NCBI GenBank assembly: GCA_947475245.1
Contig: CANJLW010000002.1
Location: 62,001-126,000 of the forward strand
Source of the DNA: Acetobacteraceae bacterium
GTDB lineage: Bacteria; Pseudomonadota; Alphaproteobacteria; Acetobacterales; Acetobacteraceae
Reading direction: 5' to 3'
Length of the DNA: 64,000 nt
Shown in pieces: positions 1 through 64,000 of the stretch; the stretch's first letter is position 1; each line of letters opens with the position of its first letter. The notes below the pieces were generated by a model that saw nothing but the letters and a program-made list of their open reading frames with translations, was not told where the DNA came from and did no database searches. Both the position numbers and the translations under genes were made by a program.

Positions 1-725
1 CGACGACCGGACCGATGCGTCTCGGCACCGCGATCGTAGACATGGGGACGGGGCTGTACTCCGCCGTCGGGATTCTGATGGCGCTGCACGAGCGGGGGCG
101 TTCCGGTCAGGGCCAGTATCTCGACATGACTCTGTATGACTGCGGCATGTCGCTGCTGCATCCGCAGGCCGCCAATTTCTTCCTGAACGGCGCTCGCCCC
201 AAGGGCACGGGCAATCCGCACCCCAATCTCGTACCCTACGACAAATATCCGACCAAAACCTGCGAGATCTTCATCGCCAGTGGGAATAACGGGCAGTTCC
301 GCAAGCTGTGCGAACTGATCGGTCGCATGGACATGGCCGACGATCCGCGCTTCGCGAACAACGGCGAACGCAACATCAACCGTGTCGTATTGGGACAGGA
401 ACTCGCCGCGGCTTTTGCCGATCAGGACGGCAAGGAACTCTCACTGCGGCTGATCCGCGCCGGCGTGCCGGCGGGACCCGTGCTGCCGGTCGATGAATCC
501 ACCGCCGCGCCGCATACCGAACATCGGGAGATGGTGACGGAACTGGATGGCTACCGCGGGATCGGCACGCCCATCAAGTTCAGCCGAACCAAGGGGGGCA
601 CACGCCGCCCGCCGCCGAAGTTCGCCGAACACGGGACGGAAGTGCTGTTGCAGCACGGCTATACCGAGGAGCAGATCGCCAAACTGCAGGAAACCGGCGT
701 GATGCATGTGAAGCGGCGTATCTGA
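1..725 (+). CDS. CaiB/BaiF family (type III) CoA-transferase, C-terminal part; gene probably starts upstream of the window
   Basis: Frame is open to the window edge. Motifs typical of CoA-transferase family III: GLYSAVGILMALHERGRSGQGQYLDMTLYD and PHPNLVPYDKYPTK. Confidence 0.85.
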   Translation, partial: TTGPMRLGTAIVDMGTGLYSAVGILMALHERGRSGQGQYLDMTLYDCGMSLLHPQAANFFLNGARPKGTGNPHPNLVPYDKYPTKTCEIFIASGNNGQFRKLCELIGRMDMADDPRFANNGERNINRVVLGQELAAAFADQDGKELSLRLIRAGVPAGPVLPVDESTAAPHTEHREMVTELDGYRGIGTPIKFSRTKGGTRRPPPKFAEHGTEVLLQHGYTEEQIAKLQETGVMHVKRRI

Positions 726-745
726 CCGAGTCGAGCATCGTCGTC

Positions 746-3700
746 ATGTGGCCGCTCGATAAGCCGGCGAGGGATGTGCTGAAACTGTCAGGGCAGACAG
801 CCGTCCCCTGGGCGGTGTTCGACGCCGCGTGGTACCGACTGCAATATCCAGAACTGGTTGCCTTCATCGAGGAAGGCAACGACCGAGCCGTGCTGGAACT
901 GTATCTGGAAGACGGTCAGGCGCTGGGTCACGCGCCGAATGTGTTCTTCGACGAGACCTGGCACCGGTTGGCCTATCCCGGTGTCTCCGCCGCCGTTCAG
1001 GGGGGCGTGTTCGCGTCCGCGTTCGATGCCTATTGCCGTGGCGGCAACAAAGACCGTTCCGCGCACTGGTTGTTCGACGAGCGTTATTATCGCACCCGCT
1101 ATCCCGATCTGACCGATGAGGCATTGCAAGCCGGCGGTCTCGCGAACGGTTACGATCACTTCCTGCGCCACGGCTGCAAGGAAGGTCGGGTCGGGCATCC
1201 CATGTTCATGGGTTCGGTCTACCTCGATCAGTTCGATCAAGCGGACGCCGAAGGCATCGGCAAGGGCAATCCGTTCGCACATTATCTGGGCCGCCTGGAA
1301 CGGCGCGCGAAGGAAGTGCGCACGACCATCTATTTCGATCCGGATTGGTACAGAGGGCGCTATCCGCTCGTCCAGGCCGCAATCGACGACGGCGGCTGGC
1401 GCTCGGCCTTGGAGCATTACCTTTGCAATGAAACGCCGGTGGCCTTCGATCCTCTGCCGGCGTTCTCCGAGGCGCACTACCTTGAACGCTACCCGGAACT
1501 CGCCGGTGCCATCGGGCGAAGCGGGTTTCGAAACGGCTACAACCATTTTTTGCGCTTCGGGGCCCGCGAACTCCGCTCGCCGCACGAAACGTTCGATCTG
1601 ACCTGGTATGGCGAGCAAGAGCGTGTCCGCAACGATATCGAGCAGCGCAAGGCACCGGACGCGTTCACGCATTGGTTGACGATCGGCCGGCCAGAAGGAT
1701 TGTTACGCTCGGCGCCGATCGAACAAACGATTACGGTGGTTCAGGCGCGCGCATTGTCGCGCACGCGCGCCGCGGCGTTGATTCCGATGTTTGGACGTTC
1801 GCCGCTGGATTTTTCGTGCAACGGGGAACCCAGCGTCAGCGTCGTGGTCGTTCCGTCTGCCGATCTTACGGCGACGTTGAACTCGTTGGCGTCTCTGCGC
1901 GGGAATTTCCCCGGAGCGATTGAACTGATTTTGATCGATGCCGGCGGCCAGGAGGCTCTGCGGCATTTGGGGCGCTATCTCGTCGGTGCCACGATCGTGC
2001 GGTTCGAACTGGACGGCGGCCCATTGCGATCGCGCAATGCGGCGCTACCCTTCGCGCGGGCGGAAAGCGTTCTGTTCCTGGGCGCGGAGGTCACCCTGAG
2101 CTTCGGTGCGCTGGACGGCGCGCTGCGGCGTATCGCGGCCGATCCCCGGATTGCCGCTTTGGGCGGTATGGTCCTGCGTCCGGATGGCACAATTCTGGAG
2201 GCCGGTGGCATCGTCTGGCGCGATGGTTCCCTCGGGCGCTATCTGCAAGACGGTTCGCCCCTGGCGCCGGAAGCGAATTTCCTGCGCGATGTCGATTTCT
2301 GTTCGGCGTCATTTCTGTTGATGCGGCGATCGGCACTCGAAGCCCTGGAAGGGTTCGACGATGGCTTCGACAGCCCATGGTGCGCGGATGCCGACGCTTG
2401 CCTGCGATTGCGCGCATTGGGTCATAGGGTCGTCTACGATCCGCGTATCCAGATAACCGACACCGCGATGGCGGCGGAGTCCGCTGCGTCAATCGGGCAG
2501 GGACGGTTGCGCTTGCGGGACCGCCACGCGGATTATCTGGCGGAACGACCGGAGCCGGACGGCCGAGCGGTGAATTATGCACGTAGTTCGGGTCGAGATG
2601 GATTGGGGAGCAGTGTCGGACGCATCTTGTTCATCGAGGACATGATCCCGCTCCGCCTGTACGGGTCCGGTTTTGTGCGTTCGAACGATCTGATCGCGAC
2701 CATGGCCGGGTTAGGCTATGCCGTTACGGTTTATCCGATGATCGGTAATCGGGCGGAACTCGCGGGCGTTTATGCTGACATGCCGGCGAGCGCCGAAGTG
2801 ATGCACGATCGGATGCTCGACGATCTGACGGATTTTCTGCGGTTACGGCTGACGTACTACGACACGATCTGGATCGCGCGCACGCACAACCTGGACCGCG
2901 TGCGTTCGACCATCGAATCGATGTGGCCGGACAAGGCAAGTCGTCCGCGCATCGTGCTGGATACCGAAGCCATCGCTTCGCTGCGTCTTGCAAGCCAGGC
3001 ACGCCTGACGGGCGAGAATACCGATCCCGAAGCGGCGATGCGGCAGGAATTCGCGAACGCCGATTGTTGCGATCACATCGTTGCGGTCAGCCAGGCCGAA
3101 GCCGATCGTTTGCGGGGCATCGGCCTGACACGTGTTTCGGTCGTCGGTCATATGCGTCAGGTTCGACCGACGCCGCGTACCTTCGAGAATCGCCGAGGCC
3201 TGCTTTTCGTCGGGGCAATGCATAAAGCCGACAGCCCGAACTACGAAAGCCTGGCTTGGTTCGCCGAGTCCGTGTTGCCGTTGATCGACCGGACCTTGGG
3301 TTGGGAAACCCGGTTGACGATCGCCGGATACATCGGCGCTGACGTCAACACCGACCGGCTTCGCGCCAATCCCCGTATCACCTTGCTCGGCGCGGTCGGT
3401 GATACGACGGCGCTGTATGACCGTCATCGCATCTTCGTCGCCCCGACCCGCGTTGCCGCGGGGGTGCCCTATAAGGTGCATGAGGCCGCATCGGTCGGTC
3501 TGCCGGTTGTTACGACGTCGCTGCTGCGGGACCAGTTGGGTTGGACGGATGGCGTCGAAATACTGGCGGTTGACGGTGACGACGCGGCCGGGATGGCCGC
3601 GGCGATCATTCGCCTCTATCGCGATGCCGCGTTGTGGCAATCGTTGCGCGATGCCGCGCTCGATCGTATGGCGACCGACCATCGTGGGGAAGATTATGCC

Positions 3701-3751
3701 GTGGCGGTCAGCGCAATCATAAATACGGCAAATGCCAAAAATAGCCCATAA
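746..3751 (+). CDS. Large multidomain glycosyltransferase: N-terminal tandem 'FD..YY..YPDL...NGYDHFLRHG.KEGR' repeats, then GT2-like and GT4-like domains
   Basis: 1001-aa ORF with about 7 degenerate N-terminal repeats. GT2-like segment (SVSVVVVPSADLTATLNSLASL ... GFDDGFDSPWCADADACLRLRALGHRVVYDP) and GT4-like C-terminus (GLLFVGAMHKADSPNYESLAWFAESVLPLI ... VPYKVHEAASVGLPVVTT). Confidence 0.8.
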   Translation: MWPLDKPARDVLKLSGQTAVPWAVFDAAWYRLQYPELVAFIEEGNDRAVLELYLEDGQALGHAPNVFFDETWHRLAYPGVSAAVQGGVFASAFDAYCRGGNKDRSAHWLFDERYYRTRYPDLTDEALQAGGLANGYDHFLRHGCKEGRVGHPMFMGSVYLDQFDQADAEGIGKGNPFAHYLGRLERRAKEVRTTIYFDPDWYRGRYPLVQAAIDDGGWRSALEHYLCNETPVAFDPLPAFSEAHYLERYPELAGAIGRSGFRNGYNHFLRFGARELRSPHETFDLTWYGEQERVRNDIEQRKAPDAFTHWLTIGRPEGLLRSAPIEQTITVVQARALSRTRAAALIPMFGRSPLDFSCNGEPSVSVVVVPSADLTATLNSLASLRGNFPGAIELILIDAGGQEALRHLGRYLVGATIVRFELDGGPLRSRNAALPFARAESVLFLGAEVTLSFGALDGALRRIAADPRIAALGGMVLRPDGTILEAGGIVWRDGSLGRYLQDGSPLAPEANFLRDVDFCSASFLLMRRSALEALEGFDDGFDSPWCADADACLRLRALGHRVVYDPRIQITDTAMAAESAASIGQGRLRLRDRHADYLAERPEPDGRAVNYARSSGRDGLGSSVGRILFIEDMIPLRLYGSGFVRSNDLIATMAGLGYAVTVYPMIGNRAELAGVYADMPASAEVMHDRMLDDLTDFLRLRLTYYDTIWIARTHNLDRVRSTIESMWPDKASRPRIVLDTEAIASLRLASQARLTGENTDPEAAMRQEFANADCCDHIVAVSQAEADRLRGIGLTRVSVVGHMRQVRPTPRTFENRRGLLFVGAMHKADSPNYESLAWFAESVLPLIDRTLGWETRLTIAGYIGADVNTDRLRANPRITLLGAVGDTTALYDRHRIFVAPTRVAAGVPYKVHEAASVGLPVVTTSLLRDQLGWTDGVEILAVDGDDAAGMAAAIIRLYRDAALWQSLRDAALDRMATDHRGEDYAVAVSAIINTANAKNSP

Positions 3752-4135
3752 CGGCGAATTCGTATCAGAAATAATCCTAAAGATCGGCTAAAAACACTTT
3801 ACAGGTTGATGGCGCTGTCCTAAAAACATCTCCGTAAGGTGCTCCCCACACCTTGACTACGCCGCGACCGACAGCGCGTCGGGCCGGTTCCGCACTCTCC
3901 TCCCCAGCGGAACCGGTTTCGGCGTGGTCATTGGGCCCTCCCTCAATCCCACTCTCGTTATGATCGGGCCCGCGAGCCTGACCGTTGAACGGCGCGCGAC
4001 GCAGATATTCGACTCGCATGGGCCTGTCCCCCTTGAGTCCCGCCTCGCCGCTAACCAAGTCCGTTACGAAAGCCTTGTCGCCGTCGCCCGATGTGGGGCG
4101 GGGACAGGTTGTCGCCTAAGAACAGGGACATGGTC

Positions 4136-6715
4136 ATGGATATTCAAAAATTTACCGAGCGGGCGCAGGGTTTTCTGCAAGCCGCGAGCACCATCGCGAT
4201 CCGCGAGTTTCATCAACGTATCACGCCGGAACATCTGTTGAAGGCACTCCTCGACGACGAGGAAGGTGCCGCGTCGAGCCTGATCAAGACGGCCGGCGGC
4301 GATCCCAAGGCGGTGCAGACCGCGAACGACGCCGAAATCGCGCGCATTCCCAAGGTGCACGGCGGGGGCGCGGGACAGCCGCAAATCACGCCTGAACTGG
4401 TGCGCGTCCTCGATTCCACCCAGCAAACGGCGACCCGCGCGGGCGACGAGTTCGTTGCGCAGGATCGGCTGCTCGTCGGACTGTCCGCGTCCGATACACC
4501 GGCAGGGCGCGCCTTGCGCGGTGCCGGCGCGACGCCGCAATCGCTGGAAACCGTCGTGGCCGACATCCGCAAGGGACGCAAGGTTACCAGCGCCAATGCC
4601 GAGGCGAATTTCGACGCGCTGAAAAAATATGCTCGTGACGTCACCCAGGTGGCGAGGGAGGGCAAGCTCGATCCCGTGATCGGTCGTGACGAGGAAATCC
4701 GTCGCGCCATCCAGGTCCTCGCTCGGCGCACGAAGAACAACCCAGTGCTGATCGGCGAACCCGGCGTCGGCAAGACCGCGATCGTGGAAGGCCTGGCGCT
4801 GCGGATCGTCAACGGCGACGTGCCTGAAGCGTTGCGGAACAAAAAGCTGCTCTCGCTCGACCTGGGCGCGATGGTCGCCGGTTCAAAGTTTCGCGGGGAG
4901 TTCGAAGAACGGCTCAAGGCCGTGCTGAAGGAGGTTGAAAGCGCCCAGGGTGAGGTGATCCTGTTCATCGACGAGATGCACACGCTGGTCGGCGCGGGCA
5001 AGGCGGACGGGGCGATGGATGCCTCGAACCTGATCAAGCCGGAACTCGCGCGCGGCACGCTGCATTGCATCGGTGCGACGACGCTGAACGAATACCGCAA
5101 GCATGTGGAGAAGGACGCGGCCCTGGCGCGCCGGTTTCAGCCGATATTCGTGGGAGAGCCGACGGTCGCCGACACGATCAGCATCCTGCGCGGCATCAAG
5201 GACAAGTACGAACTGCATCACGGGGTGCGTATCACCGACGGTGCCCTGGTCGCCGCCGCAACGCTGTCGAACCGATACATCACGGATCGCTTCCTGCCCG
5301 ATAAAGCCATCGACCTGATGGACGAGGCAGGCTCCCGCCTGCGCATGCAGGTGGACAGCAAGCCGGAGGCGTTGGACGAACTGGATCGCCGTGTCATCCA
5401 ACTTAAGATCGAGCGCGAAGCCCTACGCAAGGAAAGCGACGCGGCGTCGAAGGATCGGCTGGTGAAGTTGGAAAAGGAATTGTCCGACGTGGAGGACAAA
5501 TCCAACGCCATGACCGCGACCTGGAAGCTGGAGAAATCGCAGCTCAACGACACGCAGAAGCTGAAGGAACGGCTCGATCAGGCGCGTTCCGAAGCGGAGG
5601 TCGCTCAGCGTAAGGGCGATCTCACGCGGGCCTCGGAACTCGTCTACGGTGTCATTCCGGCTCTGGAATTCAAGCTGAAGGAAACCGGCGACGGCAAGTT
5701 GGTGAACGAAGCCGTTGACGAGCAGCAGATTGCCGCCGTGGTGTCGCGTTGGACCGGCGTGCCGGTCGATAAGATGCTGGAAGGTGAGCGCGGCAAGCTG
5801 TTGCGTATGGAAGACGAGTTGCGCAAGCGCGTGATTGGTCAGGAAGAGCCTCTGCGCGCGGTGGCGAACGCGGTACGCCGAGCACGGGCGGGTTTGCAGG
5901 ACCCGAACCGACCGATTGGGAGTTTTCTTTTTCTGGGTCCGACCGGCGTCGGCAAGACCGAACTGGTGAAGGCCTTGGCCTCATTCCTGTTTGACGACGA
6001 ACGCGCGATGGTTCGCATCGACATGAGCGAGTTCATGGAAAAGCACGCCGTGTCCCGCCTGATCGGCGCCCCGCCGGGCTATGTCGGCTATGACGAGGGC
6101 GGTGTGTTGACCGAGGCGGTGCGCCGTCGTCCATACCAGGTGATCCTGTTCGACGAAGTCGAAAAGGCGCACGAAGATGTCTTCAACGTCTTGCTGCAGG
6201 TGCTCGACGACGGGCGTCTGACCGACGGGCAGGGGCGCACGGTGGACTTCAAGAACACCATCATCGTGCTGACGTCCAACCTGGGCAGCGACATCCTCGC
6301 GGCGCAACCCGAAGGTGAGAAGACGTCGATGGTGCAGGGCCAGGTTATGAACGTCGTCCGCCACCACTTCCGCCCTGAATTCCTCAACCGGTTGGACGAG
6401 ATCATTCTGTTCCGTCGCCTGCAACGCGCCGACATGGCCGCCATTGTGGCGATCCAGTTGGAACGTCTGAAGGCGCTTCTGGCGGATCGAAAGATCGACA
6501 TCGACCTGGATCGTGCCGCGACCGACTGGCTCGCCGCGGAAGGCTACGACGCTACCTATGGTGCCCGTCCGCTCAAGCGAGTGATCCAGCGCAGCCTGCA
6601 AAACCCGCTGGCCGGACTGATCCTGGAAGGTGCGATCAAGGAGGGGGAGACGGTTCACGTCTCCGCCGGTGCCGAGGGATTGACCATCGACGGCGCGATG
6701 GCCGAGGCAGCCTGA
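4136..6715 (+). CDS. clpB: ATP-dependent chaperone ClpB
   Basis: Two AAA+ Walker A motifs ([27 protein letters not shown]), Clp N-domain, central coiled coil. Start [15 protein letters not shown] (MVMDIQ at 4130 also possible). Confidence 0.97.
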
Positions 6716-6720
6716 GTGTC

Positions 6721-6753
6721 GGCGGCGTGGCCCCTGGTTCGGGCCACGCCGCC
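6721..6753 (+). terminator. Strong hairpin downstream of clpB
   Basis: Perfect 13-bp stem GGCGGCGTGGCCC / GGGCCACGCCGCC with a 7-nt loop, just after the clpB stop. Only a weak T-tract follows. Confidence 0.6.
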
Positions 6754-6791
6754 TCTTCCCCCCAGGCAGCCAACTATTCCATACTCCGGCC

Positions 6792-7760
6792 ATGTACAGT
6801 CAGGCCCTCAATACCCGGGAAACCGACACTTCGACCGACGCGGATTCATCGCGGTTCCAGGCGCGTATTGATGCCGAGGAGCGGATCGAGCCGAACGATT
6901 GGATGCCGGACGCCTATCGTCGGACGCTGATCCGCCAAATCTCGCAGCACGCGCATTCCGAAATCGTCGGCATGCTGCCGGAGGGCAACTGGATCACGCG
7001 CGCGCCCAGCCTGCGGCGTAAGGCCGCGCTGCTTGCCAAGGTGCAGGATGAGGGCGGTCACGGACTCTATCTTTACGCCGCGGCGGAAACCTTGGGCGTC
7101 GCGCGCGAAGAGTTGGTGGACCAGCTTTTGTCCGGGCGGGCGAAATACAGTTCCATCTTCAATTACCCGACGCTGTCCTGGGCGGATATCGGTGCCATCG
7201 GCTGGTTGGTCGACGGCGCGGCGATCATGAACCAAATCCCGCTGTGTCGCTGTTCCTTCGGCCCCTACGCCCGCGCGATGATTCGTGTCTGCAAGGAGGA
7301 GTCCTTTCATCAGCGCCAGGGCTACGAAATCATGGTGACCCTTGCGGGGGGAACCGAAGAACAGAAGGCGATGGCGCAGGATGCGCTCGATCGTTGGTGG
7401 TGGCCCTGCCTGATGATGTTCGGCCCGCCGGATGGTGATTCCAGCCACTCCGACACCTCCATGCGGTGGAAGATCAAACGGTTTACCAACGACGCCCTGC
7501 GGCAGAAATTCGTCGACGCGACGGTGCCGCAAGGCCATCGTCTGGGGCTGAGTTTTCCCGATCCCGATCTGCGCTTCGACGAATCGACCGGGCATTGGCG
7601 GTTCGGCGCGATCGACTGGTCGGAATTCAAGCGTGTCCTGGCGGGTGACGGCCCGTGCAACCGTGAACGCCTGGCCGCGCGTCGCAGGGCGCACGCGGAG
7701 GGTGCCTGGGTGCGAGACGCCGCGCAGGCCTATGCCGCCAAACAGCGAAAGGTCGCCTGA
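6792..7760 (+). CDS. paaA: 1,2-phenylacetyl-CoA epoxidase subunit PaaA
   Basis: Characteristic PaaA sequence ([37 protein letters not shown]) followed by paaB, paaC and paaD. Confidence 0.95.
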
Positions 7761-7761
7761 C

Positions 7762-8037
7762 ATGATGCCGCTGTGGGAGGTTTTCATCCGATCGCGCAAC
7801 GGTCTGGCCCATAAGCATGTCGGTTCCGTGCATGCCGCCGATGCAACCATGGCGTTGCATGCCGCGCGCGATGTCTACACGCGGCGCGGGGAAGGCCTGT
7901 CGCTTTGGGTGGTTCCGTCCAATGCCATCGTAGCCTCGGACCCGGCGGATCGCGACGTGTTATTCGAACCGACCGCGTCGAAGATTTACCGCCATCCGAC
8001 GTTTTACGAGATCCCCGACGACGTCGGACACATGTAG
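7762..8037 (+). CDS. paaB: 1,2-phenylacetyl-CoA epoxidase subunit PaaB
   Basis: MMPLWEVFIRSRNGLAHKHVGSVHAADATMALHAARDVYTRRGEGLSLWVV; position between paaA and paaC. Confidence 0.95.
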   Translation: MMPLWEVFIRSRNGLAHKHVGSVHAADATMALHAARDVYTRRGEGLSLWVVPSNAIVASDPADRDVLFEPTASKIYRHPTFYEIPDDVGHM

Positions 8038-8041
8038 CGCC

Positions 8042-8743
8042 GTGGCGATAACCTCCATCCGCTTTGACGAAACCCCGCGAATCCTGCGGTTGTTGTCGTT
8101 GGCCGACGATTGTCTGATCCTGGGTCACCGCACCAGCGAATGGACCGGGCGCGCGCCGACGCTGGAAGAAGAACTGGCGCTCGCCAATATCGCGCTCGAT
8201 CTGATCGGTCAGGCACGGTCGCTGTATCAGGCAACGGGGCTGGACGAGGACTCCCTGGCCTATCTGCGCGACCCTCCGCAGTTTCGCAATGCGCTGATCG
8301 CGGAACTGCCGAACGGCGATTTCGCCTTCACGATCGCGCGCTTGTTCCTTGTCTCTGCCGCGTCGGACCTGACCTGGCGCGCGGCTGCTTCGTCCGACGA
8401 TCCGGATGTGGCCGCCATCGCCGCGAAGGCGGAAAAGGAAATTGCCTACCATGTCCGCTATGCCGCGGAATGGCTGATCCGGCTGGGTGACGGCACGGAG
8501 GAATCGCACCGGCGCGCGCAGGAAGCGATCGATACGCTGTGGCCCTATACCGGCGAAATCACCGATGACCGCGTCGCCTGGTCGGCAATCGTCGATCCCA
8601 TTCTGACCCGTGCGACCCTGACGCGGCCTGTCGACGGCTGGATGCAGTCGGGGGGACGATCCGGTCGCCATACGGAACATCTCGGACGGCTGTTGGCGGA
8701 AATGCAGATCCTGCCGCGCAGCTATCCCGGCGCGACATGGTAG
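8042..8743 (+). CDS. paaC: 1,2-phenylacetyl-CoA epoxidase subunit PaaC
   Basis: PaaC-like ferritin-fold sequence (LSLADDCLILGHRTSEWTGRAPTLEEELALANIALDLIGQAR). Confidence 0.95.
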   Translation: MAITSIRFDETPRILRLLSLADDCLILGHRTSEWTGRAPTLEEELALANIALDLIGQARSLYQATGLDEDSLAYLRDPPQFRNALIAELPNGDFAFTIARLFLVSAASDLTWRAAASSDDPDVAAIAAKAEKEIAYHVRYAAEWLIRLGDGTEESHRRAQEAIDTLWPYTGEITDDRVAWSAIVDPILTRATLTRPVDGWMQSGGRSGRHTEHLGRLLAEMQILPRSYPGATW

Positions 8744-9219
8744 AACGGCTGGCGCGAGCACGAGAAGCTCTCGACAGTGTCGTCGATCCGGAAATTCCCG
8801 TTTTGACGATCGCCGATCTGGGCGTCCTGCGCGATGTCCGTCTGGAGGGTGGTTGCGTCGTTGTGGAGATCACACCGACCTATTCCGGCTGCCCGGCGAT
8901 GAACGTCATCGCCCTTGATATCGAACGTGCCCTGTCGTCGGCGAACATCGGCTCTTTTCGGGTGCATCTGACCCTGACACCGGCCTGGACGACGGATTGG
9001 TTGAGCGAGGCGGGCCGATTGAAGCTGTCCGCATACGGGATCGCTCCCCCACCGCCGAACGGCGGACGACGTGCCTTGTTTGGTGAAAGCCATCCGGCCT
9101 GTCCGCGTTGCGGGTCCGAGGAAACCGAAACAATCAGCGCGTTCGGATCGACGTCCTGCAAGTCTTTACATCGGTGTCAACGGTGTCGCGAACCGTTCGA
9201 CGCGTTCAAATGTCACTAA
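8737..9219 (+). CDS. paaD: Phenylacetate-CoA oxygenase assembly/maturation factor PaaD (DUF59/MIP18 family)
   Basis: VVDPEIPVLTIADLGVLRDV plus C-terminal Cys motif CPRCGSEETETISAFGSTSCKSLHRCQRCREPFDAFKCH. Overlaps the paaC end. Confidence 0.93.
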   Translation: MVERLARAREALDSVVDPEIPVLTIADLGVLRDVRLEGGCVVVEITPTYSGCPAMNVIALDIERALSSANIGSFRVHLTLTPAWTTDWLSEAGRLKLSAYGIAPPPPNGGRRALFGESHPACPRCGSEETETISAFGSTSCKSLHRCQRCREPFDAFKCH

Positions 9220-9506
9220 CGCCCTACCCGCACCCGATTGCCTTTCGCCGCGCCCATGGCATTGCGCAGCGCGGACAGTGCCGCCACGATCGACGGTGCC
9301 GCGCGCGGCGGTAACCCGGCATCGCGTCGTTCGGGCGTTTGATAGAACCAGCGTAACGGGCGCAAATCCGGATCGGCGGGTTCCAACGTGAAGGCCCCCT
9401 CGGCGGTTTCGATCGTCAAGCCGACGTCGCCGACCACGACGCGCCCCGCGATGTCCCAAAGCGTGAGGCAATCGAGCAGGAGCGCGCGTAGTTCGGCATT
9501 CGTCAC
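9216..9506 (-). CDS. Uncharacterised small protein (about 96 aa), translationally coupled to the hydantoinase
   Basis: Likely GTG start at 9506 (VTNAELRALLLDCLTLWDIAG) overlapping the stop of the upstream hydantoinase gene; coding-like codon usage. Confidence 0.6.
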   Translation of the reverse strand: MTNAELRALLLDCLTLWDIAGRVVVGDVGLTIETAEGAFTLEPADPDLRPLRWFYQTPERRDAGLPPRAAPSIVAALSALRNAMGAAKGNRVRVGR

Positions 9507-10930
9507 AGTTGCGGCAGGGCGAACATTTCGTCGGCGATCTTGCGATGCTGCCACTTGCCGTCGTTCAGGCTGCCCTTATACGCGCCACCCTCCACAACGA
9601 CCTTGCCACGCAGCACGGTCATGCTCGGCCAGGCCTCCATCTTGCGGCCTTCCCAGGGAGTGTAATCGGCCTCGTGCAATTCCGAAGCGGTGATCACGCG
9701 CTTGTCCGACGGATCGAGCACGCAGATATCGGCATCCGCGCCGGCGACCAGCGCACCCTTGCGCGGATACAGTCCCATGATCTTCGCCGCGTTGGTCGAG
9801 ACGAGATCGACGAAACGGTTCAGCGAATAGCCGCGACGGCCGACCATTTCGGTATACATCAGCGACACGCGGGGTTCGACGCCGGCATTGCCGCCGGTGG
9901 TGTCGTCGATCCGCGAGCCCTGAAGCTTTTGCGCCAGGGTGCAGCAGATTTCGTCGGTGGCGACGCAATTGATCGAACCGTCCAACGTGCCCTGCCACAG
10001 CGCCGCCTGATCTTCCGGCGACTTCAGCGACGGGTAGGTGTGGTATATCTGGCCGTTCGGCTTTTTATAATCCTCGCTGGTATACATCATGTATTGGTGC
10101 AGCGATTCGCCGTAGATCGGCACGCCGCGCATGCGGGCTTCGTGAATGGCGGAAACACCGGACGCGGCCGAAACATGCATCATGTACAGCGCGGTGCCGG
10201 GAACCTTCTCGGCCAGACGGATCACGCGCCGGAACGAAACGTCTTCCGACAGGGTGTTGTGCACCTCCGCCAGATGTTCGAACGCAGTGCGGCCCTCGCG
10301 GATCAGCTTGCCATACATGTGCATGACAATGTCGTTGTCTTCGGAGTGGATGACGCCGAGCCCCTTGTTCGCCGCCAAAACCTGGAAGATTTCCCAGATG
10401 TCGCCGAAATCGACCATCCGACCCTTGCGGCTGGGCGTGATGTCGGTGGTGAAGATTTTCACCGTCGGGAAGCCCGCCTGAATGGCCTCCCCAATCTGAC
10501 CGGGCAGGTCGAGCGGCAACGCACCTTCCACCATCAGATGCTGGGCGTAGTCGCAAGCGGTATGGCCTTTCCAGTCCAGTTCCCGCTTTTCAATGGCATC
10601 GCGCACGTTCGCGCCCTGCGATGCGCGGGTAAAGTCGATCATTGTCGTGGTGCCGCCATGCACGGCGGCTTTAGACACGACGTCGGGCGGGTCGGTCAGC
10701 CCGGCGGTGCCGTCTGGGTTGGGCAGATGCCACTTGCAATGCACGTGCGGATCGATGCCGCCGGGAATGACGATTTTGCCGGTCGCGTCGACCACGCGCG
10801 CGCCCGGCGGTATGGCAATGCTGTTCGGTGCCGCCATCGCGACGATCTTCTCGCCCGCGATCAGAATATCATACGCCCCAACGCCCTGCGGAGTCACCAC
10901 CGTGTCGCCACGGATCACCAGATCCACCAT
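9503..10930 (-). CDS. Dihydropyrimidinase / D-hydantoinase family amidohydrolase
   Basis: Start MVDLVIRGDTVVTPQGVGAYDILI; GGIDPHVHCKW metal motif; GGNAGVEPRVSLMYTE. Confidence 0.9.
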   Translation of the reverse strand: MVDLVIRGDTVVTPQGVGAYDILIAGEKIVAMAAPNSIAIPPGARVVDATGKIVIPGGIDPHVHCKWHLPNPDGTAGLTDPPDVVSKAAVHGGTTTMIDFTRASQGANVRDAIEKRELDWKGHTACDYAQHLMVEGALPLDLPGQIGEAIQAGFPTVKIFTTDITPSRKGRMVDFGDIWEIFQVLAANKGLGVIHSEDNDIVMHMYGKLIREGRTAFEHLAEVHNTLSEDVSFRRVIRLAEKVPGTALYMMHVSAASGVSAIHEARMRGVPIYGESLHQYMMYTSEDYKKPNGQIYHTYPSLKSPEDQAALWQGTLDGSINCVATDEICCTLAQKLQGSRIDDTTGGNAGVEPRVSLMYTEMVGRRGYSLNRFVDLVSTNAAKIMGLYPRKGALVAGADADICVLDPSDKRVITASELHEADYTPWEGRKMEAWPSMTVLRGKVVVEGGAYKGSLNDGKWQHRKIADEMFALPQL

Positions 10931-11272
10931 GCTTACCTCCAACCCTGACGCGGGATGTTCCCTTGTCGTCGCCGGTTCGGCAAGACCCTTAGCGCAGGTA
11001 AAGTACCGCTCCGCCGCTGAATTGTGCGGTTTCGTGCATCTCGGCCCGGGCATGACGCGCCGAGTCCAACGTCGTCGCCATCACGTCCGCCGGGGCGACG
11101 CGCGCCAGCGACAACAATGTCGCGCCGGTGACCCAAACCGCGATCCGCATGCGTCGAATGATCTCACCCATTTTTCGATCCTCCGTCCACCCGAACCCGT
11201 AGCACCGGTCGGCTTACAGAGCGGTTGCAAGTAGGCCTTGCATCGGTGGCGACGGCCCCTGAAGCTGGGGGC

Positions 11273-12376
11273 ATGGACATGCAGCACTTTGATATAGTCG
11301 TGATCGGCGCCGGCATGGCCGGGGCCACCGCCGCCGCGCAATTATCGCCCTTTCGACGTGTAGCGTTGATCGAGGCGGAGGAGGTCGCCGGCTATCATAC
11401 GACCGGTCGTTCCGCCGCGCTGTGGCTGCAAAATTACGGGCCGCACGATGTACGCGAACTCAGTCGCCTGTCGCGCCCGTTCTTTGAGTCCCCACCGCCC
11501 GGCTTCGCCTCCGTGCCGTTGATGCGTCAACGCGCGGTTCTCATGCTCGCGTCGATGTGTCAGTCCGAAGTGCTGGAGCGCACCTTGGCCGAGGGCATCG
11601 GCCTGCGTCGCCTGACCGCGGCGGCGGCCGAAGCGATGGTACCCGCGCTGCGTCCCGGCTATCTGACTGGCGCGGCGATCGAGGACGATGCCTTTGATAT
11701 GGATGTCGCCGCGATCCATCAGGGCTTTCTCGGCATGCTGCGTGCCAACGGCGGCGTGCTCGCCCTGCGCAATCGCGCAGGCGCGATTTCACGGTCCGCG
11801 GGTATGTGGGATGTGGAGACAAGCGCGGGCATGGTTTTCCGCGCCCCGATCGTGGTGAACGCCGCCGGCGCCTGGGGCGATGAGGTCGCCGTGCTCGCCG
11901 GAGTCACGCGCCTGGGTCTTACACCCTGTCGACGTACCGCGGCGATCATCGACCCGTCACCCTTCAATGCCGAGAATTGGCCGATGATCATCGACATCGA
12001 CGAAGGATGGTACGCGCGTCCGGAGGCACGGACCAGGCTGATGGTGTCCCCCGCCGATCAGTCACCGTCGTTCCCGCACGATATTCGCCCCGACGAACTC
12101 GACATCGCCCTTGGCATCGATCGCATGCAGCAGGCGCTGGATATTCCGGTACGACGTGTCGAACACAGTTGGGCCGGGTTAAGGACCTTCACGCCCGACG
12201 GCAGCCTGGCCTTCGGCTGGGACGCGAAGGCCGAGGGCTTTTTTTGGTCCGTGGGACAGGGCGGCTACGGCATCCAAACGGCTCCGGCCGCCGGCCGTTT
12301 GGTCGCCGATCTGGTCCTCGGGCGCGACCCCGGAGAGGCCGCGCCCATCGTGCCGATCGTCGATCCTCGACGGTAG
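11273..12376 (+). CDS. FAD-dependent oxidoreductase (DAO/DadA family)
   Basis: Rossmann FAD motif DIVVIGAGMAGATAAAQLS; C-terminal GLRTFTPDGSLAFGWDAKAEGFFWSVGQGGYGIQTAPAAG. Confidence 0.88.
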   Translation: MDMQHFDIVVIGAGMAGATAAAQLSPFRRVALIEAEEVAGYHTTGRSAALWLQNYGPHDVRELSRLSRPFFESPPPGFASVPLMRQRAVLMLASMCQSEVLERTLAEGIGLRRLTAAAAEAMVPALRPGYLTGAAIEDDAFDMDVAAIHQGFLGMLRANGGVLALRNRAGAISRSAGMWDVETSAGMVFRAPIVVNAAGAWGDEVAVLAGVTRLGLTPCRRTAAIIDPSPFNAENWPMIIDIDEGWYARPEARTRLMVSPADQSPSFPHDIRPDELDIALGIDRMQQALDIPVRRVEHSWAGLRTFTPDGSLAFGWDAKAEGFFWSVGQGGYGIQTAPAAGRLVADLVLGRDPGEAAPIVPIVDPRR

Positions 12377-12382
12377 GATGCG

Positions 12383-13975
12383 CTATTTGTCCAGCCAGAC
12401 ATCCTCCCACCGCCAGCCGTTATAGATGCTGTTCACCATCACGTCGTAGTTCTTCACATAGGAATGCCAGCAGCCGGCCTGTTGGCCGTGATAGGTGATC
12501 GGGCGCGCGACATCCTGCGCCAGTCGCCTTTCGATCTCCCACACCAACGCCTTCCGCTTGCCCTGATCGATCTCCTGCGACTGCTGGTCGATCATGCCCT
12601 GAATCTCGCGGTTGCAGTAATTCGTATAATTGCGCAACGAACCGCAGCCGAAAAATTCGTAGAATGCCTGGTCGGGATCGTCCAACGATGTACCTGTGGC
12701 GTTCATGCCGACGCTGAAGTCCTTCTTGAAGACGCGGTTGTAATAAATTGTCGTATCCGCGATATCCAGTTCCGCGTCGATGTAGATCTCCTTCAGGTGA
12801 TCCGCGAGGATCAGGGCAGGGTCCTTGAAGGTCGAAATGTCGCGCGTGAAAATCTTAACCTTCAACCGCTTATCCGGCCCAAATCCCGCCTTCCGCATCA
12901 GCGCTCGGCCCTCTTCCCGATTTTTCGCGACATCGGGGCCATAGCCGGGGAATGTTGCCAAAACGTCCGGCGGAACGCCCCATACCCCGTCGGGTGGCGG
13001 CAGCAGGACAGCGCCCGTGCCGGGAACGCCTTCGTTCATAATGTCGTTAAACGCCTTGTGGTCCAGCGTCAGCGCCAGCGCCATGCGAATGTCCGGGTTG
13101 TCGAACGGCGGCGCGTCGCGGTTCACGATCAGGTTGGAGTTGCCGATCATCCGCACCTTGCACTGCGCCGTCGGCGCCTGGGTCTGCATCTCCCGCGCCA
13201 GGGCCACGGTGGGATCGGTCGGGAATGTAACGTCGAACTTTCCCGCGACGAAGCCGAGATTGCGGGTCGCGCGGTTAGTGACGATTTTCACCTCTACCCC
13301 ATCGAGATAGGGCAGGCCGGGCTTCCAGTACTCCGCATTCCGTTCCAGCCGGATCACCTCATTCATCCGGTATTCGACGAACTTGAACGGCCCCGTGCCG
13401 ATCGGCTTTGTGCGCATCGTTCCCGACGGCACATGGCAGGGGTAAACCGGCGAATACCCGGAAGCGAGCATCGGCAGCAGCGAGGGCTGCGGCCGCTTCA
13501 AATGAAACGTGACCTCCCGATCGCCGTTGACGGTGATCTCGCGCAGATTGGCAAACCACTCCTGCCGCGGGCTTTTGCGAATTTTGCCCGGCGTCAGGCC
13601 CGAGACCATGTCCCACGTGCACTTGACGTCGGCGGAGCTGAACGGCTTGCCGTCGTGGAATTTCACTCCGTCCCGCAGCTTGAAGGTCAGCGCCAGATAA
13701 TCGGCGCTCCAGGACCAGCTCGTCGCCAGCTCCGGCACGATCGTGTCGACGCTGTTCTGCGGCTTGTGCTGATCGAAGATCACCAGATTGTTGAACAGCG
13801 ACATGAACGGCACCACAACCGAAACCGTCGCCTCCTCCTGGATGGACGGGCTGGGCGGGCTGTCGATCAATGGAAATGTCAGGATGCCGCCGCGCTTCTG
13901 CGCCAAAGTCGCGCCGGTCATCAGGAACAACATCGCAAGCGCGGATAGCGCGGCTCTCCAACCACTTCGTCTCAT
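12383..13975 (-). CDS. ABC transporter substrate-binding protein (peptide/opine family 5)
   Basis: Signal-peptide-like N-terminus; family 5 SBP features (LATSWSWSADYLALTFKLRDGVKFHDGKPFSSADVKCTWDM). Confidence 0.9.
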   Translation of the reverse strand: MRRSGWRAALSALAMLFLMTGATLAQKRGGILTFPLIDSPPSPSIQEEATVSVVVPFMSLFNNLVIFDQHKPQNSVDTIVPELATSWSWSADYLALTFKLRDGVKFHDGKPFSSADVKCTWDMVSGLTPGKIRKSPRQEWFANLREITVNGDREVTFHLKRPQPSLLPMLASGYSPVYPCHVPSGTMRTKPIGTGPFKFVEYRMNEVIRLERNAEYWKPGLPYLDGVEVKIVTNRATRNLGFVAGKFDVTFPTDPTVALAREMQTQAPTAQCKVRMIGNSNLIVNRDAPPFDNPDIRMALALTLDHKAFNDIMNEGVPGTGAVLLPPPDGVWGVPPDVLATFPGYGPDVAKNREEGRALMRKAGFGPDKRLKVKIFTRDISTFKDPALILADHLKEIYIDAELDIADTTIYYNRVFKKDFSVGMNATGTSLDDPDQAFYEFFGCGSLRNYTNYCNREIQGMIDQQSQEIDQGKRKALVWEIERRLAQDVARPITYHGQQAGCWHSYVKNYDVMVNSIYNGWRWEDVWLDK

Positions 13976-14105
13976 GGTCGTCTCTCCCTATTTCTTGCGC
14001 CGCCGGGTTGGCCCCGGTCGATCGAAGACGAAGGCTAACCGCATCGCGCGCCGACGCAAGCTTCCGCGCTTGACGTGCTGTCGGGCGAGCGCGCATGAGG
14101 GCGCT

Positions 14106-14507
14106 CGCCAGACGGCTGGACGGCCGCTGTTCGCCGAGCAATCGGTGGATGGAGGAAAGTCCGGGCTCCACGGGAATACGGTGCCGGCTAACGGCCGGCG
14201 GGGGCGACCCCAGGGAAAGTGCCACAGAAAACAAACCGCCCGCGCAAGGTCGCGTCACCCCGCGGGCAAGGGCGAAACGGTGCGGTAAAAGCGCACCGCG
14301 CCCCTGGTAACAGGGGCGGCAGGGCAAACCCCACCGGGAGCAAGACCGAATAGGGACGACAGCATTTTGGTTCGCCAAATGCGGGGACATTCTCGTCCCG
14401 TCGTCCGGGTTGGTCGCGAGAGGCGCGCCGCAAGGCGCGTCCCAGAGGAATGGTCGTCCCGTTCGGTTCGCCGAACGGACAGAACCCGGCTTACAGGCCG
14501 TCTGGCG
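14106..14507 (+). ncRNA. rnpB: RNase P RNA, bacterial class A
   Basis: Conserved cores GAGGAAAGTCCGGGCTCCA, GGTAAGGGTG-like region and ACAGAACCCGGCTTACAGGCC. P1 formed by CGCCAGACGGC (14106-14116) with GCCGTCTGGCG (14497-14507). Confidence 0.96.
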
Positions 14508-14665
14508 TCCTCATTTGTTAATACATGATCGGCGCTTGAAAGCGCCAAGAAGAACGGAACAGGAATCTCCTGTCTCGATTCCCGAGAACCCACCCACGAA
14601 CCGGTAAACCCTTGACGCAAGCCGTAAAAATGCCGCGCGAGTAGCCGCCCAAGGCGAATTCGCCT

Positions 14666-14706
14666 TTGACTCTCCAAAAATTCCCAACTAAACCCACAAA
14701 AGCCCA
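14666..14706 (+). promoter_or_regulatory. Putative dcw promoter with MraZ-binding boxes
   Basis: TTGACT (14666-14671), then three CCCA boxes at 14683, 14693 and 14703 at exact 10-bp spacing (TTCCCAACTAAACCCACAAAAGCCCA), about 130 bp upstream of mraZ. Confidence 0.7.
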
Positions 14707-14838
14707 GGCACGACACCCTCGTGCCCATGCTGCGACGGGGTCCGGCCGATATGGCGGGGCGGTCGAACCCCCTCGAAGACCACGCAATTCCCGTCATCCA
14801 TCAGCGAGGCTACCAGCGGGAAAGGCGAACAGGGTCAC

Positions 14839-15309
14839 ATGACCCATTTTCTTGGCACTCACCAGAATAAGCTGGACGCCAAGGGCCGCGTATCAATACC
14901 CGCGCCGTTTCGTCAGGGCTTGCGCGTACTCGACGGTAGCGATCCCGCCGCCGGCGTGTCGATGATTTTGCGCCCGTCCCACACGCTTCCTTGCATCGAG
15001 GCCTGGCCGACCACGCGCTTCAACGAAATGCTCGCCCGCCTCGACGACCTCGACGAATACAGCGAAGACTACCTGATCATGGCGACGTCCCTGGGGGGCG
15101 GCGCATTGCCGCATGACAGCGACAAAGAAGGCCGCATCGCCCTGGCCGACGGGCTGCGCGACCATGCCGGCATCAAGGAAAACGTCGCTTTCATGGGAAT
15201 CGGCAAGATCTTCCAGATTTGGGAGCCCGCCGCGGCCGCGAAGCGCTATGCCGACGCCAGCGCGGCGGCGGCGGCGCGGAAACTCTCCGTTCCGCGCAGG
15301 GCCGACTGA
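14839..15309 (+). CDS. mraZ: Transcriptional regulator MraZ
   Basis: [22 protein letters not shown]; first gene of the dcw cluster. Confidence 0.96.
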
Positions 15310-16289
15310 TGGCCGGTCATATCCCCGTCATGCTGAATGAGATCGTCGCCGCGCTCGCGCCGCGCTCGGGCGGCGTCTACCTCGACGGCACATTCGGCGG
15401 CGGCGGCTATGCCGCGGCGATCCTGCAAGCCGCCGACTGCATTCTCTGGGCGATCGATCGGGATCCCGATGCGATCGCGCGCGGTGCCGGCCTGCAGGCA
15501 CGTTATCCCGCCCGCCTTCGACTGATCCAAGGCCAGTTCGGCGACATGACGACGCTGCTCGCCAATGCCGGCGTCGATTGTCTCGACGGCATCGTTCTCG
15601 ATCTCGGTATTTCCTCGTTTCAGATCGACGACCCCGCGCGTGGCTTTTCGTTTCGCGCCGACGGTCCGCTCGATATGCGCATGGGCCGTGACGGGACGTC
15701 GGCCGCCGATCTGGTGCGAAACCTGGATGAGCGCGATCTGGCGGACATGCTGTTCGAATTCGGCGAGGAGCGCGCATCCCGACGTATCGCCCGTGCGATC
15801 GTCGCCGCCCGTGCCCAGGCCCCGATTGAGACCACCGCGCGTCTCGCCGAAATCATCCGCTCCGTGCTGCCGCCTGACCGGTCCGGGATTGACCCTGCCA
15901 CGCGCAGCTTTCAGGCCTTGCGCATCGGTGTGAACGATGAACTGGGAGAGGTCGAACGCGCGCTGGCCCAGGCCGTCAAGCTGCTGAAGCCAGGCGGTAG
16001 ACTGGTCGTGGTGTCCTTCCATTCCCTCGAAGACCGCATGGTGAAGCGCTTCATGGGAGAGGTCGCCGGCCGTTCCCCCGGTCTGTCGCGCCACCATCCC
16101 GGCGGCCTGGTCGAACGCGCGCGACCGGAATACCGCCTGCTGAGCGTCAAAGCCGGCCGCCCCACCGAAGCCGAAATCGCCCTCAATCCTCGCTCCCGCA
16201 GTGCTCGGCTTCGCGCGTTGGAGCGCCAGTCGCCCCCGCGGTCCGTTGCCCACGACGACATTCTGTCCGACCATGAAGGAATCGCCTGA
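15309..16289 (+). CDS. rsmH: 16S rRNA (cytosine(1402)-N(4))-methyltransferase RsmH (MraW)
   Basis: [53 protein letters not shown]. Confidence 0.97.
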
Positions 16290-17173
16290 TGGTCCGCCCC
16301 CTGACCTGCATTTGTTTTCTGCTGGCCGTCGGATCGGGTGCCTACCTGTATCTGACGAAGTACGAGGCGCAACTGCTCGATCGGCAGATCGAGAAGACCC
16401 TGAAGGAAACCGACGCGTTGCGCGAACAGACGCGCATGCTGCACGCGGAATGGACGCTGCTGAACGATCCGGAACGGCTACGACTGTTCGCGGATCAGTA
16501 CCTGGCGTTGCAATCCGTCGCGCCCCGGCAGTTCACCAGCATGGCCGATCTGGGCGGCCGCCTGCCCGCGATCCGGCCGCCTGAGCCGGAGCCTCTGCCG
16601 TCTCCGACCGTGCCCGGTGAGACCCCCTTCGGGCCGACCGATCTGACTCGCTTCGCGACCGCCGAACCCGCCGCAACCGTCGAGGATTTGCCGATTCCGC
16701 CACTGCCGGTGCCGCCGCCTCCGGCTTCGGTCTTTGCCTCACTGCCGATCGCGACCGCCAACGCGGCCCCTGCCCCCGCGCCGGCACCCGTCCAACCCGT
16801 CGCGGAGCGTAAGCCCCCGGTGGTGACCCAACGCCCGCCGTTGCAGGCGATGGAGGCACCGCAGGCGAGGCCGAGCGTGACGGGTGGGGATGTTCGGCCG
16901 CCGCCGCCGCCTCGCCCGATCGAACAGCGGGTCGTCGAACAGCGCTCCCCCATCCAGGCACAACCCGTCCAGGCGCAACCGGCGCCGACGCGCGCCCAGC
17001 CCGCCCCCGCGCCGGTTCATGCGGCGCCGGTCTATGCGCCACCCGTTTTGGCCAGTGCTCAGGCGCCTGCCTACGGCGGCTCTCTCCTTGGAATGTCGCA
17101 AGGCGGCGGCGTGCCCGCGCCGGTGCCGCGCCCCACGCCCGTCGGCGGTGCCAATTTCTTCGGCGCGAATTGA
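16289..17173 (+). CDS. ftsL: FtsL-like cell division protein with a long Pro/Ala/Gln-rich C-terminal extension
   Basis: Between rsmH and ftsI. Short TM helix, then a coiled-coil region with LNDPERLRLFADQYLAL, then about 200 aa of low-complexity P/A/Q sequence. Confidence 0.8.
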   Translation: MVRPLTCICFLLAVGSGAYLYLTKYEAQLLDRQIEKTLKETDALREQTRMLHAEWTLLNDPERLRLFADQYLALQSVAPRQFTSMADLGGRLPAIRPPEPEPLPSPTVPGETPFGPTDLTRFATAEPAATVEDLPIPPLPVPPPPASVFASLPIATANAAPAPAPAPVQPVAERKPPVVTQRPPLQAMEAPQARPSVTGGDVRPPPPPRPIEQRVVEQRSPIQAQPVQAQPAPTRAQPAPAPVHAAPVYAPPVLASAQAPAYGGSLLGMSQGGGVPAPVPRPTPVGGANFFGAN

Positions 17174-17180
17174 GGCGGTC

Positions 17181-19262
17181 ATGAGCCAACCTCCCGATAG
17201 CGACTTGCCGCCGGATTCACCGCCATCCGACTCGCCGCCGTTGAACGGCGGTCGCTTCGGACGTCCGGCGCAACGACGCGGCGCGGCGCGGTCCGACGCG
17301 GTGCCGCGGGTCGAGAACGTGCGCGTAACCCAGCCCGACCTCGAACGTCGCAAGGCGATGGATAAGACGCGCAATCGCCTGGTCGTCGCCGCGGCCGGCT
17401 TTACCGTGCTGTTTTTTGCCGTGCTGACAAAATTGTCGCTGGCGACGGTCATTATGCCCCGGCAGCCGCATCGGCCGGAAAAGCAGGTCGCTGCCATGGT
17501 CGCCGCTTCCGCCCCGCGCGCGTCGCTGGAAGTCAGCATCCCCGGTCAACGCGCGATGATCACCGATCGCAACGGCCAGCCGTTGGCGATCTCGCTGAAC
17601 ACCGTTTCGGTCTTTGCCGATCCGCGCCAGATCATCGATGCCGCCGACGCCGCCCATAAATTGAAGCAGGTGCTGCCGCGCCTTGACGAGAAAAAGGCGA
17701 CGGACCGGCTGATGTCCGGCAAGAAGTTTGTTTACCTGGAGCGCCAGATCACCCCGCGGGAAGAACTCGCGATCAACAATCTCGGCATCCCCGGCATCGA
17801 TTTCCGCCCCACCCAGCAGCGGCACTACCCGCTGGGACGCACCGCGGCGCAAATCCTGGGCGGCGTCGATGTCGATGAACACGGCGTCGCGGGCGTGGAA
17901 GCCTTTTTCGACAAGCGCATTCGCGAGGATAACTCCCAGCTTCGCCTCTCGCTCGATAACCGCGTGCAGGCGGTGGTGCGGGAAGAATTGCTGGCCGCGA
18001 TGCAGACCTTTCAGGCCATCGGTGCCTGCGGCATCGTCATGGACGTGAATACCGGAGAGGTGCTGGCGATGGTCAGCCTGCCGGATTACGACGCCAATCA
18101 GTTTCGCACCGCCCCCGCCGACGATCGCTTCAATCGCGCGGTGACCGGCATGTACGAACCCGGCAGCACCTTTAAATTGCAGACCGCGGCGATGGCCATC
18201 GACAACAACCTGGTCCGTATCTGGGACGAATTCGATGCGTCCCGCCCGATCACCATCGGCCGCTTCACCATCCAGGATTTCGAGGGCAAGAAGCGCTGGC
18301 TGACCTTCCCCGAAGTGCTCGCCTATTCGTCCAATCTCGGGGCCGCGCATATCGCGCAACTCGTCGGCGGCGAACGCCAGCGCAATTGGCTGCGCAACAT
18401 GGGCATGTTCAACCGCGTCGGCATCGAGTTGCCCGAAGCCGCCCGCCCGCTGGTGCAAAAGGCGGAGAACTGGAAAGACATCGCCACGATGACCGTCGGC
18501 TTCGGCCACGGCATCTCCGTTTCGCCGCTGCATGTCGTCCGCGGCACGGCGGCCATCGCCAATGGCGGCATCGTGCTGCGTCCGACGATCCTGGCGCTGC
18601 AACCGGGGCAGGCTCCGGAAGGCACCCGCGTGATGCAGCAGTCCAGTTCAGACCTGATGCGTCGTCTGATGCGCCTGATCGTGACCGATGGTTTCGGTCG
18701 TACTGCGGAGGTGCCGGGCTATTACCCCGGCGGCAAGACCGGAACGGCCGAGAAAGTCGGTGCCAAGGGCTATAAGAAGCATGCCAACGTGGCGGCTTTT
18801 GTCAGCGTCTTCCCTATGAACGCGCCACGCTATGCCGTTTATATGATGCTCGACGAGCCGCACGGGAATAAAAGCACCGGCTACTATTCCACCGCCGGTC
18901 AGGTCGCGGCGCCGTCCGCCGGTAAGGTCATCGCGCGGATCGGCCCCATGCTGGGTCTGCTCCCCGACATCCAGAACATGCCGGCGATCAATCAGTCGCT
19001 GGCCATCCCCCTGCAACCGACGCGTCCGCCGGGTTCGCGGCAGCGCGGCCCGGCGATCGCCGGCAATCAGCCGCCCGCCACGCCCGTCGGTGCCGGGCCG
19101 AAACCCGTGCTGACCGTTCCGCCCACCCCGATCGCACCCGCCGCGCCCCGTCCGGTGTCGCGCGACGTCCGCCAGACCCAGGCCGACCCCGCCGCCCCCC
19201 CGGCGATGGGCGTCCCGGTCGGTGCCCCCGTCGTCAAGACAACCTCCCTTGCGGCTCGCTGA
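17181..19262 (+). CDS. ftsI: Peptidoglycan D,D-transpeptidase FtsI (PBP3)
   Basis: YEPGSTFKLQTAAMAID (SxxK), YSSNLGAAHIA (SxN), GGKTGTAEKV (KTG). Start MSQPPDSDLPPDSPPSD. Confidence 0.96.
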   Translation: MSQPPDSDLPPDSPPSDSPPLNGGRFGRPAQRRGAARSDAVPRVENVRVTQPDLERRKAMDKTRNRLVVAAAGFTVLFFAVLTKLSLATVIMPRQPHRPEKQVAAMVAASAPRASLEVSIPGQRAMITDRNGQPLAISLNTVSVFADPRQIIDAADAAHKLKQVLPRLDEKKATDRLMSGKKFVYLERQITPREELAINNLGIPGIDFRPTQQRHYPLGRTAAQILGGVDVDEHGVAGVEAFFDKRIREDNSQLRLSLDNRVQAVVREELLAAMQTFQAIGACGIVMDVNTGEVLAMVSLPDYDANQFRTAPADDRFNRAVTGMYEPGSTFKLQTAAMAIDNNLVRIWDEFDASRPITIGRFTIQDFEGKKRWLTFPEVLAYSSNLGAAHIAQLVGGERQRNWLRNMGMFNRVGIELPEAARPLVQKAENWKDIATMTVGFGHGISVSPLHVVRGTAAIANGGIVLRPTILALQPGQAPEGTRVMQQSSSDLMRRLMRLIVTDGFGRTAEVPGYYPGGKTGTAEKVGAKGYKKHANVAAFVSVFPMNAPRYAVYMMLDEPHGNKSTGYYSTAGQVAAPSAGKVIARIGPMLGLLPDIQNMPAINQSLAIPLQPTRPPGSRQRGPAIAGNQPPATPVGAGPKPVLTVPPTPIAPAAPRPVSRDVRQTQADPAAPPAMGVPVGAPVVKTTSLAAR

Positions 19263-19266
19263 CATC

Positions 19267-20709
19267 ATGCGCCCGTTCGGCAAACATCTTGGGTCGGAAC
19301 TGGCCGATCTGGAGATCGTCGGCGTCACCGCCGACAGTCGTCAGGTCGTGCCCGGAGACCTGTTTGTCGCGTTACCCGGCTATCGGGTCGATGGTCGCCG
19401 CTATATCGCCGACGCCGTGGGTCGTGGTGCCGCCGCGATCCTCGCGCCCGAAGATACGCCCTGGCCCGAGGGCGTGCCCGCGCGCCCCTTGCTGACCGAT
19501 CCCGAGCCGCGTCGCCTTCTGGCCCGCATCGCCGCCGAACTCGCCGGGCCGCAACCCGGCACCATCGTCGCGGTTACCGGCACCAACGGCAAAACCAGCA
19601 CGGTCGAATTCCTGCGTCAGCTTTGGACGCTGGCCGGCGAACAAGCCGCCAGCCTGGGTACGCTGGGACTCATCGCCCCCAATTTCGATCCCGGTCCGGG
19701 ACTGACAACGCCCGATCCGGTCAGTCTGGCGGAGGGCCTTGCCGGTCTCGCCCGCGCCGGCATCCGGCGCGTCGCGATGGAGGCATCTTCCCACGGGTTG
19801 GATCAATTCCGTCTGGATGGCATTCGGCTCGCGGCGGCGGGTTTCACCAACCTGACCCGCGACCATCTGGATTATCACGGTACGCTGGAATCCTACCGTA
19901 TCGCCAAGTCGATGCTGTTCGAACGCCTGCTGCCCGAGGGTGCATTGGCGGTCGCGCACGCGGATATGGACCCGGCGACCCTGACGCATCTCATCGCGAT
20001 CGCCGAACGTCGCCGTCTCGATCTGCGACTGGTGGGGGAGGCGGGCGATATGTACCGCCTGCTCTCGGCAATGCCCCGTCCGGACGGACAGGTCCTTCGC
20101 ATACAAGCGGGGGGCCGCGTCGTTGAAATCCAACTGGCGCTGCCCGGTCGCTTCCAGGCCGACAATGTCCTGGTCGCCGCCGCCATGGCGGAAGGGCTGG
20201 GAACCGCAAGTGCCTTGTCGCTGACCGAACGCCTGATCGGCGTGCGCGGTCGGATGGAACTGGCTGTCCGACTGCCCAACGGCGCTGCTGTTTACGTCGA
20301 TTACGCCCATACGCCGGATGCCCTGGAGCGGCTTTTGACCGCACTGCGCCCGCATACGACCGGACGGCTTCACATCGTCTTCGGTGCCGGCGGCGACCGC
20401 GACAGGGGTAAGCGCCCGCTGATGGGTACCGCCGCCGAACGCTTCGCGGACGTCGCGATCGTGACCGACGATAACCCGCGCTTTGAAGACCCGGCGGCCA
20501 TCCGCGCCGCTGTCCTCGACGCCTGTCCGAAAGGGCGTGCCATCCCCGATCGGGCACGCGCGATCGAAGCCGCCATGAACGACCTTGGTCCGGGCGATGT
20601 GCTGGTCGTCGCGGGCAAGGGCCATGAACAGGGCCAAACGATCGGCGATCAGGTACTGCCCTTCGACGACGCGGCGATCGTGCGCGCCTTGGCGGGAGCA
20701 CGGGTATGA
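19267..20709 (+). CDS. murE: UDP-N-acetylmuramoyl-L-alanyl-D-glutamate--2,6-diaminopimelate ligase
   Basis: GTNGKTSTVEFLRQ; DDNPRFEDPAAIR (DNPR motif of meso-DAP-adding MurE). Confidence 0.96.
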   Translation: MRPFGKHLGSELADLEIVGVTADSRQVVPGDLFVALPGYRVDGRRYIADAVGRGAAAILAPEDTPWPEGVPARPLLTDPEPRRLLARIAAELAGPQPGTIVAVTGTNGKTSTVEFLRQLWTLAGEQAASLGTLGLIAPNFDPGPGLTTPDPVSLAEGLAGLARAGIRRVAMEASSHGLDQFRLDGIRLAAAGFTNLTRDHLDYHGTLESYRIAKSMLFERLLPEGALAVAHADMDPATLTHLIAIAERRRLDLRLVGEAGDMYRLLSAMPRPDGQVLRIQAGGRVVEIQLALPGRFQADNVLVAAAMAEGLGTASALSLTERLIGVRGRMELAVRLPNGAAVYVDYAHTPDALERLLTALRPHTTGRLHIVFGAGGDRDRGKRPLMGTAAERFADVAIVTDDNPRFEDPAAIRAAVLDACPKGRAIPDRARAIEAAMNDLGPGDVLVVAGKGHEQGQTIGDQVLPFDDAAIVRALAGARV

Positions 20710-22124
20710 GCACCATCCTGTGGAGCGCACTGGATCTGTCCGAAGCCACCGGCGGAGCCTTTGGCACAATCTTCGGCGCGTCGGGTCTTTCGATCGACAC
20801 CCGCACGTTGGTGCCGGGCGATCTGTTCGTGGCGCTCGTCGGCGAAGGCCGTGACGGGCATGATTTTGTCGCCGACGCCATGGCCAAGGGCGCGGCCGGC
20901 ACGATGGTGCATCGACCGGTACCGGGCGTCTCCAACATCCTGCTAGTGGACGATACCCTGGCCGCCCTGGCGCGTCTCGGCGGGTTCGCGCGCGCCAGAT
21001 ATACAGGCCGAGCGGTGGCGGTGACGGGAAGTGTCGGGAAGACGACGACGAAGGAAATGCTTCGTACCGTGCTGTCCGGCTTCGGCCCGACGCACGCGGC
21101 GGTCGCATCCTATAACAATCACTGGGGCCTCCCGCTGACCCTCGCGCGCACCCCGTTCGGCACCGTCTACAGCGTCGCCGAACTGGGTATGAACCACGCT
21201 GGGGAGATTGCCCCGCTCGCGCGATTGGCGCGCGCCCATGTCGCCGTGATCACGACGGTGGAGCGGGCGCATATCGGCTATCTCGGCAGCCTGGAGGCCA
21301 TCGCCGACGAGAAAGCGGCGATCATGTCCGGTCTTGAACCCGACGGCGTCGCCGTGTTGCCGATCGATCATCCGCTGTTTGCCCGGCTACGCGACGCCGC
21401 CGGCGGCGCGCGTATCCTGACGTTCGGCACCCATCCCGACGCCGGCGTGCGGCTGCTGACGGCCGAAGAAGACTCGGGCGGATCGAACATCCTGTTTGAA
21501 GTTCTGGGCCGGGAAGGGCGCATGCGCCTGAATGTCCCGGGCCGTCATATGGTCATGAATGCGTTGGCCACGTTGGCCGCGACAACCGCGCTCGGGTTGG
21601 ATATCGCGACCGCCTGTCGCCATCTGGAAACGTTCCAGGCAATCACGGGTCGCGGCGCGCGTCGCTCGCTCACGCTGCATGACGCGCATGGCGACAAAAG
21701 CCTGCTGCTGCTGGACGAAAGCTATAACGGCAACGGAGCCTCCATGCGGGCCGCGCTGAACGTGCTGCGTCTGCAACCGGCGCGCCGACGCGTGGCGATC
21801 CTGGGCGATATGCTGGAACTCGGGGATCACGCGGCGTCGGAACACGTCGATCTGGCGGCTGACGTCGCGGCTTCGGCCGATGTGCTGTTTGCCTGCGGCC
21901 CTCATATGAAACTGCTGTTCGATGCCGTGCCCGCGCATCTGCGTGGCGCGCATGCTCCGGACTCCGCAACGCTTGCCCCTATCGTCGCGGCGGCGCTTGC
22001 CTCCGGCGATGCGGTCCTGGTCAAGGGCAGTCTCGGCAGCAAAATGAAACACGTCGTCGATGCGATCGACACCCTGGCGCTCCCACGGCCCGGTGCGGGC
22101 ACCGACGGGGCGAGGAATACCTGA
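20706..22124 (+). CDS. murF: UDP-N-acetylmuramoyl-tripeptide--D-alanyl-D-alanine ligase
   Basis: [39 protein letters not shown]. Confidence 0.96.
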
Positions 22125-23212
22125 TGCTCTACAATCTCTTTCGGCCCCTGGCCGACCAATTCATTCTCTTCAATCTGTTCCGTTACATCACCTTCCGCTC
22201 GGGCGCGGCGTGCATCACAGCATTGATCGTCAGCTTCTGGCTCGGCCCGCGGCTGATACGCTGGCTACGCTCCGTGCAGAAGCAGGGGCAGCCGATCCGC
22301 GAGGACGGCCCGGCCAGGCATCTGGTCGAGAAGAAGGGCACCCCGACGATGGGCGGGCTGCTGATCCTGTTCGCGCTGACCATCTCGACGCTGTTGTGGG
22401 TCGATCTTCGCAACGGGTACGTCTGGGCCGTGCTATTTGTGACCCTTGGCTATGGCGCGCTGGGGTTTTGGGATGACTACCTGAAGGTCACCAAGCGCAA
22501 TACCAAGGGCGTACCGGGCAGGGTCAAGCTGATCGTTCAGGCGACGATCGGATTTGCGGCGGCGATCTGGATCACCTCCCTTGCGCGCGGCCCGCTCGGA
22601 ACATCGCTGACCTTTCCGATCTTCAAGGACATCGCGCTGCAACTCGGTTGGTTCTTCCCCGTCTTCGGCATGCTCGTCATGATGGGCGCGTCGAACGCGG
22701 TGAACCTGACCGACGGACTCGACGGGCTGGCGATCGTGCCCACGATGATCTGCGCCGCCGTGTTTGCGCTGATCGCCTATCTCGTCGGCAATCGTATCTT
22801 CTCGGATTACCTGCAACTCAATCCCGTCGCCGGAGCAGGCGAACTCGCGGTCTTTTGTTCCGCGTTGATCGGTGCCGGGATGGGATTTCTTTGGTTCAAC
22901 GCCCCCCCGGCCGCGGTGTTCATGGGCGATATCGGAAGCCTCGCCTTGGGCGGCGCGCTGGGCGCGGTCGCGATGGCGACCAAGCACGAGTTCGTGTTGA
23001 TGATCGTCGGCGGCTTGTTCGTCGTGGAAACCGTTTCGGTCATCATCCAGGTATTCTGGTACAAACGCACCGGCAATCGAGTCTTCCTGATGGCCCCGCT
23101 GCACCACCACTTTGAAAAGAAGGGTTGGGCCGAACCGACGATCGTCATCCGCTTCTGGATCATCTCCATGATCCTCGCCCTGATCGGGCTGGCGACGTTG
23201 AAAATTCGATGA
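22124..23212 (+). CDS. mraY: Phospho-N-acetylmuramoyl-pentapeptide-transferase
   Basis: [49 protein letters not shown]. Confidence 0.97.
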
Positions 23213-24519
23213 CCGCCCGATCGTTCCCCGCCGATCTGTTTGCCGGCCGACGCTTCTGGGTCGTGGGGCTGGGGAAGAACGGCCTGCCCGCCGCGCGTGC
23301 CCTGACGGCTATGGGTGCTTTGGTCGCGGTGTGGGACGACAACGCAAACGCCCGAGCCGCCGCCGATTTGCCCCTGCGCGACCCGACGGAGCCTGGGTTT
23401 CCGTTCGACGCGCTGATCCTGTCGCCGGGAATACCGCATCGACTGCCGACCGCGCACCCCGCGGCCGAATCGGCGCGACTCGCGGGCGCCCCGATTCTCT
23501 GCGACGTGGAACTGCTGTTCCAGGCCGTTCGCCTCGCCGGATCGCGCGCGCGTTTCGTCGGCATTACCGGCACCAACGGCAAATCCACGACGACGGCCTT
23601 GCTCGCCCATATTCTGGCCGGCGCGGGCATTCCCGCGGTGGCCGGCGCGAACCTGGGGCCGGCCGCGCTGTCTTTGCCGCTGCTGCCCGATAACGGCGTC
23701 TATGTGCTGGAAATGTCGTCTTACATGTTGGAGCGACTCGCGACTGTACGCTTCGATGCGGCGGTCATGCTGAATTTGAGTAACGACCACATCGACCGGC
23801 ACGGCGACATGGCGGGCTATGCCATGGCCAAGCGGTCGATCTTCGACCGCCAGGAACCAGGCGATCTCGCGGTGGTCGGCATTGACGACGAAGGCGCGCG
23901 CGCGATGGCGGCCTGGCTTGATACCCGACCGGCGTCCGTAACCCGTGTGTCCGGGCTCGAAGCCGCCCCATTCCCGCCCGGTCTCGCGCTGCCGGGCAGT
24001 CACAACATGCAGAATGCCAACGCCGCAATCGCCATGGCGCGGTTTCTTGGCGTGCCCGATACGGCCATCGCGCAGGGGCTGAACACCTATCCCGGCCTGC
24101 CGCACCGTCAACAGCGGATCGTCGCCGTCGACGGAATCACCTTCGTCAACGACAGCAAGGCGACGAACGCCGACGCGACCGAACGGGCTTTGGTTTGCTA
24201 CGACCGTATCGTCTGGATCGCCGGCGGCATGGCCAAGGAAGGCGGGATCGAGCCGCTTGCCGCTTGCTTTCCGCGTATCGCCCGCGCCTTCCTGATCGGC
24301 CGCGATGCCCCGATCCTCGCCGCGACGCTCCACGCGCACGGGGTCGCGTTTCAGTCCGTGGATACACTCGAAGCCGCCGTCCCCGCCGCATTTGCCGCCG
24401 CCAAGGCCGATCGGGCGCCAGTCGTTCTGCTCTCCCCGGCCTGCGCGAGCTGGGACCAGTTCACCGGGTATGACCAACGCGGCGATCGCTTCGCCGAACT
24501 GGCCCGAGGGCTCGCCTGA
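23209..24519 (+). CDS. murD: UDP-N-acetylmuramoylalanine--D-glutamate ligase
   Basis: [40 protein letters not shown] overlap with mraY. Confidence 0.96.
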
Positions 24520-25637
24520 TGCCGACTCTGTCACGCTCCGACGACTCGCATCTGGGACGCTGGTGGTGGTCCGTTGATCGCTGGACGCTGGGTGCCGTCG
24601 GCACGCTGATCGGCTTCGGCTATATCATGATGCTCGCCGCCAGCCCGGCCGTCGCGGAGCGCATCGGCTCCTCCCGCGATATGTTCATCGTCAAACAGGT
24701 GTTCTTTCTCGCGCTGGCGGGCGCGATCGTGGTCGGCGTGTCGTTGCTGTCGCCCCGCTACATCAAGCGCCTCGCGATCGTCGGATGCATCGTCGCGCTG
24801 ATCATGACGGCGGCGACGATCCTGATCGGCGTGGAAATCAAGGGCGCGCGTCGCTGGATTTCGCTGCCCGGCATGACCATCCAGCCCAGCGAGTTCCTGA
24901 AACCCTGTTTCGCCGTCGCCGCCGCCTGGATGATCGCCGAGGGGCGTAAGACCAATCGTTGGACCGGAATGGTGGCCGCGTTCGGCGTGTTCGGCGTCAT
25001 TCTCCTGTTGCTGAAGGGCCAGCCCGATATCGGCATGCTCGCCGTCGTCGTCGCCGTGTTCATGGCCCAGCTTTTCATCGGCGGCATGAACATCTTCCTG
25101 GTCGGACTCGGCATGGCCGGCATCGGCGCGGCTTCTGTCGCCGCCTATTTCATGTTCTCCCACGTGCGCAGCCGGGTCGAACGCTTCTGGGAAGGCACCG
25201 GCGACAATTATCAGGTCACCACGGCGTTGGAAGCTTTCGGCAACGGCGGCTTCATGGGTCGCGGCCCGGGCGAGGGACGAGTCAAGGACGTACTCCCCGA
25301 CGCCCACGCCGACTTCGTCTACGCCGTCGCGGGCGAGGAGTTCGGGATGCTGATCTGCCTCGTCATCCTGTTGATCTTCGCCTTCATCGTCTTGCGCGGT
25401 CTCCTGCGCCTGCTTCAGGAGCAGGATATCTTCACCGTCCTGGCCTGCACCGGCCTGATCACCGGCTTTGGCCTGCAAGCCTTCGTCAACATGGCCTCCA
25501 CCCTGAAGCTGATACCCACGAAGGGCATGACGCTGCCGTTTATTTCCTACGGCGGCTCTTCTGTGGTCGCGGTCGCCTTGGGCATGGGCATGCTGTTGGC
25601 CCTGACCCGCCGCAGAAGACGGGAGGACGCGGCGTGA
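24519..25637 (+). CDS. ftsW: Lipid II polymerase FtsW (SEDS family)
   Basis: Multi-TM SEDS protein; GDNYQVTTALEAFGNGGFMGRGPGEG; LIPTKGMTLPFISYGGSS. Confidence 0.96.
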   Translation: MPTLSRSDDSHLGRWWWSVDRWTLGAVGTLIGFGYIMMLAASPAVAERIGSSRDMFIVKQVFFLALAGAIVVGVSLLSPRYIKRLAIVGCIVALIMTAATILIGVEIKGARRWISLPGMTIQPSEFLKPCFAVAAAWMIAEGRKTNRWTGMVAAFGVFGVILLLLKGQPDIGMLAVVVAVFMAQLFIGGMNIFLVGLGMAGIGAASVAAYFMFSHVRSRVERFWEGTGDNYQVTTALEAFGNGGFMGRGPGEGRVKDVLPDAHADFVYAVAGEEFGMLICLVILLIFAFIVLRGLLRLLQEQDIFTVLACTGLITGFGLQAFVNMASTLKLIPTKGMTLPFISYGGSSVVAVALGMGMLLALTRRRRREDAA

Positions 25638-26767
25638 GAGCTCCGGCCGTCCAACCCATCGTCATCGCCGCCGGCGGGACCGGAGGGCATTTCTTCCCTG
25701 CCGAAGCCCTGGCGGCCGAACTGCTGACGCGCGGACACCGCGTCGCGCTGATGACCGATGCGCGTTCCGGCGGGCTGAAAAGCGCGGTCTTCGCCAATGG
25801 CGACACCCATGTCATCGCCGGTGCCGGTATCGCCGGACGCGGCGTCGTGCGCGCCGCCAAGGCCGTCGCGTCGCTGACCGCGGGCGTCGCCCAGGGACGG
25901 CGTATCCTGTCGCGGCTGAACGCCGCCGCGGTGGTGGGCTTTGGCGGCTACCCGTCCGTTGCGCCGGTGCTCGCAACCCGCCTGCTGCGCCGCCGTCCGC
26001 CCGTGATCCTGCACGAACAGAACGCCGTTTTGGGGCGAGCGAACCGCTTCCTGGCGCGCCACGCCGATCGGCTGGCGCTCAGTTTTGCCTCAACCAGCCT
26101 CGTCCCGGCCAACATCGCGACGGAGGTCACGGGTAACCCCGTCCGCCCGGCCATCGCCGAGCTGGCCGATCGGCCCTATAGCCCGCCGACAGACGATTTC
26201 CGGCTGCTGATCCTGGGCGGTTCCCTTGGCGCGCGGGTGTTCAGCGACGTCGTGCCCGCCGCCATCGCGCAATTGCCCGAAGACCTTCGCATGCGACTGT
26301 CCATCGTGCAGCAATGCCGGTCGGAAGACATCGAACGCGTCCGCTCCGCCTATGCCTTCGCCGGAATGCAGGCCACGCTGTCGGCGTTTTTCGCCGATGT
26401 CGCGGAACGCCTGAGCGAGGCGCATCTGGTGATCGCCCGTGCCGGAGCGTCCACCGTGTCCGAACTGGCCGTTGCCGGTCGCCCCGCGATCCTGGTGCCG
26501 CTGCCCGGCGCGATCGACGATCATCAATCGGCCAACGCCCGGGCGCTGGTTGACGCGCGCGGTGCCGTCGCCCTGGCGCAGTCGCGCCTGACTCCCGACT
26601 CCCTGGCCGATGCACTGATCACGCTCTTGAGCGATCCCGATAACCTTGCCCACGCCGCCCGCGCCGCCGGCTCCATCGCTCGGCCCGACGCAACCGCGCG
26701 GCTCGCCGATCTCGTTGAATCCGCCATGCGGTCAAATGCCACCATGAGCCAGGAGGTCAGGCCATGA
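25634..26767 (+). CDS. murG: UDP-N-acetylglucosamine--N-acetylmuramyl-(pentapeptide) pyrophosphoryl-undecaprenol GlcNAc transferase
   Basis: [33 protein letters not shown] start overlapping the ftsW stop. Confidence 0.96.
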
Positions 26768-28197
26768 GGGCGCTGCCGCTTTCCATCGGCACCATTCATT
26801 TCGTCGGTATCGGCGGTATCGGCATGTCCGGTATCGCCGAGGTCCTGCACAATCTCGGCTATGTCGTGCAGGGCACGGACATCGCCGAATCCGCCAACGT
26901 GCAGCGCCTGCGCGGCGCGGGCATCCCGGTCACCATTGGCCATGACGCCGCGAACCTCGGCAGTGCCCAGGTCGTTGTCGTTTCGACCGCCGTCAAGCGC
27001 GACAACCCGGAGGTCGCGGCCGCCCGCGCCCGCCTGATCCCGGTCGTCCGGCGCGCCGAGATGCTCGCGGAGCTGATGCGGCTGAAGTGGTCGGTCGCCG
27101 TCGGCGGCACGCACGGTAAAACCACGACCACAAGCCTGATCGCCGCGGTGATGGAGGCGGCGCACCTCGATCCCACCGTTATCAACGGCGGCATCATCAA
27201 TGCCTACGGCACGAATACCCGGTTAGGCGCGGGCGAGTGGATGGTGGTGGAAGCCGACGAAAGCGACGGTTCCTTCCTGCGCCTGCCGGCAGTGATCGCC
27301 GTGGTCACCAATATGGACCCCGAACATCTGGACCATTGGGGCACGGCGGAAGCCATGGTCGCGGGTTACGACCAGTTTGTGTCGAACGTGCCCTTCTACG
27401 GCTTCGCCATTCTGTGCATCGACCATCCCGGCGTGCAGCAGATGATCCCGCGACTGTCCGACCATCGGATCATCACCTACGGCTTCTCCCCCCAGGCCGA
27501 CATCCGCGCCGATCGCGTCATCCCCGACAAGCTCGGCTCGACCTTCGAGGTCATCTACACGGATCGCGCGCGGAACCGTTCGCGCCGGATGGGACCGTTC
27601 CGCCTGCCGATGCTGGGCAGCCACAATGTCCAGAACGCCCTGGCCGCGATCGCCGTCGGCGTGGAAATGGATATCGACGACGCGACGCTGCGCAGCGCGT
27701 TCCTGGGCTTCAAGGGCGTCAAGCGCCGCTTCACCCGCACCGGCGAGGCCGGCGGTATTACGGTGATCGACGATTACGGCCATCACCCCGTCGAAATCGC
27801 CGCAGTACTCAAAGCCGCTCGGCAGGCCGGCGCGCGCGACGTGATCGCCGTCGTGCAGCCGCATCGTTATTCCCGCCTGCAATCGCTGTTCAACGAATTC
27901 TGTACCTGCATGAACGACGCCGGTACAGTGATCGTCGCCGACGTCTACGCGGCGGGCGAAGCGCCCATCCCCGGCGTGACCCGCGATGCACTGGTCGAAG
28001 GCCTGCGCGCACGCGGCCATCGCAGCGTCGTGCCGCTGCCCAGTCCGGCGCGCCTGGCTGAAATGGTGAACGCGATCGCCCGCTCCGGCGACTTCGTCGT
28101 TTGCCTTGGTGCCGGAACGATTACCCAGTGGGCGGGGACGCTGCCGGCCGAACTCGCGGAAATGCAGGCAGCCGGCGGCCGACGAGGCCCGCAATGA
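26764..28197 (+). CDS. murC: UDP-N-acetylmuramate--L-alanine ligase
   Basis: [54 protein letters not shown]. Confidence 0.97.
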
Positions 28198-29144
28198 TGG
28201 CGCTGCGCAAGGACACGACCGAGACGAACGGACTGCCCCCCTTGCGCGGGCGCGTGACCTTGAACGCGCCGCTGGCGCCGTTCACCTGGTTCCGGGCGGG
28301 CGGTTCGGCGGAGGCTCTGATCCGCCCCGCCGACGCCGACGATCTGTGCGCGTTCCTGCGCGCGCTGCCGTCCGATATCCCGGTGCATGTCATCGGTGCC
28401 TGTTCCAATCTGATCGTGCGCGACGGTGGTTTGCCTGGGGTCACGATCCGCCTTGCGCGCGGCTTCTCCACCATCGCGACCGACCCCACCGGTGTGATCG
28501 CGGGTGCCGCGGCTCTGGATCTGACGGTCGCGGAGCATGCGGCCGCCGCCGGTCTTGCGGGGTTGGAATTTTTGTCCGGCATTCCCGGCTCCATCGGCGG
28601 GGCGGTAGCCATGAACGCCGGCGCTTACGGCGGTGACATGGCCGGCACTCTGGATTGGGCCGAAGTCGTCACCCGTACCGGCGAACTGCGTCGGCTGTCC
28701 GCCGCCGATCTCGCGATGACCTATCGCCACGCGGCGTTGCCCGCCGGCGCGGTCGTCGTGCGGGTTCGCCTGCGCGCCACACCCGGCGCGCCGCTCCTGA
28801 TCGCCTCGCGCATGGCCGACATCAAAGCCGCGCGCGAAGCGTCCCAACCCGTGCGCGCCCGGACCGGCGGCTCCACCTTTCGTAACCCGACGCCGGCGGA
28901 AAGCTCCTGCAAGGCCTGGGAACTGATCGACGCCGCCGGTTGCCGCGGCCTGACCCGAGGCGGTGCCCAGGTATCCGAGAAACACTGCAATTTCCTGATC
29001 AATACCGGCACAGCCACGGCGGCGGATATCGAGGGCCTGGGCGAGGAAGTGCGCCGTCGCGTGCTCGCCGTAAGTGGCGTGAGCCTGCATTGGGAAATTC
29101 GCCGCATCGGACTTCAAGCCGGCAAGCCGGAGATCGTCGCATGA
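28194..29144 (+). CDS. murB: UDP-N-acetylenolpyruvoylglucosamine reductase
   Basis: [50 protein letters not shown]. Confidence 0.96.
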
Positions 29145-30061
29145 CAAGAGTCGCCGTCCTTTATGGCGGGATTTCCGCCGAACGAGAGGTCAGCCTGTCC
29201 AGCGGCCTTCAGGTCGTTTCCGCGCTGCGCGAAGCCGGGTTCGATGTCGATCCGATTGAGGTCGGTGCCGATCTCGGCGCGCTGATCGCCGCCCTGACGC
29301 CCCGCCCCGACGTCGTGTTCAACGCGCTGCATGGTCGGTTCGGCGAAGACGGTGCCATCCAGGGCGTGCTCGACTGGCTCGCCATCCCGTACACTCATTC
29401 CGGGGTCCGCGCCTCCGCGCTCGCCATGGACAAGGTCGCGGCCAAAGCGCTGTTCGCTTCCGCCGGCCTGCCGATCGCACGCGGGCGCATGGTGCCGATC
29501 GACGAACTCGAAGCCGCCGATCCGATGCCGCTTCCCTACGTCATCAAGCCCGCCAACGAAGGCTCCTCCGTCGGTGTGGAAATCATTCGTCACGGCGACA
29601 ACCGGCGCGCCGAAGTCGCCCGCGCCTGGCGTTTCGGCGGTGAGGCGATGGTGGAAGAATTCATCCCCGGTCGCGAACTCACCGTCGCCGTCATGGGCGA
29701 TCGTCCGCTGGCGGTGACCGAAATTCTGGCCGACGCCGGGGTGTTTTACGATTACGAATCAAAATACGCTGCCGGCGGTTCCCGCCACGTCATCCCCGCC
29801 GACCTTCACCCCGACGCCTATGCCCGGGCAATGGACGTGGCCCTGGCGGCCCATCGCGCCATCGGCTGTCGCGGCGCGACGCGTTGCGACTTCCGTTACG
29901 ACGACACGGCGGGCGAACCCGGCCGTTTGGTGCTCCTGGAAATCAACACCCAGCCGGGCCTGACCCCCACATCGCTGCTGCCCGAGCAAGCCGCGCATCA
30001 CGGCTACAGCTTCCCGCGCTTGTGCGCCTGGATGGTGGAGAACGCGCAATGCCGAGCGTAA
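29141..30061 (+). CDS. ddl: D-alanine--D-alanine ligase
   Basis: [59 protein letters not shown]. Confidence 0.96.
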
Positions 30062-30912
30062 AGCGCGCGCCGCGGAATTCGGTGAAGGACCGGCCGGATA
30101 AGTGGCGGATCTTCCTGCGCAAGCAAAAGCGCCTGTTGCGCCCCGCCGCCTGGATCGCGGCATCCTGCCTTGCCATTCTGCTGATCGTCGTTGTCGCCCA
30201 TACCGCCGCGCCGGGCGGAACGCTGACGACGATGCGCGACCGCCTGGGCAATGCCGCCGCCGGTGCCGGGTTGCGCGTGACGGATGTGGTGATCGAAGGC
30301 CGTGCCAATACGCCGGAACCGCTGTTGCGGGCCGCGATCGGCGTGAGCAAGGGCGACCCGATTCTGGGCTTCTCGGTGGAGCAGGCCCGCGCCCGCATCG
30401 CCTCGTTGAACTGGGTGGAACACGCGACCGTCGAGCGTCGGCTTCCCAGCACGCTTGTCGTCGTGTTGCAGGAACGCAGCCCCTTCGCGGTCTGGCAACA
30501 CCAGGGCAAGTTCGTGGTCATCGATCGCGCGGGCCAGACGGTCGCCAATCAGGATGTCGCGCAGTTTCGTAACCTGCCGCTGGTCGTCGGTCCCGGCGCG
30601 CCCGTCGCCGCCGCCGCGCTGTTGGATGCGCTGACCGAACGCCCCTCGCTCTCCGGTCGCATCGTCGCCGGTGTGCGGGTCGGTGAGCGTCGGTGGAATT
30701 TGCGCATGAACAGCGGCGCGGACGTGATGCTGCCCGAGGGCCACGAGATCGAGGCCCTGGATCGGCTGATCAAATTGCAGCAGGAACACGCTGTGCTGGA
30801 TCGCCCGTTGATCGCGATCGATATGCGCCTGCCCGACAAGTTGGTGCTGCGTCCGAAACCGGAGCCGCGCGCCGACTCGACCCCACCCCCGCCGCCGAAA
30901 AAGCCGACGTGA
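30049..30912 (+). CDS. ftsQ: Cell division protein FtsQ
   Basis: POTRA-type region ([76 protein letters not shown]) between ddl and ftsA. Confidence 0.93.
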
Positions 30913-30926
30913 GGGAGCGTCAATCC

Positions 30927-32231
30927 ATGGACGACTCGTCTCGCCGCTTGCTGACGCTTGGTCAGGTCGGGCCGGAGGAGGTCGACCGGCCGCATTTCCA
31001 TCGCAACGGCCCCTTCGGCGTGCTGGACATCGGGACCACCAAGGTCGCCTGCCTTATCGGCCGCGTCGAAAGCGACGGTACCCTCCGCGTATTGGGCTTC
31101 GGCTGGCAAAAGGGCCGGGGCGTGCGGGGCGGCAGCATCGTCGATCTGGACGCCGCGGAGAAAGCGATCCGCGCCTGCGTCGGACAGGCGGAGGATATGG
31201 CCGACACCAGGCTGCGCACGGTGACCGTCAACCTGAGCTGCGGCCAACCTGAGTCCCGTCTGTACAATATCCAGTGGCCGGTGGGCGGACGAGCGGTGGC
31301 GGACGCGGATATCAGGGGGGTGATCAAGGAGGGCAGGGAGCGCGCGATCGTCGAGGGGCGCGAAACCATCCATACGCTGCCGTTGAACTTCGTCGTCGAT
31401 GCCACCGACCACGTCATCGACCCGCGCGGCCTCTTTTGCACCAACCTGACCGCTCGGCTGCACGTCATCGATTCACTGGCGACGGAATTACGCTCGTTGG
31501 GCGCGTGTATTGCCCGCTGCGACCTGGAGATCGAGGGGCTGGTGTCGTCACCGATGGCGGCGGCCATGTCCACCTTGGCGGCGGAGGAGCGGGAGCAAGG
31601 CGCGACACTGATCGACATGGGCGGCGGTTCGACGGGCATCGCGGTCTACGCCGACTCGCAGTTGATGCACACCGCGATGGTGCCGATCGGCGGCTTGCAC
31701 GTGACCAAGGACCTCGCGGCCGGGCTGTCGACGACGCAGGCGCACGCCGAACGGCTGAAGACGCTGTACGGTAATGTGGAGGCCAGCCCGGACGACGAAC
31801 GCGAAATGCTGCCGGTCCCGCTGGTGGGGGAAGAAGCCGACAACCAGCTTGCCCGTGTTCCCCGCAGCATGGTGGTCAACATCATCCGTCCGCGAATCGA
31901 GGAAACCTTCGAGCTTGTTCGCGACGCGCTTGACCAATCCGGCATGACACGATCCGCCGGTAACCGCGTCGTGCTGACCGGCGGCGCGTGCCAATTGCCG
32001 GGCTTGCGAGACATGGCGGGACGCATGTTGGGCCGGCAAGTGCGTCTTGGACGACCGGCGACATTGCGGGGCGTGCCGGAGCTCGCCTCCGGCCCTGCTT
32101 TTGCCACCGCCGGCGGATTACTGGCCTGGGCCGCGGGCCAAGGGCGCGGTTTCCATGATCTGGAACCCGAAGCCGAACCGACCGGCGGACTATTCCGCCG
32201 TTTCGTCAATTTTTTGCGGGAGCGCGTGTGA
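30927..32231 (+). CDS. ftsA: Cell division protein FtsA
   Basis: [34 protein letters not shown]-terminal amphipathic [11 protein letters not shown]. Confidence 0.96.
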
Positions 32232-32304
32232 CTCTCTGGCGAATCGACCGCTCTGGCGTACAAACACCTTAACCATCTACCCGCGATACGGGGGAGACAC
32301 AGCG

Positions 32305-33912
32305 ATGACCCTGAACCTGACGATACCGCAGACCACCCACACAGACTTTACGCCTCGGATTTCCGTGATCGGTGTCGGCGGCGGCGGAACCAACGCCGTC
32401 GATAACATGATCAACCTGAACCTGCAGGGCGTGGAGTTCATCGTCGCGAACACCGACGCGCAGCAGTTACTGCATAGTCGGGCGGATCGGCGCATTCAGC
32501 TCGGGCCGCATTTGACCCAGGGGCTGGGCGCGGGCGCGAAGCCGGAAATCGGTCGCGCCGCCGCGGAAGAGGCGGCGGACGAACTCGATCGTCATCTGAC
32601 CGGCGCGCACATGGTGTTCATTACCGCGGGCATGGGCGGCGGCACGGGCACCGGCGCGGCACCGGTCATCGCGCGCATGGCGCGGGAGCGCGGCATCCTG
32701 ACCGTCGGCGTCGTCACCAAGCCGTTTGGGTTCGAGGGTGTTCGTCGCGGTCGCTCCGCCGACCAGGGGATCGAGGAACTTCAGCAATACGTCGACACGC
32801 TGATCGTCATCCCGAACCAGAACCTTTTCCGCATGGCGACCGAACGCACCACCTGGAAGGACGCGTTCAAGATGGCCGACCAGGTCCTGTACATGGGCGT
32901 GCGCGGCGTCACCGATCTGATGATGGTCCACGGGCTGGTTAACCTCGACTTCGCCGACATCCGCACGGTCATGGCGGAGATGGGCAAGGCGATGATGGGC
33001 ACCGGCGAGGCCGAAGGCGAAAACCGCGCCATCCGCGCCGCCGAGGCCGCGATCAACAACCCGCTGCTCGAAGATACCTCCATGGCGGGCGCGCGCGGCC
33101 TGCTGATCAACATTACCGGCGGCGAGGACCTGACGCTGTTCGAAGTCGATCAGGCCGCCAATCGCATCCGCGAGGAAGTCGACGAAGAAGCCAACGTGAT
33201 CTTCGGCTCCGCCATCGACGAATCGCTGAATGGCCGCATCCGGGTATCCGTGGTCGCAACCGGCATCGACACGCCGAAGGCCGACGCGGCGCGTCCGAAG
33301 CTGGTCGCGATGGGTGGCGGCGGCGCAATGCCCGCGCCGCAACCGATCCATGTTCCCGGCGGACAGGCCCCGGCAGGTGTCGCCATGCTGCATCCGTTGC
33401 AGCAGACCGTTCCCGCGTCCGCTCCGTCCGCCGGGCCGGTCGCGTATCGCCAGCAAGCCGCTCAACCTGAAATCGCCCAACCCGCCGTTGCCCAACCCAA
33501 CGTCGCGATGGCCCCGGTCGCGGAACAGCAACCCGCCGCCGCGCCCCAGCCCCAAGCCTTCCAACCGCCCCCCTCCCAGCAACCCCTTCGCCAGCCCGCC
33601 GCTGCTCGGCCCACCAACCTGCTGAACCCGGGGACGCGTCCGACCACGCTGCCCCCGTCCCAGCCCGCCCCCGCCCCGACCGCGGAACCGGTTCGCCAGA
33701 GCCTGTTCAGCGTCGTGACCGGTGCCCTGCGGCGTAAGCAGCCGGCGGCACCGCAGGCTCCGGTCGTGGCGGAACCGGTGATGCGCCGGGAACCGACCCG
33801 TCAGCAGCCGGAAGTCCCCGCGCCGGAAGCCCCTCGGGCACCAGCCCGCGCCGCCGCGCCGGATGAGGTCGGGTTGGAAATTCCCGCCTTCCTGCGGCGT
33901 CAGTCGTCGTAG
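32305..33912 (+). CDS. ftsZ: Cell division protein FtsZ
   Basis: [28 protein letters not shown]; long P/Q-rich linker; conserved C-terminal peptide EIPAFLRRQ. Confidence 0.97.
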
Positions 33913-33928
33913 ACCAGCGTGTCTTAGC

Positions 33929-33959
33929 CCCGAACGACCGGCGAGACCGGTCGTTCGGG
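33929..33959 (+). terminator. Strong hairpin ending the dcw cluster
   Basis: Perfect 13-bp stem CCCGAACGACCGG / CCGGTCGTTCGGG with 5-nt loop CGAGA, just after the ftsZ stop; no clear U-tract. Confidence 0.6.
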
Positions 33960-34032
33960 TGCAATCGATCGGACCCATTGCCGCGAACCCTGCTGGACCG
34001 GGACGCGCGCAGGCGCTAGTGGAACGCCTATC

Positions 34033-34623
34033 ATGGCCCGCATCGCTTCAATTACCCGTACCACCTCGGAAACCGATATCGCGCTGACCCTGAATCTGGA
34101 TGGGACAGGGCAATCCGATATCGCCACCGGCATCGGCTTTCTGGATCACATGCTGACTGCGTTGACGCGGCACGGCCTGTTCGATCTGACCGTCCGCGCC
34201 AAGGGCGACCTTCACATCGACTTCCATCATACGACGGAAGACGTCGGCATCGTCCTGGGTCAGGCCTTCCATAAGGCTCTGGGCGACAAGCGCGGCATCC
34301 GCCGCTTCGGCCATGCGATGGTGCCGATGGACGAAACCCTGGCAGAAGCCGCCATCGATATCTCCGGCCGACCGTTCCTGGCATGGGACGTCGAGTTCCA
34401 GCGCCCGAAAATCGGCGAGATGGACACGGAACTGTTCGAGGAATTCTTCCGTGCCCTGGCGTTCAACGCGATGGTGACGCTGCACGTCACGCGCAAGGCC
34501 GGCCACAACGCCCATCACGTCGCGGAAGCCTGCTTCAAGGCCACGGCCCGCGCTCTGCGCATGGCGACGGAGTTTGACCCACGCGCGCTTGATGCGATCC
34601 CATCGACCAAGGGCGCGCTATGA
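34033..34623 (+). CDS. hisB: Imidazoleglycerol-phosphate dehydratase
   Basis: [51 protein letters not shown]. Confidence 0.97.
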
Positions 34624-34997
34624 AGTTCTGGACCGCCCATTTACGCGACGATCGGGAACCCGTTCTGCTGCGAGAGGGGTTTTCCTGCGGCGCGTTGTTC
34701 TTTGGCCCGCTCTGGTTCGCCGCGCATCGCGCCTGGATCCCCGCGGCGCTGCTGACGGCCGCCCATATCGGCGCGCAACTCTTTGCGCCGGAGCCGATTG
34801 ATCTGGTGTTGACCGTCGGCCTGGCCGTTTTGGCTGGGCTTTCAGGGCATGACCTGCGTCGCTGGACCCTGGAACAACGCGGCTATCTGCTGACCAACGT
34901 GCTCGCTGCCCGCTCCGAGACCGAGGCCATGGGACGCCTTCTGACCGGTCGTCCCGATCTGTTGGGCCGCTTCATGCCCGCGCGGACCGCGCGATGA
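34620..34997 (+). CDS. DUF2628 domain-containing membrane protein
   Basis: [40 protein letters not shown]; located between hisB and hisH. Confidence 0.8.
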
Positions 34998-35656
34998 CGG
35001 ATACACGCGCTGTTCGCGGGGTGAAAATCGCCGTCGTCGATTACGGCAGCGGCAACCTCGCCTCCGCATCGCGCGCGCTGGCGCTGGCGGCGGAACGGTC
35101 GGGGCTGACGGCCAGCGTTGTGGTAACCGCCGATCCCGACATTGTGGCGGCTGCCGATCGCATCGTGCTGCCGGGCCAGGGGGCCTTTGCGGATTGCGCC
35201 CAGGGTCTCGCGGCGGTGTCGGGCATGCGGGAGGCTATCGAGAGCGCGACCGAAAACGGCACGCCGTTCCTGGGCATCTGTGTCGGCATGCAGTTGATGG
35301 CGCATCGCGGTTTGGAACACGCGGTGACCCCAGGTTTCGGTTGGATCAAGGGCGATGTCGCGGAAATGGCCGCGCCCGGTTTGCGCCTGCCGCAGATGGG
35401 TTGGAACAGCCTGGATTTCACGCCCGACGCGCATCCTCTGCTGCGGGGTTTAATGCCCGGCGATCACGCCTATTTCGTACACAGCTACGCGCTGGCCGAC
35501 GGCGATCCGGCGGAATGCATCGCCACAACCGAATATGGCGGCGCGGTCACGGCCTTCGTCGCACGGGGTAATCGCGCGGGAACCCAGTTCCACGTCGAAA
35601 AAAGCCAAGAGGTCGGCATTCGCATCCTGACCAATTTTCTGCACTGGACACCCTAA
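34994..35656 (+). CDS. hisH: Imidazole glycerol phosphate synthase subunit HisH
   Basis: IAVVDYGSGNLASASRAL; LGICVGMQLM; FHVEKSQEVGIRIL. Confidence 0.96.
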   Translation: MTDTRAVRGVKIAVVDYGSGNLASASRALALAAERSGLTASVVVTADPDIVAAADRIVLPGQGAFADCAQGLAAVSGMREAIESATENGTPFLGICVGMQLMAHRGLEHAVTPGFGWIKGDVAEMAAPGLRLPQMGWNSLDFTPDAHPLLRGLMPGDHAYFVHSYALADGDPAECIATTEYGGAVTAFVARGNRAGTQFHVEKSQEVGIRILTNFLHWTP

Positions 35657-35660
35657 CGCC

Positions 35661-36242
35661 ATGGTCGACGTTCAGGCGCCGCCCGGCACCCAACCCCCGA
35701 AGGACCAGTTGTTCATTGAACGGCTGACGGAGTTCACGCGCGACGATCTGGCCTCCCTCTGCGAGGCGACGGACGCGGCGATCATCGACGGCGGCGGTTT
35801 CGGCTGGGTTAACCCGCCCGGCCGCTATGCGTTGGAATCCTACTTTCGTGGCGTGCTTCTTGTCCCCGAACGGGAATTGTTCGTCGCTCGGCTGAACGGG
35901 ACGATCGTCGGTTCCGCCCATCTGGTGCGTCCGCCCCGCAACAACGAAGCGCAATCCTTTGCCGCGCAACTGATGCACGCTTTCATCGCGCCGTTCGCGC
36001 GCGGACACGGGCTTGCGCGTGCCCTGACCCTGGGGGTGGAGGATCGCGCGCGTGAACTGAACTACCACGTGCTCAATCTCGACGTCCGCGAAACCCAGGC
36101 GGCCGCGATCCGACTGTATGAATCCCTCGGATACATCCGCTGGGGCGAAAACCCGGAATACGCGCTGGTGCGCGGTAAGGCGATCCGCGGCTTTTACTAT
36201 TTCAAGCGGCTGCGCCAACGCCGCGGGCAAATCTCGGAGTAA
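35661..36242 (+). CDS. GNAT family N-acetyltransferase
   Basis: [56 protein letters not shown], typical of GNAT. Confidence 0.88.
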
Positions 36243-36249
36243 ACCGCGC

Positions 36250-36987
36250 GTGGCCCTGACTCTGTATCCCGCCATCGACCTCAAGGATGGCCAATGTGTG
36301 CGGCTGCGACGCGGAGAGATGGACGACGCCACGGTCTATTCCTCCGATCCGGGCGCGCAGGCGCGGGCATGGCAGGACTCGGGCTTTGCCTGGCTGCATG
36401 TGGTCGATCTGAATGGTGCTTTCGCCGGTAAGCCGGTGAACGCGCAGGCGGTGCGCGCGATCCTGGCGTCGGTCACGCTGCCGGTGCAATTGGGTGGCGG
36501 TATTCGCGATCTGGCGGGCATCGCCGCGTGGCTCGAAGCCGGCATCACGCGCGTTATCCTGGGCAGCGCCGCGGCCAAAAACCCGCCTTTGGTCATCGAG
36601 GCCTGTCGTCTGTTCCCCGGCCGCATCGCCGTTGGGATTGACGCCCATGACGGTTTCGTCGCGACCGAAGGCTGGGCGGAAAAATCCACCCTGCCCGCGA
36701 CCGAATTGGGGCTGCGCTTCGAAGACGCCGGGGTCAGCGCAATCATCTATACCGATATCGGCCGCGACGGGATGCTCGCCGGTCTGAACCTCGAACAAAC
36801 CGTCGCACTGGCCGGTCGTCTGACCACGCCCGTGATCGCCTCCGGCGGCGTTGGCTCTGAACAAGACCTGATCGCGTTGGCGCATGCCGCGCGCGGCACG
36901 CGAATCGAAGGCGTCATCGTCGGACGCGCCCTGTACGATGGTCGGGTCTCTCCGGCGGCCGGGTTGGCTGCACTTTCTGAGGATTGA
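36250..36987 (+). CDS. hisA: Phosphoribosylformimino-AICAR ribotide isomerase
   Basis: GTG start; [40 protein letters not shown]. Confidence 0.96.
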
Positions 36988-36992
36988 TCTCA

Positions 36993-37006
36993 TTGATCTG
37001 GATCAA
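36993..37006. promoter_or_regulatory. FNR/FixK-type box, upstream site
   Basis: TTGATCTGGATCAA, an exact match to TTGAT-N4-ATCAA. Confidence 0.7.
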
Positions 37007-37021
37007 TTTCGTAATTGTCCA

Positions 37022-37035
37022 GTGATCCGGATCAA
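37022..37035. promoter_or_regulatory. FNR/FixK-type box, downstream site
   Basis: GTGATCCGGATCAA, 9/10 match to TTGAT-N4-ATCAA, centred 29 bp from the first box. A plausible -10 (CATAAT, 37053-37058) lies downstream. Confidence 0.6.
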
Positions 37036-37099
37036 TTCCACAGCAGCGAACGCATAATGGCTTGCTACCCGGGTACTCTCGCTGTTTAACACGCGCCTG

Positions 37100-37870
37100 A
37101 TGCTGAAACTGCGTGTGATTCCCTGTTTGGACGTAAAGGACGGTCGCGTCGTTAAGGGCGTGAACTTCGTATCCTTGCGCGACGCCGGCGATCCGGTGGA
37201 GCAGGCCGCGGTCTATGACGCGGCCGGCGCCGATGAACTGACCTTTCTCGACATCACCGCCAGCCATGAAAACCGAGACACCATCCTCGATGTCGTCTCT
37301 CGCACCGCGGCGCGGGTCTTCCTGCCACTGACCGTCGGCGGCGGCATCCGCTCCACCGACGATATGCGCCGCCTGCTGCTGGCCGGCACCGACAAATGCA
37401 GCATGAACTCGGCCGCCGTCGCTCGGCCGGAGCTGGTTCGCGAAGCCGCGACCAAGTTCGGCAGTCAGTGCGTCGTCGTCGCGGTCGACGCCAAGCAGAC
37501 CGGCCCGGAGAAGTGGGAGGTTTTCACCCATGGCGGCCGCAAGCCGACCGGGATCGACACAATCGAGTGGTGCAAGCAGGTCGTCTCCCTGGGCGCGGGC
37601 GAAATTCTGCTGACCAGCATGGATCGCGACGGCACCGGCAAGGGCTTCGATCTGGAACTGCTGCGTCGCGTCTGCGCCGCCGTGCGCGTGCCGGTCGTGG
37701 CCTCGGGTGGCGTCGGAACGTTGGACCATTTCGCCGAAGGCGCGCGCGCGGGAGCGACGGGCCTGCTGGCCGCCAGCGTCTTTCACTTTGGAACCTTCAC
37801 GATCGCGCAAGTGAAGCAAACCCTCGCCGCCGCCGGTCTTCCCGTGCGGATGCTTCGAGAGGCCGCTTAA
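37100..37870 (+). CDS. hisF: Imidazole glycerol phosphate synthase subunit HisF
   Basis: [49 protein letters not shown]. Confidence 0.97.
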
Positions 37871-37871
37871 G

Positions 37872-38348
37872 ATGGCGAAGTCGGACAAGAAGAAACTACC
37901 GGCGGCCTTGAAGCCGAAGAAGGCCCCGGCGCGTAAGGCAATCAAAAAGGCCCCGAAGGCGATCGTTGCGCTGTCAAGCGACGGGCCGGGTCCCGAAGTG
38001 TTGGACCGCCTCTGCGCCGTCGTCACCGCCCGCCGCGACGCCGACCCTTCGCTCAGCCATTCCGCTCGGCTTCTGTCGCGCGGAACGTCGAAGGTGGCGC
38101 AGAAATTCGGCGAGGAAGCGGTCGAATGCCTGATCGAAGCCGTTGCCGGCAATCGCGACGCGCTGATCGCCGAAAGCGCCGATGTGCTGTATCATCTGGT
38201 CGTGCTGTGGGTATCGTCCGGCGTCGCGCCGCATGAAGTCTGGGCGGAATTGACACGACGCGAAGGCGTCAGCGGAATCGCGGAAAAAGCCGGCAGAGCG
38301 AGCATCGCGTCCGCCGCACAGGAGTTGGGAACCAGGAAAATTCCCTGA
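37872..38348 (+). CDS. hisE: Phosphoribosyl-ATP diphosphatase with a basic K/A/P-rich N-terminal extension
   Basis: [41 protein letters not shown]-terminal [29 protein letters not shown]. Confidence 0.94.
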
Positions 38349-38356
38349 AGGACGGA

Positions 38357-38743
38357 GTGCGCATGGCAGTCAGCGGTCTTCCCCCCTACGACGACAACAA
38401 CATCTTTGCGCGGATCCTGCGCGGAGAGATTCCGTCGAAAAAAATCTATGAAGACCAATGGGCGCTGGCGTTTCACGACATCGCCCCGCAGGCGCCGATC
38501 CACGTGTTGGTGATCCCAAAGGGGAAATACTGTTCCTTCGCCGATTTCAGCGAGCACGCCGCAGCGGACGAAATCGTCGGCTTCGTCCGCGCGGTCGGCA
38601 TCGTGGCCCGTTCCCTCGGTCTGGAAGATCCGGGCTATCGCATTTTGGCCAATATGGGGCAGCACAGCGGCCAGGAAGTCCCACACCTGCATGTGCACCT
38701 GTTCGGCGGTCGGCCGTTGGGACGGATGATCCCGTCCGCCTGA
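38357..38743 (+). CDS. HIT family (histidine triad) protein
   Basis: NIFARILRGEIPSKKIYED; HLHVHLFGGRPLGRM. Confidence 0.93.
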   Translation: MRMAVSGLPPYDDNNIFARILRGEIPSKKIYEDQWALAFHDIAPQAPIHVLVIPKGKYCSFADFSEHAAADEIVGFVRAVGIVARSLGLEDPGYRILANMGQHSGQEVPHLHVHLFGGRPLGRMIPSA

Positions 38744-38746
38744 GTC

Positions 38747-39964
38747 CTAGCTGGTGACCTGAATGATCTGGCGGACCTTGGGATAGACCTCTCGAGTCCA
38801 GCGCGATCCGCTGAACACGCCGTAATGGCCGACGCCGCTTTGCAAGTGGTGGCTTTTCATATTGATCCGCACGCCGGAGCACAGATCGAGCGCGGCCATC
38901 GTTTGCCCGATCGCGCAGATATCGTCGCGTTCCCCTTCGACGGTCAGGATGGCGGTGCGGCGGATCGCTTCCGGCTGCACCTTTTCGCCATGCCAGGTCA
39001 GCTTGCCCAGCGGCAGATCGTGGTCCTGAAACACACGTTTGACTGTTTCGAGATAAAAATCAGCCGATAGATCCATCACGGCATTGTATTCGTCATAGAA
39101 CCTGCGATGCGCGGCGGCGGCCACCAGATCGCCTTCGGCCAATGAGCGGAACTGGCTCATATGCGCATTGATGTGCCGATCCAGGTTCATGCTGAGAAAG
39201 GCGCTGAGTTGCAGGAACCCCGGATACACCCGGCGACCGGCGCCGGTATAACGCCACGGCACGGTGGCGATCAGGTTCTGTTCGAACCATTCGATCGGCC
39301 GCGACTTGGCCATTTCGTTGACCTTGGTCGGGTTGATGCGCGTGTCGATAGGGCCCGCCATCAAGGTCATGCTGCGCGGTTGCGCGCGATTGCCGGTGCG
39401 GGCCATGACCGCGACAGCCGCCAGCGCGGCGACCGTGGGTTGGCAGACAGCAACCATGTGCGCGCCCGGCCCAAGGAATTCCTGAAAGCGGATGAGGTGA
39501 TCGACGAAGGAGTCAAAGTCGAACGGACCCGCAGACAAAGGAATGTCGCGCGTATTTTTCCAGTCGGTAATATAGAGATCGTGTTCGGCCATCAGCACTT
39601 TAATGGTGCCACGCAGCAGGGTCGCGAAATGCCCCGACATCGGCGCAATCAACAGCACTTTCGGCTGCGGAGCCGCAGTCTCCTTGCGGAACCGGATCAG
39701 GCTGGCAAAGGGGGTCTCGTCGACAATTTCTTCGGTCACAGACACCGTATCATTGCCGATGGTCGTCTGATCCAGGCCATAGGGTGGACGTTGGTGGCTT
39801 AACGTCGTGTCCGCGACCATGCTGAATGCCGCGCCCATCTGGCGCACGCCCGGGGGCGTGAAGCGACCGAAATTCAGCAGCCGTGTCATGCCGGCACCGA
39901 TGCGGGCAAAATGTCGCAACGGCGCCATCAAATCGGCCTGCGCCTGATAAAATTGATACATCAT
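38747..39964 (-). CDS. phaZ: Intracellular polyhydroxyalkanoate depolymerase
   Basis: MYQFYQAQADLMAPLRHFARIG; HMVAVCQPTVAALAAVAVM; GERDDICAIGQT; HYGVFSGSRWTREVYP. Confidence 0.92.
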   Translation of the reverse strand: MMYQFYQAQADLMAPLRHFARIGAGMTRLLNFGRFTPPGVRQMGAAFSMVADTTLSHQRPPYGLDQTTIGNDTVSVTEEIVDETPFASLIRFRKETAAPQPKVLLIAPMSGHFATLLRGTIKVLMAEHDLYITDWKNTRDIPLSAGPFDFDSFVDHLIRFQEFLGPGAHMVAVCQPTVAALAAVAVMARTGNRAQPRSMTLMAGPIDTRINPTKVNEMAKSRPIEWFEQNLIATVPWRYTGAGRRVYPGFLQLSAFLSMNLDRHINAHMSQFRSLAEGDLVAAAAHRRFYDEYNAVMDLSADFYLETVKRVFQDHDLPLGKLTWHGEKVQPEAIRRTAILTVEGERDDICAIGQTMAALDLCSGVRINMKSHHLQSGVGHYGVFSGSRWTREVYPKVRQIIQVTS

Positions 39965-40087
39965 GAGTGAACTGGTCACCGTGGTGTGTAGGAGAAAGAA
40001 GCCCGCCGCATCACAAACCCTCGCCAAAGCCGCATCATGACGTCTATATTGCACCGCAGCATGACAGCGCGCGAGGAATATGTCACT

Positions 40088-40744
40088 ATGGCTCAAGCCA
40101 CACTGCTGATTAGCAGCAAAAACTATTCCTCGTGGTCATTGCGGGGTTTTTTGCTGGTGCGTTTGTCGGGCCTGCCCTTCGACGAAAAAGTTGCCGATGC
40201 CGACGATCCGAATAATCGCGCCGAATTGCTGATGCAATCGTCATCGATCCGTGTGCCGAGCCTGGTGCATGGCGATGTGACTGTTTGGGATACGCTGGCG
40301 ATTGCGGAATATTTGAACGAAATCTATCCTGAGGCGGGTATGTGGCCGGCCGATCAGGTTGCGCGTGCGCGCTGCCGTTCGATCTGTGGCGAAATGCACT
40401 CCGGCTTCGCCGCGCTGCGCGGTGCGCTGCCGATGAATCTGCGGCTGTTCCGCCCCGGTTTTGCGGTTTGGTCTGCCGTGCAGGCGGATATCAACCGCAT
40501 TACGGAAATTTGGCGTGAGTGTCTGGAGCTTTCCAAGGGACCGTGGCTGTTCGGCGCAAAGCCGACGGTCGCCGATGCGATGTACGCTCCGGTGGCAACG
40601 CGGTTCCGCACCTATGACGTCAAACTCGACCCGATCAGTGAGCGCTACTGCGCGCAGGTCTTGTCATGGCCGGACATGAAGGAATGGTTTGCCGCGGCCC
40701 AGCACGAGCCTGAGCAGATCGAGGAACTCGACATCGAGTTCTGA
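40088..40744 (+). CDS. Glutathione S-transferase family protein
   Basis: LLISSKNYSSWSLRGFLLVRLSGLPFDEK; VPSLVHGDVTVWDTLAIAEYLNEIYPEAGMWP. Confidence 0.9.
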   Translation: MAQATLLISSKNYSSWSLRGFLLVRLSGLPFDEKVADADDPNNRAELLMQSSSIRVPSLVHGDVTVWDTLAIAEYLNEIYPEAGMWPADQVARARCRSICGEMHSGFAALRGALPMNLRLFRPGFAVWSAVQADINRITEIWRECLELSKGPWLFGAKPTVADAMYAPVATRFRTYDVKLDPISERYCAQVLSWPDMKEWFAAAQHEPEQIEELDIEF

Positions 40745-40819
40745 CCGGCGGCCCTTCGACGCTTCGGCGCGCTCTTCCCCTCGGCCAGAGAACGGATACC
40801 ATCGTCTCAAGCGCTATTC

Positions 40820-41806
40820 TTGGGACAGGGACCACCGCCGATGCGTGTTCGGATGCTGCCGTTGGGCAATTTGCCTGACACACGTTACCCCGATCCGAGG
40901 ATCGAGGTGCTGGATCGCCGCTTCGTCTACAAGCAAGGCAATGCGGCGATTGAGCGTATCGCGACCGGATTCCGTTGGGCGGAAGGTCCGGTCTGGTTCG
41001 GCGACGGCGGGTATCTGCTGTTCAGCGATATTCCGGCCAACCGAATGCTGCGTTGGGTGGAACAAGACGGCCATTTGTCGGTCTTCCGTTCCCCGTCGCG
41101 CTATACCAACGGCAATACGCGCGATCGACAGGGACGGTTGGTGTCCTGTGAGCACGATGCGCGCCGCGTCACGCGGACCGAACTCGACGGCACGCTGACG
41201 GTGTTGATCGACCGCTTCGACGACAAGCCGCTCAATGCACCGAACGATGTTGTGGTGGCTGCCGATGGCGCGGTCTGGTTTACGGACCCCGGCTACGGCA
41301 TCGACGGCCCCTATGAAGGTCACAAGGCTACGGCGGAATTGCCGCGCAATGTCTATCGCCTCGATCCCGCGACCGGCGTCGCGCGCGTCGTGGCGGGGGA
41401 TTTCGTCCGTCCGAACGGGTTGTGCTTCTCCCCTGACGAACGACAGTTGTATGTCGTCGACAGCGGTATTTCGCATGGCGGACCGGCGCATATTCGAGCT
41501 TTCGATGTCGATGGGGCCGCGCTTCGCGGCGGTCGCGTCTTCGCGGAGGATTTCGCCCCCGGCATGACGGACGGTCTGCGTTGCGATGTCGACGGTAATG
41601 TCTGGTGCAGCATGGGTTGGGGTGACCCGGCGGAGGATGGCGTGCGTTGTTACGCCCCCGACGGGGATCTGATCGGCAAGGTCCATCTGCCGGAAGGCTG
41701 CGCCAACCTGTGTTTCGGCGGGATCAAGAAAGACCGTCTGTTCATGTGCGCCAGTACCTCGGTCTATGCGCTGTACGTGAACGCGCAGGGTGCCATGATT
41801 CCATGA
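40820..41806 (+). CDS. SMP-30/gluconolactonase/LRE family protein
   Basis: FRWAEGPVWFGDGGYLLFSDIPANRMLRW; NAPNDVVVAADGAVWFTDPGYGI. Start may be the ATG at 40841. Confidence 0.9.
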   Translation: MGQGPPPMRVRMLPLGNLPDTRYPDPRIEVLDRRFVYKQGNAAIERIATGFRWAEGPVWFGDGGYLLFSDIPANRMLRWVEQDGHLSVFRSPSRYTNGNTRDRQGRLVSCEHDARRVTRTELDGTLTVLIDRFDDKPLNAPNDVVVAADGAVWFTDPGYGIDGPYEGHKATAELPRNVYRLDPATGVARVVAGDFVRPNGLCFSPDERQLYVVDSGISHGGPAHIRAFDVDGAALRGGRVFAEDFAPGMTDGLRCDVDGNVWCSMGWGDPAEDGVRCYAPDGDLIGKVHLPEGCANLCFGGIKKDRLFMCASTSVYALYVNAQGAMIP

Positions 41807-41966
41807 CCCGACCGCACGGGTATGTCATTGACTCCGGTCGTACCGAGCGTGACTATCCTTGCGGCAGTAAATTGCTTCAGTACAGCCGGCTCGTTTAACG
41901 GGCAAACCGCTAAAAACAGAGTATGCGATCGCCGAAAATAACCAGCATAAACCATAGGAGTCCGCC

Positions 41967-43490
41967 ATGCCGACCCGCGTGCAGTACCCTGATTCCATTG
42001 AACCCTTGGTGCAATTTATCGAGGAAACGCCCCGCGATAAGATCGTGGATCTTACGCTCGACAAGCTCCGGGCAGGCGTTCCGATCCAGACCATGCTGAC
42101 CGCGTCCGCATTGGCGGTCACGCGTTCCTCCGACCTGCCGCCCGGCCACCATGGCGGCCCGTTGCACCCGCTGGCGGGATTGTATGCGATTTCGAAATTG
42201 GTTGAGCGGCTGGAGGGCGAGGAACGCTTCCTTCCGGTTCTGCAACACGTCGCCCTGTCGAACAAGCATATCCACGACCCGGTGACGAGCCCCTATATGC
42301 TGTTGGAATTCGCCCCCCTCGACCCCGGCAGCGCCGCCGTGTCGCGCATGGCCTATTTGGCGGCCGACGGCAGCGACGAAGTGTCGAGCGGTCGCGGCGC
42401 CGAAGCGGCGAAAGAAGCGTTCAAGACCGCCGTCAACCGCGGCGAAAGCAACAAGGCGGACCATCTGTTCCAATGGCTGTGGGATAACGTGCCGCCGATT
42501 GAAGCGTTCGACCTGCTCATGAGCGTGGCGATCCCGAAGAATGCCCTCGACGACCATTACTTTATCTTCCCGGCCAATACCTGGCGATACATGGAAAACT
42601 ACGGGAAGGAATACCTTAAGGTGCTGATGCGCCCGGCTGTGCGCTATGTCACGCGGTTCCCGACCTTCCGCGTGCTGCCCGACATTGACGCGCTGATCGA
42701 GGAGCATCAACTCCTGTCCCGCGTCCTGCGCCAACGCACCGGCGACGACGAAACCGCCGAGATCGGCCGTATCGGCGAAGCGATCGGTAGCTGCAATTCC
42801 TACAACGACATTCCCAAGATGTTGGCCAAGGCGCTTGCCGACGGCCTGTCCCTGGAAGGCGCGGGCGAAGCCTTGTCGATCGGTGCCGCCGGTCTGTTCC
42901 TGCGCTCGTTGACCGGCAATCCGATGGATGTGCATCTGCACACCAGCGCCAATCTCCGCCGCTGGCTGCTGAAGCTCGACGGGCTCAGCATGCGTAATAA
43001 GCTGATGGTGCTGCTGTTCTGGCACACTGGGCCGGAGGTCAAATCGACTCAGTACCGGATGGAGCCGACGGTACAGCCGGATATGGCCGCCGTCGCCGCC
43101 CTGCCGCACCTGTCGCAGGAAGACCTGCTGGATGCCATTACGCAAAGCATCTTCACGCAACCGCCGACGGATTGGTCCACGGTGACCAACCTGGGCAAGA
43201 TGATCGCCGTTCCGGAAGTCAAGGACACCGTCAATCTGGCCCAGCAATACGTGACCCTGGGCTACGACGCGGAAGCCTTCATCAAGCGTCTCGGCGAAAT
43301 CGTCTGCCACGACAGTTTCACCGAAATGCACGCCTTCAAACACCACCAGGCCATCGTCGAGGAATTCTACGCCACGCGTGAGCCGTGGCGTTGGATGCAC
43401 CTGGTCTCCGGCGCCATGGCGGCGGCGATTTCCTTCGGCAAGAACATGGAAGTCTACGAAGGCGCGTTGGATCTGATGCACGCGGCCTGA
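41967..43490 (+). CDS. Uncharacterised conserved-looking protein (507 aa)
   Basis: Long ORF with its own intergenic region, a plausible RBS (ATAGGAGTCCGCC) and a downstream intrinsic terminator. No family I recognise. Confidence 0.75.
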   Translation: MPTRVQYPDSIEPLVQFIEETPRDKIVDLTLDKLRAGVPIQTMLTASALAVTRSSDLPPGHHGGPLHPLAGLYAISKLVERLEGEERFLPVLQHVALSNKHIHDPVTSPYMLLEFAPLDPGSAAVSRMAYLAADGSDEVSSGRGAEAAKEAFKTAVNRGESNKADHLFQWLWDNVPPIEAFDLLMSVAIPKNALDDHYFIFPANTWRYMENYGKEYLKVLMRPAVRYVTRFPTFRVLPDIDALIEEHQLLSRVLRQRTGDDETAEIGRIGEAIGSCNSYNDIPKMLAKALADGLSLEGAGEALSIGAAGLFLRSLTGNPMDVHLHTSANLRRWLLKLDGLSMRNKLMVLLFWHTGPEVKSTQYRMEPTVQPDMAAVAALPHLSQEDLLDAITQSIFTQPPTDWSTVTNLGKMIAVPEVKDTVNLAQQYVTLGYDAEAFIKRLGEIVCHDSFTEMHAFKHHQAIVEEFYATREPWRWMHLVSGAMAAAISFGKNMEVYEGALDLMHAA

Positions 43491-43500
43491 TTGCCGCTAC

Positions 43501-43543
43501 AGCCGAATCGCCGGTGGTTTCCGGCGGTTCGGCTTATTTTTTA
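43501..43543 (+). terminator. Rho-independent terminator between convergent genes
   Basis: AGCCGAATCGCCGG-TGGTTT-CCGGCGGTTCGGCT followed by TATTTTTTAT; also overlaps the panB stop on the opposite strand. Confidence 0.85.
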
Positions 43544-44343
43544 TCCTCGAAGCAATGCTCCGCGGCGGGAAACCGTCTGGCGCGGACATCCGCGGCATAG
43601 GCCTGGATGGCTTCGCCGATGGTGCCGGCAACCTCCGCGTAGCGCTTCACGAATTTGGGTCGGAATTCCGTAAACAGCCCGATCACGTCGTCGATCACCA
43701 GGATTTGCCCGTCGCACGCGGCGGATGCGCCGATGCCGATCGTCGGGCTTTCGATCCGATTGGTGATGGCGCGCGCCAGGGATTCCGTCGTCTTTTCGAT
43801 CACGACGCTGAAGGCACCGGCATTCGACACCGCCACCGCGTCGGCCAGGATAGATGCGGCTTCCGCCGCACCGCGACCGCGCACGCCATAGCCGCCCAGC
43901 GCGTTCACCGATTGCGGGGTCAGACCGATATGCGCCATGACCGGCACACCGCGACTGGTCAGAAACCGGATCGTCTCGGCCATTTCCGCCCCGCCTTCCA
44001 GCTTGACCGACGCGCAGCCGGTTTCCGCCATCACGAGCGATGCGGTGCGAAACGCCTGAGCGGGCGACTCCTCGTACGACCCGAACGGCAGATCGACCAC
44101 AACGCACCCATGCCGCGCGCTTCTCGCCACCGCTCGGCCGTGCGCGATCATCATTTCGACGGTGACGCCCACGGTGCTGGTCATGCCGTAAATGGTCATG
44201 GCCAGGGAATCACCGACCAGGATCAGATCGACATGCGCATCGATCAGCTTGGTCGTCTGGGCCGTGTAACTGGTCAGACAGACGATCGGTTCCCCGCCTT
44301 TGCGCGCGCGGATGGCCGGAGGTGTGATTTGTTTCATGGTCAT
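43534..44343 (-). CDS. panB: 3-methyl-2-oxobutanoate hydroxymethyltransferase
   Basis: [76 protein letters not shown]. Confidence 0.95.
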
Positions 44344-45389
44344 TTGAAGCGCGGCATCACGTCCTGGCACAGCAGGCGTAAGGCCTCCATCTCGTGGTGG
44401 TGCGCGACTTTGCCGCCGCAGTTCAGCTCGACCAGGATCCCGTCCAGACCCAGATCGGCGCGCAGATCGGCGAGTTGTTGAGAGACAGAATCCGGCGTGC
44501 CGATCAGCACTGTGCCCCTGATCGCCTCGTCATAGGTAATGGTCATCAGCCGTTCGGCGGTGCGTGCCCGTTTCTCGGCGCCGTCCATTCCCGCGCGTTT
44601 GGCCGAATCAGCCAGCAGCGCGCCCTGGGCGCGGTAATAATGGATCAGACTGGCCTCGGATTCAGCCCGCGCGGCCTCCGCCGTCGCGGCGATATAGCCG
44701 GGCGCGCGCAGATAGACCTGACCTTCGCCGGGATGCCCTGCTTCGCGCCAGGCCTGCCGGTAGGCGGCAATCTGCGGGGCAAGAAGGCGCGCGTCTTCGT
44801 GCCGCACTGCCAGGAAGATCGGCTTACCCTGCTGACCGATGGCGAGGAACGTATCGGCGCTGGTCGCCGCGACCCTGATCGCGGGCATCGGCTGTTGGAA
44901 CGGGCGAGGGGTGACCGTCACATCCTCGAACCTGAAATAGGTTCCGTTGTGGGAGAACACCGGTTCGGCCCAGGCACGTTGAATGATCTCCAACGTTTCG
45001 TTGAACCGATCCTTACTCTCGGCATAGGGAACGTTATAAGCCTCGTAGGTCTTGGCTACGCCACTACGCCCGACGCCGAAAATCAATCGTCCGCCGCTGA
45101 TCTGATCGACCGTTGCGGCTTCCTCGGCGATGCGCAGCGGATTGCCGAGCGGAAGGACCTGAACGCCGATGCCGATTTTCATGCGGCTGGTGCGGGCGGC
45201 GATGGCGCTGGCGACGCACATCGGGGACGACAGGATGGAACGCGACGGATCAAAATGCAGTTCCGCCAGCCACATGACATCCAACCCCCAGCGCTCCGCG
45301 CCATCGACGATGTCGAAGGCTTCCGCGAACGCTTCCGAGTCCGGACGGCCGATCAGCGACGGGAACTCGTGGAAGACGCCGAACTCCAT
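44340..45389 (-). CDS. LLM class flavin-dependent oxidoreductase
   Basis: Luciferase-like fold sequence ([21 protein letters not shown]...[77 protein letters not shown]). Confidence 0.9.
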
Positions 45390-45541
45390 CGGGGGAACCT
45401 TTCCTTGGACGTGCTTTGCCGGCGCGATAACGGCATCGCGGCGCGGACCCGTCAACCTCGCCTCCGGCGAGGCAGGCATTCGCGGTTGCGGATGGAAGCA
45501 GTCATGCCTAGTTTAGTCTGGTCTGGCTAAGGAAGTATCGA

Positions 45542-45787
45542 ATGCGTACCGTGAACATGCTTGAAGCAAAGTCGACCCTGTCGCGGTTGGTGGAGGCCGT
45601 GGAGAGCGGTTCGGAAACCGAGATTGTCATCGCACGCAACGGCCGTCCGGCAGCGCGCCTGATGCCGCTGAAAGCGGTATCGACCAGCAAGCGATTGGGC
45701 ATCGCCAAAGGGAAATTTGAGGCTCCCGATGACATCGACGCCCACAACGATCTGATCCTGGCGTTGTTTCACGGCGCCGAGGAATGA
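45542..45787 (+). CDS. Type II antitoxin, Phd/YefM family
   Basis: MRTVNMLEAKSTLSRLVEAVESGSETEIVIARNGRPAARLMPL; ATGA overlap with a downstream PIN-domain gene. Confidence 0.9.
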   Translation: MRTVNMLEAKSTLSRLVEAVESGSETEIVIARNGRPAARLMPLKAVSTSKRLGIAKGKFEAPDDIDAHNDLILALFHGAEE

Positions 45788-46179
45788 GGTTACTGCTCGA
45801 CACGCATATCGCGCTGTGGGCCGTCGCCGCCCCCGAAAAACTGTCCGCCGAGGCGCGTGATCTGATCGACGATGGTGCCAACCAAATCATCGTCAGCGCG
45901 GTCACGATCTGGGAAATCGGGATCAAGCGCGCCTTGGGTCGTCGCGGGCTGGGCGCGATGCCGATCGGGGCGGCGGATGCCTTGGCTTACTTCCGCGCCG
46001 CCGAGTTCGACATTCTCGACGTATCCGCCGCCCACGCCGTCGCGGTAGAAGCGCTGCCGCCGCTGCACGCCGATCCGTTCGACCGTATTCTGGTGGCCCA
46101 GGCACTGACCGAGCCGCTGCGACTGCTGACGCGCGACCCAAAGGTCGCCGCCTATAGCGATACAATCATCCTCGCCTGA
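45784..46179 (+). CDS. Type II toxin, VapC-like PIN-domain ribonuclease
   Basis: LLLDTHIALWAV; VSAVTIWEIGIKRALG; LPPLHADPFDRILVAQALTEPLRLLTRD (PIN acidic residues). Confidence 0.92.
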   Translation: MRLLLDTHIALWAVAAPEKLSAEARDLIDDGANQIIVSAVTIWEIGIKRALGRRGLGAMPIGAADALAYFRAAEFDILDVSAAHAVAVEALPPLHADPFDRILVAQALTEPLRLLTRDPKVAAYSDTIILA

Positions 46180-46217
46180 CCGAACCACCCTTGCCGGATC
46201 GGACCGGATTGCCCTTG

Positions 46218-46247
46218 ATATGCCCAAACCATGGGAGTTTGGCATAT
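46218..46247. promoter_or_regulatory. Inverted repeat spanning the SDR translation start region
   Basis: ATATGCCCAAAC-catggga-GTTTGGCATAT: arms complementary except for one extra C. Confidence 0.6.
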
Positions 46248-46974
46248 GACAGGCCGGTTCAGCGGACGTACGGCGGTTGTTACGGGTGGCGCGGCGGGCA
46301 TCGGAGCGGGCATCGCGCAACGCCTGACCGCCGAAGGCGCGCGCGTCGCGTTGTGGGATCGTGACGAGGGAGCACTGGCGCGCTCCGGCGCGGCGCACAC
46401 AGTCGTGCTCGATGTCGCCGATTCCGCGGCCGTACATCGGGCGGCCGCCGACAGCGCCGCCGCACTGGGCAAGATCGACATCCTGGTCGCTTCCGCCGGC
46501 ATCACCGGTCCGAACCACACGGTGTGGGACTACCCGGTAGAAGCCTGGGACAAGGTAATCGACGTCAACCTCAAGGGCGTCTTTTACTGCAATCGCGCCG
46601 TTGTGCCGTTCATGCAGTCCAACGGCTACGGCCGCATCGTCAACATCGCCTCCATCGCCGGTAAGGAAGGCAACCCCAACGCCTCCGCCTATTCGGCGTC
46701 GAAGGCCGGCGTGATCGGCCTGACCAAGTCCCTCGGCAAGGAGTTGGCCGCGACCGAAATCCGCGTCAACTGCGTCACCCCCGCCGCTGTAAAGACCGCC
46801 ATCTTCGAACAGATGACGCAGCAGCAGATCGACTGGATGCTGTCGAAAATCCCCATCGGCCGCTTCGGCGGCATCGACGAAGTCACTTCCCTCGTGTGCT
46901 GGCTTGCCAGCGAGGAATGCAGTTTCTCGACCGGAGCCGTCTTCGATGTCTCCGGCGGGCGTGCCACATACTGA
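46246..46974 (+). CDS. SDR family NAD(P)-dependent oxidoreductase
   Basis: VTGGAAGIGAGIAQRL; NIASIAGKEGNPNASAYSASKAGVIGLTKSLGKEL (YxxxK). Start at 46246 or 46231. Confidence 0.92.
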   Translation: MTGRFSGRTAVVTGGAAGIGAGIAQRLTAEGARVALWDRDEGALARSGAAHTVVLDVADSAAVHRAAADSAAALGKIDILVASAGITGPNHTVWDYPVEAWDKVIDVNLKGVFYCNRAVVPFMQSNGYGRIVNIASIAGKEGNPNASAYSASKAGVIGLTKSLGKELAATEIRVNCVTPAAVKTAIFEQMTQQQIDWMLSKIPIGRFGGIDEVTSLVCWLASEECSFSTGAVFDVSGGRATY

Positions 46975-46989
46975 TCCGGAGAGCGAACG

Positions 46990-48399
46990 ATGGATTCCGA
47001 AACACTGGGATTTATGCCGGCGACCGAAGCCGCCGAGCTGATCCGCACCAAACGCCTGTCGCCGGTCGAATACATGCAGGCACTGCTCGATCGCATCGCG
47101 GCCAAGGAACCCCGCGTCAACGCCTTCGCCCATCTTGCGGCGGATCGGGCCATGGACGGCGCGCGCAAGGCGGAGGCCGCGCTGATGAGCGGCGCGCGCA
47201 TCGGCCGGTTGCACGGCATACCGGCGACGATCAAGGATCTCGCCTGGACCAAGGACATGCCGACGCAAAACGGCAGCCTGATCTTCAAGGGCAATCAGCC
47301 GACCGAGGACACCCCGGTCGTGCCGCGCCTGCAGGACGAAGGCGCGATCATTCTCGGCAAGACCACGACCTCGGAATTCGGGTGGACCGGCGTGTCGCAC
47401 AGCCCGCTGACCGGCATCACCCATAACCCCTGGAAGTTCGGCATGAACGCCGGCGCGTCCTCGGCCGGTGCCGGCGCGGCATCCGCCGCCGGGTTCGGCC
47501 CGCTGCACCAGGGCAGCGACGGCGCCGGCTCGATCCGCATGCCGTCGCATTTCTGCGGGGTCTTCGGGATCAAGCCGAGCTTCGGCCGCGTTCCCTATTA
47601 TCCGGTCGGCACCGGGGATCTGACCTCGCACATGGGGCCGATGACCCGCACCGTGGCCGACAGCGCGCTGATGCTGGAGGTTATGGCGGGACCGCACCCG
47701 CTGGATTACACAACACTGGAAGCCGGCCCGGCGCATTACCTCGCGCGCCTGCAGGAAGGCATCAAGGGCAAGCGGGTCGCCTTCAGCCCCGATCTCGGCC
47801 TCGCCCGCGTCGATCCGGATGTCGCCGCCCTGGTCCGCAAAGCAGCCGAACGCTTCACCGAGCTCGGCGCGATCGTCGAGGAGGTCAAAACACCCTGGGC
47901 CGCGCCCGGCCCGGAACTGATCCGCTTCTTCTGGTCCGCCCACATGACCCGGCTGAAGCCGCATCTGGCCAAGTGGGAAAGCCAGATGGATCCGGGCCTG
48001 GTTGCCTGCATCAAGGCGTCCGAAAACATCTCGGTCGCCGACTATCAGGCCGCCCGCGAGCGCAAGATGCCCTATATCGCCAACATCCATCGTTGGTTCG
48101 AGGATTGGGACTTCCTGCTCACCCCCTCGGCGTCCGTCGCCGCCTTCCCGGCGGAGAAGCTGATGCCCGATCATTGGCCATCGCACGACTGGGATTGGGT
48201 AAGCTGGGCGGAGTTCTCCTATCCGTTCAACATGTCCTGGAACCCGGCGGCCAGCGTCCCCTGCGGCTTTACCGCTGACGGATTGCCGGTGGGCCTGCAG
48301 ATCGTCGGCAAACGCTTCGACGATCTGGGTGTGCTGCAGGCGTCCGCCGCGTTCGAGCAGGCCCAGCCCTGGGCGCAAAAACGCCCCGTACTGACCTGA
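46990..48399 (+). CDS. Amidase (amidase signature family)
   Basis: GIPATIKDLAWTKDMPTQNGS; NAGASSAGAGAASAAGFGPLHQGSDGAGSIRMPSHFCGVFGIKPSFGRVP (Ser-Ser-Lys type signature). Confidence 0.93.
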   Translation: MDSETLGFMPATEAAELIRTKRLSPVEYMQALLDRIAAKEPRVNAFAHLAADRAMDGARKAEAALMSGARIGRLHGIPATIKDLAWTKDMPTQNGSLIFKGNQPTEDTPVVPRLQDEGAIILGKTTTSEFGWTGVSHSPLTGITHNPWKFGMNAGASSAGAGAASAAGFGPLHQGSDGAGSIRMPSHFCGVFGIKPSFGRVPYYPVGTGDLTSHMGPMTRTVADSALMLEVMAGPHPLDYTTLEAGPAHYLARLQEGIKGKRVAFSPDLGLARVDPDVAALVRKAAERFTELGAIVEEVKTPWAAPGPELIRFFWSAHMTRLKPHLAKWESQMDPGLVACIKASENISVADYQAARERKMPYIANIHRWFEDWDFLLTPSASVAAFPAEKLMPDHWPSHDWDWVSWAEFSYPFNMSWNPAASVPCGFTADGLPVGLQIVGKRFDDLGVLQASAAFEQAQPWAQKRPVLT

Positions 48400-48404
48400 C
48401 GGGA

Positions 48405-49262
48405 TTGACGTCCCGCGACCTGCTCGCGCTGAACGACCTGCCGGCCGCCACGATCCAGCGTATCCTCGAACGCGCGCAGGATCTGGCGCTGGCCTGGGCG
48501 GAACGCCGTATGCCGAACAGCCTGGAGGGCCGACGTGTTGCGCTGATCGTCAACGATGACGGTTGGCGCAACACCACCGCGTTCGACCTCGGGATCTCCG
48601 CGATGGGCGGGACCTGCGTGCACGCGCCGATGCGGCTGGATCGGCGGGAGGATGTTCCCGATCTCGCCGCCTACCTCGATAACTGGTTCGATGCGATCGT
48701 CAGTCGCACGCCGGAGCTCGCGAGCCTGCGGGCGCTGGCGGATGCGGCCCGCGCACCGGTCGTCAATGCTCGAACGAAGCAAAACCACCCATGCGAGGTC
48801 CTGGGCGATTTGGCATTCCATCGGCACCGCGGGGCCGCAAGGGACGATATCGTGGTGGCCGTGGTCGCGCCCGCCGCGAACATCCTGGGGTCATGGATCG
48901 AAGCCGCCGCGGGGCTGCCCTTGCGCGTCGTGCAGATTTACCCCGAACCTTGGCATGCCGAGGTTGGAACGCGGTTTCACGCCGTATCGGATATGCGTGC
49001 CCTGGCCGAGGCCGACGTGATCGTCACCGATTGCTGGCCGTCAGACGCCGGTCCCGAAGTCTTACTGCCCTACCAGATCACCGCAGCGGTGCTCGATCGG
49101 CTGCGTCCCAACGTCGCCTTTCTGCCATGCCCGCCGGTCCGGCGCGGGCAGGAAGTCTCCGCCGACGCCATGCTGCATCCGGCATGTCGGGTCATCGAGG
49201 CAAAGGCGTTCCTGTTGCACGCGCAAAATGCGGCGTTGGAATGGGTATTCGGGCGACTGTAA
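48405..49262 (+). CDS. Aspartate/ornithine carbamoyltransferase superfamily protein with degenerate carbamoyl-phosphate site
   Basis: TTG start; AF-DLGISAMGG, HPCEVLGDL, VTDCWPSDAG and FLPCPPVRRGQEV align by eye with OTCase landmarks. The STRTR position reads GWRNT. Confidence 0.75.
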   Translation: MTSRDLLALNDLPAATIQRILERAQDLALAWAERRMPNSLEGRRVALIVNDDGWRNTTAFDLGISAMGGTCVHAPMRLDRREDVPDLAAYLDNWFDAIVSRTPELASLRALADAARAPVVNARTKQNHPCEVLGDLAFHRHRGAARDDIVVAVVAPAANILGSWIEAAAGLPLRVVQIYPEPWHAEVGTRFHAVSDMRALAEADVIVTDCWPSDAGPEVLLPYQITAAVLDRLRPNVAFLPCPPVRRGQEVSADAMLHPACRVIEAKAFLLHAQNAALEWVFGRL

Positions 49263-49334
49263 CCGCCGTCTGCTTGTCGCGCCCCGTCCGATCCTTCACT
49301 CTCCGCGAACGTCCACCGCAAAAAGGATCGTCCG

Positions 49335-49844
49335 ATGGCTTTCTCCATGTACACCGCATCCGTGCCGATTTGCGCGCAGCAGCTCGCCGCGCTGTCCAAC
49401 ATCATCGACAAGGCCGCCGCGCATTGTGCCGCCAAGAAGATCGACGAGGCCGCGCTGCTCTCCGACCGCCTCTACCCCGACATGTTCCCCCTCGCTCGGC
49501 AAATTCGGCAGGCGACCGATTTCGGCCGCAACACGCCGGGTCGCCTTGCCGGCGCGACGCAGCCGGAATTCGCCGCGGTCGACGACACCAGCTTCGCCGC
49601 CGCGAAGGACCGGACCGAACGCTCCCTCGCTTTCGTCAAATCCCTGACGCCGGCGCAGATCGAGGGAACGGAAGACAAGGATATCGTCTGGATGGCCGGC
49701 ACCAACCAACGGTCAATGAAGGGGCAGGCGTACCTGTTGCACTTCGGTCTGACGAACTTCTTCTTCCACGTCACCACAGCCTATAACATCCTGCGCCATC
49801 GCGGGGTGGAGATCGGCAAGCGCGACTTCCTCGGCCCGCTGTAA
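49335..49844 (+). CDS. DUF1993 domain-containing protein
   Basis: SMYTASVPICAQQLAALSNIIDKAAAHCAAKKIDEAALLSDRLYPDMFPLARQIRQATDF; FFFHVTTAYNILRHRGVEIGKRDFLG. Confidence 0.85.
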   Translation: MAFSMYTASVPICAQQLAALSNIIDKAAAHCAAKKIDEAALLSDRLYPDMFPLARQIRQATDFGRNTPGRLAGATQPEFAAVDDTSFAAAKDRTERSLAFVKSLTPAQIEGTEDKDIVWMAGTNQRSMKGQAYLLHFGLTNFFFHVTTAYNILRHRGVEIGKRDFLGPL

Positions 49845-49856
49845 CGGCCGCGATCC

Positions 49857-50522
49857 ATGGAAGAAGCAGCGCGGGCTTTTCTGCTTGGCTTTCCCGCGCT
49901 GTTTTCCATCGTTAACCCGATCAGCGGTGCCTTCATCTTTCGGGAGGTGACCGCCGGCCGAACCGCCGAAGATCGCGCGACCCTGGCGCGATTGGTCGCA
50001 GGCTACTCGCTGATCGTGATGGTGGTCGCGCTTTGGGCCGGATCCTTTGTGTTGTCTTTCTTCGGCATCACCCTGGCCGCCTTGCGTGTCGCCGGCGGGC
50101 TGGTCGTCGCGCTCAGTGCCTGGGATCTACTCAATTCCCCCGAACGGCGAGAGAACCGCCGCCACGAACAAGGCGTTACCCTACCCGGCGCGACGGATGT
50201 GGCGCTGTTTCCGTTGACCATCCCCTTCACCACCGGACCCGGCACGATTTCGGTCGCCGTCGCCCTGGGGGCCGGGCAGGCCAGGGCGTTCAATCTTTGG
50301 TATTTCGTCGGCATGACGGCCGCCGCGGCGGCCTTGGCGGTCGCCATCTGGATCGCCTATCGCTCCGCCGATCGCATCGCGAGCCTGATGGGCTCCACCG
50401 GCACCCGAACGGTTTCCCGCCTCGCCGCATTCATCCTGCTGTGCATCGGCGTGCAAATCCTGATCGTCGGGGTGCAGGATGTGCTGGGCCCGCTGCTGCA
50501 TCCGACGCCCCCCGCCGGCTAA
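49857..50522 (+). CDS. MarC family integral membrane protein
   Basis: Multi-TM protein; FPALFSIVNPISGAFIFREVT; VALFPLTIPFTTGPGTISVAVALG. Confidence 0.9.
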   Translation: MEEAARAFLLGFPALFSIVNPISGAFIFREVTAGRTAEDRATLARLVAGYSLIVMVVALWAGSFVLSFFGITLAALRVAGGLVVALSAWDLLNSPERRENRRHEQGVTLPGATDVALFPLTIPFTTGPGTISVAVALGAGQARAFNLWYFVGMTAAAAALAVAIWIAYRSADRIASLMGSTGTRTVSRLAAFILLCIGVQILIVGVQDVLGPLLHPTPPAG

Positions 50523-50653
50523 GCGTGTCGATTTCGATGATTTCCCGCATTCCGCCTGGCGAACCCCGCTTGGCGCGACATCGTTGACCTTGCTACACTC
50601 CGCGCCCGCCTGATCGGTCTCGACACCGGATTCGGCTTGAAGGATGACGCACG

Positions 50654-51778
50654 ATGAAGCTCAAGGCCGACCGCGCCACGCTGATCAAGGCGCTGGCCCA
50701 TGTCCAGAGCGTGGTGGAACGGCGCAATACCATCCCCATTCTCGCGAATGTCATGATCGCCGTGCGCGATGGCAAATTGTCATTGACCGCCACCGACATG
50801 GAAATCGCGATCGTCGAGGATGTGGTCGCCAGTTCCAGCCGCAACGGCTCCTGCACCGCGCCGGCCTCGACGCTGTACGAGATCGTGCGCAAGCTGCCCG
50901 ATGGGGCGGAAGTTGAACTCGATCACCCCGGCGGCGACGCGCAATTGGCGTTGCGCGCCGGTCGCTATGCCACCAGCCTGGTGGTGCTGCCGGTCGACGA
51001 TTTCCCGTCGATGACGGCGGGCAGCCTGCCGCACAAGTTCAGTCTGGCGGCACAGACGCTGCGCGGGCTTATCGATCGCACCCGCTTCGCGATCAGCACC
51101 GAAGAAACCCGCTATTACCTCAACGGCATCTATCTGCATGCCGCTGAAAACGACGGTGTACGCGTGCTGCGCGCGGTCGCGACCGATGGTCACCGGCTGG
51201 CGCGGGTCGAAGAACCGCTGCCGGAAGGGGCCGGATCGATGCCCGGCGTGATCATCCCCCGCAAGACCGTCAACGAAGTCCGCAAGCTGCTCGACGAAGT
51301 GACGGGCAATGTGGAAATCGCTCTGTCCGACACCCGCATTCAGTTCCGCGCCGATCAAATCCTGCTGACCAGCAAGCTGATCGACGGCACATTCCCGGAA
51401 TACGAGCGCGTGATTCCGCGCGGCAACGACAAGGTGCTGCGGGTCGGCAAGAAAGACTTTGCCGATGCCGTCGCTCGCGTCGCCGCGATCTCCTCGGAAC
51501 GCTCACGCCCGGTGAAAATGTCGCTGGCCCGCGATCTTCTGGTGCTGTCCGCCGCCAGCCCCGAACAAGGCACGGCGAGCGAGGAACTCGACGCCGATCA
51601 TGTCAAATACGACGCCGGCCCGTTGGAAATCGGCTTTCAGGCGCGTTATCTGAACGACATTACCGATCAGATCGGCGAACAGGTCGAATTCCGCTTTGCC
51701 GACGGCTCCGCCCCCACCGTGGTTCAGGACGCGGCCGATCCCAGCGCGCTGTTCGTCCTGATGCCGATGCGGGTCTGA
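50654..51778 (+). CDS. dnaN: DNA polymerase III subunit beta (sliding clamp)
   Basis: MKLKADRATLIKALAHVQSVVERRNTIPILANVMI; C-terminal VQDAADPSALFVLMPMRV. Confidence 0.97.
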   Translation: MKLKADRATLIKALAHVQSVVERRNTIPILANVMIAVRDGKLSLTATDMEIAIVEDVVASSSRNGSCTAPASTLYEIVRKLPDGAEVELDHPGGDAQLALRAGRYATSLVVLPVDDFPSMTAGSLPHKFSLAAQTLRGLIDRTRFAISTEETRYYLNGIYLHAAENDGVRVLRAVATDGHRLARVEEPLPEGAGSMPGVIIPRKTVNEVRKLLDEVTGNVEIALSDTRIQFRADQILLTSKLIDGTFPEYERVIPRGNDKVLRVGKKDFADAVARVAAISSERSRPVKMSLARDLLVLSAASPEQGTASEELDADHVKYDAGPLEIGFQARYLNDITDQIGEQVEFRFADGSAPTVVQDAADPSALFVLMPMRV

Positions 51779-51782
51779 AGTC

Positions 51783-53528
51783 CTAGCGGGATGCCGGAAG
51801 GCATCCCGGCGGAGACGTTTCAAACCGCGGCCGCTTCACCTTCGCCTTCGACAGCGCCGGGTATTGCCCGCTGGCCAGCGCGTCCAGACTATCGGCTGCG
51901 ACCTTGAACCGCGCCGCGTAGCGCCACGCATGCGTCAGTGTCTGCTCGACATACAGTCGCGTCGCCTGACGGGGCATCGCCTCCAGGAACATCAGCGGAT
52001 CGCCGCCGTCGCGCATATCCGGCATCCAGCGACGCGCGGCGTATTGGCCCTGTTCATAGGCCGCGAGCATGCTCAGAAGATGCCCGCCGACGACTTTGTC
52101 CTCGGCAAGTTGCAGTAAGTATTTCTGTCCGATGTCGAGGTTGATGCCGGGATCGTCGAGGATCGCGGGATCGTCGGTGCCCGGCGTTCCCGTGCCCTGC
52201 GCGGTCGCCGGCATGATCTGCATCAGCCCGCGCGCGCCGGCGCCGGAGCGCGCGTTGGCCAGAAAGTTCGACTCCCGCCGGACCAGCGCATAAACCAGCG
52301 GCGGATCGACCAGGAAGCCCTGCGCGGGCACCAGTTTTTCCAGCGGTTGACGCTCCGCCGCCACGCGGTTGGCGACGCCGTCGTTGCGAATGTCGTTGGC
52401 CAGTTGCGGCAATTGCGCGGCGCTTGCGACCAGGTACAGCACGCGCGCCATGCCGGGATCGGGCTGTGTCGCATACCAAACCGCCCGCAACTCTTGTTCC
52501 GCTCGGCGCTTTTCCCCAATTTGCAGCCATGCCAGGGCCCGCCGACCGGCAGGCTCCGCCAGCAACGCGTCGAGGTCCGCGCCGCCCAAAATGCCGCCGG
52601 CGATACACTCGTGCGACCCGCCGATCTGGCGGTGGGCAATCCAGGCATAGAATGTATCGGTTTCCTGCGCCGCCCGTCGTGTCCAGGTCAGCGCCACTGT
52701 CGGACCATGGGTATCGCGCACCGCGCGTGCCATCCAAAAGGCGGCCCCGGCACGTAGATGATCGGACCGGGCAAGCGTGTAGGCCGCCTGCAGGAAGGTC
52801 TGCCCCACCGGTGACTGGTCAAGCCGCAACGCCGCCAGCCCGGCGATGAACAGAGCCTCGCTCACGTCGCGGCCTTCCGGCAGGCTGTGGAGCAAGGGCA
52901 TGGCCGCCGAGACGGCTTCCGCGTCTTGATTCTGAGTGAATAACTGGCGGACGCGCACGATCGCCTTATCGGTGCCGGCCTTTTCGCCGGGGCTTCGCGC
53001 GGCGGAGGCTGGGCGACTGATCGGCGGGGCCACCCGATCCAGCAAGGCGCGAATACCGCCCGCGCTGGGTTGGTCACCGTACTGGGCCAACCAGGCCGTC
53101 AACTCGACGGTGGTGGGGCGATACGCGTCCGACAAATACCGATCCGCCAACACGGTCCCGGCCAGCCAGGCGACGTTCAGATGTTCGGCCTCGCGCATCG
53201 CTTCCGCGATGGCGCCGCTTGCGTGCAACGACAGGATCCGGCGCAGCCGTAAGGCATCGCTGGGTGAAATTGGGTGGGGGAGGGCGAGGGATGTCTTACC
53301 CCGTGACGCGGAAAACGGTGCCATCATGGCGGTTTCCGCGACCCTGTCCGCTTGCTGCGCCTGGGCGGTGGCAGTGGTTTCCATAACTGTAAGAACAGTG
53401 CAGAGACCATAAACCCAGATCAACAGGAGGCGGCCCATTATCGGCTGACTCTTTCGCATATTTTTCCAATACACACGAATCAACGACGAGGCAACACTTG
53501 AAATATATCGACGTATCCGCAACATCAT
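51783..53528 (-). CDS. Lytic transglycosylase domain protein (Slt-like)
   Basis: PPLVYALVRRESNFLANARSGAGARGLMQIMPATAQ; NLDIGQKYLLQLAEDKVVGGHLLSMLAAYEQG. Start uncertain; an internal Met near 53438 gives a signal-peptide-like N-terminus. Confidence 0.9.
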   Translation of the reverse strand: MMLRIRRYISSVASSLIRVYWKNMRKSQPIMGRLLLIWVYGLCTVLTVMETTATAQAQQADRVAETAMMAPFSASRGKTSLALPHPISPSDALRLRRILSLHASGAIAEAMREAEHLNVAWLAGTVLADRYLSDAYRPTTVELTAWLAQYGDQPSAGGIRALLDRVAPPISRPASAARSPGEKAGTDKAIVRVRQLFTQNQDAEAVSAAMPLLHSLPEGRDVSEALFIAGLAALRLDQSPVGQTFLQAAYTLARSDHLRAGAAFWMARAVRDTHGPTVALTWTRRAAQETDTFYAWIAHRQIGGSHECIAGGILGGADLDALLAEPAGRRALAWLQIGEKRRAEQELRAVWYATQPDPGMARVLYLVASAAQLPQLANDIRNDGVANRVAAERQPLEKLVPAQGFLVDPPLVYALVRRESNFLANARSGAGARGLMQIMPATAQGTGTPGTDDPAILDDPGINLDIGQKYLLQLAEDKVVGGHLLSMLAAYEQGQYAARRWMPDMRDGGDPLMFLEAMPRQATRLYVEQTLTHAWRYAARFKVAADSLDALASGQYPALSKAKVKRPRFETSPPGCLPASR

Positions 53529-53830
53529 CGGGTCATGGTGATCAATGCACGAGTACTGGGTATAAACGTATCTTATATGCCTGGAATATTTACCATAAAT
53601 ACCCTGATTTCTTAATCGACGCGATGCTCCGGACTGGGATTCCTTAACCTTTGATGCTGGACAATACGCCTAATCCTTAATGGATATTCACAATTGCACG
53701 GACCATAATCATCAAATTTGACGCAAATGTGACGCCCATTATTGCCATATTTTCGCCCTTCCTTGTTCCGGTGACGCCGATTGCCGCGGGCGGCCTTTCC
53801 TCGATGCATCCGGGCTGGCAAGGTCGCGCC

Positions 53831-54994
53831 GTGCTTCAGCTTCAGCGTCTCGTCCTGACCAACTTCCGCACCTACGGCGCGCTCACCTGGCGACCGGCGG
53901 AACGCATCGCCGTGCTCTTCGGTCCCAACGGCAGCGGCAAGACCAATCTGCTGGAAGCCGTCTCACTGCTGATGCCCGGTCGCGGGCTGCGCGGCGCGCG
54001 CGGCGTCGAACTCCCCCGACACGGCACCACCCATTGGGCCGTCGCCGCTCGGCTTCTGGGAACCGATGGACCGTTCGATCTCGGCACCGGCACGCTGCCC
54101 GACGGCGCCTCCGACCGTCGGGTCTTTCGCCTCGACGGTCATCCGCCGCGTAACCAGGCCGAAATCGGCGCGCGAGTCGCCGCCGTCTGGCTGACACCGC
54201 AGATGGACCGGTTGTTTCAGGACGGCCTGTCCGGTCGCCGCCGCTTCCTGGATCGACTGGTCTGGGCGCTGGAACCCAACCACGCCCGGGAAATGGCCGC
54301 GCACGATACCGCCGTCGGCAACCGCAACCGCCTGCTGGCTGAAGGGCGCGCCGACCGCGCCTGGCTGGCCGGCGTCGAGGATGCCATAGCCCGCCACGCC
54401 GTCGCCGCCACAGCCGCCCGCGCCACGCTCGTCGCGCGCCTGAACGCCACGCTGCAAGGCGGTGTCGCGGGGGCCTTCCCGGCGGCCTACGTCGCCCTGA
54501 CCTGCCCGATCGCCGAACGGCTGCGCGCCGCCCCGGCCCTGGAGGTCGAAGACTGGCTGCGTGCCACCCTGGCGGATCGCCGCGGTCGCGATGGGGCGGC
54601 CGGCGGAACCTCGGTCGGCGCGCACCGCACGGACATGGCGCTGTCCGACGCCACCACCGGGGTTCCCGCCGAACAGGCCAGCACCGGAGAGCAGAAATCC
54701 CTGCTGATCGGCGTGATACTCGCGCATGCCGCGCTGATCGCCCAGGCGCGCGGCTTCGCGCCGTTGCTGCTGTTGGATGAGCCCATGGTGCACCTGGACC
54801 CATCGCGCCGTCAGGCGCTGTTTCAGGCGCTGCCGACGCTACCGGCGCAAATCCTGCTGACCGGCACCGACGCGGAAACCTTCGCGCCGCTGTTTGGACA
54901 GGCAGAGGGGCTGATGACCGGTGACGGCGGCCTTACCCCGGACCCGCGCTTTTTAGCGGACCTGTCGGTCAGGTCTGTCACGCGAGCGTCTTAA
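53831..54994 (+). CDS. recF: DNA replication/repair protein RecF
   Basis: LQLQRLVLTNFRTYGALTW; FGPNGSGKTNLLEAVSLLMPGRGLRGAR; STGEQKSLLIGVILAHAALI. Start GTG 53831 or ATG 53804. Confidence 0.95.
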   Translation: MLQLQRLVLTNFRTYGALTWRPAERIAVLFGPNGSGKTNLLEAVSLLMPGRGLRGARGVELPRHGTTHWAVAARLLGTDGPFDLGTGTLPDGASDRRVFRLDGHPPRNQAEIGARVAAVWLTPQMDRLFQDGLSGRRRFLDRLVWALEPNHAREMAAHDTAVGNRNRLLAEGRADRAWLAGVEDAIARHAVAATAARATLVARLNATLQGGVAGAFPAAYVALTCPIAERLRAAPALEVEDWLRATLADRRGRDGAAGGTSVGAHRTDMALSDATTGVPAEQASTGEQKSLLIGVILAHAALIAQARGFAPLLLLDEPMVHLDPSRRQALFQALPTLPAQILLTGTDAETFAPLFGQAEGLMTGDGGLTPDPRFLADLSVRSVTRAS

Positions 54995-55003
54995 GTGCTA
55001 TAG

Positions 55004-57490
<2,487 letters not shown>

Positions 57491-57497
57491 AACGAAT

Positions 57498-57534
57498 GCG
57501 CCCCAAACCCCGGTGTCGGGAGTTGGGGCGCTTT
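57498..57534 (+). terminator. Rho-independent-like terminator of gyrB
   Basis: GCGCCCCAAAC ... GTTGGGGCGC hairpin followed by TTT. Confidence 0.75.
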
Positions 57535-57598
57535 CGGTAACCCGGCGCAGGATGCGCCATGGCCTCTCCCGCAAGCGGAAGAGGCTGCTGGTCGCTGC

Positions 57599-58834
57599 TT
57601 ATTCGGCGGCGAGCTGTTGGTTCTTGTTCATGTAGCGAACGCTGACCGGGGTGTTGGCCTCGAACGGGCTTTGCAGGCCCAGTTCCTTCGCGATCTCGCG
57701 CACCGCCGGGAAGACTTCCTGGCCCAGCAGACGAATGCAGGTCATGGAATCCTGGTGGGTCACGTTCCCGTCGTTCGCCCAGAACGACAGAATGCCCGGA
57801 CGGGTCTCTTCCAGCAGCAGCTTGATCTTCGCGATCACCTGCTTCGGCGTGCCGGCGATGACCATCAGGTCTTTCAACTGCTGCTCGATCGCCGGGCGAT
57901 AGCGCGGGCTCGTCGAACGCCCCGTCGAGAATTCCGCAAAGGCTCGGCGGTTTTCCGGGCTGCCGTAACCGGCCGGCGTGCTCCAGACGGGATGCGCGAG
58001 GCCGGTGAATTCACCCTGCATCCACATGAACTGACGAGCGTTTTCCAGCGCCTTTTCTTCGGTCTCGGCGACATGGATCTGCTTGAGCAGGCCATGATAT
58101 TCCGGTCCGCCCTTGATGCCGACTTCGGCTGCGGCCTTGTCGTACATGTCCCAGATCTGCCGTGTGCGTTCGACCGGCGTATTCAGCGCGATGTAGGGAT
58201 ACCCGTTCTGGGCGGCCCAAACGATGGTTTCCTTGCTGATGACGCCGGGGATCCAGATGCGCGGATGCGGCTTTTGCATCGGCACGGCCCAGGGGTTCAC
58301 GACGCGCTGCTGATAATGCGTGCCTTCCCAGCGGAACGGGCCGGGCTGGGTCCAGGTCTTGATGATCAGATCGTGCGCTTCCTGGAAGCGTTCCCGGTTG
58401 AACGCCGGGTTCACGCCGTTCGCCAGCTGCTCCTGCCCGCCACCGCGGACGAAGCCGGACACCAGGCGTCCCTTGGACACCATGTCGATCATCGCCAACT
58501 CTTCCGAGAGCTGCACCGGGTTTTCCCAGAGCGGCAGCGGATTGCCGAGCATGACGATTTTGACGCGCTTGGTTGCGGCGGCAAGCATGGCGGCGAACAT
58601 GTTGGCGCGCGCCTGCATGCAGAACGGCGCATTGTGATGTTCGTTGAGCATGATGCCATCGATGCCGACTTCCTCGGCGTAGATGTACTGCTCCAGATAC
58701 TCGTTATAGAGCCGGCTGCCCTCGTTCGAGTTGAAGTTGGAGTTCGGGAACATCAGCGCGGTTGCGCCATAGTCCAGGCCGGCCTTCGCGTCGTAGGCCG
58801 ACATGGGCTGTTCGGTGAAATACATCAGATGCAT
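57599..58834 (-). CDS. LLM class flavin-dependent oxidoreductase (luciferase-like monooxygenase)
   Basis: MHLMYFTEQPMSAYDAK; GIDGIMLNEHHNAPFCMQARANMFAAMLAAATKRVKIVMLGNPLPLWENPVQLSEELAMIDMVSKGRLVSGFVRGG. Confidence 0.92.
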   Translation of the reverse strand: MHLMYFTEQPMSAYDAKAGLDYGATALMFPNSNFNSNEGSRLYNEYLEQYIYAEEVGIDGIMLNEHHNAPFCMQARANMFAAMLAAATKRVKIVMLGNPLPLWENPVQLSEELAMIDMVSKGRLVSGFVRGGGQEQLANGVNPAFNRERFQEAHDLIIKTWTQPGPFRWEGTHYQQRVVNPWAVPMQKPHPRIWIPGVISKETIVWAAQNGYPYIALNTPVERTRQIWDMYDKAAAEVGIKGGPEYHGLLKQIHVAETEEKALENARQFMWMQGEFTGLAHPVWSTPAGYGSPENRRAFAEFSTGRSTSPRYRPAIEQQLKDLMVIAGTPKQVIAKIKLLLEETRPGILSFWANDGNVTHQDSMTCIRLLGQEVFPAVREIAKELGLQSPFEANTPVSVRYMNKNQQLAAE

Positions 58835-58869
58835 GGGTTTGTTCTCCCTGTACCGGTTTTAGCGGTTGG

Positions 58870-59646
58870 CTATGACGCCACGAATTGCGTGATCAGCTTG
58901 GCGACGGCGGCCGGCTGATCCATTTCCGCGCAATGACCGCACTCGGCGACGACGGTCATGGTCGCGTTGCGCAGGGCCTTGGCATAGACGTGGCTGGCGC
59001 TGATCGGCACGATACGATCGTCGTCGCCGTGGATGATCAGGGCCGGGCTTTGCACGCCGCCCAGGAGATGCGGCAAGGTCTGGCTGTACATGTATGGCTT
59101 CCACGCAGTGCGGAAGCTCATTTCCCGGCAGAGGTCCCAGGCTTCGAGCTGATCGATGGAAACGTCACCGTAGATCGCGGTGAACGCCGCTTCGTTGTGG
59201 AAGCCCATCCTGGGGTAATCGAGATAGGACAGCAGTGCCTGATCGGTGATGTAGCCGTCGGGCGGGTTGATGCCCATCGACCCGACCAGCACCAGTCGAC
59301 GATATTGGGTCGGCGCAAGGCTGGCCATTTCCGCGGCGATCCAGCCGCCGAAGCCCAGACCGACCAGCGACGCATCACTGACCCCAAGCCCGGTCAGCAG
59401 CCACGCGTTCATGGCGGCGATGTCGCGCGGGTGGCGCATCCATTCCGCCCGTTCCGACTTGCCCCAACCCGGATGGTGGGAAACGATGACGTCGAATTTC
59501 TCCGCGAGGGCATCGTAGAAGGCCAAGCTGTCGGGTGTACCGATATCGCGATGCAGCACCAGCACAGTGGGCCCGCTGCCCGCGCGCTTGAAGAACATCT
59601 TGGTGCCGGCAATATCCTTGGTTGCTTCTGTCCAGGCGACGGTCAT
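58870..59646 (-). CDS. Alpha/beta hydrolase fold protein
   Basis: GSGPTVLVLHRDIGTPDSLAFYDALAEKFDVIVSHHPGWGKSER; SLVGLGFGGWIAAEMASLAP; PALIIHGDDDRIVPISASHVYAKAL. Confidence 0.9.
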   Translation of the reverse strand: MTVAWTEATKDIAGTKMFFKRAGSGPTVLVLHRDIGTPDSLAFYDALAEKFDVIVSHHPGWGKSERAEWMRHPRDIAAMNAWLLTGLGVSDASLVGLGFGGWIAAEMASLAPTQYRRLVLVGSMGINPPDGYITDQALLSYLDYPRMGFHNEAAFTAIYGDVSIDQLEAWDLCREMSFRTAWKPYMYSQTLPHLLGGVQSPALIIHGDDDRIVPISASHVYAKALRNATMTVVAECGHCAEMDQPAAVAKLITQFVAS

Positions 59647-59678
59647 TCCACTTTCCTCGCGTTTATTCTCGCGCCACT

Positions 59679-60659
59679 CTACTCGCCAGTACGATTTCTT
59701 GTCGAGTGTTCGGCCAACCATCCGTCCAGCGCCGCCGGATCGTCCCAGGCAAGGCGCACGCCGACAACCGTAACCTGATCGCGGATGTCCGGCGGCAGGC
59801 GAACGGCGTCCTTTGGCGTGGTGGCCAGTAGCGCGTTGAATTCCTTGGCCTGACCCACCAAAGAGTCCAATTCCTTTCGGCTGAAGGCGTGGTGGTCGGG
59901 GAACGCGACGCGCGCAACCAAGCGGATTCCGGCATCTTGCAGCGGCATGAAAAATTTGTCGGGTGACGCAATGCCCGCGAAGGCGACGACGTTGTGGCCG
60001 CGCAGGTCCTCGATTTGCGGCCCTTGCACAAGGCGGGCACCCAGCACGGGCAACCCTGGGGGCAGTTGCCGCAGCGCGAAAGTCAGGTCGGTGCCGATCA
60101 GGACCGCGGCCTGACAGCGGGCCGCGCCGACCGAGACCGGTTCGCGCAGCGGACCTGCCGGCAGCACCCGTCCGTTACCGAAGCCGGTATTGCCGTCGAT
60201 CACCAGCAGAGACAGCGTCTTGACCAGCGTGGGGTTCTGCAACCCGTCGTCGAGCAGAAGGACCTCCGCGCCGGTGGCGATGGCGGCCTTGGCACTGGCG
60301 GCGCGGTTGGCCCCGATCCAGGTGGGCGCGACGCGCGCCAGCAGCAGCGCCTCATCCCCCACTTGCTCGGCGCTGTCGCCGAGACCGACACGATGCGGCC
60401 CCTGGATGGACCCGCCATACCCTCGCAACAGCACATGCACCGCCCGACCCTGAGCGGTCAGGCGTTCCGCCAGATCCAGCGCAACCGTGGTCTTGCCCGC
60501 CCCGCCGACGGTGACGTTGCCGCAGCAAATCACCGGCACCGGCGCCCGCCAGCCCGTGCGCGCCACGCGACGCCGAGTGACGGCCGCGACGAGGCACGAC
60601 GCAGGAGACAACAACCGAGGCAGCCAGCCGTCCCGCAGCCAGAACGCCGGCGCGCGCAT
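59679..60659 (-). CDS. lpxK: Tetraacyldisaccharide 4'-kinase
   Basis: APVPVICCGNVTVGGAGKTTVALDLAERLTAQG; LLLDDGLQNPTL; downstream of waaA. Confidence 0.95.
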   Translation of the reverse strand: MRAPAFWLRDGWLPRLLSPASCLVAAVTRRRVARTGWRAPVPVICCGNVTVGGAGKTTVALDLAERLTAQGRAVHVLLRGYGGSIQGPHRVGLGDSAEQVGDEALLLARVAPTWIGANRAASAKAAIATGAEVLLLDDGLQNPTLVKTLSLLVIDGNTGFGNGRVLPAGPLREPVSVGAARCQAAVLIGTDLTFALRQLPPGLPVLGARLVQGPQIEDLRGHNVVAFAGIASPDKFFMPLQDAGIRLVARVAFPDHHAFSRKELDSLVGQAKEFNALLATTPKDAVRLPPDIRDQVTVVGVRLAWDDPAALDGWLAEHSTRNRTGE

Positions 60660-61930
60660 CAGCGCAGACTCGCGAGCAACGCGGTCGCGGTTTCCGCCGG
60701 CAGTCCTTCATGTCCGCCGATGATCGCGGCGGCTCTTTGTCCCATTGCGATCCCACGCGCGGGATCGCGCAGCAGAGACCCGACACTCTCGGCCAGCGAC
60801 GACGCGTCGTTGACGACAATCACCGCGTCCGCCGAACGCAACAGCGCGTGATGGTCGGTGAAGTTGCCGGTATGCGGCCCGGTCAGGATGGCGCAGCCCA
60901 GACGCGCGGGTTCCAGAGGATTCTGCCCGCCGCCGGGCGGCGGCAGGCTGCGGCCGACAAAGACAATCGGGGCCAGGCGAAACCACAGCCCCAATTCCCC
61001 CAGCGTATCGGCAATCCACAACCCGCCCGCGGGCGGCGCGTCACCGGCCGCGCGCCGCGGCGCGTCGCCCAGTTCGCGCGCGATGGCGGAACCGCGATCC
61101 GGGTGACGCGGGGCAATGATCGTCAGCAACCCCGGATGATCGACCGCCAGCCGCCGGTGCGCGTCGGCGATCAATGCCTCCTCGCCCGGATGCGTACTGG
61201 CCGCCAGCCAGACCGGCCGATCGCCGATCCGCGCGCGCAAGGCATCCAGTTCCGCGGTGTCGGCGGGCAGCGGCGGTGCCGCGAATTTCAAATCGCCGGC
61301 GCGGATAGCCGAACGCCCGCCGAGGTCGCGCAGGCGTTGGGCATCCTCCTCGCTGCGCGCGCGGATCGTGTCAAAGGCGCTCAGCAGGCGTTCGGCCGCG
61401 CGCGGTGCGCGCCGCCACCAGGCGAAGCTGCCGGCTGACATGCGCGCGTTGATCAGCATCAGAGGAATGCCGCGCCGCCGACAGGCCGCGATTCGATTCG
61501 GCCAAAGCTCGCTTTCCACGAAACAGGCCGCGTCCGGCTTCCAATGGTCCAGGAACCGCCTGACCCAGGCGGGCACGTCCAGCGGGGCGAATCGATGGAC
61601 GACATGCCGTTCCAGCCCCAACCCCGGCAGGCGTCGCCCGAGCAGTTCGGCGGAGGTCACGGTGCCGGTGGTCAGCAGCACGGTCATCATCGGCGCCTGT
61701 CGGTGCAGTTCGACGAGCACAGGCAGGATCGACTCGGTCTCGCCCACGCTCGCCGCGTGCATCCACAGTACCCGCCCAACAGGCCGAGGCTCGTGGTCGA
61801 TCCCCCGGCGTTCGGCAAGCCGAACGGCGATTTCCTTGTTACCCCGAGCGCGCATCCGCAAATACGGGCGCAACGCGGGTGCGATCAGGGTCGCAAGAAT
61901 GGCCCAGGCGGCATGGATCATCGCGCGCAC
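60659..61930 (-). CDS. waaA: 3-deoxy-D-manno-octulosonic acid transferase
   Basis: VLWMHAASVGETESILPVLVEL; PDAACFVESELWPNRIAACRRRGIPLMLINARMS; PLEPARLGCAILTGPHTGNF-like region. Confidence 0.95.
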   Translation of the reverse strand: MRAMIHAAWAILATLIAPALRPYLRMRARGNKEIAVRLAERRGIDHEPRPVGRVLWMHAASVGETESILPVLVELHRQAPMMTVLLTTGTVTSAELLGRRLPGLGLERHVVHRFAPLDVPAWVRRFLDHWKPDAACFVESELWPNRIAACRRRGIPLMLINARMSAGSFAWWRRAPRAAERLLSAFDTIRARSEEDAQRLRDLGGRSAIRAGDLKFAAPPLPADTAELDALRARIGDRPVWLAASTHPGEEALIADAHRRLAVDHPGLLTIIAPRHPDRGSAIARELGDAPRRAAGDAPPAGGLWIADTLGELGLWFRLAPIVFVGRSLPPPGGGQNPLEPARLGCAILTGPHTGNFTDHHALLRSADAVIVVNDASSLAESVGSLLRDPARGIAMGQRAAAIIGGHEGLPAETATALLASLR

Positions 61931-62592
61931 AACCGATCGGCTTCGGCCAGCGCCTGGTTCAACGCCGCTTCAATCGCCGGAAGCGTCGCCTCCCACGCGT
62001 CGCGCGGTACCCGCACCGGCGCGCCGCACACCATGAAACCGCGCCCGAAGGGCAGCGGGATTGCCATCCGGTCCCATGTGCCCAGCACGATGCGATGTGT
62101 CGAACGGGCGGCGCAGGGCAGCACCGGCACCCCCGCCAGGGCCGCCAGTTGCGCCACGCCCGGAGCCGGGCTGTGGCGCGGCCCACGCGGCCCATCCGGG
62201 GTAATGCCGATATGGTCGCCCTTTTTCAGCAGTGCCAGCAGTGTTCGCAGCGCCGCCGGCCCGCCGCGCGAGGAGGACCCGAGTACCGGCTCGATCCCGA
62301 AGCGGCGCACGACCTCTCCGATAAAGCGCCCGTCGCGATGCCGGCTGACCAGCGTGTGAATAGGCACCCGCCGATAGGATGGCCGACCGTCGGCGATCAG
62401 GGACAAAGCCGGCATCAGCGGCAGGCATTCGTGCCAAAAGGCGAATACGGCGGCCTGGCCGGCGCCGATGGTGTCGAAATGCCCGTCGCCCACCAGCGTC
62501 CAGCGCGTGGTACGCAGGGCGAAGTGCAGGTATCGGCCCAGCAATCGAGCGAGCAGGCCCTGAACGAAGTCGGATCGGAACAGCGCTTTCAC
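61918..62592 (-). CDS. Lysophospholipid acyltransferase family protein (DUF374)
   Basis: AVFAFWHECLPLMPAL; SSRGGPAALRTLLALLKKGDHIGITPDGPRGPRH. Confidence 0.88.
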   Translation of the reverse strand: MKALFRSDFVQGLLARLLGRYLHFALRTTRWTLVGDGHFDTIGAGQAAVFAFWHECLPLMPALSLIADGRPSYRRVPIHTLVSRHRDGRFIGEVVRRFGIEPVLGSSSRGGPAALRTLLALLKKGDHIGITPDGPRGPRHSPAPGVAQLAALAGVPVLPCAARSTHRIVLGTWDRMAIPLPFGRGFMVCGAPVRVPRDAWEATLPAIEAALNQALAEADRLCAR

Positions 62593-62712
62593 GTGGTCTG
62601 TTCCCCCATGCCGACGACGACCGACCGATAGTGGGAAAAGACGGGCGACATACGCCGCGCGGGTAGCACGCGCGGACGGGTGCGGAAAGGCCGGAGCGTT
62701 TTCGTCCGCGCG

Positions 62713-63747
62713 CTATCGCGGTTCGATCAGCGGCACCAGATGGGACAGAAAGGTCTCGGCGCAGGCGCGCCAGGAATATCCCTCCGCATGGCGACGACAC
62801 GCATCGCGGTCCGCATCCAGCGCGTCCAACGCCGCCTGCCGTAAGTCGGTGTTCACTGCCCCGATTTTGCCGTCGGCACCCGCCAGAACGTCTTTCGGGC
62901 CGGTGACCGGGAATGCCGCCACCGGCGTGCCGCAGGACAGTGCTTCCAGGATCACCAGGCCGAACGTGTCGGTCAGGCTGGGGAACACGAAGACATCCGC
63001 GCCGGCATAGGCCTGCGCGAGTTCGGCGCCGAAGCGCGGGCCGGTGAAGGTCACGTTCGGATAAGCGCGTTGCAGCGACGCCAGTTGCGGCCCGCCGCCC
63101 ACCACGACCTTCGATCCCGGCAGGTCCAGGTCGAGAAACGCGCCGATGTTCTTTTCCACCGCGACGCGGCCGACATAGATGAATATCGGTCGCGGCAGGT
63201 CCCAGGCTTCTCGCGGTTCGGTGCGGAACAGGTCGAGGTCCACGCCGCGCGACCACGCACGGATATTGCTGAAGCCGCGCCCGCTCAGTTCGTCGCGCAA
63301 TGACTGCGTGGCGACCATGGTGCCCTGTCCGGCGCCGTGGAAGCGGCGCATCCAGGCATAGATCGGGCGCACGGGAATACCGGTGCGAGCCTTCACATAC
63401 TCCGCGAATCGGGTGTGAAAAGCGGTGGTGAAGCGAAATCCGGTGCGCTTCGCCCAACGTCGCGCCGCGATGCCCAGGGGGCCTTCGGTGGCGATGTGCA
63501 GGGCGTCGGGCTGGAATGCCTCGATCATCCGGACCAGCCGCCGACGCGGCAGCACCGACAGGGAAATGTCGGGATAGGTCGGGCAGGGGAAGGTACGGAA
63601 GCGGTCGGGACCGATCACCTCCACCACATGACCCATGTCGCGAAGTTCGCCGACAACGGTCGTGAGCGTGCGTACCACGCCGTTGACCTGCGGCTTCCAG
63701 GCATCCGTTACGATCAGGATGCGGTGGGATGGCGCGGGCGGCAGCAT
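62713..63747 (-). CDS. Glycosyltransferase family 4 protein
   Basis: RILIVTDAWKPQVNGVVRTLTTVVGEL; FIYVGRVAVEKNIGAFLDLDLPGSKVVVGGGPQ; DTFGLVILEALSCGTPVAAFPV. Confidence 0.93.
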   Translation of the reverse strand: MLPPAPSHRILIVTDAWKPQVNGVVRTLTTVVGELRDMGHVVEVIGPDRFRTFPCPTYPDISLSVLPRRRLVRMIEAFQPDALHIATEGPLGIAARRWAKRTGFRFTTAFHTRFAEYVKARTGIPVRPIYAWMRRFHGAGQGTMVATQSLRDELSGRGFSNIRAWSRGVDLDLFRTEPREAWDLPRPIFIYVGRVAVEKNIGAFLDLDLPGSKVVVGGGPQLASLQRAYPNVTFTGPRFGAELAQAYAGADVFVFPSLTDTFGLVILEALSCGTPVAAFPVTGPKDVLAGADGKIGAVNTDLRQAALDALDADRDACRRHAEGYSWRACAETFLSHLVPLIEPR

Positions 63748-63781
63748 GTCGTCGCCTGTGATCTCGAGGAGTGGTGTATGA

Positions 63782-64000
63782 TCAGGCAGGTTGCGGAACC
63801 CCGACCTGACGCGGTGCAAGAAACGACAGGCGGTTCAGTGCCGCCCAGTCGATCAGTTCCAGCCGACCGTCGTGATGCTCCACCAGGGCGGTGCAGCTTT
63901 CCACCCAATCGCCGGTGTTCAAATACAATATGCCTTCGATCTCGCGCATTTCCGCGTGGTGGATATGGCCGCACACGACGCCGTCGAAGCCGCGCCGACG
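63782..64000 (-). CDS. Metallophosphoesterase (UDP-2,3-diacylglucosamine diphosphatase-like), C-terminal fragment truncated by the window edge
   Basis: VCGHIHHAEMREIEGILYLNTGDWVESCTALVEHHDGRLELIDW, typical of the LpxH-like C-terminus; next to a GT4 and lipid A genes. Confidence 0.8.
   Translation of the reverse strand, partial: RRRGFDGVVCGHIHHAEMREIEGILYLNTGDWVESCTALVEHHDGRLELIDWAALNRLSFLAPRQVGVPQPA

Follow-up and report, generated by a model that had tools for sequence, protein, structure and literature searches.

The window analysed here, a stretch of 64,000 nucleotides from an Acetobacteraceae bacterium, carries an open reading frame that specifies a 285 aa OTCase-like protein and, as the first-pass annotation had stated, begins with a TTG codon 5 nt past the stop codon of an amidase gene (48397-48399). 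The gene order at this locus is SDR, amidase, OTCase-like gene, DUF1993, a MarC-like membrane protein and dnaN (Table 1). The peptides DLGISAMGG, HPCE, VTDCWPSDAG and PCPPVRRGQEVS, which had been read as landmarks of OTCases, were all found in the product.

Table 1. Genes at the locus and active-site features of the OTCase-like protein (window positions; OTCase residues in ArgI numbering).
Feature	Position	Strand	Remarks
SDR oxidoreductase gene	46231-46974	+	Upstream of amidase, as it also is in several relatives without the OTCase-like gene
Amidase gene (PF01425)	46990-48399	+	5 nt upstream of the OTCase-like gene; conserved in the genus, without functional link in other carriers
OTCase-like 'GWRN' subfamily protein, 285 aa	48405-49262	+	TTG start; both Pfam domains; clade support 100/99
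D51 for OTCase Lys53 (ornithine carboxylate contact via water)	48555-48557	+	ArgI alignment
GWRNT for STRTR	48561-48575	+	ArgI alignment; R55 at the R57 position
R101, equivalent to conserved R106 of strand beta-4	48705-48707	+	Invariant
HPCE for HPxQ; H128 retained (H133), Q136 replaced by E131	48786-48797	+	E in 89/89 rows
N159, equivalent to N167 (amino acid substrate)	48879-48881	+	Invariant
TDCWP; D209 equivalent to D231 of OTCase	49026-49040	+	D invariant; downstream SMG loop shorter and altered
PCPP for HCLP; H272 replaced by P241, L274 by P243, C273 retained as C242	49125-49136	+	Alignment
K267 (new invariant Lys) to L270 (for OTCase R319)	49203-49214	+	Alignment
DUF1993 gene	49335-49844	+	Downstream; in the variable interval between amidase and dnaN

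Both Pfam domains of the transcarbamylase superfamily were recognised in the product, OTCace_N at 85.1 bits (cut-off 29.9) and OTCace at 48.7 bits (cut-off 29.4), which indicates similarity far beyond chance. The AlphaFold model is confident (mean pLDDT 94.7) and Foldseek aligned it to solved OTCases with TM-scores of up to 0.94 (1A1S, the P. furiosus OTCase; probability 1.00), the best structural matches being unknotted OTCases. By Pfam and Foldseek the two-domain architecture is present at full length, and the product is a full-length OTCase-fold protein without STRTR, in keeping with the carbamoyltransferase fold that had been proposed for it; the tree described below places it outside canonical ArgF. 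The protein scored far under the cut-offs of all curated NCBIfam models for OTCase, ATCase, PTCase and AOTCase, reaching 121.1 bits with TIGR00658 (OTCase; cut-off 280.85), 156.8 bits with NF001986 (OTCase; cut-off 306) and 80 bits with TIGR04384 (putrescine carbamoyltransferase; cut-off 500); 42 aligned clade members matched the same model set, with the cut-offs being applied to the window protein only. The same genome encodes a canonical argF (C6:116616-117506) and an ATCase (pyrB, C8:20535), and a spare OTCase is therefore not needed.

The register of the active site was established by aligning the protein with OTCases, including E. coli ArgI, and with ATCases, and inferences on pocket geometry were drawn from this alignment. 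S55-T56-R57-T58-R59 of ArgI correspond to G53-W54-R55-N56-T57 of the window protein, whose loop is thus devoid of the Ser and both Thr while retaining the central Arg, and no intact SxRTR was found elsewhere in the 285 aa. The loss of STRTR reported in the first-pass annotation is confirmed, although the string D-G-W-R-N-T-T, by which it was represented there, hides the retained arginine. This residue matters since in putrescine carbamoyltransferase its replacement (R54G) left no activity in an assay able to detect 1/1000 of the wild-type level (PMC3282769). In place of the SxRT of the transcarbamylase family, GWRN is present in the window protein and in all 25 diverse members aligned with ArgI, as well as in 88 of 89 family rows (the exception being a truncated copy, L029), while Asp occupies the Lys53 position in 20 of the 25 members and 84 of the 89 rows. 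The family motifs HPxQ and HxLP are likewise replaced, by HPCE and PCPP, respectively, and the OTCase DxxxSMG loop reads TDCWPSDAG, in which the Asp is kept and SMG is absent; the family arginine of strand beta-4 is present. R319, a carbamoyl phosphate contact, is replaced by leucine, a change that was absent from the first-pass annotation. Across the clade, S55G, T56W, T58N, Q136E, H272P, L274P and R319L are nearly invariant and K53D is usual, and the equivalents of R57, R106, H133, N167 and D231 are retained.

In complexes of Arabidopsis OTCase the SMRT motif holds the phosphate, the carbamoyl group is held by a His, a Gln, a late Arg (R319 in E. coli), a Thr hydroxyl and two main-chain carbonyls, a beta-strand Arg touches both phosphate and carbamoyl, and the ornithine alpha-amine is held by Asn, Asp and Ser (PMC10765591). 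By the contact roles given there and in Table 1 of PMC4581275, neither half of the donor site has escaped change, whereas part of the anchor that would hold an amino-acid-like substrate is retained. Invariant positions among about 90 sequences cluster in the active-site motifs: G53, W94, D96, R101, N121, R123, T124, N127, H128, P129, E131, L133-L136, N159, I160, S163, W164, E166, Q177, D209 and L230 never vary in 89 rows, and W54, R55 and N56 vary in one truncated copy only. The new active-site residues W54, N56, E131, K267 and N275 are as invariant as the equivalents of R57, R106 and H133. When K, R, D and E were summed over the 16 columns that contact substrates in OTCase, the mean pocket charge was −0.9 in 25 GWRN proteins versus +2.8 in 18 OTCases. 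This shift is the strongest argument that the sequences provide, and it suggests that a doubly charged small phosphate and zwitterionic ornithine would no longer be the preferred pair; one charge might be regained through the invariant K267, which lies a single helix turn ahead of the missing R319.

GWRN proteins share with ArgF/ArgI (TIGR00658; 4F2G, 1A1S, 4OH7) the two-domain fold, about 30–36% identity and the R57, R106, H133, N167, D231 and C273 positions, but they lack SxRT, HPxQ, HxLP, SMG and R319 and form a separate clade. Putrescine carbamoyltransferase (TIGR04384) is comparable in being an unknotted OTCase branch with K53 replaced and the SMG loop changed, yet PTCases keep STRT and HCLP and possess a C-terminal helix; their combination of STRT, a (Y/W)(G/W)(V/L/I)x loop and a C-terminal helix extension (PMC3282769) is not seen in the window protein. 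The proline-rich loop and extended 120's loop of the knotted AOTCase, SOTCase and YTCase are also missing from this short-looped protein of 285 aa, as is the RxQxER of the ATCase 240's loop. The phaseolotoxin-resistant ArgK (ROCT) is likewise an accessory OTCase-like protein from a bacterium associated with plants; its carbamoyl phosphate loop, too, is altered, and it functions with SGRTS in place of STRTR (PMC3202874). In contrast to the GWRN clade, in which neither the HCLP nor the SMG motif is intact and no conserved cluster is present, ArgK keeps HCLP, SMG and its other substrate contacts (PMC10765591), including those to ornithine, makes citrulline and is tied to a toxin cluster.

Relatives with the same protein type were found by a plasmid search and a scan of genome contigs, the latter yielding 133 confirmed relatives of which the best 80 were analysed. 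More than 80 genomes carry the GWRN clade, including those of Rhizobium, Bradyrhizobium, Agrobacterium, Neorhizobium, Burkholderia, Variovorax, Acetobacterales, Pantoea, Pseudomonas, Roseomonas, Acetobacteraceae and others, with Hyphomicrobiales accounting for 64 of the best 80 of the 133 relatives. In a tree employing ATCases as outgroup, 25 GWRN sequences formed one clade (bootstrap/SH-aLRT 100/99) that sided with the OTCases at their split from ATCases, though outside canonical ArgF, and in another tree all 37 GWRN sequences (37/37) grouped together, apart from canonical OTCases; on sequence grounds, the GWRN proteins are a clade and not a one-off. In the second of these trees the Bradyrhizobium sequences fall into two groups that lie far apart, and one group also contains Burkholderia and Variovorax, a pattern suggestive of horizontal transfer. 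A plasmid protein of Frondihabitans sp. PAMC 28766 (L030, WP_066284594.1) is sister to the clade (100/99) on a long branch and is about 38–40% identical to the nearest GWRN members over the region matched. It resembles the clade in having HPCE, PCPP, L at R319, K at 267 and W at 94, but its loop still reads SSSLRTR, so that the loop would have changed last if this placement is right. With L030 as query, 399 Pseudomonadota genomes returned GWRN members and weaker matches that scored like canonical OTCases. A search of open-licence papers found no description of the GWRN clade. A significant number of bacterial sequences without the essential motifs, occurring in genomes with many transcarbamylase copies and with function unknown, has been reported, and these may be novel transcarbamylases (PMC4581275); the existence of motif-less transcarbamylase-like sequences is thus already known, while nothing appears to have been reported on a delimited clade of this kind, on the replacements invariant within it or on how it is distributed.

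The gene is under purifying selection, dN/dS being 0.08–0.35 between the pairs of related members compared and 0.09–0.23 between the window gene and its nearest relatives, for which synonymous sites are near saturation. Within the genus of the window genome it was present in one of 33 genomes, the others holding at best the usual OTCase and ATCase. It was found in 36 of 249 Bradyrhizobium genomes (the genus being assigned because its sequences matched loci of named Bradyrhizobium in the second tree), in 4 of 249 genomes in the family of G451 and in about 1% of the class (5/385) and phylum (5/399) samples. The gene is patchily distributed, mainly among soil- and plant-associated bacteria, and is most likely a horizontally spread accessory gene. 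A phage origin was rejected, as no close phage matches were obtained and those found were of canonical type only, at 25–29% identity.

The amidase-dnaN interval (48400-50650) is a site of gene turnover, where genomes of the genus differ in whether, and in which order, they have the MarC-like and DUF1993 genes, and it holds the OTCase-like gene in the window genome only. In relatives, the gene next after the same SDR and amidase (80–90% identical protein) is the MarC-like or DUF1993 one, with dnaN beyond it, which indicates that the OTCase-like gene was inserted into this variable interval. Its base composition resembles that of its surroundings, so that its arrival was not very recent or the donor genome was similar. 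A PIN-domain (VapC-like) gene is located just upstream of the SDR gene (45784-46179). In other carriers the neighbours include FosA, MAPEG, CTP synthase, phosphoglucose isomerase, GMC oxidoreductase and transposase genes, and no neighbour conserved across genera that might provide a substrate clue was found among the carriers examined. A MAPEG gene precedes the OTCase-like gene within Bradyrhizobium, and phosphoglucose isomerase or CTP synthase does so in Agrobacterium relatives, but this recurrence looks like shared synteny only. In the window genome and several others the gene lies directly behind another gene, a position that makes reliance on read-through from host promoters probable. Physical co-transcription with the amidase is likely in the window genome, as had been suggested at first pass, while the idea that amidase, SDR and OTCase-like gene constitute a functional unit is not supported.

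Across the clade the residues that bind carbamoyl phosphate have almost all been exchanged, each in the same way, in a gene under strong selection, and for this reason the reaction of the GWRN clade probably differs from that of its relatives. With moderate confidence we propose that the protein is an accessory transcarbamylase-superfamily enzyme, catalytically active and acting on its own, in which a rebuilt donor pocket no longer serves the reaction of carbamoyl phosphate with ornithine; it is in this sense that we infer, for the window protein, enzyme status, non-use of carbamoyl phosphate and the kind of substrate. The first-pass annotation had likewise considered standard use of carbamoyl phosphate improbable, and such use does appear doubtful given the thorough, clade-consistent rebuilding of the donor site. 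The scaffold would be kept together with R57, R106 and H133 as carbonyl and phosphate contacts and N167 and D231 to hold the amino acid substrate, whereas the phosphate-holding hydroxyls (S55G, T56W, T58N) and two carbamoyl contacts (Q136E, R319L) would be lost or replaced and Lys53 usually exchanged for Asp, turning a strongly positive site into a slightly negative one. In the mechanism that we consider most likely, the enzyme would act on an amino-acid-like substrate by transferring a carbamoyl-like or amidino-like group, by reversing such a transfer or by cleaving the group, and the partner replacing carbamoyl phosphate would be bulkier and less anionic or partly cationic, with W54 and the new K267 lining its site. 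Horizontal spread among soil- and plant-associated Proteobacteria would fit an enzyme that uses or detoxifies some nitrogen compound of the environment. Our guess at the substrate, a more cationic partner in view of the more negative pocket and a soil or root compound in view of the carriers, extends to the detoxification of canaline or canavanine, which was considered because of the rhizosphere bias of the carriers; a literature search on this point turned up just one general review.

Certain features nonetheless speak against a change of donor: the retained R57, R106, H133 and N-terminus of the phosphate-binding helix could permit binding of some acyl phosphate, E131 can accept a hydrogen bond from the carbamoyl NH2 as Gln does, K267 might substitute for the charge of R319 and, by analogy, ArgK functions with an SGRTS loop (PMC3202874). 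On these grounds the protein may still be a carbamoyl phosphate-dependent transcarbamylase acting on a new amine through an altered but working loop, and in the rhizosphere it possibly withstands an inhibitor or serves detoxification. The retention of the R57, R106, H133, N167 and D231 equivalents, the precedent of a loop that tolerates change in an enzyme that can serve self-protection (PMC3202874, PMC10765591) and the accessory, mobile nature of the gene in mainly plant- and soil-associated carriers agree with this explanation. The changes far exceed those of ArgK, however, since S55, T56, T58, Q136, L274 and R319 are all replaced, and usually K53, and the pocket charge changes sign, so we consider continued dependence on carbamoyl phosphate unlikely, though still the leading alternative to the donor change. 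A non-catalytic descendant, serving to bind a small ligand or to cap or regulate the trimer of another carbamoyltransferase, would account for the loss of most donor contacts and for the lack of a conserved metabolic operon, but it would not be expected to hold the equivalents of R57, R106 and H133 invariant, nor to fix W54, N56, E131, K267 and N275 equally firmly, as a new active site would. Binding without catalysis, which the first-pass annotation had offered as one option, is therefore possible but quite improbable, all the more as the N167 and D231 equivalents are also invariant.

The proposed small nitrogen or amide pathway comprising the upstream amidase and SDR relied on the 5 nt spacing and common strand in the window genome. 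As the amidase occurs in 33 of 33 genomes of the genus and the OTCase-like gene in one, with MarC or DUF1993 directly following the amidase in relatives and unrelated neighbours such as FosA, MAPEG, CTP synthase, phosphoglucose isomerase, GMC oxidoreductase and transposase genes elsewhere, this operon logic was rejected and the partnership is very improbable. Decay of an argF copy, be it as a pseudogene or an annotation accident, is rendered conceivable by the dispensability of the gene for arginine synthesis and by the existence of single decayed copies (the truncated L029 and the L109 match with a stop codon). Dozens of species have the reading frame intact, dN/dS values are well below 1 and the replacements are near-identical throughout, which led us to reject this for the clade, and it is extremely improbable for the window gene.

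A bolder form of the rebuilt donor pocket proposal, which we put forward tentatively and regard as somewhat improbable, is that, within the carbamoyltransferase fold, the GWRN clade was the first to give up carbamoyl phosphate, transferring or cleaving a different group at a donor site of opposite charge, for example an amidino or ureido group carried by some cationic derivative of an amino acid that occurs in soil and on roots. Binding of carbamoyl phosphate by SxRT, HPxQ and HxLP is assumed to be what all members of a universal enzyme family have in common, and the clade would, if this is true, constitute a clear case of donor switching in which scaffold and catalytic arginines are kept and the donor pocket is rebuilt. 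The clade would then also be a defined target for finding a new reaction. Databases label such genes 'ornithine carbamoyltransferase', which, if the donor site has been rebuilt, is a misannotation to be corrected in many rhizobial genomes.

Several further copies were observed among the relatives. The Ti plasmid of Rhizobium sp. L51/94 (L029, 8001-8609) carries the 5'-truncated copy amid recombinase and IS genes, while in Rhizobium dioscoreae (L109, 8001-8852) the family match has one in-frame stop codon, possibly reflecting decay or a sequencing error. On pPAT9B01 of Pantoea sp. At-9b (L027) the OTCase-like gene is flanked by two copies of a YmjA-DUF2058 segment (7073-7910 and 12637-13474) whose protein accessions are identical. 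Part of the OTCase-like sequence is found again further on (record 182182-182706, hypothetical protein), so that the arrangement is a duplication in which one copy is truncated. Another complete GWRN member, on Pantoea pPAT9B05, adjoins an IS66 element. On the megaplasmid pSCL4 of Streptomyces clavuligerus (L150, 6001-6807) an OTCase-like protein exhibits STRTR, HPTQ, TRWQTTG and HDLP, a motif set of the type described for 2,3-diaminopropionate transcarbamylase (PMC4581275), and by these motifs it is likely a DPTCase.
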